Source: a virus. Taken from it: a stretch of 42,199 nucleotides of DNA. Below, in pieces: positions 1 through 42,199 of this stretch (position 1 is its first letter; each line of letters starts with the position of its first letter). A program made the translations under genes and the position numbers. Location: positions 1 through 42,199 of the IMG/VR virus record IMGVR_UViG_3300029319_000123. The stretch is one strand, 5' to 3'. Under the pieces are notes generated by a model. The model saw nothing but the letters and a program-made list of their open reading frames with translations. It was not told where the DNA came from and searched no databases.

Positions 1-77
1 TCTGAACCTAACGAACCACCATTAGTTAATATGGTATAGTTACCACTTCCATCATCTATTTTTATACTACCTGGCAT
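1..77 (-). CDS. Tail-fibre family protein, N-terminal fragment (cut by window edge)
   Basis: The ATG is at 77-75 and the frame stays open to base 1, so only the first 25 residues are present. They begin MPGSIKIDDGSGNYTILTN and match, almost residue for residue, the start of the complete 221-aa protein at 40084-40749. The remainder, by analogy a beta-rich fibre or receptor-binding domain, lies beyond the left edge. Two bases separate the ATG from the upstream stop codon. The DNA here and at 40680-40749 is nearly identical, so this is a duplicated fibre gene. Function is inferred from the neighbourhood only. Confidence 0.75.
   Translation of the reverse strand, partial: MPGSIKIDDGSGNYTILTNGGSLGS
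1..77. repeat. Paralogous fibre-start repeat, left copy (right copy 40672-40749)
   Basis: Bases 1-77 and 40672-40749 share long identical runs (for example TTAGTTAATATGGTATAGTT). They encode the common N-terminus of two fibre proteins and could recombine. One visible difference removes GATC in the left copy: TCTGAACC here, TCTGATCC there. Confidence 0.8.
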
Positions 78-428
78 TTATTCTCCTGGTTTAGGATTGT
101 CATCTTTTACTGTCTTTAAAGCTGTGAAAAAAGCACCTGTTTTATCTAGTGTACCATTATTTATATCGTGCCATAGTTTATCAAATTGTTCTGTAATATT
201 AGGGTAAGAGGATTTTCTTGCTTTTACATAATCTAAATTTTGGTAATCTAAATCAGCTTGTAGTTCTGCAATCTTTGCATTTACTTGTTCCTCTGTTGGC
301 ATAGTTGCATCATCATTAATTAGTTTTAAGTTACTATACACTTCGCCATTAGCACTATCTATCCACCCATACCAAGCACCTAAAATATTATCGTTAAAAC
401 AAAGCAAAGCATTTGTTAAATCTGACAT
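78..428 (-). CDS. Small tail-fibre-associated protein (116 aa), possible fibre assembly factor
   Basis: A small acidic protein between fibre genes. The C-terminal half has the pattern seen in short proteins that follow fibre genes in marine phages: a YPNITEQFDKLWHDINNG stretch (about residues 75-92) and an ending VKDDNPKPGE. Two relatives occur here, at 38847-39146 (YASIQDQLDMQYWD, DNPKPS) and 39773-40081 (YPSLQDCIHALLDG, DKYPKG). Its ATG overlaps the stop of the upstream fibre gene (TAATG), implying translational coupling. A chaperone or assembly role is inference from repeated pairing with fibres; a minor structural protein is equally possible. Confidence 0.7.
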   Translation of the reverse strand: MSDLTNALLCFNDNILGAWYGWIDSANGEVYSNLKLINDDATMPTEEQVNAKIAELQADLDYQNLDYVKARKSSYPNITEQFDKLWHDINNGTLDKTGAFFTALKTVKDDNPKPGE

Positions 429-1033
429 TATGTATCTCCTAGTCTAATAACTGTAAATCCAGTTGATTGGTAATTTGTATCTCCATTAAGATAAACTGAT
501 GTAGAGGAAGTAGTAGTACCACCCCATAATTGAAACTTATGTGTGCTTGTATTGGTAACATCAAACACAAAATGATTTGTAGCTGATTGTGGTAAATATG
601 TTGAACCTGATTGCCAACCACCATTACCAAATGTCCAAGCTGCATCAGAGCTAGAGGAAAAATTGTCAGTTGTTGTTACCAAATAATATTTAGAACTAAA
701 TTCTCCATTTGAAGTAAATGTAGCTGTAAAAATAATTAAATATTTACCTGTAGTTGCAAAAGTAAAAGCACCAGAACTTTCTGTAAGTCCTGTTCCTATA
801 GGAACTCCTGTACCATCTGAATCTGCTCTTTCCCAGTTTGAGCTAATCACAGCACTAGAACCTATGTTATAACTTGTAGTTAATCTCCATTGGTCGACCT
901 CTGTTATTTTGTTTCCTGATATAGCAGATACATCTACGCCATCTACATTACCATCTTTAATTAAAACGCCATCAATAGTTACACCATTAGCACCTGTATA
1001 TTCATTGATTGTGTTTACTTGTATTTCACTCAT
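428..1033 (-). CDS. Tail fibre / receptor-binding protein with C1q-like beta domain (201 aa)
   Basis: The N-terminus carries the shared attachment module of this phage, NTINEYTGANGVTIDGVLIK, also at 39146-39769 and 40749-41315. After a short linker (DQWRLTT), residues about 60-200 alternate hydrophobic, Gly, Ser and Thr residues with segments such as FATTGKYLIIFTATF and an ending STGFTVIRLGDT, typical of C1q/TNF-like jelly-roll tips of marine phage fibres. It probably forms a trimeric tip that contacts the host surface. Its ATG overlaps the end of the 714-aa fibre gene upstream, and its stop overlaps the next ATG. The fold is assigned by pattern only. Confidence 0.75.
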   Translation of the reverse strand: MSEIQVNTINEYTGANGVTIDGVLIKDGNVDGVDVSAISGNKITEVDQWRLTTSYNIGSSAVISSNWERADSDGTGVPIGTGLTESSGAFTFATTGKYLIIFTATFTSNGEFSSKYYLVTTTDNFSSSSDAAWTFGNGGWQSGSTYLPQSATNHFVFDVTNTSTHKFQLWGGTTTSSTSVYLNGDTNYQSTGFTVIRLGDT

Positions 1034-3174
1034 AATATCACCATTGTACCTGCATTTGTTACTACACCACTTATTGTTAATGGTCCTGCATATACAGCAC
1101 CATCAGTAGAACCTATGGTGTAATTTGATGTTTGGTTTTGACTATGAACATAAGCACCACCTGCTGATGTTAAAGCTAGTGTTGTACTCATAGTTGCTCT
1201 TTCAGTTCCTGCTGTATCAAATCTAATAATATCTTCATCAGAACTTTCTTCTACTTGTATCTTAGTATCACTATCTGCATCTACTATCTGTGTAGCATCA
1301 ACACCACTAACAACTAAGTCTATTGTTCCATCACTATCTTCGTATGTAGCGGTTATACCTGTTTCAGTATTTCCACTAAACATAGCACCGACAATATCCT
1401 GTATTTCTTCAGTAGTATTTCCTGTAGCTACTAAATCTATAGTGCCATCACTATCTTCATAGGTAACTGTAATGTTAGTTTCTGTATTACCTGTGAACAT
1501 AGCACCAACAATGTCTTGTACTTGTTCAGTAGTAAGTTGTGTGTCTGCTGTCATGTCATCTACAGCTAAATCTATAGTGCCATCTGAATCTTCATAAGTA
1601 GCAGATATTCTAGTTTCTGTGTTACCTGTAAACATAGCACCCACTATGTCTTGTACAGCTTCTGTATTAAGTGTTACAGTTACAGTGTCTGTTGCACTAG
1701 CTGCTGTATCTATACCAGTACCACCTGCAATATTTAAAGTATTTCCATCAGATATTGTTTGACTAGAACCTGAATCTGCTGATGCAGTAAAACTATTCAT
1801 GTTACCTACACCAGTTCCTGATAAAAATGCTGCTCTAGTTTGTTTCTTTAAACCACTAGCAGTGTCATCATAAATAAGTATTACATCATTGTTATCAGCA
1901 CTAGCTTCGTTAGTTTGTCCAGTAATAACTGTAGAATCTACAGCGATACTATTACCTGTAATTGTTAAACCATTACCACCATCTAGTGGTGTACCGAATA
2001 CTGTAATTTTTCCACCCATACCAGAGTGTGATGAACAGTAATAATAAAGAACATCTGGAGTTGCTGCATCTACAGTAAATTGTATATAAGCATTAGCACT
2101 TCCTTGTGAACCACTGGCAGTTCTACCAGTTGTATAAGCTGTGCCTTCGCTTGTTGTGGATAGTACAAATGGATGTGATGCTACTGAACTATCAGATACA
2201 TCAAATCTATGTACAACACCAGGTCTAAATGATATTGTTGCATTTGCTTCTCCATCAATTAAAAAGTTACCACCTGATTCTGTTACTACATATTCTACTA
2301 TTGCTGTATTGTTTTCAAGATTTATAGTTTTGTTTGTGAGTTCTTGTGTTCCTGTAAGAGTAGCGACAGAACTGTCTATAGCTACTGTAATTTTATTAGT
2401 ACCTGTAGCTGTATCTATACCTGTACTACCTTCTATATCTAATGTTTCAGAATCTAAATCTATTTCAACATTGCTACCAGTATCAGCAGATACTTCTAAA
2501 TGTTCTGCTGTTATTTGATTATCTACATACGCTTTTATAGATTGTTGTGTTGCAAGGTGTGTATCAGAGTTAGATGACATAGTATCTTCATCTTTTACAG
2601 GCACAACAAAATCCATTGTTCCATCACTATCTTCGTATGTCACATCTATAAATGTTTCTGTATTACCAGTAACCATACCTCCAACAAAATCTTCTATTGA
2701 TTCTTCTGTTTGTATTTGACTATCTACATATGCTTTAATTGATTGTTGTGTTGCAAGGTGTGTATCAGAGTTAGATGACATAGTATCTTCATCTTTTACA
2801 ACACCTGTAGCAGTATTTAAACTACTACCATCATCATTAATTATCTTATCTACTCTTTCATTTAGGTCATCAAAGTGTTGCTTCATAGCAACCATTCTGA
2901 CTTTAGCACCTACAGCGTGTGCATTTAATCCACCGCTATCACTGTCAATATTTCTAACAACTGTAAGTGATACACCACTTCTACTTGTAACTTTTACATA
3001 CTCTCTAGTTGCATCAGAATCAGGGTCTATAACAAGATACATTGGATTAGATGCAGAAGGTGAACCTACTGGTGCTGCGTTTACTTGTACTGATACTTCT
3101 GTTGCATCTGCACCAATAGCTAAAGCTAATGTTGTTTCATACGCATTTTGTAATATCGTTTTCTGTGCGGTCAT
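1030..3174 (-). CDS. Long repeat tail fibre with embedded cupredoxin-like domain (714 aa)
   Basis: Residues 1-110 resemble the virion-attachment part of marine phage fibres. Two copies of VKDEDTMSSNSDTHLATQQS follow, with almost identical DNA at about 2525-2597 and 2717-2790. Residues about 315-395 look like a type I copper (plastocyanin-type) domain: H334 in SHPF, then C380, H383 and M386 in YYYCSSHSGMGGKITVFG. The C-terminal third holds four VQDIVGAMFTGNTET...TYEDSDGTIDL repeats. The end VTNAGTMVIL is shared with the fibre at 41312. It is expected to form an elongated trimer on the tail. Copper binding is not proven; the domain may be purely structural. Confidence 0.85.
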   Translation of the reverse strand: MTAQKTILQNAYETTLALAIGADATEVSVQVNAAPVGSPSASNPMYLVIDPDSDATREYVKVTSRSGVSLTVVRNIDSDSGGLNAHAVGAKVRMVAMKQHFDDLNERVDKIINDDGSSLNTATGVVKDEDTMSSNSDTHLATQQSIKAYVDSQIQTEESIEDFVGGMVTGNTETFIDVTYEDSDGTMDFVVPVKDEDTMSSNSDTHLATQQSIKAYVDNQITAEHLEVSADTGSNVEIDLDSETLDIEGSTGIDTATGTNKITVAIDSSVATLTGTQELTNKTINLENNTAIVEYVVTESGGNFLIDGEANATISFRPGVVHRFDVSDSSVASHPFVLSTTSEGTAYTTGRTASGSQGSANAYIQFTVDAATPDVLYYYCSSHSGMGGKITVFGTPLDGGNGLTITGNSIAVDSTVITGQTNEASADNNDVILIYDDTASGLKKQTRAAFLSGTGVGNMNSFTASADSGSSQTISDGNTLNIAGGTGIDTAASATDTVTVTLNTEAVQDIVGAMFTGNTETRISATYEDSDGTIDLAVDDMTADTQLTTEQVQDIVGAMFTGNTETNITVTYEDSDGTIDLVATGNTTEEIQDIVGAMFSGNTETGITATYEDSDGTIDLVVSGVDATQIVDADSDTKIQVEESSDEDIIRFDTAGTERATMSTTLALTSAGGAYVHSQNQTSNYTIGSTDGAVYAGPLTISGVVTNAGTMVIL

Positions 3175-3175
3175 A

Positions 3176-5158
3176 CTATCCTAATCCTGCTACTCCTAAT
3201 TGTCCTACACCCAGTAATCTTGTTACTATCGTAGCAGCATCTTCTGCTCTCACACCACGCACTCTAAGTAAACAAAACTGCGTTACCGAACCTACCTCTG
3301 ACCTTTCAGAGATTGGGTATTGTACAGATTCTACCACACCTCTTATTATTTCGCTAGGTTCGAATACTTGTAGTGTAACAGAATCTCCCTCTTTATCTTT
3401 TAATGTTTGATAAATAACCTCACCAAGATTTGTAACTCTAAAAGCTTTTCTATTTGGTCTTTCTACTTGGTCAGATAAATTAATTGGCACAGTGACAACC
3501 ACTAACTCAGGACGAGGCAAAGCTCTAACTGATACAGCTCTGAACTGTGGTGATTGTGTAAATGTTGTATTAGGTTCTAAAACAATTTTTGTATTTAAAT
3601 ATCTAGCATTTCTGTTTAGCTGAAACTCAACTCCACCTTGACCAGATACAGAACTTCCTATTAACTCCCAATTAGAACTATCTGGGTCATCTATAGTGTC
3701 ATAAGTAGTAGATACGAATATCTGTACAGTTTTTCCTGCAGATAAAGTATCATGTTCTACTTCTACACCAACCCATTGTTTTTCTTCTGATGTAAAGAAA
3801 TCTGCATTAGGCAGTATAATATATCCTGTACTTTCAAACGAAGATGTTTCTCTGTATATATCTTTACCTGCTACAGCTACAACAAACTTACCATTGCTAT
3901 TTGTTATACCTGTAACAAGTCCTGCTGCTCCCATTTCTAAATCTCTAGCAAATCCTGCAGTCGGTAAATAATATCTCCACAAATAACTTTCATTTGCACT
4001 TTCTTTTATACCCATATAAACACTATCTCTAGATACAAACATAAAACTAGGTGTTGTATCTACACTAGCTATTACCCATTCTTTAATTAATTGTCTATTA
4101 GATATAACATACAAATCATCTGCAACAGTAAGTTGTGCAGTATAAAATCTGCCTACATCTCTAGATTTTTCTTTAGTACCAAAAAAGATTATACCTTCAG
4201 CAGCAGCTATAGAATGTACTTCTTCAAAAGGTATATTTGTTTGACCTTTTAAAGTTAAAGTACCAGATACATCTTTAAGAGAATATATATCTCCATTAGT
4301 AGAAGCTACTAAAACTACTGCACCTGCATCTACTACTTGTGATACATGATGACTATCTTCAAAAGTAATTACTGCTTGTGAATCTTGTAAATCTGATGAT
4401 GACCAAGTTTTATTAAATGGACTTACTGCCCATACTCTTTCTACAGTACCATCATCACCTGATATTATTAGTTGACCTTTAGCAAACCATACACCATTTA
4501 ATCCACCTGCACTAGATTGTGCTGTTGATTCTTCTGACCAAGAAGTACCATTAAATTTTATTAGTTCTGAATTAGTTGTTCCGTTTGCTGTTGTTAAATA
4601 TAGTTGATTACCTACAGCAGCTATACCAGTAAAGTTATAATTAATAGTTAATCCTGTAGATACAGCAGCCCAAGTATCACCATTGTCTGTAGATTTATAT
4701 ATATTAGTTTGGTCTGTAACATACAAGTGACCATTGGTAAGCTGTGCTAAATAGTTATTAGAACCTGCAAATGTAGTGCCTGCACCTCTAACATTTTCAT
4801 CTTGCATTGTATGTAGTAAATGGACATGATAAGATGTTTCATCATCTCCATGAAATACATCAACACCTTTACTATCAAAAAATCTAGTTGTATCTTTTGT
4901 TGTATTGTTTCTTTTATGTGCAGTATCTAAACCTTGACCACCAGAAAAATCATTACGAGAAAATATCTGACCTATGTTTGTAGTAATATCTTCTGGATTT
5001 TGTTTTAAATTTATTTCTTGACCAGGAAACTCTGCTGTAGAAATAGTCATTTGTCTATTAGGTGCAATAGCAGCTCTGAACAACAAGTCATCTAAAGCTA
5101 TATCGTAACCTTTTCTTTTAGGATTTGTTACTTCAGAGGTAAGAGGTACTCTAGGCAT
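3176..5158 (-). CDS. Tail structural protein with Asp-box/beta-propeller segments (660 aa)
   Basis: A virion protein, probably tail nozzle or hub. The N-terminal 110 residues include NPEDITTNIGQIFSRNDF, GQGLDTAH and TRFFDSKGVDVF, a start I associate with structural proteins of marine phages. Residues about 110-430 are repeated short beta strands. One clear Asp-box, STDNGDTW at 156-163, is the bacterial-neuraminidase-repeat signature of beta-propellers. The C-terminal part is beta-rich (QFRAVSVRALPRPELVVV). It sits between the adaptor and the long fibre with 1-bp or smaller gaps, the place of T7-like tail tube B (nozzle) in podoviruses. That equivalence is positional inference. Confidence 0.75.
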   Translation of the reverse strand: MPRVPLTSEVTNPKRKGYDIALDDLLFRAAIAPNRQMTISTAEFPGQEINLKQNPEDITTNIGQIFSRNDFSGGQGLDTAHKRNNTTKDTTRFFDSKGVDVFHGDDETSYHVHLLHTMQDENVRGAGTTFAGSNNYLAQLTNGHLYVTDQTNIYKSTDNGDTWAAVSTGLTINYNFTGIAAVGNQLYLTTANGTTNSELIKFNGTSWSEESTAQSSAGGLNGVWFAKGQLIISGDDGTVERVWAVSPFNKTWSSSDLQDSQAVITFEDSHHVSQVVDAGAVVLVASTNGDIYSLKDVSGTLTLKGQTNIPFEEVHSIAAAEGIIFFGTKEKSRDVGRFYTAQLTVADDLYVISNRQLIKEWVIASVDTTPSFMFVSRDSVYMGIKESANESYLWRYYLPTAGFARDLEMGAAGLVTGITNSNGKFVVAVAGKDIYRETSSFESTGYIILPNADFFTSEEKQWVGVEVEHDTLSAGKTVQIFVSTTYDTIDDPDSSNWELIGSSVSGQGGVEFQLNRNARYLNTKIVLEPNTTFTQSPQFRAVSVRALPRPELVVVTVPINLSDQVERPNRKAFRVTNLGEVIYQTLKDKEGDSVTLQVFEPSEIIRGVVESVQYPISERSEVGSVTQFCLLRVRGVRAEDAATIVTRLLGVGQLGVAGLG

Positions 5159-6156
5159 TATGTATACGAAATCTTATTAACGGTTACTGGTTCTGGAAAC
5201 CTAGCTCTTAAATCCTTTCGTGCTTGTTCTATCAAAGCTTGTTGATATCTAAGAAGAGAGTTTCTAATAGTAGATGCAGAGTTAACAGGAAAGCTTTGTG
5301 CTTGCATAGATTGTGTTATATTTTCTGCTGTAGCAGATGGTATATCTCTACCTGAAATCATTTGTGCAGCAGTGCCAGCCATAATTATAGGTTCATATTC
5401 GCTTTCTAAACCAATACTTGTTAGTGTGTCTGATTCTGCTGTCGGCTCTATAAACTTCTTTTTAAATGTAACAAATACTGTATGTCCTGCATTTACGTTA
5501 TATACCTGTACAGCATTAACTTTGTCTGGTCCATTGTTACTGTATGTAATTGTTTGTGACACACCATCAGCATCTGTATATGTAAATGGATTAGGTAAGT
5601 CTACAATTTCAACAGCTACTCCTGCATATATAGTTCCTGTTTCATCTGAACCTGCAGAAAAATCTGTGTATTGTGATATAGCTTTTATAGGTGCTATTAA
5701 GTAATTGTCATTAGCACCACTTAAAGGAATGTATCCTACTTTAGATGTAATTGATTTTGTTTCTGTTGCGAATAAAGTTGGATATAAATTTTTAATTTGG
5801 TCACATACTGCATCAAATACAGTATTTCTTGGAAACACAGGGTTAAGCCTCATTACATCATCTACTGCGTGAGCAGCTAGTGTAGTTCCTCTAAAAGCAC
5901 GTTTAACTGTTAGCTGTTCTGCTGAAGTATTTAAAGCAGTAACTAACATCAATTCTCTGTTTACTTCTACTACAGCACCTGGTTCTAGTAAGTCCTCTTC
6001 TTCTGATGTTAAGTAATCTGATTCATATTCTACTGTTGTATCAGTAGCGTCTGATAGCATTGCACCTCTAAGAATAGAAAAAGACTGAATGTCATCATTT
6101 GGCTCTAGGTACTCTCTGTAAACTCTATCTACTAATTTACCTATAGTTGCACTCAT
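5158..6156 (-). CDS. Head-tail adaptor / tail tube-like protein (332 aa)
   Basis: A connector-type protein directly after the major capsid gene. The N-terminus (MSATIGKLVDRVYREYLEPN) has the helical start typical of gp6/T7-gp11-like adaptors. Residues about 60-105 (EEEDLLEPGAVVEVNRELML, then AFRGTTLAAHAVDD) form a small beta domain often seen in marine phage adaptors. The C-terminus is helical and basic (RYQQALIEQARKDLRARF). It would sit beneath the portal and join head to tail. Its stop overlaps the next start (TAATG). A hairpin that may attenuate transcription lies just upstream, between it and the capsid gene. Assignment rests on position and pattern. Confidence 0.7.
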   Translation of the reverse strand: MSATIGKLVDRVYREYLEPNDDIQSFSILRGAMLSDATDTTVEYESDYLTSEEEDLLEPGAVVEVNRELMLVTALNTSAEQLTVKRAFRGTTLAAHAVDDVMRLNPVFPRNTVFDAVCDQIKNLYPTLFATETKSITSKVGYIPLSGANDNYLIAPIKAISQYTDFSAGSDETGTIYAGVAVEIVDLPNPFTYTDADGVSQTITYSNNGPDKVNAVQVYNVNAGHTVFVTFKKKFIEPTAESDTLTSIGLESEYEPIIMAGTAAQMISGRDIPSATAENITQSMQAQSFPVNSASTIRNSLLRYQQALIEQARKDLRARFPEPVTVNKISYT

Positions 6157-6172
6157 ATCCTACCTATAATAG

Positions 6173-6205
6173 CACAAGAAAAGGGTGGAGGTGGAGTTCC
6201 ACCCT
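6173..6205 (-). terminator. Intrinsic terminator/attenuator after the capsid gene
   Basis: A perfect 8-bp inverted repeat, AGGGTGGA at 6182-6189 and TCCACCCT at 6198-6205, with an 8-nt loop. On the minus strand the stem is followed by TTTTCTTGT, a short U-rich tract. It lies between the capsid stop and the adaptor start, where partial termination would keep capsid message far above tail message. Confidence 0.65.
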
Positions 6206-6220
6206 AATCTTGTAATTAAA

Positions 6221-7339
6221 TTAAGCTACTGCTTGAATCTTGCAGTGGTATGAAGGAGGACCAAATTCGAATCCCATCTCCATGTAAACTGCTTTACCAA
6301 TTCTAGCGTTAGCATCTTGGTCTAAGTCACGTACAAACACAGTACCAAATCCTGGGATGTTGGTAAATACTGGTTGTATGTAAGCTAGGTCAAGAATGAA
6401 TGATGTACCTGTTGGCATAATGTCTGGGTCTATAACCATTAATCCAATAGAACCGAATGGGGTTACTACTGTATCAATGTCAACACCTGCAACATTTCTA
6501 TCTCTAGGAATGATTGCACCTGTTATACCGACATTACCACCAATAAGTTCTGTGTTAAGGTCCAAAAGTTGTTTCGGACTTACACATAGAACAGGTTGCT
6601 TTAATGGTGCATGAGCATCATAAAGAAGTTTCATTGCACCTGCAATAGCATCAAAAGAAAGCACTTGTGCTGAACCTGTACCATCACCAGCACTGTCATT
6701 GTAAAAACAGTTACCGCCTAATGGGTTTAAGGCTGCTGTGTTTGAAGCATTCTTGTTTCGATTTAACCAATGGTCAATTCCCCACATTTCTCTAGTTCCT
6801 GACCCTGGAGTGGTATTAGCACCGTCAGAGAAAGAACCATTGAATGCGAACCACTCAACTTCTCTTGCTACTTTTTCCATTGTCTTTTCCATTTGAAAAG
6901 CAAATTCGTCTGCCACTGGGCTACCACCAAAGAAAGCCAATTTGTCACCAGCAGTTGTTGTTCCATCTCCATCTGAGGAGTTGGCAATGTTGTCTGATAA
7001 ATCAAATGGGTTTTGATTTGCGGTAGATGCCAAAGCTGTATATGTCATTTGTACACCCTTGTGGAAAATCTGAGTTACATAAGTGTATGCAGCTCTGTCT
7101 CTTCCAAGATATTCTGTGGGTGATGAACCTTCTTGTCCTTTAGTTGGTTCTGAAGAAACGGTTGCATTATCTTCTACTTGGACTTGCCAAAATGTAGAGT
7201 TTAATGTTTTACCGCCATTCAAACCACCAACTGCAGTGAGTAAAGGTGTTCTTTGACCACCAACTTTAAACAATTCACCAGTGAAGTTATTAATGTTTTG
7301 TGCATAAATCGTACTGTTTGTTAACGATATTTCTGCCAT
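6221..7339 (-). CDS. Major capsid protein (372 aa)
   Basis: The main head subunit, HK97-type fold by family expectation. The N-terminus LFKVGGQRTPLLTAVGG and the segment YTYVTQIFHKGVQMTY (about 88-103) resemble the SU10-type major capsid family (formerly DUF5309). Next come EKTMEKVAREVEWFAFNG (about 152-169), the spine-helix region, and a beta-rich C-terminus with DRNVAGVDIDTVVTPFGSIG and GTVFVRDLDQDANARIGKA. Its length is usual for that family. It follows the scaffold gene by 19 bases, has a purine-rich ribosome site (GGAGAAG), and is followed by a hairpin terminator. No protease or fused delta domain is evident, so maturation probably uses the separate scaffold. Confidence 0.9.
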   Translation of the reverse strand: MAEISLTNSTIYAQNINNFTGELFKVGGQRTPLLTAVGGLNGGKTLNSTFWQVQVEDNATVSSEPTKGQEGSSPTEYLGRDRAAYTYVTQIFHKGVQMTYTALASTANQNPFDLSDNIANSSDGDGTTTAGDKLAFFGGSPVADEFAFQMEKTMEKVAREVEWFAFNGSFSDGANTTPGSGTREMWGIDHWLNRNKNASNTAALNPLGGNCFYNDSAGDGTGSAQVLSFDAIAGAMKLLYDAHAPLKQPVLCVSPKQLLDLNTELIGGNVGITGAIIPRDRNVAGVDIDTVVTPFGSIGLMVIDPDIMPTGTSFILDLAYIQPVFTNIPGFGTVFVRDLDQDANARIGKAVYMEMGFEFGPPSYHCKIQAVA

Positions 7340-7358
7340 TTTTATCTTCTCCTATAAA

Positions 7359-7832
7359 TTACTTATTTTGTTCTTTAAGAGTATCCAACATACGCAATTT
7401 AGCGTTTATTGAATCTCTTGTACTTGTGTTTGAGTCATTAATGAATTTTGCAAACTCTGATGATACATCAACAGGTTCTGCATTTACACCAATTTTATTT
7501 AACTGCTCAACTCTAGATTGAGCTTCTACTACATTATTAGTTACTTCAGGAGCTGCACTAGGTTGTTCAGAATTACTAACTTCTCCAAACTCTTGAGCAA
7601 CAAACTCCTTAATTGCCTCTACTGTAGCTTCACCATCATAAAGTTTTGTAACAGCTTTACCTATGCCTTTATCTGCCTCTAGTCCTAATGAACCTAAAGC
7701 AGCATTCATAGCATTAGCTTTGAATTGTTTGTTCTCAGCTTTAAGCTTTTTATACTCTTCTCTAAGTTGTTTTATGCCATCTGTAGATTCTTCTACTTCT
7801 GTAGCATTTTCAATTTGTGTAATATCTTCCAT
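7359..7832 (-). CDS. Capsid scaffolding protein (157 aa)
   Basis: An acidic, coiled-coil protein immediately upstream of the capsid gene. Residues about 20-40 (IKQLREEYKKLKAENKQFKA) form a heptad-patterned helix. A Ser/Pro/Glu-rich linker (SEQPSAAPEVTNN) follows, then a helical, charged C-terminus (RDSINAKLRMLDTLKEQNK) of the kind that contacts capsid subunits. Size, composition and position are those of phage scaffolds; sequence is rarely conserved. It is the first gene after the strong minus-strand promoter at 8024-7998 and has a GGAG ribosome site 9 bases before the ATG. Confidence 0.8.
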   Translation of the reverse strand: MEDITQIENATEVEESTDGIKQLREEYKKLKAENKQFKANAMNAALGSLGLEADKGIGKAVTKLYDGEATVEAIKEFVAQEFGEVSNSEQPSAAPEVTNNVVEAQSRVEQLNKIGVNAEPVDVSSEFAKFINDSNTSTRDSINAKLRMLDTLKEQNK

Positions 7833-7997
7833 TATTTTTCTCCATCTTCTCTAGCATATAAAAATCCCATAACATAATCGCTAGGTAATTAAAGGGATTT
7901 ACACAAGGGTTTACGAATGACAGATAACACACCTTGGCAGTGTTACCGAATTGCAGCCCTATATTTAGTGTGCCGAATCCTGCCAGGCACTACATCT
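7833..7997 (-). promoter_or_regulatory. Leader of the scaffold-capsid operon with three ATTCG-type repeats
   Basis: About 165 untranslated bases between the promoter and the scaffold ATG, long for this compact genome. The minus strand carries three related motifs, ATTCGGCACACT, ATTCGGTAACACT and ATTCGTAAACCC. It also has two small inverted repeats: GTGCC/GGCAC around the first motif and TAACAC/GTGTTA after the second. No open reading frame with a ribosome site is visible. It may stabilise the capsid message or bind a regulator; this is inference. Confidence 0.5.
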
Positions 7998-8024
7998 AGT
8001 ATAGCAGGTTTACGCTTCTGTCAA
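7998..8024 (-). promoter_or_regulatory. Strong sigma70-type promoter for the scaffold-capsid operon
   Basis: On the minus strand: TTGACA (8024-8019), a 15-bp spacer ending in TGC, then TATACT (8003-7998). The -35 is perfect and the -10 is one base off consensus with an extended TGn; the short spacer is compensated by the extended -10. It overlaps the 3' end of the 357-aa gene and faces the scaffold and capsid genes, as expected for high late expression. Confidence 0.7.
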
Positions 8025-9083
8025 GCCAGTTACTGCACCTTCTCTAGTTTTTCTTGCACCTAGTTCTACTGCTGATTCTGAAGCAGCTTGTGCAGATATT
8101 CTAGATAGTTCTTGTTGTGTTTCAAAATCTTTTGTAACTTCTGCCTGTGCTAGTTGTACTGCTGTATATTCTCCACCTCTCTTAAATCTTCTTGATAACC
8201 TAGAGGCAGTTAATGCTCTAGCTGCAGCAGTTTCAAATAGTTGTGATGTTTGCTCAGGTGTACGTTTTGCAGACATAAACATACTTGCTTGGTCAGCAGT
8301 AAGTTCATCACCTGTTGCTAACACAAATCTAGCACCTATGTTTGCAACTTTAAGTCTTTCTGTAAGTATGTCTGATGTTACTTCTGGGTCTATAGCAATA
8401 GCTAATAATACTTCATCATTAACTGTTACTGGTTCTCCTAGTTCTTGTTCAAAATATAATTGATATTGATTGCCAACTGATTCTCTTAACGTAGCATCAA
8501 GATTAGTTAAACCTTTTCTGACAGCATCTAATCTAGATTTAAATTCACCAGGATTTACATTACCTTCAAGCAATGTAGGAAATAGTGCGTCTATTTTTGT
8601 TGCAGCATATCCACCTAATCCTGCTTCGTTTAAATGAATAATAACAGCTTCTTTATTAGATAAGTATGTTGCTTCATTCATACGTAAAGAACCATCAGCT
8701 CTTTTTATTCCCTGAAACATTTCTGAATATTCTGGTATAGCTCTCATATTAGCTAATGCAAATTCTGCTTTGCCTGTTTCGTTATAACCCTCAATGTATG
8801 CTTGTATTAACTTCTCACCTCTTACAGGGTCTAACTTTGTTAGATATGGAAGTAATACTTTTGCTTGTTCTACAGACATTGATACAGCTTGATTATCTTG
8901 TACTGGAGATTCACCAGGTTTAGTCCTACTATATCCTTGGTCTAATAATCTATCTAACTCTGACTTTTCTTCACCTTCTCTTCTATAAAACTGAGCATTT
9001 TGTACTTCACCATTAGGTCCATATATCTCTACTTGTCTACCACCTCTAGGTGCATTTGGGTCTATAAAAGGTTTGGTTGCCAT
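8010..9083 (-). CDS. Putative virion protein (357 aa), unknown
   Basis: No family is recognised. It starts MATKPFIDPNAPRGGRQVEI, a Pro/Gly-rich N-terminus. The rest is predominantly helical and charged, with alternating Ala-rich stretches (ETAAARALTASRLSRRFKRG, about 285-304) and a glutamate/serine-rich end (RISAQAASESAVELGARKTR). It is the last of four consecutive genes of similar character between portal and scaffold, all coupled by 0-2 base spacing, so an internal head or ejected virion protein is likely. There is no signal peptide or membrane segment. Its 3' end contains the -35 box of the capsid promoter. Confidence 0.6.
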   Translation of the reverse strand: MATKPFIDPNAPRGGRQVEIYGPNGEVQNAQFYRREGEEKSELDRLLDQGYSRTKPGESPVQDNQAVSMSVEQAKVLLPYLTKLDPVRGEKLIQAYIEGYNETGKAEFALANMRAIPEYSEMFQGIKRADGSLRMNEATYLSNKEAVIIHLNEAGLGGYAATKIDALFPTLLEGNVNPGEFKSRLDAVRKGLTNLDATLRESVGNQYQLYFEQELGEPVTVNDEVLLAIAIDPEVTSDILTERLKVANIGARFVLATGDELTADQASMFMSAKRTPEQTSQLFETAAARALTASRLSRRFKRGGEYTAVQLAQAEVTKDFETQQELSRISAQAASESAVELGARKTREGAVTGLTEA

Positions 9084-10429
9084 TATATACTCCTAATTAC
9101 TTGTCCACCTAAAGATTTGTTTAGGCTAGCTGCAACATTAGTTGCATAAAATTCATTGTTTTCATTGTAAGCTTTTGTTCTAAATGATTTGCCAGCTTCT
9201 TGATATGTCATAGAAGGTGCTTCTGCAAACTCTAAGTCCATCATATCTGGAGCTTCTCCAAAAATATTTTGATACAAACCAACATATGGTTGTATTATAG
9301 TAGCAAAATTTAAACCTTTACCACCATACTTTTCTCCATAGATAGGATGATTATCAAATATATTTTGTAAGTATGAATCTCCTGCATCTTCTCCTTCAGT
9401 TGAATATATTCTTGCAACTTTAAGTTGTTCATCTGCTGATAAATTATTATATCCAAATGCTCCTAGATATTGTATGCCTCTTCTCTCAGCTTTATTTTCA
9501 TTTATAAAATCTGATATATCAATACCTAGTGTGTCATTACCTAGTCTATCTGCAGCAGATGTAAATCTTTCGTAATAAGGACTGTTAGAATCAATGTCAT
9601 ATCCTTCAATCCCTACAACAAAGCCTACAAAGTTTTTAGACTCTGCTTGTCCAACTATACCCTGAGTGTGAACTTCTGTTAAAGCAGACCAACCTTCAGG
9701 GTTTTCTAGTTTCCACTCTTTAGGATTTATACCTAATGCTATAAAGGTTTGTTCTAACTGACTCTCCCTTGTAGCTCTTAGATTAGTTAATCTTGCATTT
9801 GGTTTACCTGTAATAGAGTAACCTGTCTTACCCATTGCATTTAAAAATTGTATTGTTTCGAAGTTATAAGGTGCTTGTATTGCTAATAGTCTTGGGTCAT
9901 CCTCTGCTATTTCTGCACCATTTACAATCATATCCATAAGTAATTCCATACCTGGATAATCTATAGTTCCGTCTTCTTTTTGTACTCCTTCAAAAAACCA
10001 AGGAGCTACATCTTGATATGTTTCTATTCTTGCTGCAAAAGTTTCTGCAGGATTCCAATCATTTAAAGAATTATATGCAGTAGATATATCTTTTAATTTT
10101 AGAAGTTCATTACCAATTAATGTTCCTGGAGCTGTAGTTGTAACTGAAGGTCCTACTCTTGGTTGGTCATCTACAGTATTAGAAAAACCATTTGGATTAT
10201 ATATAGAGCCACCATTATATGCAATCCAAGAAGTTCCTGCTGATTGCCCTAATATTGAAGACACATCCCATAACCAATAATAATGATTACCATCATAATA
10301 TACTTGTTCAGGTGTAGGTTTTAAATAATGTCCTTTATAACTTGAACCTGATGCTGCAGCAGAAGAACTTTGACTTTTAAGTTCTTCTACAGTCTGACCA
10401 GTATCTATAGTTAATTCATCTTGTTCCAT
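9083..10429 (-). CDS. Putative virion protein (448 aa), unknown
   Basis: Not recognised. The N-terminal 30 residues are Ser/Ala-rich and disordered (SQSSSAAASGSSYKG). Residues about 35-65 are aromatic (YYDGNHYYWLWDVSSIL). The rest is mixed helix with many Asn/Tyr/Glu residues, for example FDNHPIYGEKYGGKGLNF near 360. The C-terminus ends SLNKSLGGQVIRSI. Start and stop overlap both neighbours (TAATG), so it is made with the transglycosylase upstream and the 357-aa protein downstream. An internal or cell-entry virion protein is the best guess from context. Confidence 0.6.
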   Translation of the reverse strand: MEQDELTIDTGQTVEELKSQSSSAAASGSSYKGHYLKPTPEQVYYDGNHYYWLWDVSSILGQSAGTSWIAYNGGSIYNPNGFSNTVDDQPRVGPSVTTTAPGTLIGNELLKLKDISTAYNSLNDWNPAETFAARIETYQDVAPWFFEGVQKEDGTIDYPGMELLMDMIVNGAEIAEDDPRLLAIQAPYNFETIQFLNAMGKTGYSITGKPNARLTNLRATRESQLEQTFIALGINPKEWKLENPEGWSALTEVHTQGIVGQAESKNFVGFVVGIEGYDIDSNSPYYERFTSAADRLGNDTLGIDISDFINENKAERRGIQYLGAFGYNNLSADEQLKVARIYSTEGEDAGDSYLQNIFDNHPIYGEKYGGKGLNFATIIQPYVGLYQNIFGEAPDMMDLEFAEAPSMTYQEAGKSFRTKAYNENNEFYATNVAASLNKSLGGQVIRSI

Positions 10430-11073
10430 TATTTTTCTATTCCTAACTCTTGTCTACCTTCTCTAGTTTTTAAATTTGGTATATAGTATCTATGAAGTAC
10501 TTGAGATTGTCCACTATCTGGGTCAGATAATTCTTTCATGTCATCTTTTAATTCTTGTTTGAAATTCATATTGTGAACTTGTAAATACGCTTCAAAGTAT
10601 GAGTTCATAGCATCTTGTATATCTTCAGCACTTCTACCTTCTATTTTTTGTCCTTGAAGAAATGGTTTTACTCTTGCTCTATACTCTGTCCATTTCACTA
10701 ATGGGTCACCGCCTGTATCAAAACTTTGTGGGTTGTTTCTAAGTCTTTCTAAATAGTGAGCTGTAAATTGTGCAGAAAACTTTTCATTATTATTTAACTT
10801 ATCTTTAAGTTCATCTTTTGTATATTCTTTATTAACTTTTTCAAAAAATGTTGTTATTGTATCATCTGGTTTATCTGTTTCATCATCATAAAACTCTTCT
10901 ACATTAACTTGGAATACTCCATAGTCTTTTGTTTGATTTGGATTAGTGCCTGTTACACCTGTCTGCATTCCTGATTCAAATGACGCAGTCATTATCAATG
11001 CAGGTATCAATGCATCTTCTACTCCTAAGTTTTTTAAGTACTCAACTAACTCTTTTACTTTAACTTTTGCCAT
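10429..11073 (-). CDS. Virion-associated lysozyme-like lytic transglycosylase (214 aa)
   Basis: A predicted peptidoglycan-cleaving protein carried in the particle. Residues 22-57 match the SLT/lysozyme core: helix LIPALIMTASFESG with catalytic Glu at E33, then GTNPNQTKDYGVFQVN, the family's 'D-G-x-F-Q-I/V-N' turn. The rest is charged helix. There is no signal peptide, so it is unlikely to be the free endolysin. It lies among internal virion genes next to the giant protein, like the transglycosylase portion of podovirus ejection proteins, and would open a hole in the wall during DNA entry. Start ATG is 2 bases after the upstream stop. The class of cleavage is inferred. Confidence 0.75.
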   Translation of the reverse strand: MAKVKVKELVEYLKNLGVEDALIPALIMTASFESGMQTGVTGTNPNQTKDYGVFQVNVEEFYDDETDKPDDTITTFFEKVNKEYTKDELKDKLNNNEKFSAQFTAHYLERLRNNPQSFDTGGDPLVKWTEYRARVKPFLQGQKIEGRSAEDIQDAMNSYFEAYLQVHNMNFKQELKDDMKELSDPDSGQSQVLHRYYIPNLKTREGRQELGIEK

Positions 11074-11075
11074 AC

Positions 11076-12446
11076 TTACCTATTCGCTCCAAATGCATTT
11101 ATTATTCTTCCTAAACCTTGTCTATATGCATTATCTTCCTGTTGTGTTCCTACTAAATCAGCAAATTGAGTTTGTAAATAATTATCCACTCCATATCCTA
11201 ATGCTTGTGTTATTTGTTCTCCAGAAGGAGGTTGTTCAATAAAATAATCTTTAGCAGGCAAACCTTCTTTTTCTCGTCTTAACGCATCAGTTTCTGCTTG
11301 TCTAAGTTGATTCTGATATTGTAGTTCTGCTTCACTTTGTATCTTTGTAAGTCTTGCTATTTCACCTCTAGCAAATGCTTCAGCAGCTTGTAAGTCTAAT
11401 TGATTTAAAGGTACACCTAAATAATTTTTACCTTGTGTAGATATTTGTTGTAATAAAAACTCTGATGAAGGCAAAGGTATAACTGATGCTCTAGAGTAAG
11501 CAGATATTGTATCTGTAAATTCTATATCATCTAATCCATCTAAAAAGAAATCTCTAACAAATCCTAGAAATGCATTGTTGTTTCCTTGTGTAGCTGATGC
11601 TATATCAAATAAATCTTGTTTACTTATTCCAAACTCACCTTTTGGATTCATATACGTAAAAGCTGCTTCAACTGCTTCTTTTGTAGCGTCATCATATTGA
11701 CCTGCATTATATGTACCTGGACCTAAGAATCCAGCATTCACTAATGCTATTTGATAATCTATGACTCTTTCAGGTGGTACATTTTCTAAAAATGTATCTG
11801 CTATTCCATAATTATATAGTGGTCGCATATCTGGGTCACCGCCTACAGAAGCTCTGTAACTTTCTAAGAATGGGTCATCACCTAATCCATAGTAAGTTAA
11901 ACCATCTGCAAGTTGTCCTCTTTGATATATAGATAATCCACCTAAATCTATATCTGCTTCTATTTCAGCTATTTTATCTAAGTAACTGTCAAGTTTTCCG
12001 TCTTTCTTATATTGTGCATATGCTTCATCTTGTAATTCTTGTGATGTCTTTTCTTCTGATTTAGTTGTATCAACTCTTCTAGAAAATACTGAAGGTCTAG
12101 ATACTCTGTCTGCAACAGCAACTTCTGCAGCTTTAGCTTCATTTTCTGCATCTATTTCATCAGGTGTAGGTCCTGTAGGTTTAGGTCTTCCTTGTATACC
12201 TTCTACAAATGCTAATACTTCTTGATTAGGTTCTCTTGAGTTAGAAAAAAACTCTGGGTCAAAAAGAGCTTGTGCTTTCATTTCTTCGCCTTTTCCAAGA
12301 AGTTCTATTGCTTTTAAAATTATATCAACAGGTGCTTTAAAAAGAAAAGCAACAAACTCTGCAGAGTCTTCTATATCTGTAATTATTCCGTTCTTTATAC
12401 CATTACCAATGGTATTAAGTAATTGTCCTAATCTATATCCATCCAT
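11076..12446 (-). CDS. Putative internal virion protein (456 aa)
   Basis: Not recognised. The N-terminal 45 residues form an amphipathic helical region (FVAFLFKAPVDIILKAIELL, about 29-48). A charged, Ala/Glu-rich linker follows (DAENEAKAAEVAVADRV). Residues about 220-270 (VNAGFLGPGTYNAGQYDDAT) resemble the turn-rich repeat of peptidoglycan-binding 1 domains (AGFLGxG.YNGxxDxxT). If so, it would anchor the particle's entry machinery to the wall next to the transglycosylase encoded just downstream. The C-terminal third is coiled-coil like (IQSEAELQYQNQLRQAETDA). It starts one base after the giant gene's stop with no Shine-Dalgarno, suggesting coupling. Confidence 0.6.
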   Translation of the reverse strand: MDGYRLGQLLNTIGNGIKNGIITDIEDSAEFVAFLFKAPVDIILKAIELLGKGEEMKAQALFDPEFFSNSREPNQEVLAFVEGIQGRPKPTGPTPDEIDAENEAKAAEVAVADRVSRPSVFSRRVDTTKSEEKTSQELQDEAYAQYKKDGKLDSYLDKIAEIEADIDLGGLSIYQRGQLADGLTYYGLGDDPFLESYRASVGGDPDMRPLYNYGIADTFLENVPPERVIDYQIALVNAGFLGPGTYNAGQYDDATKEAVEAAFTYMNPKGEFGISKQDLFDIASATQGNNNAFLGFVRDFFLDGLDDIEFTDTISAYSRASVIPLPSSEFLLQQISTQGKNYLGVPLNQLDLQAAEAFARGEIARLTKIQSEAELQYQNQLRQAETDALRREKEGLPAKDYFIEQPPSGEQITQALGYGVDNYLQTQFADLVGTQQEDNAYRQGLGRIINAFGANR

Positions 12447-12447
12447 A

Positions 12448-15400
12448 CTATCTATCTATCTGAATCTCCGTAAAGTCTTCTTCTATTTCGTATCTTAATA
12501 CTCCATCATACACATAATAAAAGTCAGGGTACTGACTAAACAACTGCTGTGCAAAAGCTCTTAATGATTCTCTAAGTGGCAAGTAATCAGCCTTTTGAAG
12601 ACTTGCATTAGGACCATCTATAGCTTGTATTTGCAAAAGCATTTGGTTTCTTCTATCTAAATACAAAGACAAACCCTGCATGGAAGGTAAGTCTTTAACC
12701 TTTACCTTATCTCCATTAGGTAATTCTACCAAACTTTCTCCTTCAATTTGTAATAATTGAGTTAATTGTTCTGTTTTTGCCTGTGCGTCTATAGATGAAG
12801 CAACGGTAGAAGTTTGTCCATAACCAGGATAAAGTTCTCTTAAACCGTTTCTAATCTGCGTTAAGGCATCATATTTTGCTTCTGCTGACATGTTAGTGTA
12901 GTATCCGCTTTCAAATAGTAATCTTCTTTGATACTCGTAAGCTAATCTACCTTGACCTTGTCTAATAGCAGTAATGTATTCTTCCTCTGTTAAATCTACT
13001 CTATCTCTATTAGCGAATGCATCTGACCATGCTTGGAAGTTAAACTCATCTAATGGATTATCAGGATATAAATAGTATGCAACATCTTTATATCTATCCA
13101 TAATATCTTTATTTGCTTCTGCAAACTTAACACCTTCGTCTGTATAAGAACGTTTCTTTACTTCTCTTGATTTAGATGTAAGTATTGCAGTAGGGTCTAG
13201 TCCAAATTGATTAACAAACTCTTGTGTTGCTAATACTTGGTCACCATCATATTTAGCTAATATTCTGTAATATGCATCAGCAACTAATGATATTCCAAAC
13301 AAATGATGTTTAGGGTCTGAGTCTTTATATTTAGCAGGGTCAATATGTAAAGCTCCACCTGGTGCTACTTCTACTTCATATCTCAATACAGAACCTGTAG
13401 GAGCAGCAAATTGTACTAAACCTCTAATAGCTGTAAGAACAGTAGCAGTGCTTTTAGCTTTCTCTAACATATCTGATTGTTTCTGAGGAGTACTATCATC
13501 ATACAATCCTGTAGTTACAAACATCTTTATAACATCTTTGTATGTGTTGTGATAGGTTCTAGCAAACTCTGGATTATCACTACCTATAGATAAAAACTTT
13601 TTTGCCCATGATGGTATTAATGCTTGTACATACTCTAAAGGATTTAATGGGTTGCCTGTTTCTCTACCATATGGAAAAAATACTTTGTCTATCATATCAC
13701 TACTTGGAAATGCTTTAGATGCAGGATATGCAACAAGAGGTCCAAGACCAGGAGCAGGGTTACCTGCAATCATGTTAAGTGATGATACATAACCTTTCAA
13801 TCTTATTTTAGCGTCTGGTGCATTGTCCATGACTTCTCCTGTTACAGGGTTTGTATATTGTCTACCATCTCTGTTACCTTCAAACATCCAATTAGATAAT
13901 GCTTCTCCTCCAGGAAAGAAAAACATTTCTTCTCCTGTCATATCATCAACATGAAAAAATCCTTCATCTTCATCTTCTAATCTAATTTTTCTAGCACCTT
14001 CTACACCACGTGATATCTTACGTGTTGCTAAAAGTTTTTTCTTATTTAATAATCTTGACCATGTACCTATAATCTCTAGATAAACTTCTGCGAAAGGAAA
14101 CGCAAGTCTTAACATATCTGATACAACATGACGTTTGTTTAGGTCATAAAGTAATCCTTTTGTTTCTGTAAGTGCGTATGCTTTAGCAGCATCATCAAGT
14201 TCATCTATGTTATCTATTGTAAGTAACCTGCCTTCATCAGCAGATACCTTTCCTGTTTTAGCAATTTTATCTGCATATTTTTTCCCAAGGTTTGCTTTCT
14301 TACCTTGTCTTAATAATTGTTTTCTTAAAGTATCGTCAAAGTATGCAGCATTCTCCTCTATAAATCTCCAGTAGAATTGTCTAAATGCAGGTGACCTAGA
14401 TAATCTATTTGTTGGAGCTGACATAACTATTGTAAATAATCTTTCTATAGCAGCATCATAGGAATTAATTCTTTCTCCATCTAAATCAAAAGCAGATTTT
14501 TTCATAACATGATATTGTTCATATGGGTCTTTGTTCTTTAACCATGCTGCGTAATGGTTATGGTCTGCAATAGTCATATCTCTACCAAATGTCACTTGTT
14601 GACCGTTAAGATTTAAATACACAGGTTTTTTAGATTGTCCTGCTTTTACTTGTTGTAGTAATTTACCTTTAGCTATATGTTCTAGTATTTCACTATCACC
14701 TAAATCCTTTAATTCAAACTCAATTCTAGAGTTAGGACTTCTTCTTGTTCTGTATTCTCCTGCAACATCTTCGAAATTAATTCTTGTTCCATCAGGTAAT
14801 ACTTCTGTCGCTTTATAAGAACCACCAGCTTTGTAGTGAACTCTAGCTAGTACAGAATCAATGTATGCATCTGCTAATTCTCTACTGTTTTGCATTTTAA
14901 ACTTTTGATATTTACCAACATCATCTGAACCATATGACAATGCTGTTCTCCAATCAGATAAATCTCCATCCCAGAATCTTTGTTTAATGTCATCTACACC
15001 AGCTCTAAATCCTTTATCATTTAATCCACCTTTTATCATTGCAAGTTCTGCTGCAATAGGGTCATCAGCTAACTGCATAATTTCTGATGTTGCAGATGTG
15101 TAATATCTTTCTTCACCTTTTTTAACTCTCTTAAATGAAAATGTTCTTTTAAGTTTGTCAGAATCTAAGATACCTCCATGTGATTTTGACATGGCTGCTT
15201 GATGTTCTAATGAATCTGCAAGTAACTGTTTATCTCTTATATCGATTGCACCCTTAGCTCTTTTAATTACTTCATCTACATCTAGTTCACCTTTACCAAT
15301 TCTATCTAATACTTTCTTTCTTGGTTTACCAGCAATCCAAGCAAATGCTGATAGTGGATGTGTAAATACATTATCTAAATCTGCAGCCCACATACGTATT

Positions 15401-18400
15401 TGTTCTTCACCAACAACACGTGCTGTCCAGGCACCTCTAAGAAGTATGAAAGGTTTCCATGCTTTATTCATGTAATAATCACCTAATAATCCAACCCAAC
15501 CTTGTGATAGTTCTTTTACAGATTGTTCATCTTTACTTAATCTAAAACTTCTTCTAGCAGACTTAGTCATAAGTCTTGCTGTTTCAATAGCAGTTCTGTC
15601 ATCTTTCATCTGTAATTCATAAAGATTTTTTACAGGTTTAGATAACATCTTTTCAAATTCATTTACTTGTATTTCAGATTTATTTTGTAACTTAACTGTA
15701 GATTTAGCTTGTATCAACTGACCTCTACCTGCAAGCCTCATCCAAAACTCTCTAGCAGGACTAAACACTCTTAAAAATAATCTTGCATCAGGAAGTGGTA
15801 TATTACCACTAGCTAGATACTCTGATATAAGATGTGCTGTAGGTCTGCCTGTAACACTAGCAACCTCATTAAAATTTGCTTCTTTCATTAATACATTGAT
15901 AACATCATCCATAGTTTCTGCATCTACACCCTTATCTTCAAAGAACTGCAGTATTTGATTAGGCGATATCTTTTCGTCAGCTAATACTTTAAATCCATTT
16001 TTATCTTTGTATCCTGGTTTAGATTTTATAAACAATGACCTGAGTAATACTTTTAATCCTTCTTTGTCTGTATAAGTTCTTGGACCAGCAACATTTACAT
16101 TTTTGTATTTTCTTAATAATTTTTGTGCTTCTTGTATAAGTTCTTCAGTTACTGTTTCTGCTGTATCAATAACAATTACAGGTTTATTACCTTTTTGTAT
16201 TCCGTTTTTAATTTTAGCTTTAGAGTTCCAATTACCATTAAGTGCGTAATTGTATGTACCTCTAGTGCCTTTACCTGCAGGATTAGTAGCAGAGTTATAA
16301 ACAATAACTGTAATATCTGAATCATCTACATTTCTAATACTTCTTCTTGCAAAGTATTTACCCTGTGGCATTACATCTCCATAATCAGGTCTTTCTAATT
16401 CATCAACTTCTTTTTGTAATTTTCTAACTTTCTTTACTAAAGAGTCATCATCTAAATCTGCTTTTCTAGTTTCTATATCACTATTAATTTTGCTAATTTT
16501 ACTTTGTATTTGATTAGCCTCTTTACCCATTTCTTTTAATTCTTTTTGATATCCAATCATATCAAAATCTTCATAATCTAATTCCTGTATTCTTTTAGCA
16601 GGATTGTTTGGGTCTATCTTTGCTTCTTGTAAATTTCTTACAAATCTTAATATTCTAGATTCTGCTTCTAATTGTGCTATATCTCTAAGTACATCTCTAT
16701 CTTTACTAGGAACTTGTACTGATGTTTCTTTAATTCTTTTACCTGCTTGTGTAACACCTCTAGTTAATTTACCTGCAAGTTTTACATTTAAAGCTTCTAA
16801 TGCATCTCTTGCAACTATACCTTTTTTAATACCTTCTAGTATTTGTTCCTCTGTTGCAGCAGGAGATAATTTAGAATTTTTTATACCTTTTAACAAACCT
16901 TCACGTGTTCTTGTTTGTCTAACAAGTTGGTCATCTAACTGAGGTAATACTTGCCTAGCTACTTTTCTTGTGCCTTTTCTAGCAAGCTGTGTATTTTCTA
17001 AAGATTGTATAGTTCCTTTAAGTTCATCTATTTCAAACTGTCTAGCATCTTCTACACCAAGTTCTGTAAGTTCAGGTGCTAAATCGTCATACCTACCTGT
17101 CTTAGCTCCTTGAGCTGATACAGTTAATCCTGGTGTTCCTTTGCCGCCTGTTTCTATATTTAAATCTTTAGCAATTCTCAATGCTTCTATATCTACACCT
17201 GTATTACCACCAGATATAATTTTGTTTGGTAATACATCTGCTTCTGCTATATCAGTTGCTATTCTTCCTACGCCTTCTACTTCATCTATAAATAATTCTT
17301 GTAACTGCTGATTATTCTTTACACCTTTAATTTTTAGGTTTACTTCATTTACAACTCTATTTAAAGCACCAATACTATCTTTTAAAGTAAAATCTATTTT
17401 ATTTAAGTCATTACCTAATGCATCTTCTATATCTATCTTTTGACCTGACCATGCTTCTTCTCCGTACTTTGTATAAAAGTATTTACGTGCTTCATCTACT
17501 GATGCAACAAACTTACCAATTTGATTTACTACTTCTTTAGGTAAACCTAGTGCTTCATATTTATCCATTATGTGTCTAAGCACTCCACCTTCTCCTGAAT
17601 ATATATCAAGTACCATATTTAATTTTTGTAATTCAGATGGCAATCCTTCTAATTCTTTTAGTGTGTCATCTTGTATTGCTTCTGCTATTCTATCTAATGC
17701 TTTATTAGCTACATCATCATCTACTTTTGAAAACTTCATCCAATCTTTTAATTCAAAAAATGTATTATTTAAATCTGATGTATTTAAATTAGGTGCTGGA
17801 AACTCATCAAACAATCTATTAAACATACTTGTTTGACCCTTTAACTTCATAGCAGTTTTCATACCAACTGCTTTTTGTGCATCACCATATCTAATGCCTG
17901 CACCAAGTCTTGATAAAGAACCTTTAAATAATAAACTGTTAGCATCAAATCTATCGTTTATACCTGCTAATGGGTCTTTGATAGCTTCTATTAAAGTATC
18001 TTTAACTACTTGTTTGTCATTAGTATCTCTAAGTTTTTTATATAACAATGCATCTGTTTTGCCTTGACCTTTCATAAGAATATCTATTTCATCATATGAT
18101 TTAGCATCAGCAAACATTTGTGCAATGTCATCTCCTACTTTTGTACCAAACCAAGCTTCTGCAGTTGGAGTGTGTACAACTTTTCTTACAGCTTTATCTA
18201 TTAATCCTGCATTTTGTAATTCATAAGTTTTATTAAAAGTTCTACCTACTTTTCCTGCTTTTGCAAAACCTGCACCTACATATGTTGCTGGGTCTGTAAA
18301 TATTGTGTACGCTGCATCAATAATACCTGACATAATATTAAAACCTTTTGTTCCTGGTTCAAATACTTCTACTGCTGTAACACGACCAGGAGATAACTTA

Positions 18401-19134
18401 ACAGTACCTTTTCTACCTCTATAAGTTCCTGATTCACCTTCTCTTGTATCAAACTCTAACTGTGATATAGGTTTGCCATAGTAATCTTGTATAATTCCTT
18501 TTACTTCATCAGGGTCAGCACCTCTACCTACAAGTTCTTTGTATATCTCTGTATCTTCTGCAACAGTAGAGTTACCAAAATATCCTTCTCCTAAATTAAC
18601 TTTACGTCCAGCTCTTAATTCTTCTATAGCTCTAGATGCTAATGTAGGACCTTGGTCTTTTAATGACTGTCTTATTTCTGCAACACCTGCTGGGTCTATC
18701 AAAGGAATAAGTGTTCCTATACCAGAAAATGCTAACATAGGATTCATTTCTCTTTTTGCATAATATTTCATAGCACCAGTTCCAAACTTCTTAACAAACT
18801 GTGATGCTGACTCCATACCTACTACTGCAGTTCTAACTGCACCCCTTGTAATAGATTTTGTCTTATCCCACCAAGATGTTTCTTTTTCCATAAACTTATC
18901 TATAAGTGCAGTAAACTCTGGACTCTCTGCTGTTAATCCCATCAGTGCACCTGCAACTTGTACGTCTTTAGGTAAGAAACCAAAGTTCTTAGAAATGTTA
19001 GACATGTTTTGTGGTATCTGAGGATTTTGTCTAAAGTATTCTTCTACTTGTGCAGCTTGTGCTAGATATGCTTCTTTCCAGTCTTGATTGTCGTTATCTT
19101 CCCAAGGAGCATCAAATGTCCATGTATAGCCCAT
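12448..19134 (-). CDS. Giant internal virion protein (2,228 aa) with split SLOG/YpsA-like domain
   Basis: The largest gene, a single uninterrupted frame. Residues about 85-130 are amphipathic (WWDKTKSITRGAVRTAVVGM). Residues 636-700 start a Rossmann-like SLOG domain of the YpsA/'putative molybdenum carrier' type: IISGGNTGVDIEALRIAKDL (639-658) then GGKGTPG. About 220 residues of charged coiled coil (IQSKISKINSDIETRKADL) follow. The second half of the same fold then resumes: SIRNVDDSDITVIV (933-946), KGTRGTYNYA, KPVIVID and NVNVAGPRTY (1013-1022). The rest is helical with no recognised enzyme. Size and position between portal and transglycosylase fit an ejected core protein like T7 gp16. Any ligand of the SLOG domain is unknown. 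Confidence 0.8.
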   Translation of the reverse strand: MGYTWTFDAPWEDNDNQDWKEAYLAQAAQVEEYFRQNPQIPQNMSNISKNFGFLPKDVQVAGALMGLTAESPEFTALIDKFMEKETSWWDKTKSITRGAVRTAVVGMESASQFVKKFGTGAMKYYAKREMNPMLAFSGIGTLIPLIDPAGVAEIRQSLKDQGPTLASRAIEELRAGRKVNLGEGYFGNSTVAEDTEIYKELVGRGADPDEVKGIIQDYYGKPISQLEFDTREGESGTYRGRKGTVKLSPGRVTAVEVFEPGTKGFNIMSGIIDAAYTIFTDPATYVGAGFAKAGKVGRTFNKTYELQNAGLIDKAVRKVVHTPTAEAWFGTKVGDDIAQMFADAKSYDEIDILMKGQGKTDALLYKKLRDTNDKQVVKDTLIEAIKDPLAGINDRFDANSLLFKGSLSRLGAGIRYGDAQKAVGMKTAMKLKGQTSMFNRLFDEFPAPNLNTSDLNNTFFELKDWMKFSKVDDDVANKALDRIAEAIQDDTLKELEGLPSELQKLNMVLDIYSGEGGVLRHIMDKYEALGLPKEVVNQIGKFVASVDEARKYFYTKYGEEAWSGQKIDIEDALGNDLNKIDFTLKDSIGALNRVVNEVNLKIKGVKNNQQLQELFIDEVEGVGRIATDIAEADVLPNKIISGGNTGVDIEALRIAKDLNIETGGKGTPGLTVSAQGAKTGRYDDLAPELTELGVEDARQFEIDELKGTIQSLENTQLARKGTRKVARQVLPQLDDQLVRQTRTREGLLKGIKNSKLSPAATEEQILEGIKKGIVARDALEALNVKLAGKLTRGVTQAGKRIKETSVQVPSKDRDVLRDIAQLEAESRILRFVRNLQEAKIDPNNPAKRIQELDYEDFDMIGYQKELKEMGKEANQIQSKISKINSDIETRKADLDDDSLVKKVRKLQKEVDELERPDYGDVMPQGKYFARRSIRNVDDSDITVIVYNSATNPAGKGTRGTYNYALNGNWNSKAKIKNGIQKGNKPVIVIDTAETVTEELIQEAQKLLRKYKNVNVAGPRTYTDKEGLKVLLRSLFIKSKPGYKDKNGFKVLADEKISPNQILQFFEDKGVDAETMDDVINVLMKEANFNEVASVTGRPTAHLISEYLASGNIPLPDARLFLRVFSPAREFWMRLAGRGQLIQAKSTVKLQNKSEIQVNEFEKMLSKPVKNLYELQMKDDRTAIETARLMTKSARRSFRLSKDEQSVKELSQGWVGLLGDYYMNKAWKPFILLRGAWTARVVGEEQIRMWAADLDNVFTHPLSAFAWIAGKPRKKVLDRIGKGELDVDEVIKRAKGAIDIRDKQLLADSLEHQAAMSKSHGGILDSDKLKRTFSFKRVKKGEERYYTSATSEIMQLADDPIAAELAMIKGGLNDKGFRAGVDDIKQRFWDGDLSDWRTALSYGSDDVGKYQKFKMQNSRELADAYIDSVLARVHYKAGGSYKATEVLPDGTRINFEDVAGEYRTRRSPNSRIEFELKDLGDSEILEHIAKGKLLQQVKAGQSKKPVYLNLNGQQVTFGRDMTIADHNHYAAWLKNKDPYEQYHVMKKSAFDLDGERINSYDAAIERLFTIVMSAPTNRLSRSPAFRQFYWRFIEENAAYFDDTLRKQLLRQGKKANLGKKYADKIAKTGKVSADEGRLLTIDNIDELDDAAKAYALTETKGLLYDLNKRHVVSDMLRLAFPFAEVYLEIIGTWSRLLNKKKLLATRKISRGVEGARKIRLEDEDEGFFHVDDMTGEEMFFFPGGEALSNWMFEGNRDGRQYTNPVTGEVMDNAPDAKIRLKGYVSSLNMIAGNPAPGLGPLVAYPASKAFPSSDMIDKVFFPYGRETGNPLNPLEYVQALIPSWAKKFLSIGSDNPEFARTYHNTYKDVIKMFVTTGLYDDSTPQKQSDMLEKAKSTATVLTAIRGLVQFAAPTGSVLRYEVEVAPGGALHIDPAKYKDSDPKHHLFGISLVADAYYRILAKYDGDQVLATQEFVNQFGLDPTAILTSKSREVKKRSYTDEGVKFAEANKDIMDRYKDVAYYLYPDNPLDEFNFQAWSDAFANRDRVDLTEEEYITAIRQGQGRLAYEYQRRLLFESGYYTNMSAEAKYDALTQIRNGLRELYPGYGQTSTVASSIDAQAKTEQLTQLLQIEGESLVELPNGDKVKVKDLPSMQGLSLYLDRRNQMLLQIQAIDGPNASLQKADYLPLRESLRAFAQQLFSQYPDFYYVYDGVLRYEIEEDFTEIQIDR

Positions 19135-19491
19135 TTATCCCCCTGGTAAAATATCTTCGTCCATTAAAGCTAATATGTCTTTGCTTGGCAATACTCTATA
19201 CATTGCACGAAGAATCATGTTAGCTTCCATTACTCCTGACTGTCCTAATCCAGCAATATTATTGCCTGCTACATCTTGTCCTGGAAACTCAGTAGGTCTT
19301 TTTATATCTTGTACAATATTACGTGCATTTACTACAGGCTCTGGATTTACATTTGCTTGTTGTAATCCTGTAGATATACTTTCATCTACAAACATTTCTG
19401 CACCTGATTGTAAATCGTCTAACTCTTTACTTTCTCCATAAGATGTTGCATTAAATTCACCTTTATTAGTTGTAGGTTTAAAGCGAGCCAA
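19135..19491 (-). CDS. Small virion-region protein (118 aa), unknown
   Basis: Start chosen as TTG at 19491-19489, giving MARFKPTTNKGEFNATSYGE, because a strong ribosome site GGGAGG (19502-19497) sits 5 bases before it. An upstream in-frame ATG (19509) would leave no such site and a longer overlap. The protein is acidic and mostly disordered in its first 70 residues, then helical (GVMEANMILRAMYRVLPSKD). It ends 1 base before the giant virion gene. Not recognised; position between portal and ejection proteins suggests a minor head protein. Confidence 0.6.
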   Translation of the reverse strand: MARFKPTTNKGEFNATSYGESKELDDLQSGAEMFVDESISTGLQQANVNPEPVVNARNIVQDIKRPTEFPGQDVAGNNIAGLGQSGVMEANMILRAMYRVLPSKDILALMDEDILPGG

Positions 19492-19714
19492 AGATACCTC
19501 CCATATCATCTTTTATAATTACTACATCTAATCTTCCTACATTTGGAATATAAGCTAATGTAATTACATCAATTATTGTTTCTTCATCAAATATAATATT
19601 TTGTTCATCAACTTTTCGTAAATTTTCTGTAGCAGCATCCCACATAGGTTGTTCTTCTACTGTGTAATTATTTGCAATAATTTTAGCAAACTCAAAATTT
19701 GTATTATCCGCCAA
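19478..19714 (-). CDS. Small conserved-looking virion-region protein (78 aa)
   Basis: Starts with TTG at 19714 after a strong GGAGGAG ribosome site inside the end of the portal gene, with an 11-bp overlap. The sequence (ADNTNFEFAKIIANNYT...EEQPMWDAATENLRKVDEQN) looks like a compact alpha/beta protein whose C-terminus is beta-rich (VGRLDVVIIKDDMGGIFG). No family is recognised. It overlaps the next gene by 14 bases, so the three are translated as a coupled set. Confidence 0.6.
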   Translation of the reverse strand: MADNTNFEFAKIIANNYTVEEQPMWDAATENLRKVDEQNIIFDEETIIDVITLAYIPNVGRLDVVIIKDDMGGIFGSL

Positions 19715-21437
19715 TAGCTCCTCCTAACATTGCAGCTAAATCAGGTGGACCAACTTGTTGTTGCATAGCTTGCTGTTGAATTAATGCTTGTTCTTCTGGA
19801 CTTGGTTCTTCTCCTGATGCACTAAAGAACTTTTCTAAAACTTTACCAATATCTTTTGGATTATTATATATCTGTACTACTGCCATCATTGCAGATTTAT
19901 CACCTTGTTGTGATTGTTGTAACAGCATCTGGTATAATATATCTTCAGTCTTTTGTTTTGTTATTCTTTCATTTATCTGACTAAGATTTTCTAAACCATC
20001 CATCTCTTGTTGAAAAGTTTCTTTATCTATAATACCTGCTTGTAATAATTGCAAACCAGTAATTATTTTATTAGGTGCATCAAATGAAGCCATAGCTCCA
20101 TACTTTCTTCTTGTAATATAGTTTTTGTCTATATCAGTGCTAGGAGTATAAGACTCTGAGAAAGAAGCACCTTTGTATGTACCTGATATAGGTTTTCTTT
20201 TTTTACTAAATAATGCTTCATCTAGCTCTAATCTTTTAGCATCTATCTCTTGTAAAGCATATTCAAGTATTGTGTGATACTCATTTACCATTTGACTTAC
20301 GCCAGACTCCAGTTCTTCTAGACCTCTTCCTGTTACAAATGAGTTTGGTGAAATAGCGTCATCTTGAACTGGATATCCAGCTACAACTCTAAGCTGTCTT
20401 TCTAACCTACCTACTTGCTCAAATAACTGATATGGCAAGTTTGTAGTAGGTTTCACTACTTGTGAACCTGGTGTTAGATAATTTATTGAATTTCTACCTT
20501 TACGGTATTGTCCTGATTCTATTTCTCCAACTATGTTTGTTTCTGTAAATACTGCATCTTCCATAGCAATAACACTAAGTATGTTTATTTTTGCCATAGA
20601 TGCCATAAGACCTATAACTTGGTCAAACTGTCCTTGTAATCTATCAAAACTAAATCTTTTAGCAACAACAAAAGCTGGACCTGATTTAAGAGGATTAGGT
20701 ACAAAATCAACAATCTTCTTAGATGCAACGTGTACAACGTATGTACCCTCTATATTCATGTATTCAAGTATTACATCACCATTTTCATCTTGATTTTCCC
20801 AACTACCATCATTTGAGTAATTCATATTGTAACTGTTGTATGATTCACTTCCTTCTGATTCTTTTGCTTCAAACCATGATTTAAGCTCTGGATACATATC
20901 TATTAAGTTTTTAATAGGTACTTTTTGTATAATTGCTAATTCTTGTGGTTTTTGTTTATTACCAAAATAACCAGGAAAACAATCGTATGGATTTCTTAGT
21001 TCTGCACATGGGTACATGTTTCCATTCATATCCATCTTTGTAGTTATAACCCATACAGCAAAACCATAACCAGGTAGCCATCTAGCTACTTGAGGCAACT
21101 GTAATTCTAATTCTTGCATTTTATCGTATGCAGTAACGATTCTTTCTAATTTATCTTTTTTAACTTTGTTTCTTTGGCTATCTCTTGCATTTGTAATATG
21201 TACATCAAGAGTAGGTACTTTACCTATCTTTTGAGATAATCTATCTAAAGCAGACAACATAAGGTTTGGAGCTGGTATAGTATACGCTTCGTTGTTATCT
21301 AGACCTGGTCCAAGTAATTGTCTTATTCCATCTTCTCCACCATTTAAAATTGCTCTATATCTCGCTCTATCTATTAATGCTTCATCATGCATTCTTTTTA
21401 GATAGGACGCTCTCTCAATAATGTCTTGCGGTTTCAT
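19704..21437 (-). CDS. Portal protein (577 aa)
   Basis: The dodecameric DNA gate at the head vertex. It lies directly after the terminase with zero spacing. The N-terminus DIIERASYLKRMHDEALIDR is helical. The core has AVWVITTKMDMNGNMYPCAE and LRNPYDCFPGYFG (about 132-170), the wing/stem beta region of Gp6-type portals. Residues about 360-400 (GRGLEELESGVSQMVNEYHT) match the long stem helix. The C-terminus is Gln-rich and acidic (EEQALIQQQAMQQQVGPP), the usual crown/barrel. Length and order (TerL, portal) are standard. No fused protease or MuF domain is seen. Confidence 0.88.
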   Translation of the reverse strand: MKPQDIIERASYLKRMHDEALIDRARYRAILNGGEDGIRQLLGPGLDNNEAYTIPAPNLMLSALDRLSQKIGKVPTLDVHITNARDSQRNKVKKDKLERIVTAYDKMQELELQLPQVARWLPGYGFAVWVITTKMDMNGNMYPCAELRNPYDCFPGYFGNKQKPQELAIIQKVPIKNLIDMYPELKSWFEAKESEGSESYNSYNMNYSNDGSWENQDENGDVILEYMNIEGTYVVHVASKKIVDFVPNPLKSGPAFVVAKRFSFDRLQGQFDQVIGLMASMAKINILSVIAMEDAVFTETNIVGEIESGQYRKGRNSINYLTPGSQVVKPTTNLPYQLFEQVGRLERQLRVVAGYPVQDDAISPNSFVTGRGLEELESGVSQMVNEYHTILEYALQEIDAKRLELDEALFSKKRKPISGTYKGASFSESYTPSTDIDKNYITRRKYGAMASFDAPNKIITGLQLLQAGIIDKETFQQEMDGLENLSQINERITKQKTEDILYQMLLQQSQQGDKSAMMAVVQIYNNPKDIGKVLEKFFSASGEEPSPEEQALIQQQAMQQQVGPPDLAAMLGGAIGG

Positions 21438-23351
21438 CTATCTCCAAGGTGTTTCATTCCATTGTATACTATTATAACCATCAAAGCTAGGAGTGTAGTC
21501 AATTCCTATATCAGCATAAGTAAGTTTTGTCAAGGTTCTAACAACCTTCATTGGAAACCAACTAGCCATAACTATGTCACTCTTGTATCCCTTACCACCT
21601 TTACCTTTTGAAGCAAAGTAGGTAAGTTGTTTTGTATACAATGTAGTTTTATCTTGTGCTTCTCCATCTGCAAATGGTAGTTCTATCATACCATCATTAA
21701 ACATAGGAGCTAAACTTGTAACACCAAATCTTTCATCCCATTTGTTTTTATGTGTTTCATGTCCTTCTAGTTTTATTCCATGTACATTACAATATTCTTT
21801 TATTGTCTTATCTTGTCTAATAGCTTTTTGAAATCCATTTTCTTCAATAACCCAATGGTAACAATCATATTGTTCGTACCATCTTCTTATCAACTCAAAT
21901 GCTTCATCTAGACCACCACCAAGATGATTGTCTAAATCAACCATTGTAAGTTTAATTTCGTGATTTAATGTTTCTACTGCCCATAAAAAACCTGCTTGAT
22001 AACCTGTAGCTGCAGGGTCAAGTCCTGCTACTAAGTAAGCACCCTGCGGTATTGTTCCTATTGACATATTAGGTACATAACACTTTGCTACCATTTCAGG
22101 ATTAAACAATCTAGCAGCCTGTGAGAACGCTTTATTTAAGTAAACCATTTCAAAGTTCTTTAAACCACCTGTAGTCATAGAATCTCTTTTACGATTCATT
22201 AACCACTTAAATGTTCTTTTATTACTCCAAAGCATACAGTCAACATGGTCTTCTTCTTCTAACTCTGATTTAGTACACATAGAATCATGTGCTTCTTCTA
22301 CTATAGTTTCCCATGCTTCGTTTTCTAACAAAGCAGAATACAAATCATCAGGATGCTGTCTTGACCCAATAATAACCATTGCTGTATGTTCCTCTTTACG
22401 AGAGCCAAGAGTTGTAGTCCACCAGTTCTTTGTATTGTTTCTTGATGCAGGTTGCATTGTAGAACTGTGGTCCTCAATATCGTCTGCAATAATTATGTCA
22501 CAGTCACGAGAAAGAATCTTACCACCTCTACCTATACCAATCATTGTAGGTGACTTTATACCAGATACAGTTCTAGTAGATACAGTAAATCCATTTTGTG
22601 ACCAAGACTTACCTGTTCTACTTGCAGGCTTAAACTGTCCACCAGGTCCACAAAAATCTTCTTTTAATCTTTCATTATTTTCTAAAGTATCTATAACTGA
22701 TGACACAGAATTTTTAGCAATATCTTCGTTACCACCTACCCACATAATTCTTATATTAGGATTTCTACATATAAGCCAAACTACAAAATGTATAAGCAGT
22801 TCTGTTTTTCCATGACGAGGCGGACTAAGAATCATTTGTTGCCCACCATTAAGTAAAGCTTTGTTAATTGCTTTTATCCATTTATCGTGAAAGTCTGCAG
22901 TTTCAAATGGTACACCTTGTTCTGTTAAAAAATATCTATCTCTAAAATTTATAAAGTCCTCTAAAGATTGTTTTGCATCATCAGATACCTCCCAATCTTT
23001 TGCTTGCATGTCCTTTTGTATATCTTCTCTATACGCAGCTAACATACGTGATATGTGTGCAGTAGAACAAGACAAAGCATCTGCTACTTCTTGTTGTGTT
23101 ATATTTTCATTTATTAAATCTAGTGCATAACCTTCATCTTTAAATTTGTTATATAATGCACCTCTTCTTACAGTTGCAGACTTAGGTTCGTTTACAGCTT
23201 TCTTAGGAGGCGTATATTCTTTGCCAGATTTTTTTGCTCTATACATACGCATAGATTCTCTTCTATAACATTTTTGCGAGCAGTATTTAGTTTTGCCAGG
23301 TGGTAATGGTGCTGTGCATTCATCTGCTATGCAGATTACATTGTTTACCAT
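21438..23351 (-). CDS. terL: Terminase large subunit with N-terminal zinc finger and HTH (637 aa)
   Basis: The DNA packaging motor and head-filling nuclease. ATPase: Walker A SPPRHGKT (176-183), Walker B CDIIIADDIED (284-294). RNase H-like nuclease: D445 in VAGLDPAA, E503/E504 in VIEENG, D592 in SDIVMASWF. Unusually, about 130 residues precede the motor. A four-Cys cluster (C7, C12, C24, C28; CSQKCY at 24-29) resembles a small zinc finger. A helix-turn-helix follows at about 86-108 (QQEVADALSCSTAHISRMLA). No separate small terminase gene is apparent next door, so this N-terminus may perform DNA recognition. Its start overlaps the preceding basic-protein gene by 7 bases. Confidence 0.92.
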   Translation of the reverse strand: MVNNVICIADECTAPLPPGKTKYCSQKCYRRESMRMYRAKKSGKEYTPPKKAVNEPKSATVRRGALYNKFKDEGYALDLINENITQQEVADALSCSTAHISRMLAAYREDIQKDMQAKDWEVSDDAKQSLEDFINFRDRYFLTEQGVPFETADFHDKWIKAINKALLNGGQQMILSPPRHGKTELLIHFVVWLICRNPNIRIMWVGGNEDIAKNSVSSVIDTLENNERLKEDFCGPGGQFKPASRTGKSWSQNGFTVSTRTVSGIKSPTMIGIGRGGKILSRDCDIIIADDIEDHSSTMQPASRNNTKNWWTTTLGSRKEEHTAMVIIGSRQHPDDLYSALLENEAWETIVEEAHDSMCTKSELEEEDHVDCMLWSNKRTFKWLMNRKRDSMTTGGLKNFEMVYLNKAFSQAARLFNPEMVAKCYVPNMSIGTIPQGAYLVAGLDPAATGYQAGFLWAVETLNHEIKLTMVDLDNHLGGGLDEAFELIRRWYEQYDCYHWVIEENGFQKAIRQDKTIKEYCNVHGIKLEGHETHKNKWDERFGVTSLAPMFNDGMIELPFADGEAQDKTTLYTKQLTYFASKGKGGKGYKSDIVMASWFPMKVVRTLTKLTYADIGIDYTPSFDGYNSIQWNETPWR

Positions 23352-23635
23352 TTTGTTTTATTAGCCCAGTAGGCTGCTGACATTTTACCTTTCTTAATAT
23401 TTTTAGCGTGCCTAGCTTTAAAAGATTTACGTCTAGCCTTCTGCTTTGCTGAGCTAGGATTTTTACCTGCACCTGACACACCTTGTTGTCCGAATCTGAT
23501 TAATTTTAATTTATGTCCTTCTTGTGCTAAAACAACATGTGACTTCTTAGGATGCTTAGGTGTACGTTTAGGTTTGTTAACACCTTTAAGTCCATGTTTT
23601 TTAAGTAGAGCTTTTTTACGATTTGCGTGTGACAT
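23345..23635 (-). CDS. Basic DUF6321-like small phage protein (96 aa)
   Basis: Start set at the ATG 23635 (MSHANRKKAL), preceded by GGAG; the frame could begin one codon earlier at TTG. Very Lys/Arg-rich. The core LKLIRFGQQGVSGAGKNP followed by ARRKSFKARHAKNIKKGKMS and AAYWANKTKW matches, from memory, a small family common in marine phages ('V-R-F-G...RRKSFRARH...YWA-W'; DUF6321-like). Function unknown; the charge suggests nucleic-acid contact. It overlaps terL by 7 bases and the gene upstream by 20. Confidence 0.75.
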   Translation of the reverse strand: MSHANRKKALLKKHGLKGVNKPKRTPKHPKKSHVVLAQEGHKLKLIRFGQQGVSGAGKNPSSAKQKARRKSFKARHAKNIKKGKMSAAYWANKTKW

Positions 23636-23810
23636 CAATCATCTCCTGCCCAATTAGGATTTCCTGCATAAATTCTTTTAGGCTTATCATTTTTTTTTTA
23701 ATTTTTTTAATTTTTCCATTTTTAGTTCTTGCAAACTTATGAGTCTTTGTTTCTCTAATAAGAGTACCGTAGTATCTCTTACCTTTCCACATCCAACTAA
23801 CTTTAGCCAT
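23616..23810 (-). CDS. Small basic protein (64 aa), unknown
   Basis: MAKVSWMWKGKRYYGTLIRE begins with an SH3/KOW-like beta pattern (aromatic and Gly residues, WKGKRYYGTLI...THKFARTKNGKIK). A lysine run follows (KIKKIKKKMISLKEF), then a short acidic end. The ATG overlaps the previous stop (TAATG). It belongs to the lysine-rich cluster just upstream of terL. Not recognised. Confidence 0.65.
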   Translation of the reverse strand: MAKVSWMWKGKRYYGTLIRETKTHKFARTKNGKIKKIKKKMISLKEFMQEILIGQEMIDVTRKS

Positions 23811-23944
23811 TAGCTCATCTTTGGTTTTCTTTTACCGTTTTGACGTAGCTTTTTAAAATCAGCTCCTGTAATTTTGTCATACGGTGGTGCAACACTTGCA
23901 ATTTTTTTTTGTGCTGCAGAATACTGTCCGTTACTTTTTGGCAT
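23810..23944 (-). CDS. Small basic protein (44 aa) with KITGADFKKLR motif
   Basis: A short gene between coupled neighbours: its ATG (23944-23942) shares a base with the preceding TAA, and its own TAA overlaps the next ATG. The peptide runs MPKSNGQYSAAQKKIASVAP, then PYDKITGADFKKLRQNGKRK. The 'KIA..APP.DKITGADF..LR' pattern recurs in small marine phage proteins, from memory, so it is probably a real conserved mini-protein. Role unknown. Confidence 0.65.
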   Translation of the reverse strand: MPKSNGQYSAAQKKIASVAPPYDKITGADFKKLRQNGKRKPKMS

Positions 23945-24117
23945 TATTTACCTACCTTCTTCTGTGCGTTTACATGTGATTTAGAAAAACTAGAACCACG
24001 TTTCATAGAGTTTACCATATATTGTATATGCTTTTTAGTATGGTGCTTAGAATGTTTTTTTAAAGCAGTCTGTTGTCTTTTAGTCAACTTACTTGCATCA
24101 ACACCTTTAATTTTCAT
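23944..24117 (-). CDS. Small His/Lys-rich protein (57 aa)
   Basis: MKIKGVDASKLTKRQQTALK continues KHSKHHTKKHIQYMVNSMKR and ends SHVNAQKKVGK. The 'LTKRQ..ALKKHSKHHT.KHI..M...M..G..F..SH..AQKKVGK' pattern is one I associate with tiny proteins next to terminases in marine phages. It is helical and strongly basic, with five His in the centre. The ATG overlaps the stop of the 65-aa gene (ATGA). Unknown function; nucleic-acid binding is plausible. Confidence 0.7.
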   Translation of the reverse strand: MKIKGVDASKLTKRQQTALKKHSKHHTKKHIQYMVNSMKRGSSFSKSHVNAQKKVGK

Positions 24118-24311
24118 TTACGCCTCCTTTTACGTGTAGCTCTTGATTTCTGTACAGCTTTCAAATCTATATACCGTCCTTCTTTATAAGCCTTAGCTGT
24201 ACTTCGAATCTCACGTGCCACAGACGACTTAGAATTTTTTTTATTTTGTAAATACTTAGAAGGTACACCTTTCTCATATTTAACTTTTCTTTTACTTTTT
24301 TTTCTTGGCAC
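24114..24311 (-). CDS. Small highly basic protein (65 aa)
   Basis: MPRKKSKRKVKYEKGVPSKY starts a Lys/Arg-rich peptide with the element GVPSKYLQNKKNSKSSVARE and a poly-basic tail (RATRKRRRK). It overlaps the upstream gene by 20 bases and the downstream ATG by 4. The composition resembles histone-like or ribosomal-protein tails. No named family is assigned with certainty; it is part of the cluster before terL. Confidence 0.65.
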   Translation of the reverse strand: MPRKKSKRKVKYEKGVPSKYLQNKKNSKSSVAREIRSTAKAYKEGRYIDLKAVQKSRATRKRRRK

Positions 24312-24561
24312 GTTTTTTACCTTTTTTCTTTATATCATTATCTTGAGAATGACCACCCCTAATAAAAGAATTAACTCTACCCATAGCCCAAGCTGCCATA
24401 GAAGCTGATTTACTTCCTGAAGAAAGGTATGCTCCTTGTCCTCTCCTATAGACCTGAGCAAGTTGCCCATATGTATATTTGCTCTTTGCAGCTTTAGCTT
24501 GTAAAGCTTTTTTAGTTTTAGCATTAATAGGTTTTCTACTAGGCTTTTTCTTCGGTGGCAT
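24292..24561 (-). CDS. DUF5824-like basic protein (89 aa)
   Basis: The middle of the protein, YRRGQGAYLSSGSKSASMAA then WAMGRVNSFIRGGHSQDNDI, matches the small phage/algal-virus family with 'Y-R-G-x-GAY...WA-x-ARV-SF...D-D' (DUF5824-like, from memory). Both ends are poly-lysine (MPPKKKPSRKPINAKTKKAL; KKKGKKRAKKKK). The family occurs near packaging or structural genes, but its role is undefined. It overlaps both neighbours by about 20 bases, so it is co-translated with them. Confidence 0.75.
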   Translation of the reverse strand: MPPKKKPSRKPINAKTKKALQAKAAKSKYTYGQLAQVYRRGQGAYLSSGSKSASMAAWAMGRVNSFIRGGHSQDNDIKKKGKKRAKKKK

Positions 24562-24742
24562 TTACTTTCTCCATATTTTCATTATAGTCTTGTACAAATT
24601 TTTCTACTAAGGTATCTATCTTTGATACATTAGGTTTTTTATTTATCAGAACACTTCCACATGCTTCTGACAAATCAATAGCCCACTCTTTTAAAGTAAC
24701 TGGGCTACTGAAAATATTTACTCCTTTTTTTATTTTACCCAT
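24539..24742 (-). CDS. Small helical protein (67 aa), unknown
   Basis: Unlike its very basic neighbours this protein is mixed in charge: MGKIKKGVNIFSSPVTLKEW, then AIDLSEACGSVLINKKPNVS and an acidic helical end (FVQDYNENMEKVNATEEKA). Its ATG is 7 bases after the stop of the 23-residue ORF. It overlaps the DUF5824-like gene by 23 bases. No recognised family. Confidence 0.6.
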   Translation of the reverse strand: MGKIKKGVNIFSSPVTLKEWAIDLSEACGSVLINKKPNVSKIDTLVEKFVQDYNENMEKVNATEEKA

Positions 24743-24749
24743 GAGATAT

Positions 24750-24821
24750 TTAGTATCCCATAGATTTACTCTTCCTCTTGGATGAGTATCTCTTTTTTTT
24801 GCCTTTTTTTCCTACTGACAT
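24750..24821 (-). CDS. Possible 23-residue lysine-rich micropeptide
   Basis: ATG at 24821-24819 is preceded by a very good ribosome site (AAGGAG, 5 bases upstream of the ATG). It encodes MSVGKKGKKKRYSSKRKSKS followed by MGY and a stop. It lies in another frame inside the 3' part of the zinc-ribbon ORF at 24766-24939. The strong start signal and basic composition, shared with the following genes, suggest it is translated. Peptide detection would settle it. Confidence 0.45.
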   Translation of the reverse strand: MSVGKKGKKKRYSSKRKSKSMGY

Positions 24822-24939
24822 TATTGCTCCTTCGAATTATTTTATTATATTGCGTACAACCAAGATTACCACATTTCTTAATAGTCCTACGTAAAATCAA
24901 TTTTTTATTGCATACTTTGCAAATTTTGATTTCTCTCAT
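24766..24939 (-). CDS. Small zinc-ribbon protein (57 aa)
   Basis: ATG at 24939-24937, stop at 24768-24766. The peptide starts MREIKICKVCNKKLILRRTI and continues KKCGNLGCTQYNKIIRRS. Four cysteines (C7, C10, C23, C28; C-x2-C-x12-C-x4-C) form a plausible zinc knuckle, followed by a basic tail. HNH-like and phage zinc-ribbon proteins have similar cysteine spacing, but no HNH residues are present. No clear ribosome site; the start lies just downstream of a large hairpin. Confidence 0.55.
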   Translation of the reverse strand: MREIKICKVCNKKLILRRTIKKCGNLGCTQYNKIIRRSNNVSRKKRQKKEILIQEEE

Positions 24940-24953
24940 TTTATAATAATAGC

Positions 24954-24997
24954 AGGAGGTTAGCTAGGTTTTCCTCCTTTACCTAGCTAGTCCTCCT
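24954..24997 (-). other. Long hairpin with a Shine-Dalgarno-like loop after the nuclease gene
   Basis: Near-perfect inverted repeat: AGGAGGTTAGCTAGGT (24954-24969) against ACCTAGCTAGTCCTCCT (24981-24997), enclosing an 11-nt loop. On the minus strand the loop reads AAAGGAGGAAA. The stem begins at the nuclease stop codon. There is no U-tract on either strand, so it is not a standard terminator; an RNA-processing, stabilising or protein-binding site is more likely. Confidence 0.6.
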
Positions 24998-25517
24998 AAG
25001 CCACTTCATCAAGCAAATTAAAACTTACGTTAATAGTACGTACTATGTTCGTAGCGAGAAGGTCCTCAATAGGCACTATCAAAGAGCGTGAAAAAAAATT
25101 TTTATTTTCAGCATCTACAATCCTGTATTTGTCGTCTATAAGCCAGTCAATAATGTATGGCACTAACTCTTCTGGATTCCAGTAAAGAAGTTGGTTGGTT
25201 GGGTAAATCCAGTAGAAAAGAAAATCAGGGAATGTTTTTAACGCACATCCAATAGTTTTTGTATCCCCATACACTATTTGTACTTCTAGTGCTACATTCC
25301 CTGTATCCTCCGCCCTGGTGTCAGTTTTTACTTCTATGTATCTAGAACCTAATTCATTATTTATTATAAAGAAATCAGCACCTTTCTTTTGTTCTTCTTC
25401 ACGTGCATCTCTTACAATAAATTTAGATTTACCATCTGCTCCTTGAGATTCGTAATATGATTTAACTAGCTGCTCACCTTTCTTACCGATAGCTAGTTGT
25501 TCTTCAAAATCAAACAT
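24996..25517 (-). CDS. PD-(D/E)XK nuclease-like protein (173 aa)
   Basis: A predicted DNA nuclease. The first helix, LAIGKKGEQLVKSYYESQGA (about 9-28), has the G-x-x-G-E of restriction-endonuclease-like resolvases. The catalytic triad is visible as D48 in KKGADFFII, then E62 and K64 in SRYIEVKTD. The remainder (DFLFYWIYPTNQLLYWNPEE) is an alpha/beta end. The family includes VRR-NUC, Hjc-like resolvases and phage recombination nucleases. It may trim or resolve replication intermediates or attack host DNA. It has a strong AGGAGG ribosome site and its own upstream promoter, and is first in the leftward transcript. Confidence 0.7.
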   Translation of the reverse strand: MFDFEEQLAIGKKGEQLVKSYYESQGADGKSKFIVRDAREEEQKKGADFFIINNELGSRYIEVKTDTRAEDTGNVALEVQIVYGDTKTIGCALKTFPDFLFYWIYPTNQLLYWNPEELVPYIIDWLIDDKYRIVDAENKNFFSRSLIVPIEDLLATNIVRTINVSFNLLDEVA

Positions 25518-25529
25518 TTATCCTCCTGT

Positions 25530-25571
25530 AACTTGTAATAAGAATATCATAGCACTATAGTGACTTTAACA
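25530..25571 (-). promoter_or_regulatory. Candidate leftward promoter for the nuclease and packaging genes
   Basis: Minus strand shows TTGTTA, a 15-bp spacer ending in TGC, then TATGAT, followed about 30 bases later by AGGAGG and the ATG. The arrangement (15-bp spacer, TGC before the -10) repeats that of the capsid promoter at 8024-7998, which raises confidence in both. Confidence 0.5.
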
Positions 25572-25624
25572 AATAGTTTTTTACAACTAATAGGTTACAG
25601 GTAAGAGCTATCAGACGGCAAAAA

Positions 25625-25673
25625 GCTGACTGCATCTTATCATAAGATGGACTGGGATTACCACAAAGTCAGT
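25625..25673. other. Small structured element in the divergent region
   Basis: Inner hairpin CATCTTA/TAAGATG (25633-25639 with 25643-25649, 3-nt loop) is nested in an outer helix GCTGACT/AGTCAGT (25625-25631 with 25667-25673). Orientation cannot be decided: it could be a leader of the leftward transcript or a protein-binding DNA palindrome. Confidence 0.35.
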
Positions 25674-25810
25674 ACCCAAGGACCTACGAAAGTGAAAAAT
25701 TCAAAAATTTTTTATATGCGTAGCATATATGTCCGCTATGTCCGAAAATCCCCCACTTGAACGTACTATAAAAAAGGAGTATTTTACTTCTTTTTTACCA
25801 GTAAGTGTGC

Positions 25811-25931
25811 TAATATACTACACAAGGGAAGTTGATTGTTACAACTTTGGTAATGCCTGTAACAGCCTGTAACTTACTCTAGCAATAGAGTTTCATACCA
25901 AAATAATTAGCTTCCCTTAGTTTTTTTTGTA
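25811..25931 (+). ncRNA. Compact structured small RNA candidate with own promoter and terminator
   Basis: An extended -10 (TGC TAATAT, 25808-25816) places the start near 25823. P1 pairs 25824-25837 (AAGGGAAGTTGATT) with 25905-25918 (AATTAGCTTCCCTT), 14 bp including two G-U pairs valid only on the plus strand. It is followed by AG and eight Ts (25921-25928). P2 pairs TTTGGTA (25846-25852) with TACCAAA (25896-25902). P3 is a perfect 6-bp hairpin ACTCTA-GCAA-TAGAGT (25876-25891) with a GNRA loop. GTTACA (25838-25843) can pair with either of two CCTGTAAC repeats inside P2, a possible pseudoknot. It matches no RNA family I recognise. Confidence 0.6.
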
Positions 25932-26402
25932 GACAAAATTACCAGTAATTTCTTGATTACTTACGTATATACCACACCCCTACCCCACATTAAAACCTCC
26001 CTATGCATACGCACTCACACAGTGCATACCTACAGGCACTATCACATTATCTATATATTGTATGCCTCTATATGTACACTATATATAGTATGTCGTAGCT
26101 ATATGGTAGTGTTTTGTAAAATAATAACTATCCTTGTATTGAATACCATACATAATATAATCTATATACAATTCATCTATTCTCTTATTCAACAGCATGT
26201 TAGTTTCAATGTTTCTCTTATCCAATGTAGAGACAAGTTCTATTTCCCTTCTAGCACATTAGTAAATTTCCTTTATAACAAAATACTGCTACGCAGTTAA
26301 AAGATATAAACTCACTTGACAAACGTGCTTATGTATCAATTAATGGAACTTGTCAGTAGATAAGTTTCATAAGTATTCAAGCTATATAGAAAGGAAAAAA
26401 CA

Positions 26403-26789
26403 ATGGCTAAGAATAACTACAATAAAGTAGATAAAGTATACAACATAATGGGCTTAGGTAATACTAAGCTAGTTGGTTTTAAACTTACAGGAGCTAACTC
26501 CATACATAAAGATAAGAACTCTTATCACATATGTTTAAGAAAAGATAAGTTTGACTTCAAAGAAGTAGGAGTTATCAGGAGTTATCCAGCATATGAACAG
26601 TTCAAAGACATATGTGAAAACGCAAGTTCTACTTTAACCAAAGGTAAATACAAGCTAAAAGCAGATGGTACTATACCAAAAGCCTTGCTTGATATCTTAG
26701 GTACTAATGACGTTGCAGAAGAAATCAAAGGAGTACGAACTCTAGCGGAAGTAGACGCAACAATGAAGAGTTGGTCGACTGATAAATAG
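26403..26789 (+). CDS. First rightward protein (128 aa), unknown
   Basis: A basic protein with its own promoter region, ribosome site (AAAGG) and strong terminator, so it is a monocistronic early gene. Sequence: N-terminal MAKNNYNKVDKVYNIMGLGN, a beta-rich centre (LVGFKLTGANSIHKDKNSYH) and a helical end with VRTLAEVDATMKSW. No domain is recognised. Single-gene early transcription suggests a regulator or host-modifying protein, but nothing in the sequence shows it. Confidence 0.7.
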   Translation: MAKNNYNKVDKVYNIMGLGNTKLVGFKLTGANSIHKDKNSYHICLRKDKFDFKEVGVIRSYPAYEQFKDICENASSTLTKGKYKLKADGTIPKALLDILGTNDVAEEIKGVRTLAEVDATMKSWSTDK

Positions 26790-26809
26790 TCCACCTACAA
26801 ACTCTATAT

Positions 26810-26857
26810 AATCTAGGTACTACTTATTTAATTATAGGTAGTACTTAGATTTTTTTT
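26810..26857 (+). terminator. Rho-independent terminator of the first early gene
   Basis: 14-bp stem AATCTAGGTACTAC (26810-26823) against GTAGTACTTAGATT (26838-26851), one G-U pair, 14-nt loop, followed by eight Ts. It lies 20 bases after the stop of the 128-aa gene. Confidence 0.85.
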
Positions 26858-27162
26858 ATGCCTGATTAAAGCAATGCTATAAATACCATAGTCTATTCTG
26901 TGTGTGTGGTTTTGTTCTACTATATATTATCTCTCTCATTATTTATGCAAAGTAAACAAGAAACATAGCTAAAATTTTTTTTTCCATAGCATATGCGAAC
27001 AAGAGCATTCCCCATTAAGCGCGTATATTGTAGCTTGTCAAGTCATTTTAGTATATAAAGACATGTTGCAATTTTTTTTGCCGAAACTAACTTTGCCTTA
27101 GCGATTTTGTTTTCGTATTTATTTATATTCTTATGTTGCATATTGTATGAAAGGAGTATGTC
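26858..27162 (+). promoter_or_regulatory. Upstream region of the second early gene
   Basis: About 300 untranslated bases, AT-rich with T-runs. A candidate TTGTCA lies near 27038 with TATATAAAG 11-13 bases later, an uncertain promoter. The 3' end has a good ribosome site, AAAGGAG, 9 bases before the ATG at 27163. I see no gene and no strong hairpin. Confidence 0.4.
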
Positions 27163-27621
27163 ATGTCAAAGAAATATAGAAAATCTATTACACCTACTAC
27201 TAAGAAAGCCTTTGTAGGTGTTGATGAGAACAATGGTAATCTTATCTATACAGATACAGGTCTACCTCTTATCAAAGGTACTAATGAGTATCAACGTAAT
27301 GTTGAGGGTATTGATTATCCAACTCATGAGTGTGTGTCTTGTTCTAAAAGAACTGATGTTATAAGCCCTCGTTGCTACGAGTGTAGAGAGCAGGACAAAG
27401 AACTAGAACAAAAGATGAAACGACTTAGCAGATTAACGAGAGAAGGTATTGTTCCAGAGGACACTGATAATATCTTTGGGGTTATTGATGCTGAGTGGAA
27501 ACCCAATAGCTTTGATACCGAAGTTGTTGAGGAAGCTAACAAGCTATGTACCAATTGTTCCATAGTCTTACCAAAAACATTTGGTCGTAAAAGATTATGT
27601 GAACATTGCAGAGCTGATTGA
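27163..27621 (+). CDS. Double zinc-ribbon protein (152 aa)
   Basis: Two four-Cys knuckles: C57-x2-C60 with C71-x2-C74 (CVSCSKRTD...CYEC), and C129-x2-C132 with C146-x2-C149 (CTNCSIVLP...CEHC). A charged coiled-coil stretch lies between (EQDKELEQKMKRLSRLTREG). The N-terminal 50 residues are basic and beta-like. Such paired ribbons usually bind nucleic acid or RNA polymerase. It is placed as an early gene directly before the large structured RNA region, so a regulator is plausible, but the target is unknown. Confidence 0.7.
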   Translation: MSKKYRKSITPTTKKAFVGVDENNGNLIYTDTGLPLIKGTNEYQRNVEGIDYPTHECVSCSKRTDVISPRCYECREQDKELEQKMKRLSRLTREGIVPEDTDNIFGVIDAEWKPNSFDTEVVEEANKLCTNCSIVLPKTFGRKRLCEHCRAD

Positions 27622-27632
27622 TTGTTAGTATA

Positions 27633-28045
27633 GAGTGCTTACGCTGTGGATAGGTAAGCACTCAATAGTAATTATCACTACTGCGTAGGTGTGTTTCCTT
27701 TCTATATACAGTACGTATGCAACTAACTAATCTATGCAGTAGTGATAACTACTTGATGGAATATTGAAATAGTATATCTCCCCATAATTTCAAGTAGTGA
27801 TTAAAGCTATCTATTAGTAAGAGTTAAGTTAATTCCCTGTTGTCTTAACAACTGAACGTAGGTAGCTTGTAGTACATACGCTTTCTGCAGAAAGTAAACA
27901 ACAGTACTCAGTGAGCTGAGCTAATGTGTGTGCTACAAGCTATCTATGTGTGTTCTAGCAATAAATAAATATCTACAACTACAACACATAGATACAATCA
28001 CACGCAGATAAACCATAGACTAGCGATAGTTTGTGGTTTTTCTGC
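27633..28045 (+). ncRNA. Large ornate structured RNA region (about 410 nt), possibly a new class
   Basis: Gene-free but folds as consecutive long plus-strand helices. H1: 27633-27642 with 27654-27663, 10 bp perfect. H2: 27672-27690 with 27730-27748, 19 bp including 2 G-U. H3: 27749-27756 with 27790-27797. H5: 27856-27880 with 27925-27949, 25 unbroken bp including 5 G-U, enclosing hairpins CTTTC-TGCA-GAAAG (27881-27894) and CTCAG-TGAG-CTGAG (27907-27920). H6: 28004-28022 with 28027-28045, one U-U mismatch, GCGA tetraloop. Segment 27804-27814 can instead pair with 27858-27868, competing with H5. Either a stand-alone RNA or a long leader of the operon starting at 28063. Confidence 0.7.
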
Positions 28046-28062
28046 TTTAACAAAGGAGAGTA

Positions 28063-28206
28063 ATGGAGTGTGATAACTGTAGACAAGGAAAGATGTCTGT
28101 AATTGGACAACTAGCCAATGTCAAATCAACTGTAATGAACATGGTGAGGTGTTCCCTGTGTGGTTATGGGAGTGTAAGAAAAGCGAACACAAAGAGAGGG
28201 TTGTAA
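28063..28206 (+). CDS. Small zinc-ribbon protein (47 aa)
   Basis: ATG at 28063 with AAAGGAG ribosome site, 17 bases after the H6 hairpin. It encodes MECDNCRQGKMSVIGQLANV and ends NMVRCSLCGYGSVRKANTKR-GL. C3-x2-C6 and C31-x2-C34 make one zinc ribbon. Its TAA overlaps the ATG of the next gene (TAATG). It opens the MoxR-VWA operon, immediately behind a structured leader. Ribbon mini-proteins of this kind often contact RNA polymerase or nucleic acid; no specific family is recognised. Confidence 0.7.
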   Translation: MECDNCRQGKMSVIGQLANVKSTVMNMVRCSLCGYGSVRKANTKRGL

Positions 28207-28718
28207 TGGCGGGAGAAAGTACTAGCGATAGAGAAGAGTACGATAAGCAATTTGATGAATTCAAAGAAAATGGATTTGATGATTATCGTTCTTACAAAAT
28301 CGCTGATATGGAAGTGCCTTATGGCGTAAATGTTCTACATGTAAGTGGTGGTGATGAACAAAATGACATGGCTAAGATGATTGTTCGAGCTACTAATCCT
28401 ATTGTTGCTATGACAGAAACATGGGAGGCACATATACAAAATGGTATAGCAGCAGGTATCAGTGCATTGATTGATGTGCTACAAAAAGAAAGTACAAATG
28501 GTAATGCAGAACGTGCTATACAAACTTTGTATGAACATAACAAAGATGATGGGTTTGCAAAGATATTCATTACACAGATTATGGAGGCTCAACCAGATAT
28601 TATATCTGTTGGTAATCCCCATATCTTAGCTAATGTAGTTGCAAAACAAATGCCTGACTTGAGTGTGGAAGTAGAGAACTTCCTGAAACAAGTCGTTGAA
28701 AAAGAGGAGGAGGAATAA
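28206..28718 (+). CDS. Acidic operon protein (170 aa), unknown
   Basis: Start chosen at ATG 28206, which overlaps the previous stop and is preceded by GAGAGGG; a frame-extended start at 28149 would lie inside the preceding gene. It begins MAGESTSDREEYDKQFDEFK and is strongly acidic. The centre is helical (HIQNGIAAGISALIDVLQKE), and the C-terminus ends FLKQVVEKEEEE. Not recognised. It is tightly coupled to the mini-gene that follows (1-base gap). The acidic nature and position suggest a partner of the operon's ATPase/VWA proteins or a DNA mimic, both unproven. Confidence 0.65.
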   Translation: MAGESTSDREEYDKQFDEFKENGFDDYRSYKIADMEVPYGVNVLHVSGGDEQNDMAKMIVRATNPIVAMTETWEAHIQNGIAAGISALIDVLQKESTNGNAERAIQTLYEHNKDDGFAKIFITQIMEAQPDIISVGNPHILANVVAKQMPDLSVEVENFLKQVVEKEEEE

Positions 28719-28719
28719 A

Positions 28720-28860
28720 TTGGATAATGAAGAAATTATTCAACAACTGTGGGTTTGTTTAGAGAGAGGCTATACATATGCTGAAGCAAAGTTGCATATG
28801 CAAGCGTACTCTGCTGGTAAAGACACAGTAAAGAAAGTAGTAATAGAGGAGGTTAAATGA
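28720..28860 (+). CDS. Small helical protein (46 aa), TTG start
   Basis: TTG at 28720 follows a very strong GAGGAGGAGG ribosome site. The peptide begins with M (from TTG) DNEEIIQQLWVCLERGYTY and ends AEAKLHMQAYSAGKDTVKKV-VIEEVK. It looks like a two- or three-helix bundle resembling UBA or small HTH folds. Its TGA overlaps the next ATG (ATGA). The overlap on both sides and the ribosome site argue it is real. Confidence 0.6.
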   Translation: MDNEEIIQQLWVCLERGYTYAEAKLHMQAYSAGKDTVKKVVIEEVK

Positions 28861-29291
28861 GTAAGCCTAAAGAAAAAGAAGGCGAAGCCATTGATGAGGT
28901 TATTGATGTAATGGTAAAACTGATGAGTAATAACAATTACTTAAAAAATCAGCTTGACCAATTAGTACAAAGAGTAGATAACTTATCTATGAAACTTGCT
29001 GAGGTAGGTAAAATGCTAACGATTATTTTAGTACATGGTGATTTACCTGACAAAGCAACGCAGTTGTTAACACTAGAAATGTTATCAAACAAGGAATTTG
29101 TGCAAGACACAGTTCCTCTAATACATAGTATGTCAAGTGATGACTTGTTAGAAGAATTACAAAGCAATCCTATGTTTGACATGCCTGATGAACTAACTGA
29201 TGAAGAAAGAAAATCATTTGAAAAGTCATATGAAACGATTAAAGAAATGTTTTCTATGGCGGACTTAGGTCATCAGCTAGAGGAGGAGTAA
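28857..29291 (+). CDS. Coiled-coil acidic operon protein (144 aa), unknown
   Basis: Residues 20-60 form a heptad-patterned helix (NYLKNQLDQLVQRVDNLSMK), predicting a coiled coil. The C-terminal half is acidic and helical with NPMFDMPDELTDEERKSF and an end MADLGHQLEEE. No family is recognised. Start overlaps the upstream stop. A strong GAGGAGGA sequence at its 3' end is the ribosome site of the next gene. Probably a structural or adaptor subunit of whatever complex this operon makes. Confidence 0.6.
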   Translation: MSKPKEKEGEAIDEVIDVMVKLMSNNNYLKNQLDQLVQRVDNLSMKLAEVGKMLTIILVHGDLPDKATQLLTLEMLSNKEFVQDTVPLIHSMSSDDLLEELQSNPMFDMPDELTDEERKSFEKSYETIKEMFSMADLGHQLEEE

Positions 29292-29295
29292 TGCT

Positions 29296-29562
29296 GTGAG
29301 TGATGTATATGAGTTCATTGACTACGGCAACAGAACAGATGAAAACTGTTTGGTTGTAGACTTTAACTTCGGTAGTGAAGTTAGTAAAGAAGAAGCAATA
29401 GAAACAATTAGCTTGATGTCCAAGTTATTAACAGCACACAAAGTTGGAACTAAAGATTATATCTTTAGTGTAAGTTCTGATGCAAAGAGAAATGCAAAAG
29501 AATTTACTTACAAGCCGACAATGTTTGCTGTATCACAATTCAAGGAGGTAAATGATGAGTGA
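29296..29562 (+). CDS. Small operon protein (88 aa), GTG start
   Basis: GTG start at 29296, 8-10 bases after GAGGAGGAG. The sequence (MSDVYEFIDYGNRTDENCLV, then SEVSKEEAIETISLMSKLLT) looks like a small alpha/beta fold. The end carries AAGGAGG, the ribosome site for the gene that overlaps it by 11 bases. Not recognised. Confidence 0.6.
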   Translation: MSDVYEFIDYGNRTDENCLVVDFNFGSEVSKEEAIETISLMSKLLTAHKVGTKDYIFSVSSDAKRNAKEFTYKPTMFAVSQFKEVNDE

Positions 29563-29899
29563 TAAATTTGAAATAAAGATGATAGGAACAGAGTTTCCTG
29601 AATATACAAAGAGTAGAAATAAAGGCAGAGAAAAAAAGTACTTTACTAATTCAACAATTAGTTTACTAATGGCGAATATGGGTAAGGTATTTCTTATACA
29701 CGAGGAACATAATGCAGGTGGTGGTAAGAGAACTACTAACAGAGCTAACTCTATTAGAACTTCCTGTGTGTATTACACTACTCAGTTTGACAAGCAATAT
29801 CCTGAGTGTGAATTGAAGTATGCAGTAAGACAAGATGTCAATGAAAAAGGTGGCACTGTTAGATTGTATGCAAAAATAGTTAGGAGAAAAGATGCCTAG
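29552..29899 (+). CDS. Basic operon protein (115 aa), unknown
   Basis: Start at ATG 29552 or the following ATG 29555 (MSDKFEIKM), both after AAGGAGG. A basic protein with KSRNKGREKKYFTNSTISLL and a Lys/Arg-rich centre (NAGGGKRTTNRANSIRTSCV), ending with beta strands (GGTVRLYAKIVRRKDA). The charge suggests nucleic-acid binding. It is the one basic member among acidic neighbours, so an intra-operon complex is possible. It overlaps the next gene by 8 bases. Confidence 0.6.
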   Translation: MMSDKFEIKMIGTEFPEYTKSRNKGREKKYFTNSTISLLMANMGKVFLIHEEHNAGGGKRTTNRANSIRTSCVYYTTQFDKQYPECELKYAVRQDVNEKGGTVRLYAKIVRRKDA

Positions 29900-30419
29900 T
29901 GGAACAGAAGGAGATAGCAAAGACATTATTGAGTTTAGTGAAAAGCTCAAGAACGTTGCTATAACAGTAGAGATACTGAAGTATCTCAATGGTCTAGCCA
30001 TAGACTTAGGATACAACAGACAAATTCTGCCTGAGTTCTTAGATATAAATGCTGAGAACAAAGAGAATATAGATGTTGTAGTAGATGATAGGTTTCCTGT
30101 CATACTGTACATGGCTATGCCTCACTATCATAGAGCAGGAGAAAAAGTAGATACTCATGTTCGTATGTTCTTTGAAGTAATTGTAAAGAACAGAGATGGT
30201 AGTAAACCAGATAAGGAATATACACAGGTTGCTGTAGATGTTCCTATTGAAGCAATCAACATACTTCCAAACATACCTGAAGTTCGTTGGATAGATGAAA
30301 AGCTAAACCGAAATGATGGCTATGAACATTGGAGAGATAATGTTGATAAAGATAAATTAAGTAAAGATGTCATCTCTAAGTTTGAGGAGATGCTAAAGAG
30401 AGAGGATAATGATGAGTGA
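29892..30419 (+). CDS. Operon protein (175 aa), unknown
   Basis: Helical N-terminus (DIIEFSEKLKNVAITVEILK), then a beta-rich domain with VDDRFPVILYMAMPHYHRAG and VDTHVRMFFEVIVKNRDGSK. The C-terminus is charged helix ending KFEEMLKREDNDE. No family is recognised. It is directly upstream of the MoxR ATPase and overlaps it by 11 bases, so it is made in step with it. It could be an adaptor or substrate-recognition subunit, by analogy with other MoxR operons; unproven. Confidence 0.6.
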   Translation: MPSGTEGDSKDIIEFSEKLKNVAITVEILKYLNGLAIDLGYNRQILPEFLDINAENKENIDVVVDDRFPVILYMAMPHYHRAGEKVDTHVRMFFEVIVKNRDGSKPDKEYTQVAVDVPIEAINILPNIPEVRWIDEKLNRNDGYEHWRDNVDKDKLSKDVISKFEEMLKREDNDE

Positions 30420-31143
30420 TAATTTAGCTGATATGAGCAGTTGGGATAAACTCAAAGCTGTTATCTCTGTATCAGACAGAATACTTCTGTATGGTAGAGC
30501 AGGTACAGGTAAAACATATCAAGCCAATAGATATGGTTTGAAGGAAGGACAAAGCACATACAACATTACACTTACAGCAGACAGTACGGCTACCGAGCTA
30601 ATGGGGCATTATATTGCTACTGCTGATGGTGGTTTTCGTTGGAAAGATGGTAATGGTGTTCGTGCTTTCAAAGAGGGTAGCAGACTTGTTATCAACGAGA
30701 TAGACCATGCAGGTGCAGATGTGCAGACATTTTTACATGCACTATTAGATGACAAAGAGTTTGCAGGTTTCAACTTGCCTAATGATGAGGCAGAGTTTGT
30801 AAAACCAATGCCTAACTTTCAATGTGTTGCAACTATGAACGGAGTACCAGAGGACTTACCAGAGCCTCTAGCAGATAGGTTTCCTGTCAAGTTGCACATA
30901 GATGAGGTACACAAAGAGGCATTGAACTCTTTGCAACCAAGACTAAAAGCTATTTACTTAGATACAGACCAAGCTAATACATCTGTACGTAGATGGATTG
31001 AGCTACAAAAACTAATGGATAGTGGTATCAAAACAGAAGTAGCTGTAGATGTTTTGTTCCAAGATGAAGATGAACAGTTCGCTGTACTAAATGCACTTGG
31101 TATACAAAATGACAGCAGTACTACAACTGATGATGATGAGTAG
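30409..31143 (+). CDS. MoxR-type AAA+ ATPase (244 aa)
   Basis: An ATP-driven remodelling ATPase. Walker A GRAGTGKT (29-36), Walker B RLVINEID (92-99), sensor-1 Asn in CVATMNG (N144), and arginine finger in EPLADRF (R157). The HADVQTF-like insert region (DHAGADVQTFLHALLDDKEF, 99-118) fits the MoxR/CobS group, which works with a VWA protein to load metal or remodel complexes. It is shorter than bacterial MoxR (about 300+), lacking most of the C-terminal lid. A VWA gene follows with overlapping coding (ATGATGATGAG), matching RavA-ViaA/CobS-CobT logic. The client is unknown. Confidence 0.88.
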   Translation: MMSDNLADMSSWDKLKAVISVSDRILLYGRAGTGKTYQANRYGLKEGQSTYNITLTADSTATELMGHYIATADGGFRWKDGNGVRAFKEGSRLVINEIDHAGADVQTFLHALLDDKEFAGFNLPNDEAEFVKPMPNFQCVATMNGVPEDLPEPLADRFPVKLHIDEVHKEALNSLQPRLKAIYLDTDQANTSVRRWIELQKLMDSGIKTEVAVDVLFQDEDEQFAVLNALGIQNDSSTTTDDDE

Positions 31144-32878
31144 TTTATTCAAAGTACATAGATTAAAGTCAATTAACAAATTGCCTTTTTCTTTGCCTAA
31201 TATGTCATTGATTGCTAATGAAGTAAGGAATTACAAAGTTGTTTATAGTAGTAAACCTTACATACAAAAGAACAAAAATGACATCAATATACCAAAATAT
31301 GTTGCTACTAGAGATGAGGTAGATAGGCAACTACTTGTTCAAGCAGGTATCTTTGTAAAGATACTATTTGGAAATATGAAGTTCCAAAGAAAAGACTTAC
31401 GCTTTTTGTATATTGCAAAGATGTTGTTAGGTCTAAAGTTTGCAAGGATAAGAATAAGCAAAACTTGTAGTAAGTTGGGTGGTCGTGCTAAATACGACAA
31501 ACTTACTAACAAAATAAAAACTTACCAAAAAGCACATGACGAGGATTTTGATGAAGCTATGAAAGAAGCACTCGATACTAATGAGATGTTCTTCTATAGA
31601 CTCTATCAACTTACTTATGCAGGTGTTGTTGGTATTGAAGCAAATGATACTGACATTGAACTTAAAATATACAGAGCAGTAAAAAACTTATACGAACACA
31701 AAGATGTAGAAAAATTCTATTTTGATATGTTGTATGAGATGGCTTTGTATAGAGGTTGGAATTACAATAGTATCACAGATACAGCGATAGGAAACATTGT
31801 AAGAAGTATGTTGCCTTTCAATGTACCTGTTGAAGTAGGACACCAAGATGTATCATATATTAGAAACATACTTAGTAAAGTTTCTCAAACTATCAGAGAA
31901 GCACAATACTATGCATGGAGAACTGATAATGAAAACTACAGGTGGGTTTATGATGAAGAAATTGGTCGTAGTAGAACTGAAAGATATAGACTAAGTTCTA
32001 AGCAAATTAGATACAGACTTAACAAGCTGTATAGAATATTGATTGGTAAAGATGGTTGGTGGAGTAAACAAAGAGTAGAAAACTTACGCAATGAAATGTT
32101 GCCTAGTGATGAATACTCTCCTGTTGATACTACTAAATTAGATAAGAACATATCTAATGAAGAAGGACTTACTCTACCTAAAGAACTTGATGATAAACTT
32201 AAGAAAGAAATTATGGAAGATGCCGACAGAAATTACAGAAGGCATTTTGTAGACCATACTTATGCAGAAGATGGTAATCATGGTAAAGCAAGATTACACA
32301 AGTTCAAACCAAACAAGTCTATACATAAAGCTATTCGTGAACTAAGAAAAAGAAATCACGATAGTGGTGTAGTTCCAAAGAACATGCACAGACTTACAAC
32401 AGATAGGAAAGTTTTTCAAACTAGAAAGACAGTAGCTGGTGGAAGTATGATGATTGATTGTTCTGGAAGTATGGGCATGAGCCAAAGGGATATTGAGGAA
32501 GTAGTAGAGTTATTACCTGCTAGTTGGATTGCAGGATATGTCGGTTATAGAGAGCGTAATAGTGATGGGTATGATGGAGATATTCGTATTATTGCTGACA
32601 ATGGTAGAACAGATACATACTCTATTGGAGAACTTACAGTTTATGGAAACAACAACATAGACTTTGAAGCACTTCAATTACTTGCTACAAAACCTGAGCC
32701 AAGAATTTGGGTAAGCGACCAACAAGTTATTGGTGTAAATGAACAGGGTATGATAAGCAACTTAACTCATGAGAAACGTAAAGAGATTGAACGTTTCGTA
32801 TTGTTGAACAATATTATTCCTATTGAGAATAGGGATATGGTTATTAAGGTAGCAAAACAGCTATCGGTAAAGCGATAG
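31130..32878 (+). CDS. VWA/CobT-like protein, partner of the MoxR ATPase (582 aa)
   Basis: Three consecutive ATGs at 31130, 31133 and 31136 overlap the ATPase stop; starts further left would read inside the ATPase gene, so one of these is taken. Residues 1-400 are helical and basic, many Lys/Tyr. The MIDAS metal site is MIDCSGSMGMS, with D443-C-S-G-S447 (DxSxS). The following GYVGYRERNSDGYDG and ATKPEPRIWVSDQQ match the VWA fold. Length and layout (long helical N-part, C-terminal VWA) resemble CobT and ViaA. The terminator at 32906-32950 ends the operon. Confidence 0.82.
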   Translation: MMMSSLFKVHRLKSINKLPFSLPNMSLIANEVRNYKVVYSSKPYIQKNKNDINIPKYVATRDEVDRQLLVQAGIFVKILFGNMKFQRKDLRFLYIAKMLLGLKFARIRISKTCSKLGGRAKYDKLTNKIKTYQKAHDEDFDEAMKEALDTNEMFFYRLYQLTYAGVVGIEANDTDIELKIYRAVKNLYEHKDVEKFYFDMLYEMALYRGWNYNSITDTAIGNIVRSMLPFNVPVEVGHQDVSYIRNILSKVSQTIREAQYYAWRTDNENYRWVYDEEIGRSRTERYRLSSKQIRYRLNKLYRILIGKDGWWSKQRVENLRNEMLPSDEYSPVDTTKLDKNISNEEGLTLPKELDDKLKKEIMEDADRNYRRHFVDHTYAEDGNHGKARLHKFKPNKSIHKAIRELRKRNHDSGVVPKNMHRLTTDRKVFQTRKTVAGGSMMIDCSGSMGMSQRDIEEVVELLPASWIAGYVGYRERNSDGYDGDIRIIADNGRTDTYSIGELTVYGNNNIDFEALQLLATKPEPRIWVSDQQVIGVNEQGMISNLTHEKRKEIERFVLLNNIIPIENRDMVIKVAKQLSVKR

Positions 32879-32905
32879 AATAGCTCTCAATTCTATCTGC
32901 CGTAC

Positions 32906-32950
32906 AAATAGGCGTGTGTTTTCTTTATTCGACACACGCCTATTTTTTTT
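32906..32950 (+). terminator. Rho-independent terminator of the MoxR-VWA operon
   Basis: Perfect 14-bp stem AAATAGGCGTGTGT (32906-32919) with ACACACGCCTATTT (32932-32945), 12-nt loop, followed by a run of Ts to 32950 and a second T-run. It is the GC-richest hairpin nearby. Confidence 0.9.
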
Positions 32951-32997
32951 ATTTTTTTCTATGCATATGCATATGCGTAAGCATTTCTATTTAATAC

Positions 32998-33026
32998 TTG
33001 CAATCTAATCACAATCACATTACACT
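32998..33026 (+). promoter_or_regulatory. Promoter giving a predicted leaderless message
   Basis: TTGCAA (32998-33003), a 17-bp spacer, TACACT (33021-33026). The predicted start, 7 bases after the -10, is 33033, the A of the ATG. No ribosome site is present before this gene. Confidence 0.65.
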
Positions 33027-33032
33027 AAGCAC

Positions 33033-33308
33033 ATGAGTAATACAGACAATACCAAAAATGTTTCATCTCTTATTGATGAGGCAACTAAAAACATAAAAGG
33101 TGGTAGTAAACATTGGTATGAAAGAATACCTTCTAAGGCAATTCCTTTCATAGAAACATTATCACGCAGGGTTGCACAAGAAGGCACTAAAGCTAACGCT
33201 AGAGTAGTTAGTGAAATATTGGAACGAGAATTTAATTTTGAAGTTTCTCGTAGTCGTGTTCGATTGTGGTTAGCAGACTTAGAGAAACAGTATGCCGAAA
33301 AATCCTAA
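33033..33308 (+). CDS. Small DNA-binding-like protein (91 aa)
   Basis: Helical: SSLIDEATKNIKGGSKHWYE, then a likely helix-turn-helix NARVVSEILEREFNFEVSRS (about 58-77) with RVRLWLADLEKQYAEK. The spacing of small/hydrophobic residues fits a winged or simple HTH. It overlaps the metallophosphoesterase gene by 17 bases. Its promoter places the RNA start at the ATG, so the mRNA may be leaderless. It may act with the phosphoesterase on DNA or regulate this second early unit; unproven. Confidence 0.65.
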   Translation: MSNTDNTKNVSSLIDEATKNIKGGSKHWYERIPSKAIPFIETLSRRVAQEGTKANARVVSEILEREFNFEVSRSRVRLWLADLEKQYAEKS

Positions 33309-34359
33309 CGAAAAAGAGTTAGCCTCTTTAATTGCAGATGCCGAGAGCGACAGAGTTAAAGAGCTAAAGAACACTAACGAAAGATTGTTAAAACAAATCG
33401 ACAAACTTAAAGACAAAAAAGCTGATATGATTGAGGCAGTTTATCGTGGTGCTAAAGACGGCATGTCTACTCTTACACTTCCAAAAATATCCAAACCAAC
33501 CCCATCTAAAAAACGCACAAAACAAGAGGAGATTTGTGTGCCGTTGCTTAGTGATATACAACTTGCGAAGAGAACCCCAGACTACGACACTTTAATAGCT
33601 GAGGAGAGAGTAATAAGATATGCACATAAGATTGTAAAGCTTGCAGAAATACAACGAGCTACCCATAAAATAAAAAAATGTGCGGTGTTATGCCTAGGAG
33701 ATATTGTAGAAGGAGAACTTATTTTTCCAGGGCAGTCACATTTAATTGATAGTTCTTTATATAGGCAAGTTACTGTAGATGGACCACGCATGATGCATGG
33801 GTTTTTATCTATATTGCTAGAGAACTTTGAAGAAGTAGATGTATACTGGGTTATAGGTAATCACGGTGCACTAGGGGGTAGGTCACGAAGAGATTACAAT
33901 CCAGAAACGAATGCTGATAGAATGTTAGGCAAAATCTTACAGACTATGTTTGCGGGTGAGAAACGCATTAAGTTTATTATCCCTGAAGGTGTAGACAATC
34001 ATTGGTACACAGTAGCTAACCTAGGAAAAAAAGCTAAATTCTTTTGTTTTCATGGAGATAATATCCGTGGCTCAATGGGTGTACCATTTTATGGATACAA
34101 TAAAAAAATACTAGGTTGGAAAGCTCTTGCAGCAAATGGTTTGATGGAAGACTTTACACACGCAGTTGCAGGACATTATCACACACCAACATCACTATAC
34201 ATTAATGATGTTCGTGTATGGGTAAATGGTTCAACTGAAAGTTACAACAGTTACGCACAGGAACAATTAGCTAGTATGGGTAGACCATCACAGTTTTGTT
34301 TGTTTGTGAAACCTGACAAAGGTGTAACTGCAGAATATCTAGTTAACTTAGAGGAATAG
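33292..34359 (+). CDS. Metallophosphoesterase, calcineurin-like (355 aa)
   Basis: Motifs in order: SDIQ (D88, with Q90 where the canonical His stands), CLGDIVEGE (G136-D137), VIGNHG (G189-N190-H191), FHGDN (H254-G255-D256) and AGHYHTP (G294-H295-H297). Residues 1-75 are a charged coiled-coil extension (LKNTNERLLKQIDKLKDKKA). The rest forms the two-metal phosphoesterase fold shared with SbcD/Mre11 and Lambda phosphatases. The missing first His would weaken one metal site but is tolerated in some relatives. It is a likely nuclease or phosphatase of the phage replication/recombination set, translated with the HTH protein upstream. Substrate unknown. Confidence 0.82.
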   Translation: MPKNPNEKELASLIADAESDRVKELKNTNERLLKQIDKLKDKKADMIEAVYRGAKDGMSTLTLPKISKPTPSKKRTKQEEICVPLLSDIQLAKRTPDYDTLIAEERVIRYAHKIVKLAEIQRATHKIKKCAVLCLGDIVEGELIFPGQSHLIDSSLYRQVTVDGPRMMHGFLSILLENFEEVDVYWVIGNHGALGGRSRRDYNPETNADRMLGKILQTMFAGEKRIKFIIPEGVDNHWYTVANLGKKAKFFCFHGDNIRGSMGVPFYGYNKKILGWKALAANGLMEDFTHAVAGHYHTPTSLYINDVRVWVNGSTESYNSYAQEQLASMGRPSQFCLFVKPDKGVTAEYLVNLEE

Positions 34360-34362
34360 TAT

Positions 34363-34509
34363 ATGGCAAAAACAAATGTAAAAGCTGTTGAGTTTGCAGG
34401 AGTAGGTACAATACCTAAACTTCTTGTAGAACAAGATGGTAAGTATGAACAAGTAATTCTTAAAGTTGGTGTTACTCGTTTAGACGACATTGAAACAATA
34501 GATAGTTAA
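34363..34509 (+). CDS. Small beta-rich protein (48 aa)
   Basis: ATG at 34363, 3 bases after the phosphoesterase stop, with GAGGA upstream. It reads MAKTNVKAVEFAGVGTIPKL and ends LVEQDGKYEQVILKVGVTRL-DDIETIDS. Strand-turn-strand pattern, no named family. Coupled position and clean ribosome site support translation. Confidence 0.6.
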   Translation: MAKTNVKAVEFAGVGTIPKLLVEQDGKYEQVILKVGVTRLDDIETIDS

Positions 34510-34526
34510 AAGAATACAAAGGAGGC

Positions 34527-35294
34527 GTGGTGGCTTTTAATTTAAAAGACTATGAAATGGTCGAAGATAGGCTCAAAAAGTTTTGGGCTGACAATCCTAG
34601 TGGTAGGATTGAAACAAACGTGGTTCATATAACAGATGATGGTACTTGTGTGACTATCAAAGCTGAAATATTTACTGATTCAAAAGTGGCTTTACCTGTA
34701 GCAACAGGTATTGCACAAGAAACTAAAGGACAAGGTGGGTTTGCTAATGCAGATGCATGGATGGAAAACTGTGAAACATCTGCTATTGGTCGTGCATTAG
34801 GTAATTGGAAATACCAAGGCTCTAATAAAAAAAGACCTACAGTACAAGAGATGTCAAAGGTATCCACAACGCCAAAACCAAAGGAGAAAAAACCAGTAGT
34901 AAAAGAAAATGAGTCAGGAACTTCTACTACTGGTTCTCCTACTAAAGAAATATTAGATGCAGGTTTTGGTGATAGAAAGCAGGATAAACATTTAAATGGT
35001 AAACCTTCAATGGATGCAAAAGGTTTGTTATGTCCTTGTGACAAACAATGTAGTGTAAATTATATACCTGAATCAGAAAAAAGAAGTCCTAAAAGTCCTG
35101 ACTTTAGATGTTCTATGATGGGTCAATGTGTAGGTGGAGATACAGTAGATGGTAAAGTATTTGCTAAGTCTTGGTGGATGGATAATAAAACAACACCTAA
35201 TGGTTGGAAAGATTACGCTGCTGTACAAAATGGATTGACATTACCTAAAGCAAAATCATTAGATGATATTAAACCAGGAGAAGCTCCCTTCTAA
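34527..35294 (+). CDS. Recombination-associated-like protein with CETSAIGRAL motif and zinc cluster (255 aa)
   Basis: Two adjacent GTG codons (34527, 34530) follow GGAGG; the second, giving MAFNLKDYE, has better spacing. Residues 1-105 have the actinophage-type domain ending ENCETSAIGRALGNWKYQG (80-98), sometimes linked to Erf/Rad52-like or ssDNA-binding proteins; I cannot confirm that. A Lys/Pro-rich linker (TTPKPKEKKPVVKENES) follows, then a Cys cluster (C169, C171, C175, C195, C201) and an aromatic end (SWWMDNKTTPNGWKDY). It could handle ssDNA in the absence of any phage polymerase gene. It is last in the rightward unit, just before the bidirectional terminator. Confidence 0.65.
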   Translation: MVAFNLKDYEMVEDRLKKFWADNPSGRIETNVVHITDDGTCVTIKAEIFTDSKVALPVATGIAQETKGQGGFANADAWMENCETSAIGRALGNWKYQGSNKKRPTVQEMSKVSTTPKPKEKKPVVKENESGTSTTGSPTKEILDAGFGDRKQDKHLNGKPSMDAKGLLCPCDKQCSVNYIPESEKRSPKSPDFRCSMMGQCVGGDTVDGKVFAKSWWMDNKTTPNGWKDYAAVQNGLTLPKAKSLDDIKPGEAPF

Positions 35295-35304
35295 TTAAAA
35301 GCAA

Positions 35305-35345
35305 GCAAGAGCCGAGGTAGAAAGGATAACACCCTCGGCTTTGCT
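35305..35345. terminator. Bidirectional terminator between converging arms
   Basis: AGCCGAGG (35310-35317) pairs with CCTCGGCT (35333-35340), extended by AGCAA/TTGCT with one bulged G. It separates the rightward unit (stop 35294) from the leftward holin gene (stop 35352). Runs of Ts are short on both sides, but position and GC content mark it as the shared terminator. Confidence 0.75.
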
Positions 35346-35351
35346 ATATAG

Positions 35352-35633
35352 TTATTTTGTAATTTGTTTTTTAGCGTATGTCTTAATGACTGCTAGTGCA
35401 GCACCACCACCAGCTAATGCAGCTAACTGAATTGTTTCAGCTTCTACACCAACTAATGGGGCAACTGTTAATGCACCAATAAACGCTTCAATGAATGTCC
35501 AAGCGGTACGCTCCAACATATCTTTTAAGTCGTCACTCATTTTGTACTCCCATGATTCGGACCAAGGTGTCCACCTCACATCCTTCTTGAATGTACCGTC
35601 TTGGTTTCTTGCTCTTTTTGATTTCTCAAACAT
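35352..35633 (-). CDS. Holin (93 aa), actinophage type
   Basis: N-terminal 40 residues are charged (MFEKSKRARNQDGTFKKDVR, then DLKDMLERTAWTFIEAFIGA). Two hydrophobic segments follow: TFIEAFIGALTVAPLVGV (about 47-64) and AALAGGGAALAVIKTYAKK (about 71-89). The 'DxLERTAWTF...AALAGGGAAL' layout fits r1t-like holins of actinobacterial phages. It would form the lesion that releases or activates the lysin. It is next to the DUF5675-like gene, which overlaps its start. Confidence 0.78.
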   Translation of the reverse strand: MFEKSKRARNQDGTFKKDVRWTPWSESWEYKMSDDLKDMLERTAWTFIEAFIGALTVAPLVGVEAETIQLAALAGGGAALAVIKTYAKKQITK

Positions 35634-36244
35634 TATCTAATAATCCTTCCTCTAAGCATAGCTTGAGTTTGTATAACTCCACCATTTACTTCAGATATAT
35701 CTTCTTTGAGTTCTTGTATTTTATCCATAACTGTTCTAGTTAACATTACATCATCACTAGAAGTATTTGATAATGGCTTTTCTAACAACTTAGTTATAGT
35801 TGTGTATTCTATATTTACTGGTTTACCTAACAGTAATTCTTTAGCAACTTTCTTGTACAACTTTAAATAAGCTACACCACTATGTCCTATGAATCCGTCA
35901 TCACTTATATCTAAGTCTTGTTGACTTTCTCCTACAATCAAACAACCTGATGTGTGTTCATCTGTGTTTCCTGCGTGTATAAGTATGTACGTAAAGTTAG
36001 GTACATCTTGTAAATGCAACATACCATAATGGTCATTACCATATCTTTTCTTATACTTCTCATGGAATCCACCTACTGTTCTAAACTTTATGTCGTATGT
36101 TCCTTCTGGTATGCAAGTTTCATGCATAACTTTTACTGATTGATACTGGTCTTCTAGTGTATAACACTCGAATAAACCATTAATAAACAACATACCATTA
36201 GTTGCATCAGTACCAAACTGTGTTCTAACAACGGTTAACTTCAC
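35633..36244 (-). CDS. DUF5675-like lysis-cassette protein (203 aa)
   Basis: N-terminal MKLTVVRTQFGTDATNGMLF, then CYTLEDQYQ, a Pro/Gly turn ETCIPEGTYDIKFR, and the hallmark LIHAGNTDEHTSGCLIVG (about 107-124). A His and a Cys sit as in DUF5675 and loosely as in L,D-transpeptidase-like folds ('IHxGNT...T.GC'). DUF5675 proteins occur beside holins and are suspected wall enzymes. No signal peptide, so it would need the holin. The C-terminal 60 residues are helical (VMDKIQELKEDISEVNGGVI). It is the best endolysin candidate in the window; activity unproven. Confidence 0.68.
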   Translation of the reverse strand: MKLTVVRTQFGTDATNGMLFINGLFECYTLEDQYQSVKVMHETCIPEGTYDIKFRTVGGFHEKYKKRYGNDHYGMLHLQDVPNFTYILIHAGNTDEHTSGCLIVGESQQDLDISDDGFIGHSGVAYLKLYKKVAKELLLGKPVNIEYTTITKLLEKPLSNTSSDDVMLTRTVMDKIQELKEDISEVNGGVIQTQAMLRGRIIR

Positions 36245-36362
36245 CTATTCCTCCATTCTTACAGTTGCATATAGTTATTTTTGTTCCTTTATTATCAATG
36301 TATGATGTGCAGTATTTATTTACCGCCACAACATCCACCACCGCAACAATCCATAATTTCTC
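36245..36362 (-). other. Short gap in the lysis cassette
   Basis: About 118 bases between the DUF5675-like gene and the upstream membrane protein. It holds the 12-residue Cys-rich ORF below; the rest (36245-36315) shows nothing recognisable apart from a T-run. Confidence 0.5.
36316..36354 (-). CDS. Possible 12-residue Cys/Gly micropeptide
   Basis: ATG at 36354-36352, AGGAG 7 bases upstream, stop at 36318-36316. It encodes MDCCGGGCCGGK. Four Cys and six Gly in twelve residues form a metal-chelating pattern. A clean ribosome site in an otherwise untranslated gap inside a lysis cassette makes translation plausible. Too short for homology to decide. Confidence 0.35.
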   Translation of the reverse strand: MDCCGGGCCGGK

Positions 36363-36548
36363 CTAATCTTTACGAAAGCCTATAGTTACTAACCATATGC
36401 CTAATGTTATTATAGTGGCTAATCCTGTCACCTGCTGTGCAGAACCAGTTAATGTGAGAGTTGCAATAACTAAACCCACTAAAGTCCAACTAAGGTTTAG
36501 TGTTTCTTTAATTGCAGCTACAATCCAAGACCATAATTTTTTAATCAT
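36363..36548 (-). CDS. Small two-segment membrane protein (61 aa), second holin-like
   Basis: MIKKLWSWIVAAIKETLNLS, then two hydrophobic segments (LSWTLVGLVIATLTLTG, about 19-35, and ATIITLGIWLVTIGF, about 44-58) and a basic end RKD. Class II holins or antiholins have this plan. It overlaps the Glu-rich protein gene by 1 base. With the holin at 35352 this would give the cassette two pore-type proteins. Confidence 0.6.
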   Translation of the reverse strand: MIKKLWSWIVAAIKETLNLSWTLVGLVIATLTLTGSAQQVTGLATIITLGIWLVTIGFRKD

Positions 36549-38491
36549 TAACTTCTCCTAAATATAAAGGCAGCCATACTAGCTATTCTAGTCAGAATAA
36601 CTGGAACTACCACTTCTTGTGCTTTTTCTTTTTGGTCAGATGTCATGTCATCACCAATACTTGAAAGGTTTATTTCTTGTATATTTACATCTACCAAAAC
36701 TTCTATTGGATTTTCTATAAAGTTTTCAAACTGAACTTCTGTAACAACATCAGCTAGTGTGTAGTTTTCTACATCAGAGTTTTCTACTGCACGTTCTACA
36801 TATTCTTCAACAGCTTCTGCTACTACTTCATCTTCTTTAACTGCCTCTGCAATTATTTCTACATCTTCAGTTTCAACTTGTAATACTTCGGCAACAACTT
36901 CTACTTGTTCTTCAGTAAGTTCCTCTACATCTTCAATAGCTTCTTCTACAACAGCCTGTATAACTTCTTGTACTTCTTCTGATACTTCTTCTAAATTTTG
37001 TACACCAACATCATTAACTTCTTCTAGAACTTCTATAACTTCTTCTGTTTCTAATTCCTCAACATATTCTTCTATAGCTTCAGCAACTTCTTCTTCTGTT
37101 GCATCATCTTCTACAATAGGTACTTCTGCAACTTCTTCTATCTCTGCAACTTCTACAGCAACTTCTTCTTCCGTAAGTTCTTCTACAGGTTTTTCCTCAA
37201 CATCTTCCTGTACTGGCTCATCCAAAACTTCCTCAATAACTTCTTCATCTTCCACCACAATAACAATGTCATCTTCTATCTCCTCCTCTTCTATAATTAC
37301 TATTACATCTTCAGGTATGTCTAGCTCTATAACTTCTTCTTCAATTATAAACTCTTCTAAATCTTCTAGTTCTTTAATTACCTCAACAAATTCTTCAAGT
37401 TCTTCTTCAGATAACTCCTCTAATTCAATAACAGAATCTTCTAATTCTAATAATATCTCTTCTTCTTTTTCCTCTTCTAACTGTTCTTGAATTAAACGTT
37501 CTTCTTCAGCTTTGATTTCAGCTTCAATAGCAGCTATCTCTTCCTCTGTAAGTTCTGGTATAAACTCTTCTTCGTCTTCTTCTTCGACAAGTAATAACTC
37601 CTCGACATCATCCACCTCCTCTTCTTCTAATTCTACTTCTTCGACAATATCAACAACATCATCAGGTATATCAATGCAATCACTGGGCTGATAACCAAAC
37701 CAATCTCCACTCTCTACGGCTTCCAAATATTGTTTATACGATAAAGGATTACCTGGGTGTTCACATCCATTTTCATCCCAAGCCAAGTACGTAGTAATAC
37801 CATCTTCGACCACATCTTTCGCTTTAGGTAGCGTTGTAGTAGTCGTAGTCGTAGTTGTAGTCGTGGTAGTAGTCGTTGATGTGGTGCTAGAAGTTGTTGT
37901 CGAACTAGATGTCGTTGTAGTAGGTACATTATCATACTTATAGTATATATTATCTATAAGATACCAGTCAGGATTTTCTCCAGTTAATCCATCAATAACT
38001 ATCTCTGTAATAAAAGTATCTACACCTTCTGCAACTGCCCAAGACTTAGACATAACTGTTGTATAATCTGTGTGTTGGTCTAGTGTAAATGTTTCAGATG
38101 CACCATTATCGTAGTACACAGTACCTGATATAGTATCTACATCTGTAGCACCATATTGAAAACCTACCTCGTAAGGTTCATTAGGAAATGCAATGGTAAT
38201 GCTATCTGCACTACCTCTTACACCTAATGCGTGTCTGTTTAGACTAAAGTATTCTGAACCAAAACAATCTAAATCTTCTATGCCTATACTTCCTGCTACC
38301 TCTGTACTTACACACTCAGGTGATGCAGTCGTAGCAGCAGCCACCTCTGTATCATTACCACCATACAATATATCTATGTCTGTGTTTATTTGTTGGTCAT
38401 TAAAAGTTTCTGTTACTGTAGTTTCTTCTGCTATAGAATGTATAGGTACAGCTAGTAAAAGAACTGCAGTTAATACTGCTAGTTTTTTCAC
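36548..38491 (-). CDS. Secreted Thr-linker/Glu-rich protein with C-terminal membrane segment (647 aa)
   Basis: Residues 1-21 are a signal peptide (MKKLAVLTAVLLLAVPIHSI-A). Residues about 25-190 are a beta-rich, Cys-containing domain (GTVYYDNGASETFTLDQHTD, lectin/PEP-like). Residues about 190-222 are almost only Thr/Ser, ending LPKAKD. A Trp/Cys patch follows (DWFGYQPSDCIDIP). Residues about 285-600 are dominated by Glu/Val/Ile helix repeats (LTEEEVAVEVAEIEEVAEVP). It ends VVVPVILTRIASMAAFIFRR-S, a membrane anchor. The Thr linker is typical of actinobacterial surface proteins, perhaps host-derived. It may act in lysis or superinfection control; no known family. Confidence 0.7.
   Translation of the reverse strand: MKKLAVLTAVLLLAVPIHSIAEETTVTETFNDQQINTDIDILYGGNDTEVAAATTASPECVSTEVAGSIGIEDLDCFGSEYFSLNRHALGVRGSADSITIAFPNEPYEVGFQYGATDVDTISGTVYYDNGASETFTLDQHTDYTTVMSKSWAVAEGVDTFITEIVIDGLTGENPDWYLIDNIYYKYDNVPTTTTSSSTTTSSTTSTTTTTTTTTTTTTTTLPKAKDVVEDGITTYLAWDENGCEHPGNPLSYKQYLEAVESGDWFGYQPSDCIDIPDDVVDIVEEVELEEEEVDDVEELLLVEEEDEEEFIPELTEEEIAAIEAEIKAEEERLIQEQLEEEKEEEILLELEDSVIELEELSEEELEEFVEVIKELEDLEEFIIEEEVIELDIPEDVIVIIEEEEIEDDIVIVVEDEEVIEEVLDEPVQEDVEEKPVEELTEEEVAVEVAEIEEVAEVPIVEDDATEEEVAEAIEEYVEELETEEVIEVLEEVNDVGVQNLEEVSEEVQEVIQAVVEEAIEDVEELTEEQVEVVAEVLQVETEDVEIIAEAVKEDEVVAEAVEEYVERAVENSDVENYTLADVVTEVQFENFIENPIEVLVDVNIQEINLSSIGDDMTSDQKEKAQEVVVPVILTRIASMAAFIFRRS
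37828..37915 (-). repeat. Trinucleotide (Thr-codon) repeat tract
   Basis: The DNA encoding the Thr run is built of ACN/GTN triplets on the read strand (GTAGTAGTCGTAGTC and variants on the plus strand). Repeat-unit changes here would alter linker length without frameshift, so it is a likely site of length variation between relatives. Confidence 0.7.
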
Positions 38492-38679
38492 ATCAAATTA
38501 TTGATTAACACCACCAGTGCCGAGATTGCAACTAACCAACCACTTAGCTCTTGTCTTGATATTTTTTGATTCACCTTTTCATGTAATTCATCAATGCGTT
38601 TATTTATATCTTGTTGCCCTTCCAATATTAAATTCAACATTTCTTTCTGTGTAAAGCCGTTTCCGTTATAAGATGTCAT
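38488..38679 (-). CDS. Small coiled-coil membrane protein (63 aa), XhlA-like
   Basis: Start at ATG 38679 (MTSYNGNGFTQKEMLNLILE) is preferred to 38694, because 38694 lies deeper inside the upstream gene; a weak GGAA precedes 38679. Residues 14-45 are a heptad helix (LEGQQDINKRIDELHEKVNQ), and the C-terminal 18 are hydrophobic (LSGWLVAISALVVLINNLM). This cytoplasmic coil plus C-terminal anchor matches XhlA-type holin accessory proteins. It belongs to the lysis cassette. Confidence 0.6.
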   Translation of the reverse strand: MTSYNGNGFTQKEMLNLILEGQQDINKRIDELHEKVNQKISRQELSGWLVAISALVVLINNLM

Positions 38680-38824
38680 CTTTATTCCAATCATCTTGCC
38701 AATTCCACTTATCAGTCTTGTAATAGTACGGTGCTTTATGTGATTTACCTGTTAAAAATTTATATAGATTACCATAGTTTTCTATAACTAAAGCAATTAA
38801 AAGTAAGTATATGAGTAAATCCAT
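38666..38824 (-). CDS. Small membrane protein (52 aa)
   Basis: ATG at 38824-38822. It starts MDLLIYLLLIALVIENYGNL, an N-terminal membrane segment, then a Tyr/Trp/Asp-rich tail (APYYYKTDKWNWQDDWNKDD). No ribosome site precedes it. Instead an extended -10 (TGATATAAT, 38840-38832) predicts an RNA beginning at the ATG. It overlaps the next gene by 14 bases. Not recognised; first gene of the leftward lysis unit. Confidence 0.55.
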   Translation of the reverse strand: MDLLIYLLLIALVIENYGNLYKFLTGKSHKAPYYYKTDKWNWQDDWNKDDIL

Positions 38825-38831
38825 AAATCGG

Positions 38832-38840
38832 ATTATATCA
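38832..38840 (-). promoter_or_regulatory. Extended -10 promoter for a leaderless leftward lysis message
   Basis: Minus strand TGATATAAT (TG plus perfect TATAAT). The start would fall at about 38824, the first base of the ATG of the small membrane protein. There is no good -35, as is common for extended -10 promoters. Confidence 0.55.
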
Positions 38841-38846
38841 TATTAA

Positions 38847-39146
38847 TTAGGAAGGTTTAGGATTATCTGATTTAACTTGTGCTATGTGGTCTTTCCAAGT
38901 CGTTGTTCCATTAACCGCATCCCAATACTGCATATCTAATTGGTCTTGTATTGATGCGTATTCCATTTGTCTAGCAACTTTATACCCATTAGCTTCTTCA
39001 TCAAGTTGTCTAGCTCTTTCATTTTCTGCCCAAGTATTTAAAGTTGCTTCTACTTCTTCAGCAGATAACTCTACTTGTACACCATTAATATTATCGTGTG
39101 TAGGTGGTGTAAGACTAGCTTTAATTTCTTCTAATGATTGTGCCAT
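38847..39146 (-). CDS. Small tail-fibre-associated protein (99 aa)
   Basis: Relative of the proteins at 78-428 and 39773-40081: N-terminal helix, 'VELSAEEVEATLNTWAENER' then YASIQDQLDMQYWDAVNG, ending HIAQVKSDNPKPS. The start overlaps the stop of the upstream fibre gene (TAATG). Like its paralogues it follows a fibre gene directly, so one such helper accompanies each fibre. Exact role unknown. Confidence 0.68.
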   Translation of the reverse strand: MAQSLEEIKASLTPPTHDNINGVQVELSAEEVEATLNTWAENERARQLDEEANGYKVARQMEYASIQDQLDMQYWDAVNGTTTWKDHIAQVKSDNPKPS

Positions 39147-39769
39147 TATTTCTTTACCCCATAAATTGTTATAGTGCCTGTTACATTTCCTGAAGTCATA
39201 TAAAATTTTATACCAGTTATTACTGTTGTAGTAAGTTTTCCCATAATATTGTGATATTGTATATCTATACCATCTGCTCTTCTATATAAGTTATTTCCTG
39301 ATATAGTGGACCAACTATCAGCACCTATTTGTGTTTCAAAAACACCATTAAAACTTTCAAGAGATGCAGTACCTAATGTTGCAGCTATTTGTGCGTAATC
39401 AGTCGTGCTTGATTTATATGAAGTTACTAAATCAGAAGCACTACTCAAAAAATAGTAACCTGATTTATAATATCCACCTGTTACATCAGAACCACTAGCA
39501 CCACCACTTCTCCAATTAAATCTTAAAGATACACTATCAGAAGATGTTTTAACTTCTTGAAACTCTATTAAATAATATAAATAAGTTGAACTGTCAAATA
39601 CATTATCAAATGTATAAGTTGAACCTGTTGTATTAATACTTGATATTTTTACCAAGCCACCACCTGCTGTTGCTGCTAACTGACTATCTTTAATTAAAGC
39701 ACCATCAATAGTTACACCATTAGCAGAAGTCTTTTCTGATATTGTATCTACTTTTATTTCACTTGCCAT
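39146..39769 (-). CDS. Tail-fibre/receptor-binding protein (207 aa)
   Basis: Starts with the attachment module MASEIKVDTISEKTSANGVT (IDGALIKD follows), shared with 428-1033 and 40749-41315. Residues about 40-205 are a beta-sandwich-like, Ser/Tyr/Gly-rich domain (SSTYLYYLIEFQEVKTSSDS; TVITGIKFYMTSGNVTGTIT), ending IYGVKK. Different tip on a common base: a modular receptor-binding design. Confidence 0.72.
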   Translation of the reverse strand: MASEIKVDTISEKTSANGVTIDGALIKDSQLAATAGGGLVKISSINTTGSTYTFDNVFDSSTYLYYLIEFQEVKTSSDSVSLRFNWRSGGASGSDVTGGYYKSGYYFLSSASDLVTSYKSSTTDYAQIAATLGTASLESFNGVFETQIGADSWSTISGNNLYRRADGIDIQYHNIMGKLTTTVITGIKFYMTSGNVTGTITIYGVKK

Positions 39770-39772
39770 AAT

Positions 39773-40081
39773 CTATCCTTTAGGGTACTTGTCTTTTACT
39801 GCTTGTCTTGCTGCTTGTAAATCTGTAAGAGTATCGCCACCATCTAGTAATGCGTGTATGCAATCTTGTAATGATGGATATTCTGCAAGTCTGCCATAAA
39901 GCCAACCATTAGCTTCTTGGTCTAAATCATTAGTATTTTTATTAGTAGCCCACTCTAATATTTTTGCTTCGTACTCCTCATCAGTAAGTTCTACTGTTGT
40001 ACCACCAATTCCATTTTTATACAATGGTTTTGGATTTTCTACTTTTAAAGCTGCTACATTATCTTCTATACTACTTGCCAT
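39773..40081 (-). CDS. Small tail-fibre-associated protein (102 aa)
   Basis: Third member of the small family: MASSIEDNVAALKVENPKPL, VELTDEEYEAKILEWATNKN, YPSLQDCIHALLDGGDTLTD and end VKDKYPKG. It contains both an N-terminal and a C-terminal 'NPKP/YPKG' element, suggesting an internal duplication. It lies between the 221-aa and 207-aa fibre genes, 2-3 bases from each. Confidence 0.68.
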   Translation of the reverse strand: MASSIEDNVAALKVENPKPLYKNGIGGTTVELTDEEYEAKILEWATNKNTNDLDQEANGWLYGRLAEYPSLQDCIHALLDGGDTLTDLQAARQAVKDKYPKG

Positions 40082-40083
40082 AA

Positions 40084-40749
40084 TTATTTCCTATATCCAT
40101 AAAAATTGTACACACCAAATCCTATGTTTCCTGTATCTGCTGATAGTTTGCAACCTGTCATAGCTGTACCACTATCATAATGCACACCAAAATTCATATA
40201 ATATTTTAAACCTGATGTACCTTCTGACATACTATCAATAATAATATCATTACCACTACCATCTCCTGAACCATCACCAGGAAATATTGTAGCTTCTCCA
40301 CTTAAACCTTCATTTGCTGCGTTACCTATTAATAAATAACTTAAATCTGCTGAATCTGTGCGATTATTTTGATAATAATTAGGACCACTATTTGTGTTTA
40401 CACCCATTTGATTTCCTCCGTGATTATATGTACCTGTTGCAGCAGTAGAACCTGCATACAAAACTAAAAGTAATCTTCTGCTATCACTAGCATTGTGAAA
40501 GTTTTTGTAAGTAACTTTAAAATGTGAATAATCTGTATTGTTGTAACCTGTAACGCTATCTGTAAAATCAATTTCTGATGTATCATTAGCAGTAACAGAA
40601 GCTAATAACACTACATCTACATCAGTTGTTAATGCAGCAGTTCCTGTTGTATTAGGAATAGTAATTGTCTTGTCTGATCCTAACGAACCTGCGTTAGTTA
40701 ATATGGTATAGTTACCACTTCCATCATCTATTTTTATACTACCTGGCAT
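40084..40749 (-). CDS. Tail-fibre family protein (221 aa)
   Basis: Begins MPGSIKIDDGSGNYTILTNA then GSLGSDKTITIPNTTGTAAL, a fibre-base pattern whose Gly/Thr strands are typical of marine phage fibres. Residues 50-220 are beta-rich (SRRLLLVLYAGSTAATGTYN; GNIGFGVYNFYGYRK at the end). The complete copy of the fragment cut at 1-77; the two DNAs match almost base for base over the first 70 bases, but this copy has GATC where the other has GAAC. Start overlaps the upstream stop. Confidence 0.72.
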   Translation of the reverse strand: MPGSIKIDDGSGNYTILTNAGSLGSDKTITIPNTTGTAALTTDVDVVLLASVTANDTSEIDFTDSVTGYNNTDYSHFKVTYKNFHNASDSRRLLLVLYAGSTAATGTYNHGGNQMGVNTNSGPNYYQNNRTDSADLSYLLIGNAANEGLSGEATIFPGDGSGDGSGNDIIIDSMSEGTSGLKYYMNFGVHYDSGTAMTGCKLSADTGNIGFGVYNFYGYRK

Positions 40750-41315
40750 TATGTCTTTCCTAATCTCTGGAATGTAAATCCAGTAACCATTCTACTACTG
40801 CTTCCAGTCAAAACATCATCTGCATCATTTTGACCAAATACTTGAAATTTTATTTTACGATTACTTGTATCTGTTATATCTACTACAACCTCTCCATAAC
40901 CATTTCTAACTTCAGCACCTGTAGATGTTGCTCTGTGTGCAACGTGAATGTTAGCTAATATTGTTTCACTTGAAAAATTATCATCAGTACCTATAATATA
41001 AACACCTTGACTATCGTTTTCGTGAGATTGCATAGTTATCATAGCCCTTACGCTGTATATACCTGTGCTTGGAAATGAAAATATACCAGAGCTTTCTGTC
41101 ATACCTGTACCTGAATATCCTACTGCAATACCATCATCAAATCTTGATAGGTTAGCTGTTATAACTGCGTTACTGTTTGCTCTATCAGCAGTAAGATGCC
41201 ATTGGTCAATTTCAGGAACGCTATCTACAGTATTATCTTTTATTAAAACACCATCAATGGTTACACCATTAGCACTTGTATATTCGCTTATTGTGTTTAC
41301 ATTTAACGAACTCAT
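40749..41315 (-). CDS. Tail-fibre/receptor-binding protein with C1q-like tip (188 aa)
   Basis: Shares the attachment module NTISEYTSANGVTIDGVLIK with 428-1033 and 39146-39769, then a DQWHLTADRANSNAVITANL linker, and a jelly-roll-like domain (FPSTGIYSVRAMITMQSHEN; RMVTGFTFQRLGKT at the end). It is the closest relative of 428-1033 in the window. Overlaps the repeat-fibre gene upstream by 4 bases. Confidence 0.75.
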   Translation of the reverse strand: MSSLNVNTISEYTSANGVTIDGVLIKDNTVDSVPEIDQWHLTADRANSNAVITANLSRFDDGIAVGYSGTGMTESSGIFSFPSTGIYSVRAMITMQSHENDSQGVYIIGTDDNFSSETILANIHVAHRATSTGAEVRNGYGEVVVDITDTSNRKIKFQVFGQNDADDVLTGSSSRMVTGFTFQRLGKT

Positions 41316-42199
41316 AATATCACCATTGTACCAGCATTTGTTACTGTACCTGTTATTGTAATAGGTCCTGCGAGAACTGTACCCTCTGTTGCAGCTATTG
41401 TGTAAGTAGCAGATTGTGTTTGGTTATGTCTAAAAATACCACCTGCTGCTGTTAGTGCAACACCACCTTGATTCCAATCAGCCATATCTGTATTGTCTAA
41501 CTCGTAATGTATTCCATTAGCAACACCATCTGTAAGTGTAAAGTCGCTATCGCCATCTATAAGTGCAGTTGCTGATCCTACAGAACCAGGTTGAAACTCA
41601 CTAGCACTATTGTTGTAAACTAATACTTGTCCATCCGATACACCAGAAGTAGATACATTAGATAGATCACCAGCAGCTATTGTTATGTTGCCTGTGCCAT
41701 CAAAAGATTTTCCTGCAATAGTTCTTGCTGTTTGTAAAGCTGTAGCTGTTGCTGCGTTACCTGTTGTTGATGCTGAACTACCAGTTGTGTTTTGATTACC
41801 TGCTGTGTTTACACCTGGCAGATCTATATTGCCTGTACCATCAAATGACACACCACCAATATTTCTAGCAGTTTCTAATGCTGTTGCAGTTGCAGAGTTT
41901 CCTGATGTATCTTGATTACCTGCTGTGTTTACACCAGGTAAATTAATATTTGCAGTTCCATCAAATGACACACCACCAATATTTCTAGCAGTCTGTAAAG
42001 CCGTTGCAGTAGCTGCATTACCTGTTGTAGAACCTGATGTACCTGAAACATTACCTGTTACATTTCCAACAAGATTTGCTGTAATAGATGCAGGTAATCC
42101 TATTGTAAATGTTTGACTACTTAGTGATACCTCTACTTCATTAGAAGTTCCTTGAATTGTCAAAGTTTGACTATCTAAATCAACAGCACTTGTAGTAGA
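41312..42199 (-). CDS. Repeat tail fibre (partial, N-terminus beyond right edge)
   Basis: No start inside the window is convincing: the frame remains open to base 42199 (upstream of the TTG at 42163 it reads STTSAVDLDSQT), so it is 5'-truncated. Three imperfect repeats of about 40 residues carry LQTARNIGGVSFDGTANINL and GVNTAGNQDTSGNSATATAL; two encode near-identical DNA at 41840-41872 and 41960-41992. The C-terminus VTNAGTMVIL is that of the fibre at 1030. Repeats of this 'TAR-IGGVSFDGT' type form rod-like fibre shafts. Four of the window's only GATC sites lie in or next to it. Confidence 0.75.
   Translation of the reverse strand, partial: STTSAVDLDSQTLTIQGTSNEVEVSLSSQTFTIGLPASITANLVGNVTGNVSGTSGSTTGNAATATALQTARNIGGVSFDGTANINLPGVNTAGNQDTSGNSATATALETARNIGGVSFDGTGNIDLPGVNTAGNQNTTGSSASTTGNAATATALQTARTIAGKSFDGTGNITIAAGDLSNVSTSGVSDGQVLVYNNSASEFQPGSVGSATALIDGDSDFTLTDGVANGIHYELDNTDMADWNQGGVALTAAGGIFRHNQTQSATYTIAATEGTVLAGPITITGTVTNAGTMVIL
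41825..42000. repeat. Tandem fibre-shaft DNA repeats
   Basis: ACACCACCAATATTTCTAGC occurs within near-identical segments at about 41840-41872 and 41960-41992, about 120 bases apart, with a more diverged third copy near 41700. They underlie the protein repeats of the partial fibre. Confidence 0.75.

Follow-up and report, generated by a model that had tools for sequence, protein, structure and literature searches.

A Conserved Plus-Strand Structured RNA in an Uncultivated Virus, and Its Membership of a Family of Tandem Units with Exchangeable Modules

Among phage-borne RNAs, the elaborate non-coding GOLLD and ROOL, each a single fold of 600-800 nt, are the closest described precedents for the RNA reported here, and in GOLLD there is also an association with tRNAs, which lie near or inside it (PMC12286853). 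Viral tandem stem-loops with constant and variable parts are represented by the TIGR arrays with Tas, whose spacers are paired and 8-12 nt long (PMC12045711), while tandem near-identical repeats are characteristic of the type III toxin-antitoxin systems (ToxIN-like). The window that we analysed, the whole of a 42,199-nt stretch of marine-type viral DNA (IMG/VR record IMGVR_UViG_3300029319_000123), has a region that the first-pass annotation likened to GOLLD and ROOL, seeing in it a single large ornate RNA. The conserved plus-strand structured RNA is confirmed, at 27626-28045, but the likeness did not hold, as the region is made up of separate modules in tandem, and one of them is a unit belonging to a widespread family.

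The structured stretch and its parts

The structured non-coding stretch (27626-28045, plus strand), recognised by its fold and by covariation among homologues, lies in a gap whose upstream border is a 152-aa zinc-ribbon gene (27163-27621). It had been placed between that gene and the MoxR operon, which is right for the upstream side, but a second zinc-ribbon gene of 47 aa (28063-28206, plus strand; MECDNCRQ..., as read from the sequence) stands downstream of the array and precedes the operon; zinc-ribbon-related genes are found downstream of units in 42 cases. The view that the stretch holds no gene was borne out, as the longest stop-free run in the gap is 31 codons on the plus strand and 37 on the minus strand. 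Behind the gene at 26403-26789 there is a strong-looking terminator, an 18-bp hairpin and then a T run (26810-26851).

Folding of positions 27600-28070 gave -158.4 kcal/mol for the plus strand, compared with a mean of -110.7 (sd 6.3) for dinucleotide shuffles, of which none in 100 was as low (z = -7.55); the z-score of the minus strand was -4.98. All of the helices listed in the first-pass annotation are present to within a base or two, except that the three long ones contain eight G-U pairs and not the nine that had been counted. The helices have been conserved, and compensatory changes occur in them. The window structure has 85 pairs, which are 91.6% kept across seven close homologues, 17 of them with changes on both sides, and the covariation score is 0.185 (0.094 for shuffled alignments and at most 0.060 for slid controls).

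The RNA, all of whose parts are on the plus strand, begins with hairpin A (27626-27646/27651-27670), which has 18 pairs, contains the 10-bp GAGUGCUUAC stem and shows compensatory change in 5 of 14 pairs in the seven homologues, the same set in which helix B (27673-27690/27730-27747; 18 bp, two G-U) is 100% paired with four compensatory pairs. Helix B carries a large pyrimidine-rich loop (UUCCUUUCU ... ACAGUACGUAUG) that, by eye, is like the apical modules of other units (module clusters 10 and 22). Hairpin C (27748-27756/27790-27798), nine pairs in the fold, is missing or replaced in loci L004-L008; the linker after it (27803-27857), matched in at least 75 loci, comprises AGCUAUCUAU-UAGUAAGAG, a hairpin with a CCCUGUU loop (27835-27841) and ACUGAAC. 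There follows a 24-bp helix with four G-U pairs (27856-27879/27926-27949), which encloses two hairpins and is the family unit. It consists of a 5' handle, GUAGGUAGC (27858-27866), and a 3' handle, GCUAUCUAU (27939-27947), an inner helix whose strands (27867-27879 and 27926-27938) covary, and an apical module (27880-27925) that forms a three-way junction with the hairpins CUUUC-UGCA-GAAAG and CUCAG-UGAG-CUGAG. The next element, a terminal hairpin module (CUAUGUGUGUU ... CUACAACUACAACACAUAG; 27944-27999), shares its first bases with the end of the 3' handle. This module was seen in at least 20 loci, including viruses with other handles such as L029, in which (L029:3990-4160) it sits inside another stem with no standard handle, so modules evidently travel without the standard handle too. 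Last comes a hairpin of 18 pairs, two of them G-U, capped by a GCGA tetraloop (28004-28022/28027-28045), which is supported by the fold and by homologues and was matched in at least 11 loci.

A family of units with exchangeable modules

The 24-bp helix of the window is a member of a family of units that recur, often in tandem, with the 5' arm GUAGGUAGC... and the 3' arm ...GCUAUCUAU. Each unit is built from a 9-bp handle that is nearly invariant (GUAGGUAGC/GCUAUCUAU), an inner helix that covaries and an apical module. Relatives were fetched by means of the MoxR ATPase (80 loci), the zinc-ribbon protein (three loci) and two DNA patterns, and the unit, locus and module counts obtained from the DNA patterns are given throughout as minima among the matches listed. 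A scan for the handle plus the inner helix found at least 419 units, at least 310 of them distinct, at no fewer than 241 uncultivated-virus loci, numbers that are inflated by the relatedness of the loci and drawn from contigs that are mostly fragments; reversed-sequence controls gave none. Between one and six units are present per locus.

The 48 stems from the MoxR-anchored loci are 97.9% paired, a figure that is partly selected because scans reward pairing. The double changes in these stems were not forced by the scan, and they occur at 13 of 22 pairs (125 cells, compared with 27 after shuffling), with a covariation score of 0.491 (0.193 shuffled, at most 0.109 slid); the outer nine pairs, which form the handle, barely vary. 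Across the MoxR-anchored loci, RNA blocks are 75-86% identical even where the MoxR proteins are only 41-50% identical. Once units are oriented, G-U pairs fall at stem pairs 1 (83%), 5 (80%), 15 (61%) and 20 (83%), and the pairs between 10 and 19, except 15, are 88-100% Watson-Crick. Wobbles at set positions on one strand are consistent with selection on RNA, and the fixed G-U pairs may serve recognition or the avoidance of a perfect duplex. An enrichment of A-C at the wobble positions came from antisense rows and vanished upon orientation of the units. The most frequent linker element is CCCTGTT, found in 112 of 185 arrays when 4.7 were expected, and it is 66 times sense and twice antisense.

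The apical parts fall into at least about 150 classes among the matches listed, at least 67 of them recurring, although the definition of a class depends on BLAST thresholds and class 0 (288-nt loops) may be spurious. The class to which the window's module belongs is present in at least 10 contigs, and its first hairpin covaries, the variants being CUUUC/GAAAG, CUUAC/GUAAG, CUUAU/AUAAG and CGUAU/AUACG. By script count, at least 30 pairs of loci combine unrelated modules with an identity of 85% or more in both flanks, and about 25 of these stand after very short look-alike loops are dropped; in the window and locus L003, for example, flanking RNA that is about 99% identical surrounds a 46-nt module in the one and an unrelated 171-nt module in the other. 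At least 322 pairs of same-class modules share neither flank. Different modules between matched flanks, together with shared modules between unrelated ones, indicate a cassette-like exchange. The apical loops alone have no unusual stability (mean z of -0.75 sense and -0.86 antisense), and module structure is therefore argued from covariation and recurrence and not from energy.

These properties bear on two of the alternative explanations. One is that the array is a structural RNA that, as do GOLLD and ROOL, forms a large particle by folding or multimerising, for scaffolding or to be packaged. Its long stable helices, junctions and GNRA-capped hairpin would suit such a role, but a fixed architecture is at odds with loci that vary from one to six units and swap their contents wholesale, and we consider the idea improbable. 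The other is that of a guide-RNA array (TIGR-Tas-like or CRISPR-like) with loops that target nucleic acids, which is suggested by the resemblance to TIGR arrays of viral stem-loops that are in tandem and variable in content (PMC12045711). It is the least likely of the explanations that we weighed, and very unlikely in itself, as the loops form conserved classes that fold and show compensatory changes, unlike free spacers, and the Nop domain (PF01798) is absent from 21 related records, with positive controls matched in four archaea. The units also differ from one another, unlike the near-identical tandem repeats of type III toxin-antitoxin systems; a search with PF13958 (ToxN-type) gave no match, but its own controls gave none either.

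The first-pass annotation recognised no known RNA here, and no Rfam family was matched: Rfam 15 at the gathering threshold had no matches in the window or in 15 relatives, and at E-values up to 5 the window gave chance-level entries only, with GOLLD, ROOL and HEARO not among them. A further 17 relatives produced one tmRNA hit, outside the units. No similar sequence to the array DNA was found in the INPHARED phages or the PLSDB plasmids, 15 modules had no DNA similarity to sequenced phages or plasmids, and the exact 20-base stem is absent from 84,980 bacterial and archaeal genomes. On the strength of those libraries this is a new viral RNA family, absent from Rfam, INPHARED, PLSDB and the open-access full-text literature.

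Genomic setting and tRNA-like elements

Units are on the sense strand, usually upstream of an early gene. For 160 of 247 units there is a frame led by a ribosome-binding site (RBS) no more than 450 nt away on the sense side, and for five there is one on the antisense side; three of the 247 are inside a long frame. The neighbouring genes include MoxR with its partner, a metallophosphoesterase-type exonuclease and TerL, and the capsid is SU10-type. The selection on plus-strand RNA that had been proposed from the G-U pairs is upheld by covariation, by the strand-specific positions of the fixed G-U pairs and by this sense orientation to genes. The same evidence weighs against a selfish or recombination element whose inverted repeats move as DNA and whose transcription is incidental. 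Terminal inverted handles, recurrence in intergenic gaps and cassette exchange would all be expected of such an element, but not a single orientation to genes or compensatory RNA changes, and in a DNA cruciform the fixed G-U pairs would be mismatched; we judge it slightly more improbable than a structural RNA.

In the window itself, the MoxR AAA+ ATPase is followed by a 595-aa protein (30409-32878), relatives of which have by eye a von Willebrand-type motif, with no Pfam match, and the two are possibly a MoxR-VWA pair in the phage early region. Beside the array PADLOC found no known defence genes, only MoxR as a weak AAA-domain match. Six related viral contig stretches are in GTDB marine bins labelled Actinomycetota, Gammaproteobacteria, Rhodobacteraceae and Flavobacteriaceae, and the assignment of a host from these bins was rejected, as the four labels conflict and indicate no consistent host. 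Three of these loci carry units, and units in viral contigs that are binned with marine MAGs under conflicting host labels are found at L246:5633-6129, L247:6502-6609 and L248:6725-6807.

Some units and their surroundings have the features of tRNA or tmRNA. A canonical tRNA T-arm is present in 13 of 224 first-pass units, so T-arm modules are a minority, and in modules of three sizes it stands beside a second hairpin within the common stem (L107:3224-3370, L073:3812-3969, L008:4276-4379, L127:2784 and L147). Relatives also carry tRNA-like domains of tmRNA, 66-80 nt long and without the tag-coding domain, none of which is in the window, where ARAGORN and Rfam found no tRNA or tmRNA genes. One of these mini-tmRNAs scored 52.4 bits against an Rfam RF00023 cut-off of 47. 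In seven, chosen by a search that demanded pairing, the acceptor stem and T-arm are 100% paired, five pairs being double-changed, and all seven have G-U at pair 3-70; a model built from the seven detects further members. Mini-tmRNAs are located on the minus strand at L130:5418-5494, L117:1587-1666, L199:12095-12174, L109:1042-1113, L113:9998-10075, L119:7441-7515 and L249:2661-2738, and on the plus strand at L166:7971-8042, L191:7054-7129 and L069:1106-1171. Those of L117, L130 and L199 lie downstream of units at a distance of about 100 nt or less, and several of the mini-tmRNAs have a T-run behind them. G3-U70 and A73 are kept at 12 of 13 mini-tmRNA places. G3-U70 is the identity element for alanyl-tRNA synthetase.

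Possible functions and comparison with known systems

The main rival to the function that we propose is a leader acting in cis, in which the units belong to the 5'-UTR and stabilise the early gene downstream or regulate it, as attenuators, riboswitch-like elements or mRNA-protecting hairpins. It draws on the sense orientation of the units, on the 91 of 176 last units that end no more than 30 nt before a start codon and on a weak match to an intrinsic terminator within the GCGA-tetraloop hairpin (28010-28039). There is also some association of module and gene, since same-class modules precede the same gene family in 15% of pairs compared with 4% when shuffled, an excess that shared ancestry could explain, as could regulation; at 15%, a module is not bound to a single downstream gene. 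One module is found before many gene families and one gene with many modules, and 120 units have another unit next, before any gene. Pairing of the pyrimidine-rich loops with their own RBS was considered and rejected (own 5.48, permuted 5.66). A role as a cis leader is a serious idea that we nevertheless think rather unlikely.

We favour, tentatively and as a little less than an even prospect, an array of modular RNA cassettes in the early transcript, with a factor for the handle and modules that act in trans. The early transcript would carry the array, its units linked by the CCCUGUU-loop hairpin, and we infer that each handle would be recognised by one shared factor that trims or holds the unit. 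This could be a host RNase or RNA-binding protein, a suggestion prompted by the failure to find a viral RNase III or a Nop gene in the 21 related records. As RNAs for host takeover or anti-defence, the modules would copy or bait the RNA machinery of the host, and recombination at the shared handle would exchange them between viruses, as occurs with protein effectors. Trans action on host RNA or the translation machinery is favoured by the 15% same-gene figure, the absence of an own-RBS match, the T-arm modules and the G3-U70 mini-tmRNAs, and on this indirect evidence we tentatively favour RNAs aimed at such targets. The fuller proposal, a shuffled library of about 150 RNA effector modules on a common handle that are exchanged between genomes much as protein anti-defence genes are and that target host translation or RNA-based immunity in trans, is more doubtful, and we would put it level with the cis leader.

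Mosaic exchange of folded domains on a constant handle is familiar for proteins, and we know of no counterpart in RNA. Should the modules act in trans, dozens of new functional RNAs, some of them similar to parts of tRNA or tmRNA, would be available from a single viral lineage, and RNA-based host takeover would become directly testable. If they act in cis instead, there is still a large unlisted family of RNAs in uncultivated viruses, and its strong covariation can guide work on structure.

The elements of the relatives share with the tRNA-like domain of tmRNA (RF00023) an acceptor stem, G3-U70, A73 and a T-arm, and differ from tmRNA in being without a tag reading frame or mRNA-like domain. 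The proposed role of a viral small RNA that mimics or replaces a host RNA is shared with the RNA anti-CRISPRs, or Racrs (PMC10651486), and with the phage tRNAs that defeat defence (PMC11555353), although most unit modules are not tRNA-like. As in the TIGR arrays, there are constant and variable parts in viral tandem stem-loops; here, however, constant-sequence stems and conserved folded loops of about 20-290 nt take the place of short paired spacers (PMC12045711), and no Nop-domain protein was found in the 21 related records. With GOLLD and ROOL, the units have in common that they are elaborate non-coding RNA borne by phages, and with GOLLD an association with tRNA, in their case as T-arm modules (PMC12286853). 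They give no covariance-model match to either, and, in place of one large fold, they are several short independent units that are exchanged between viruses.
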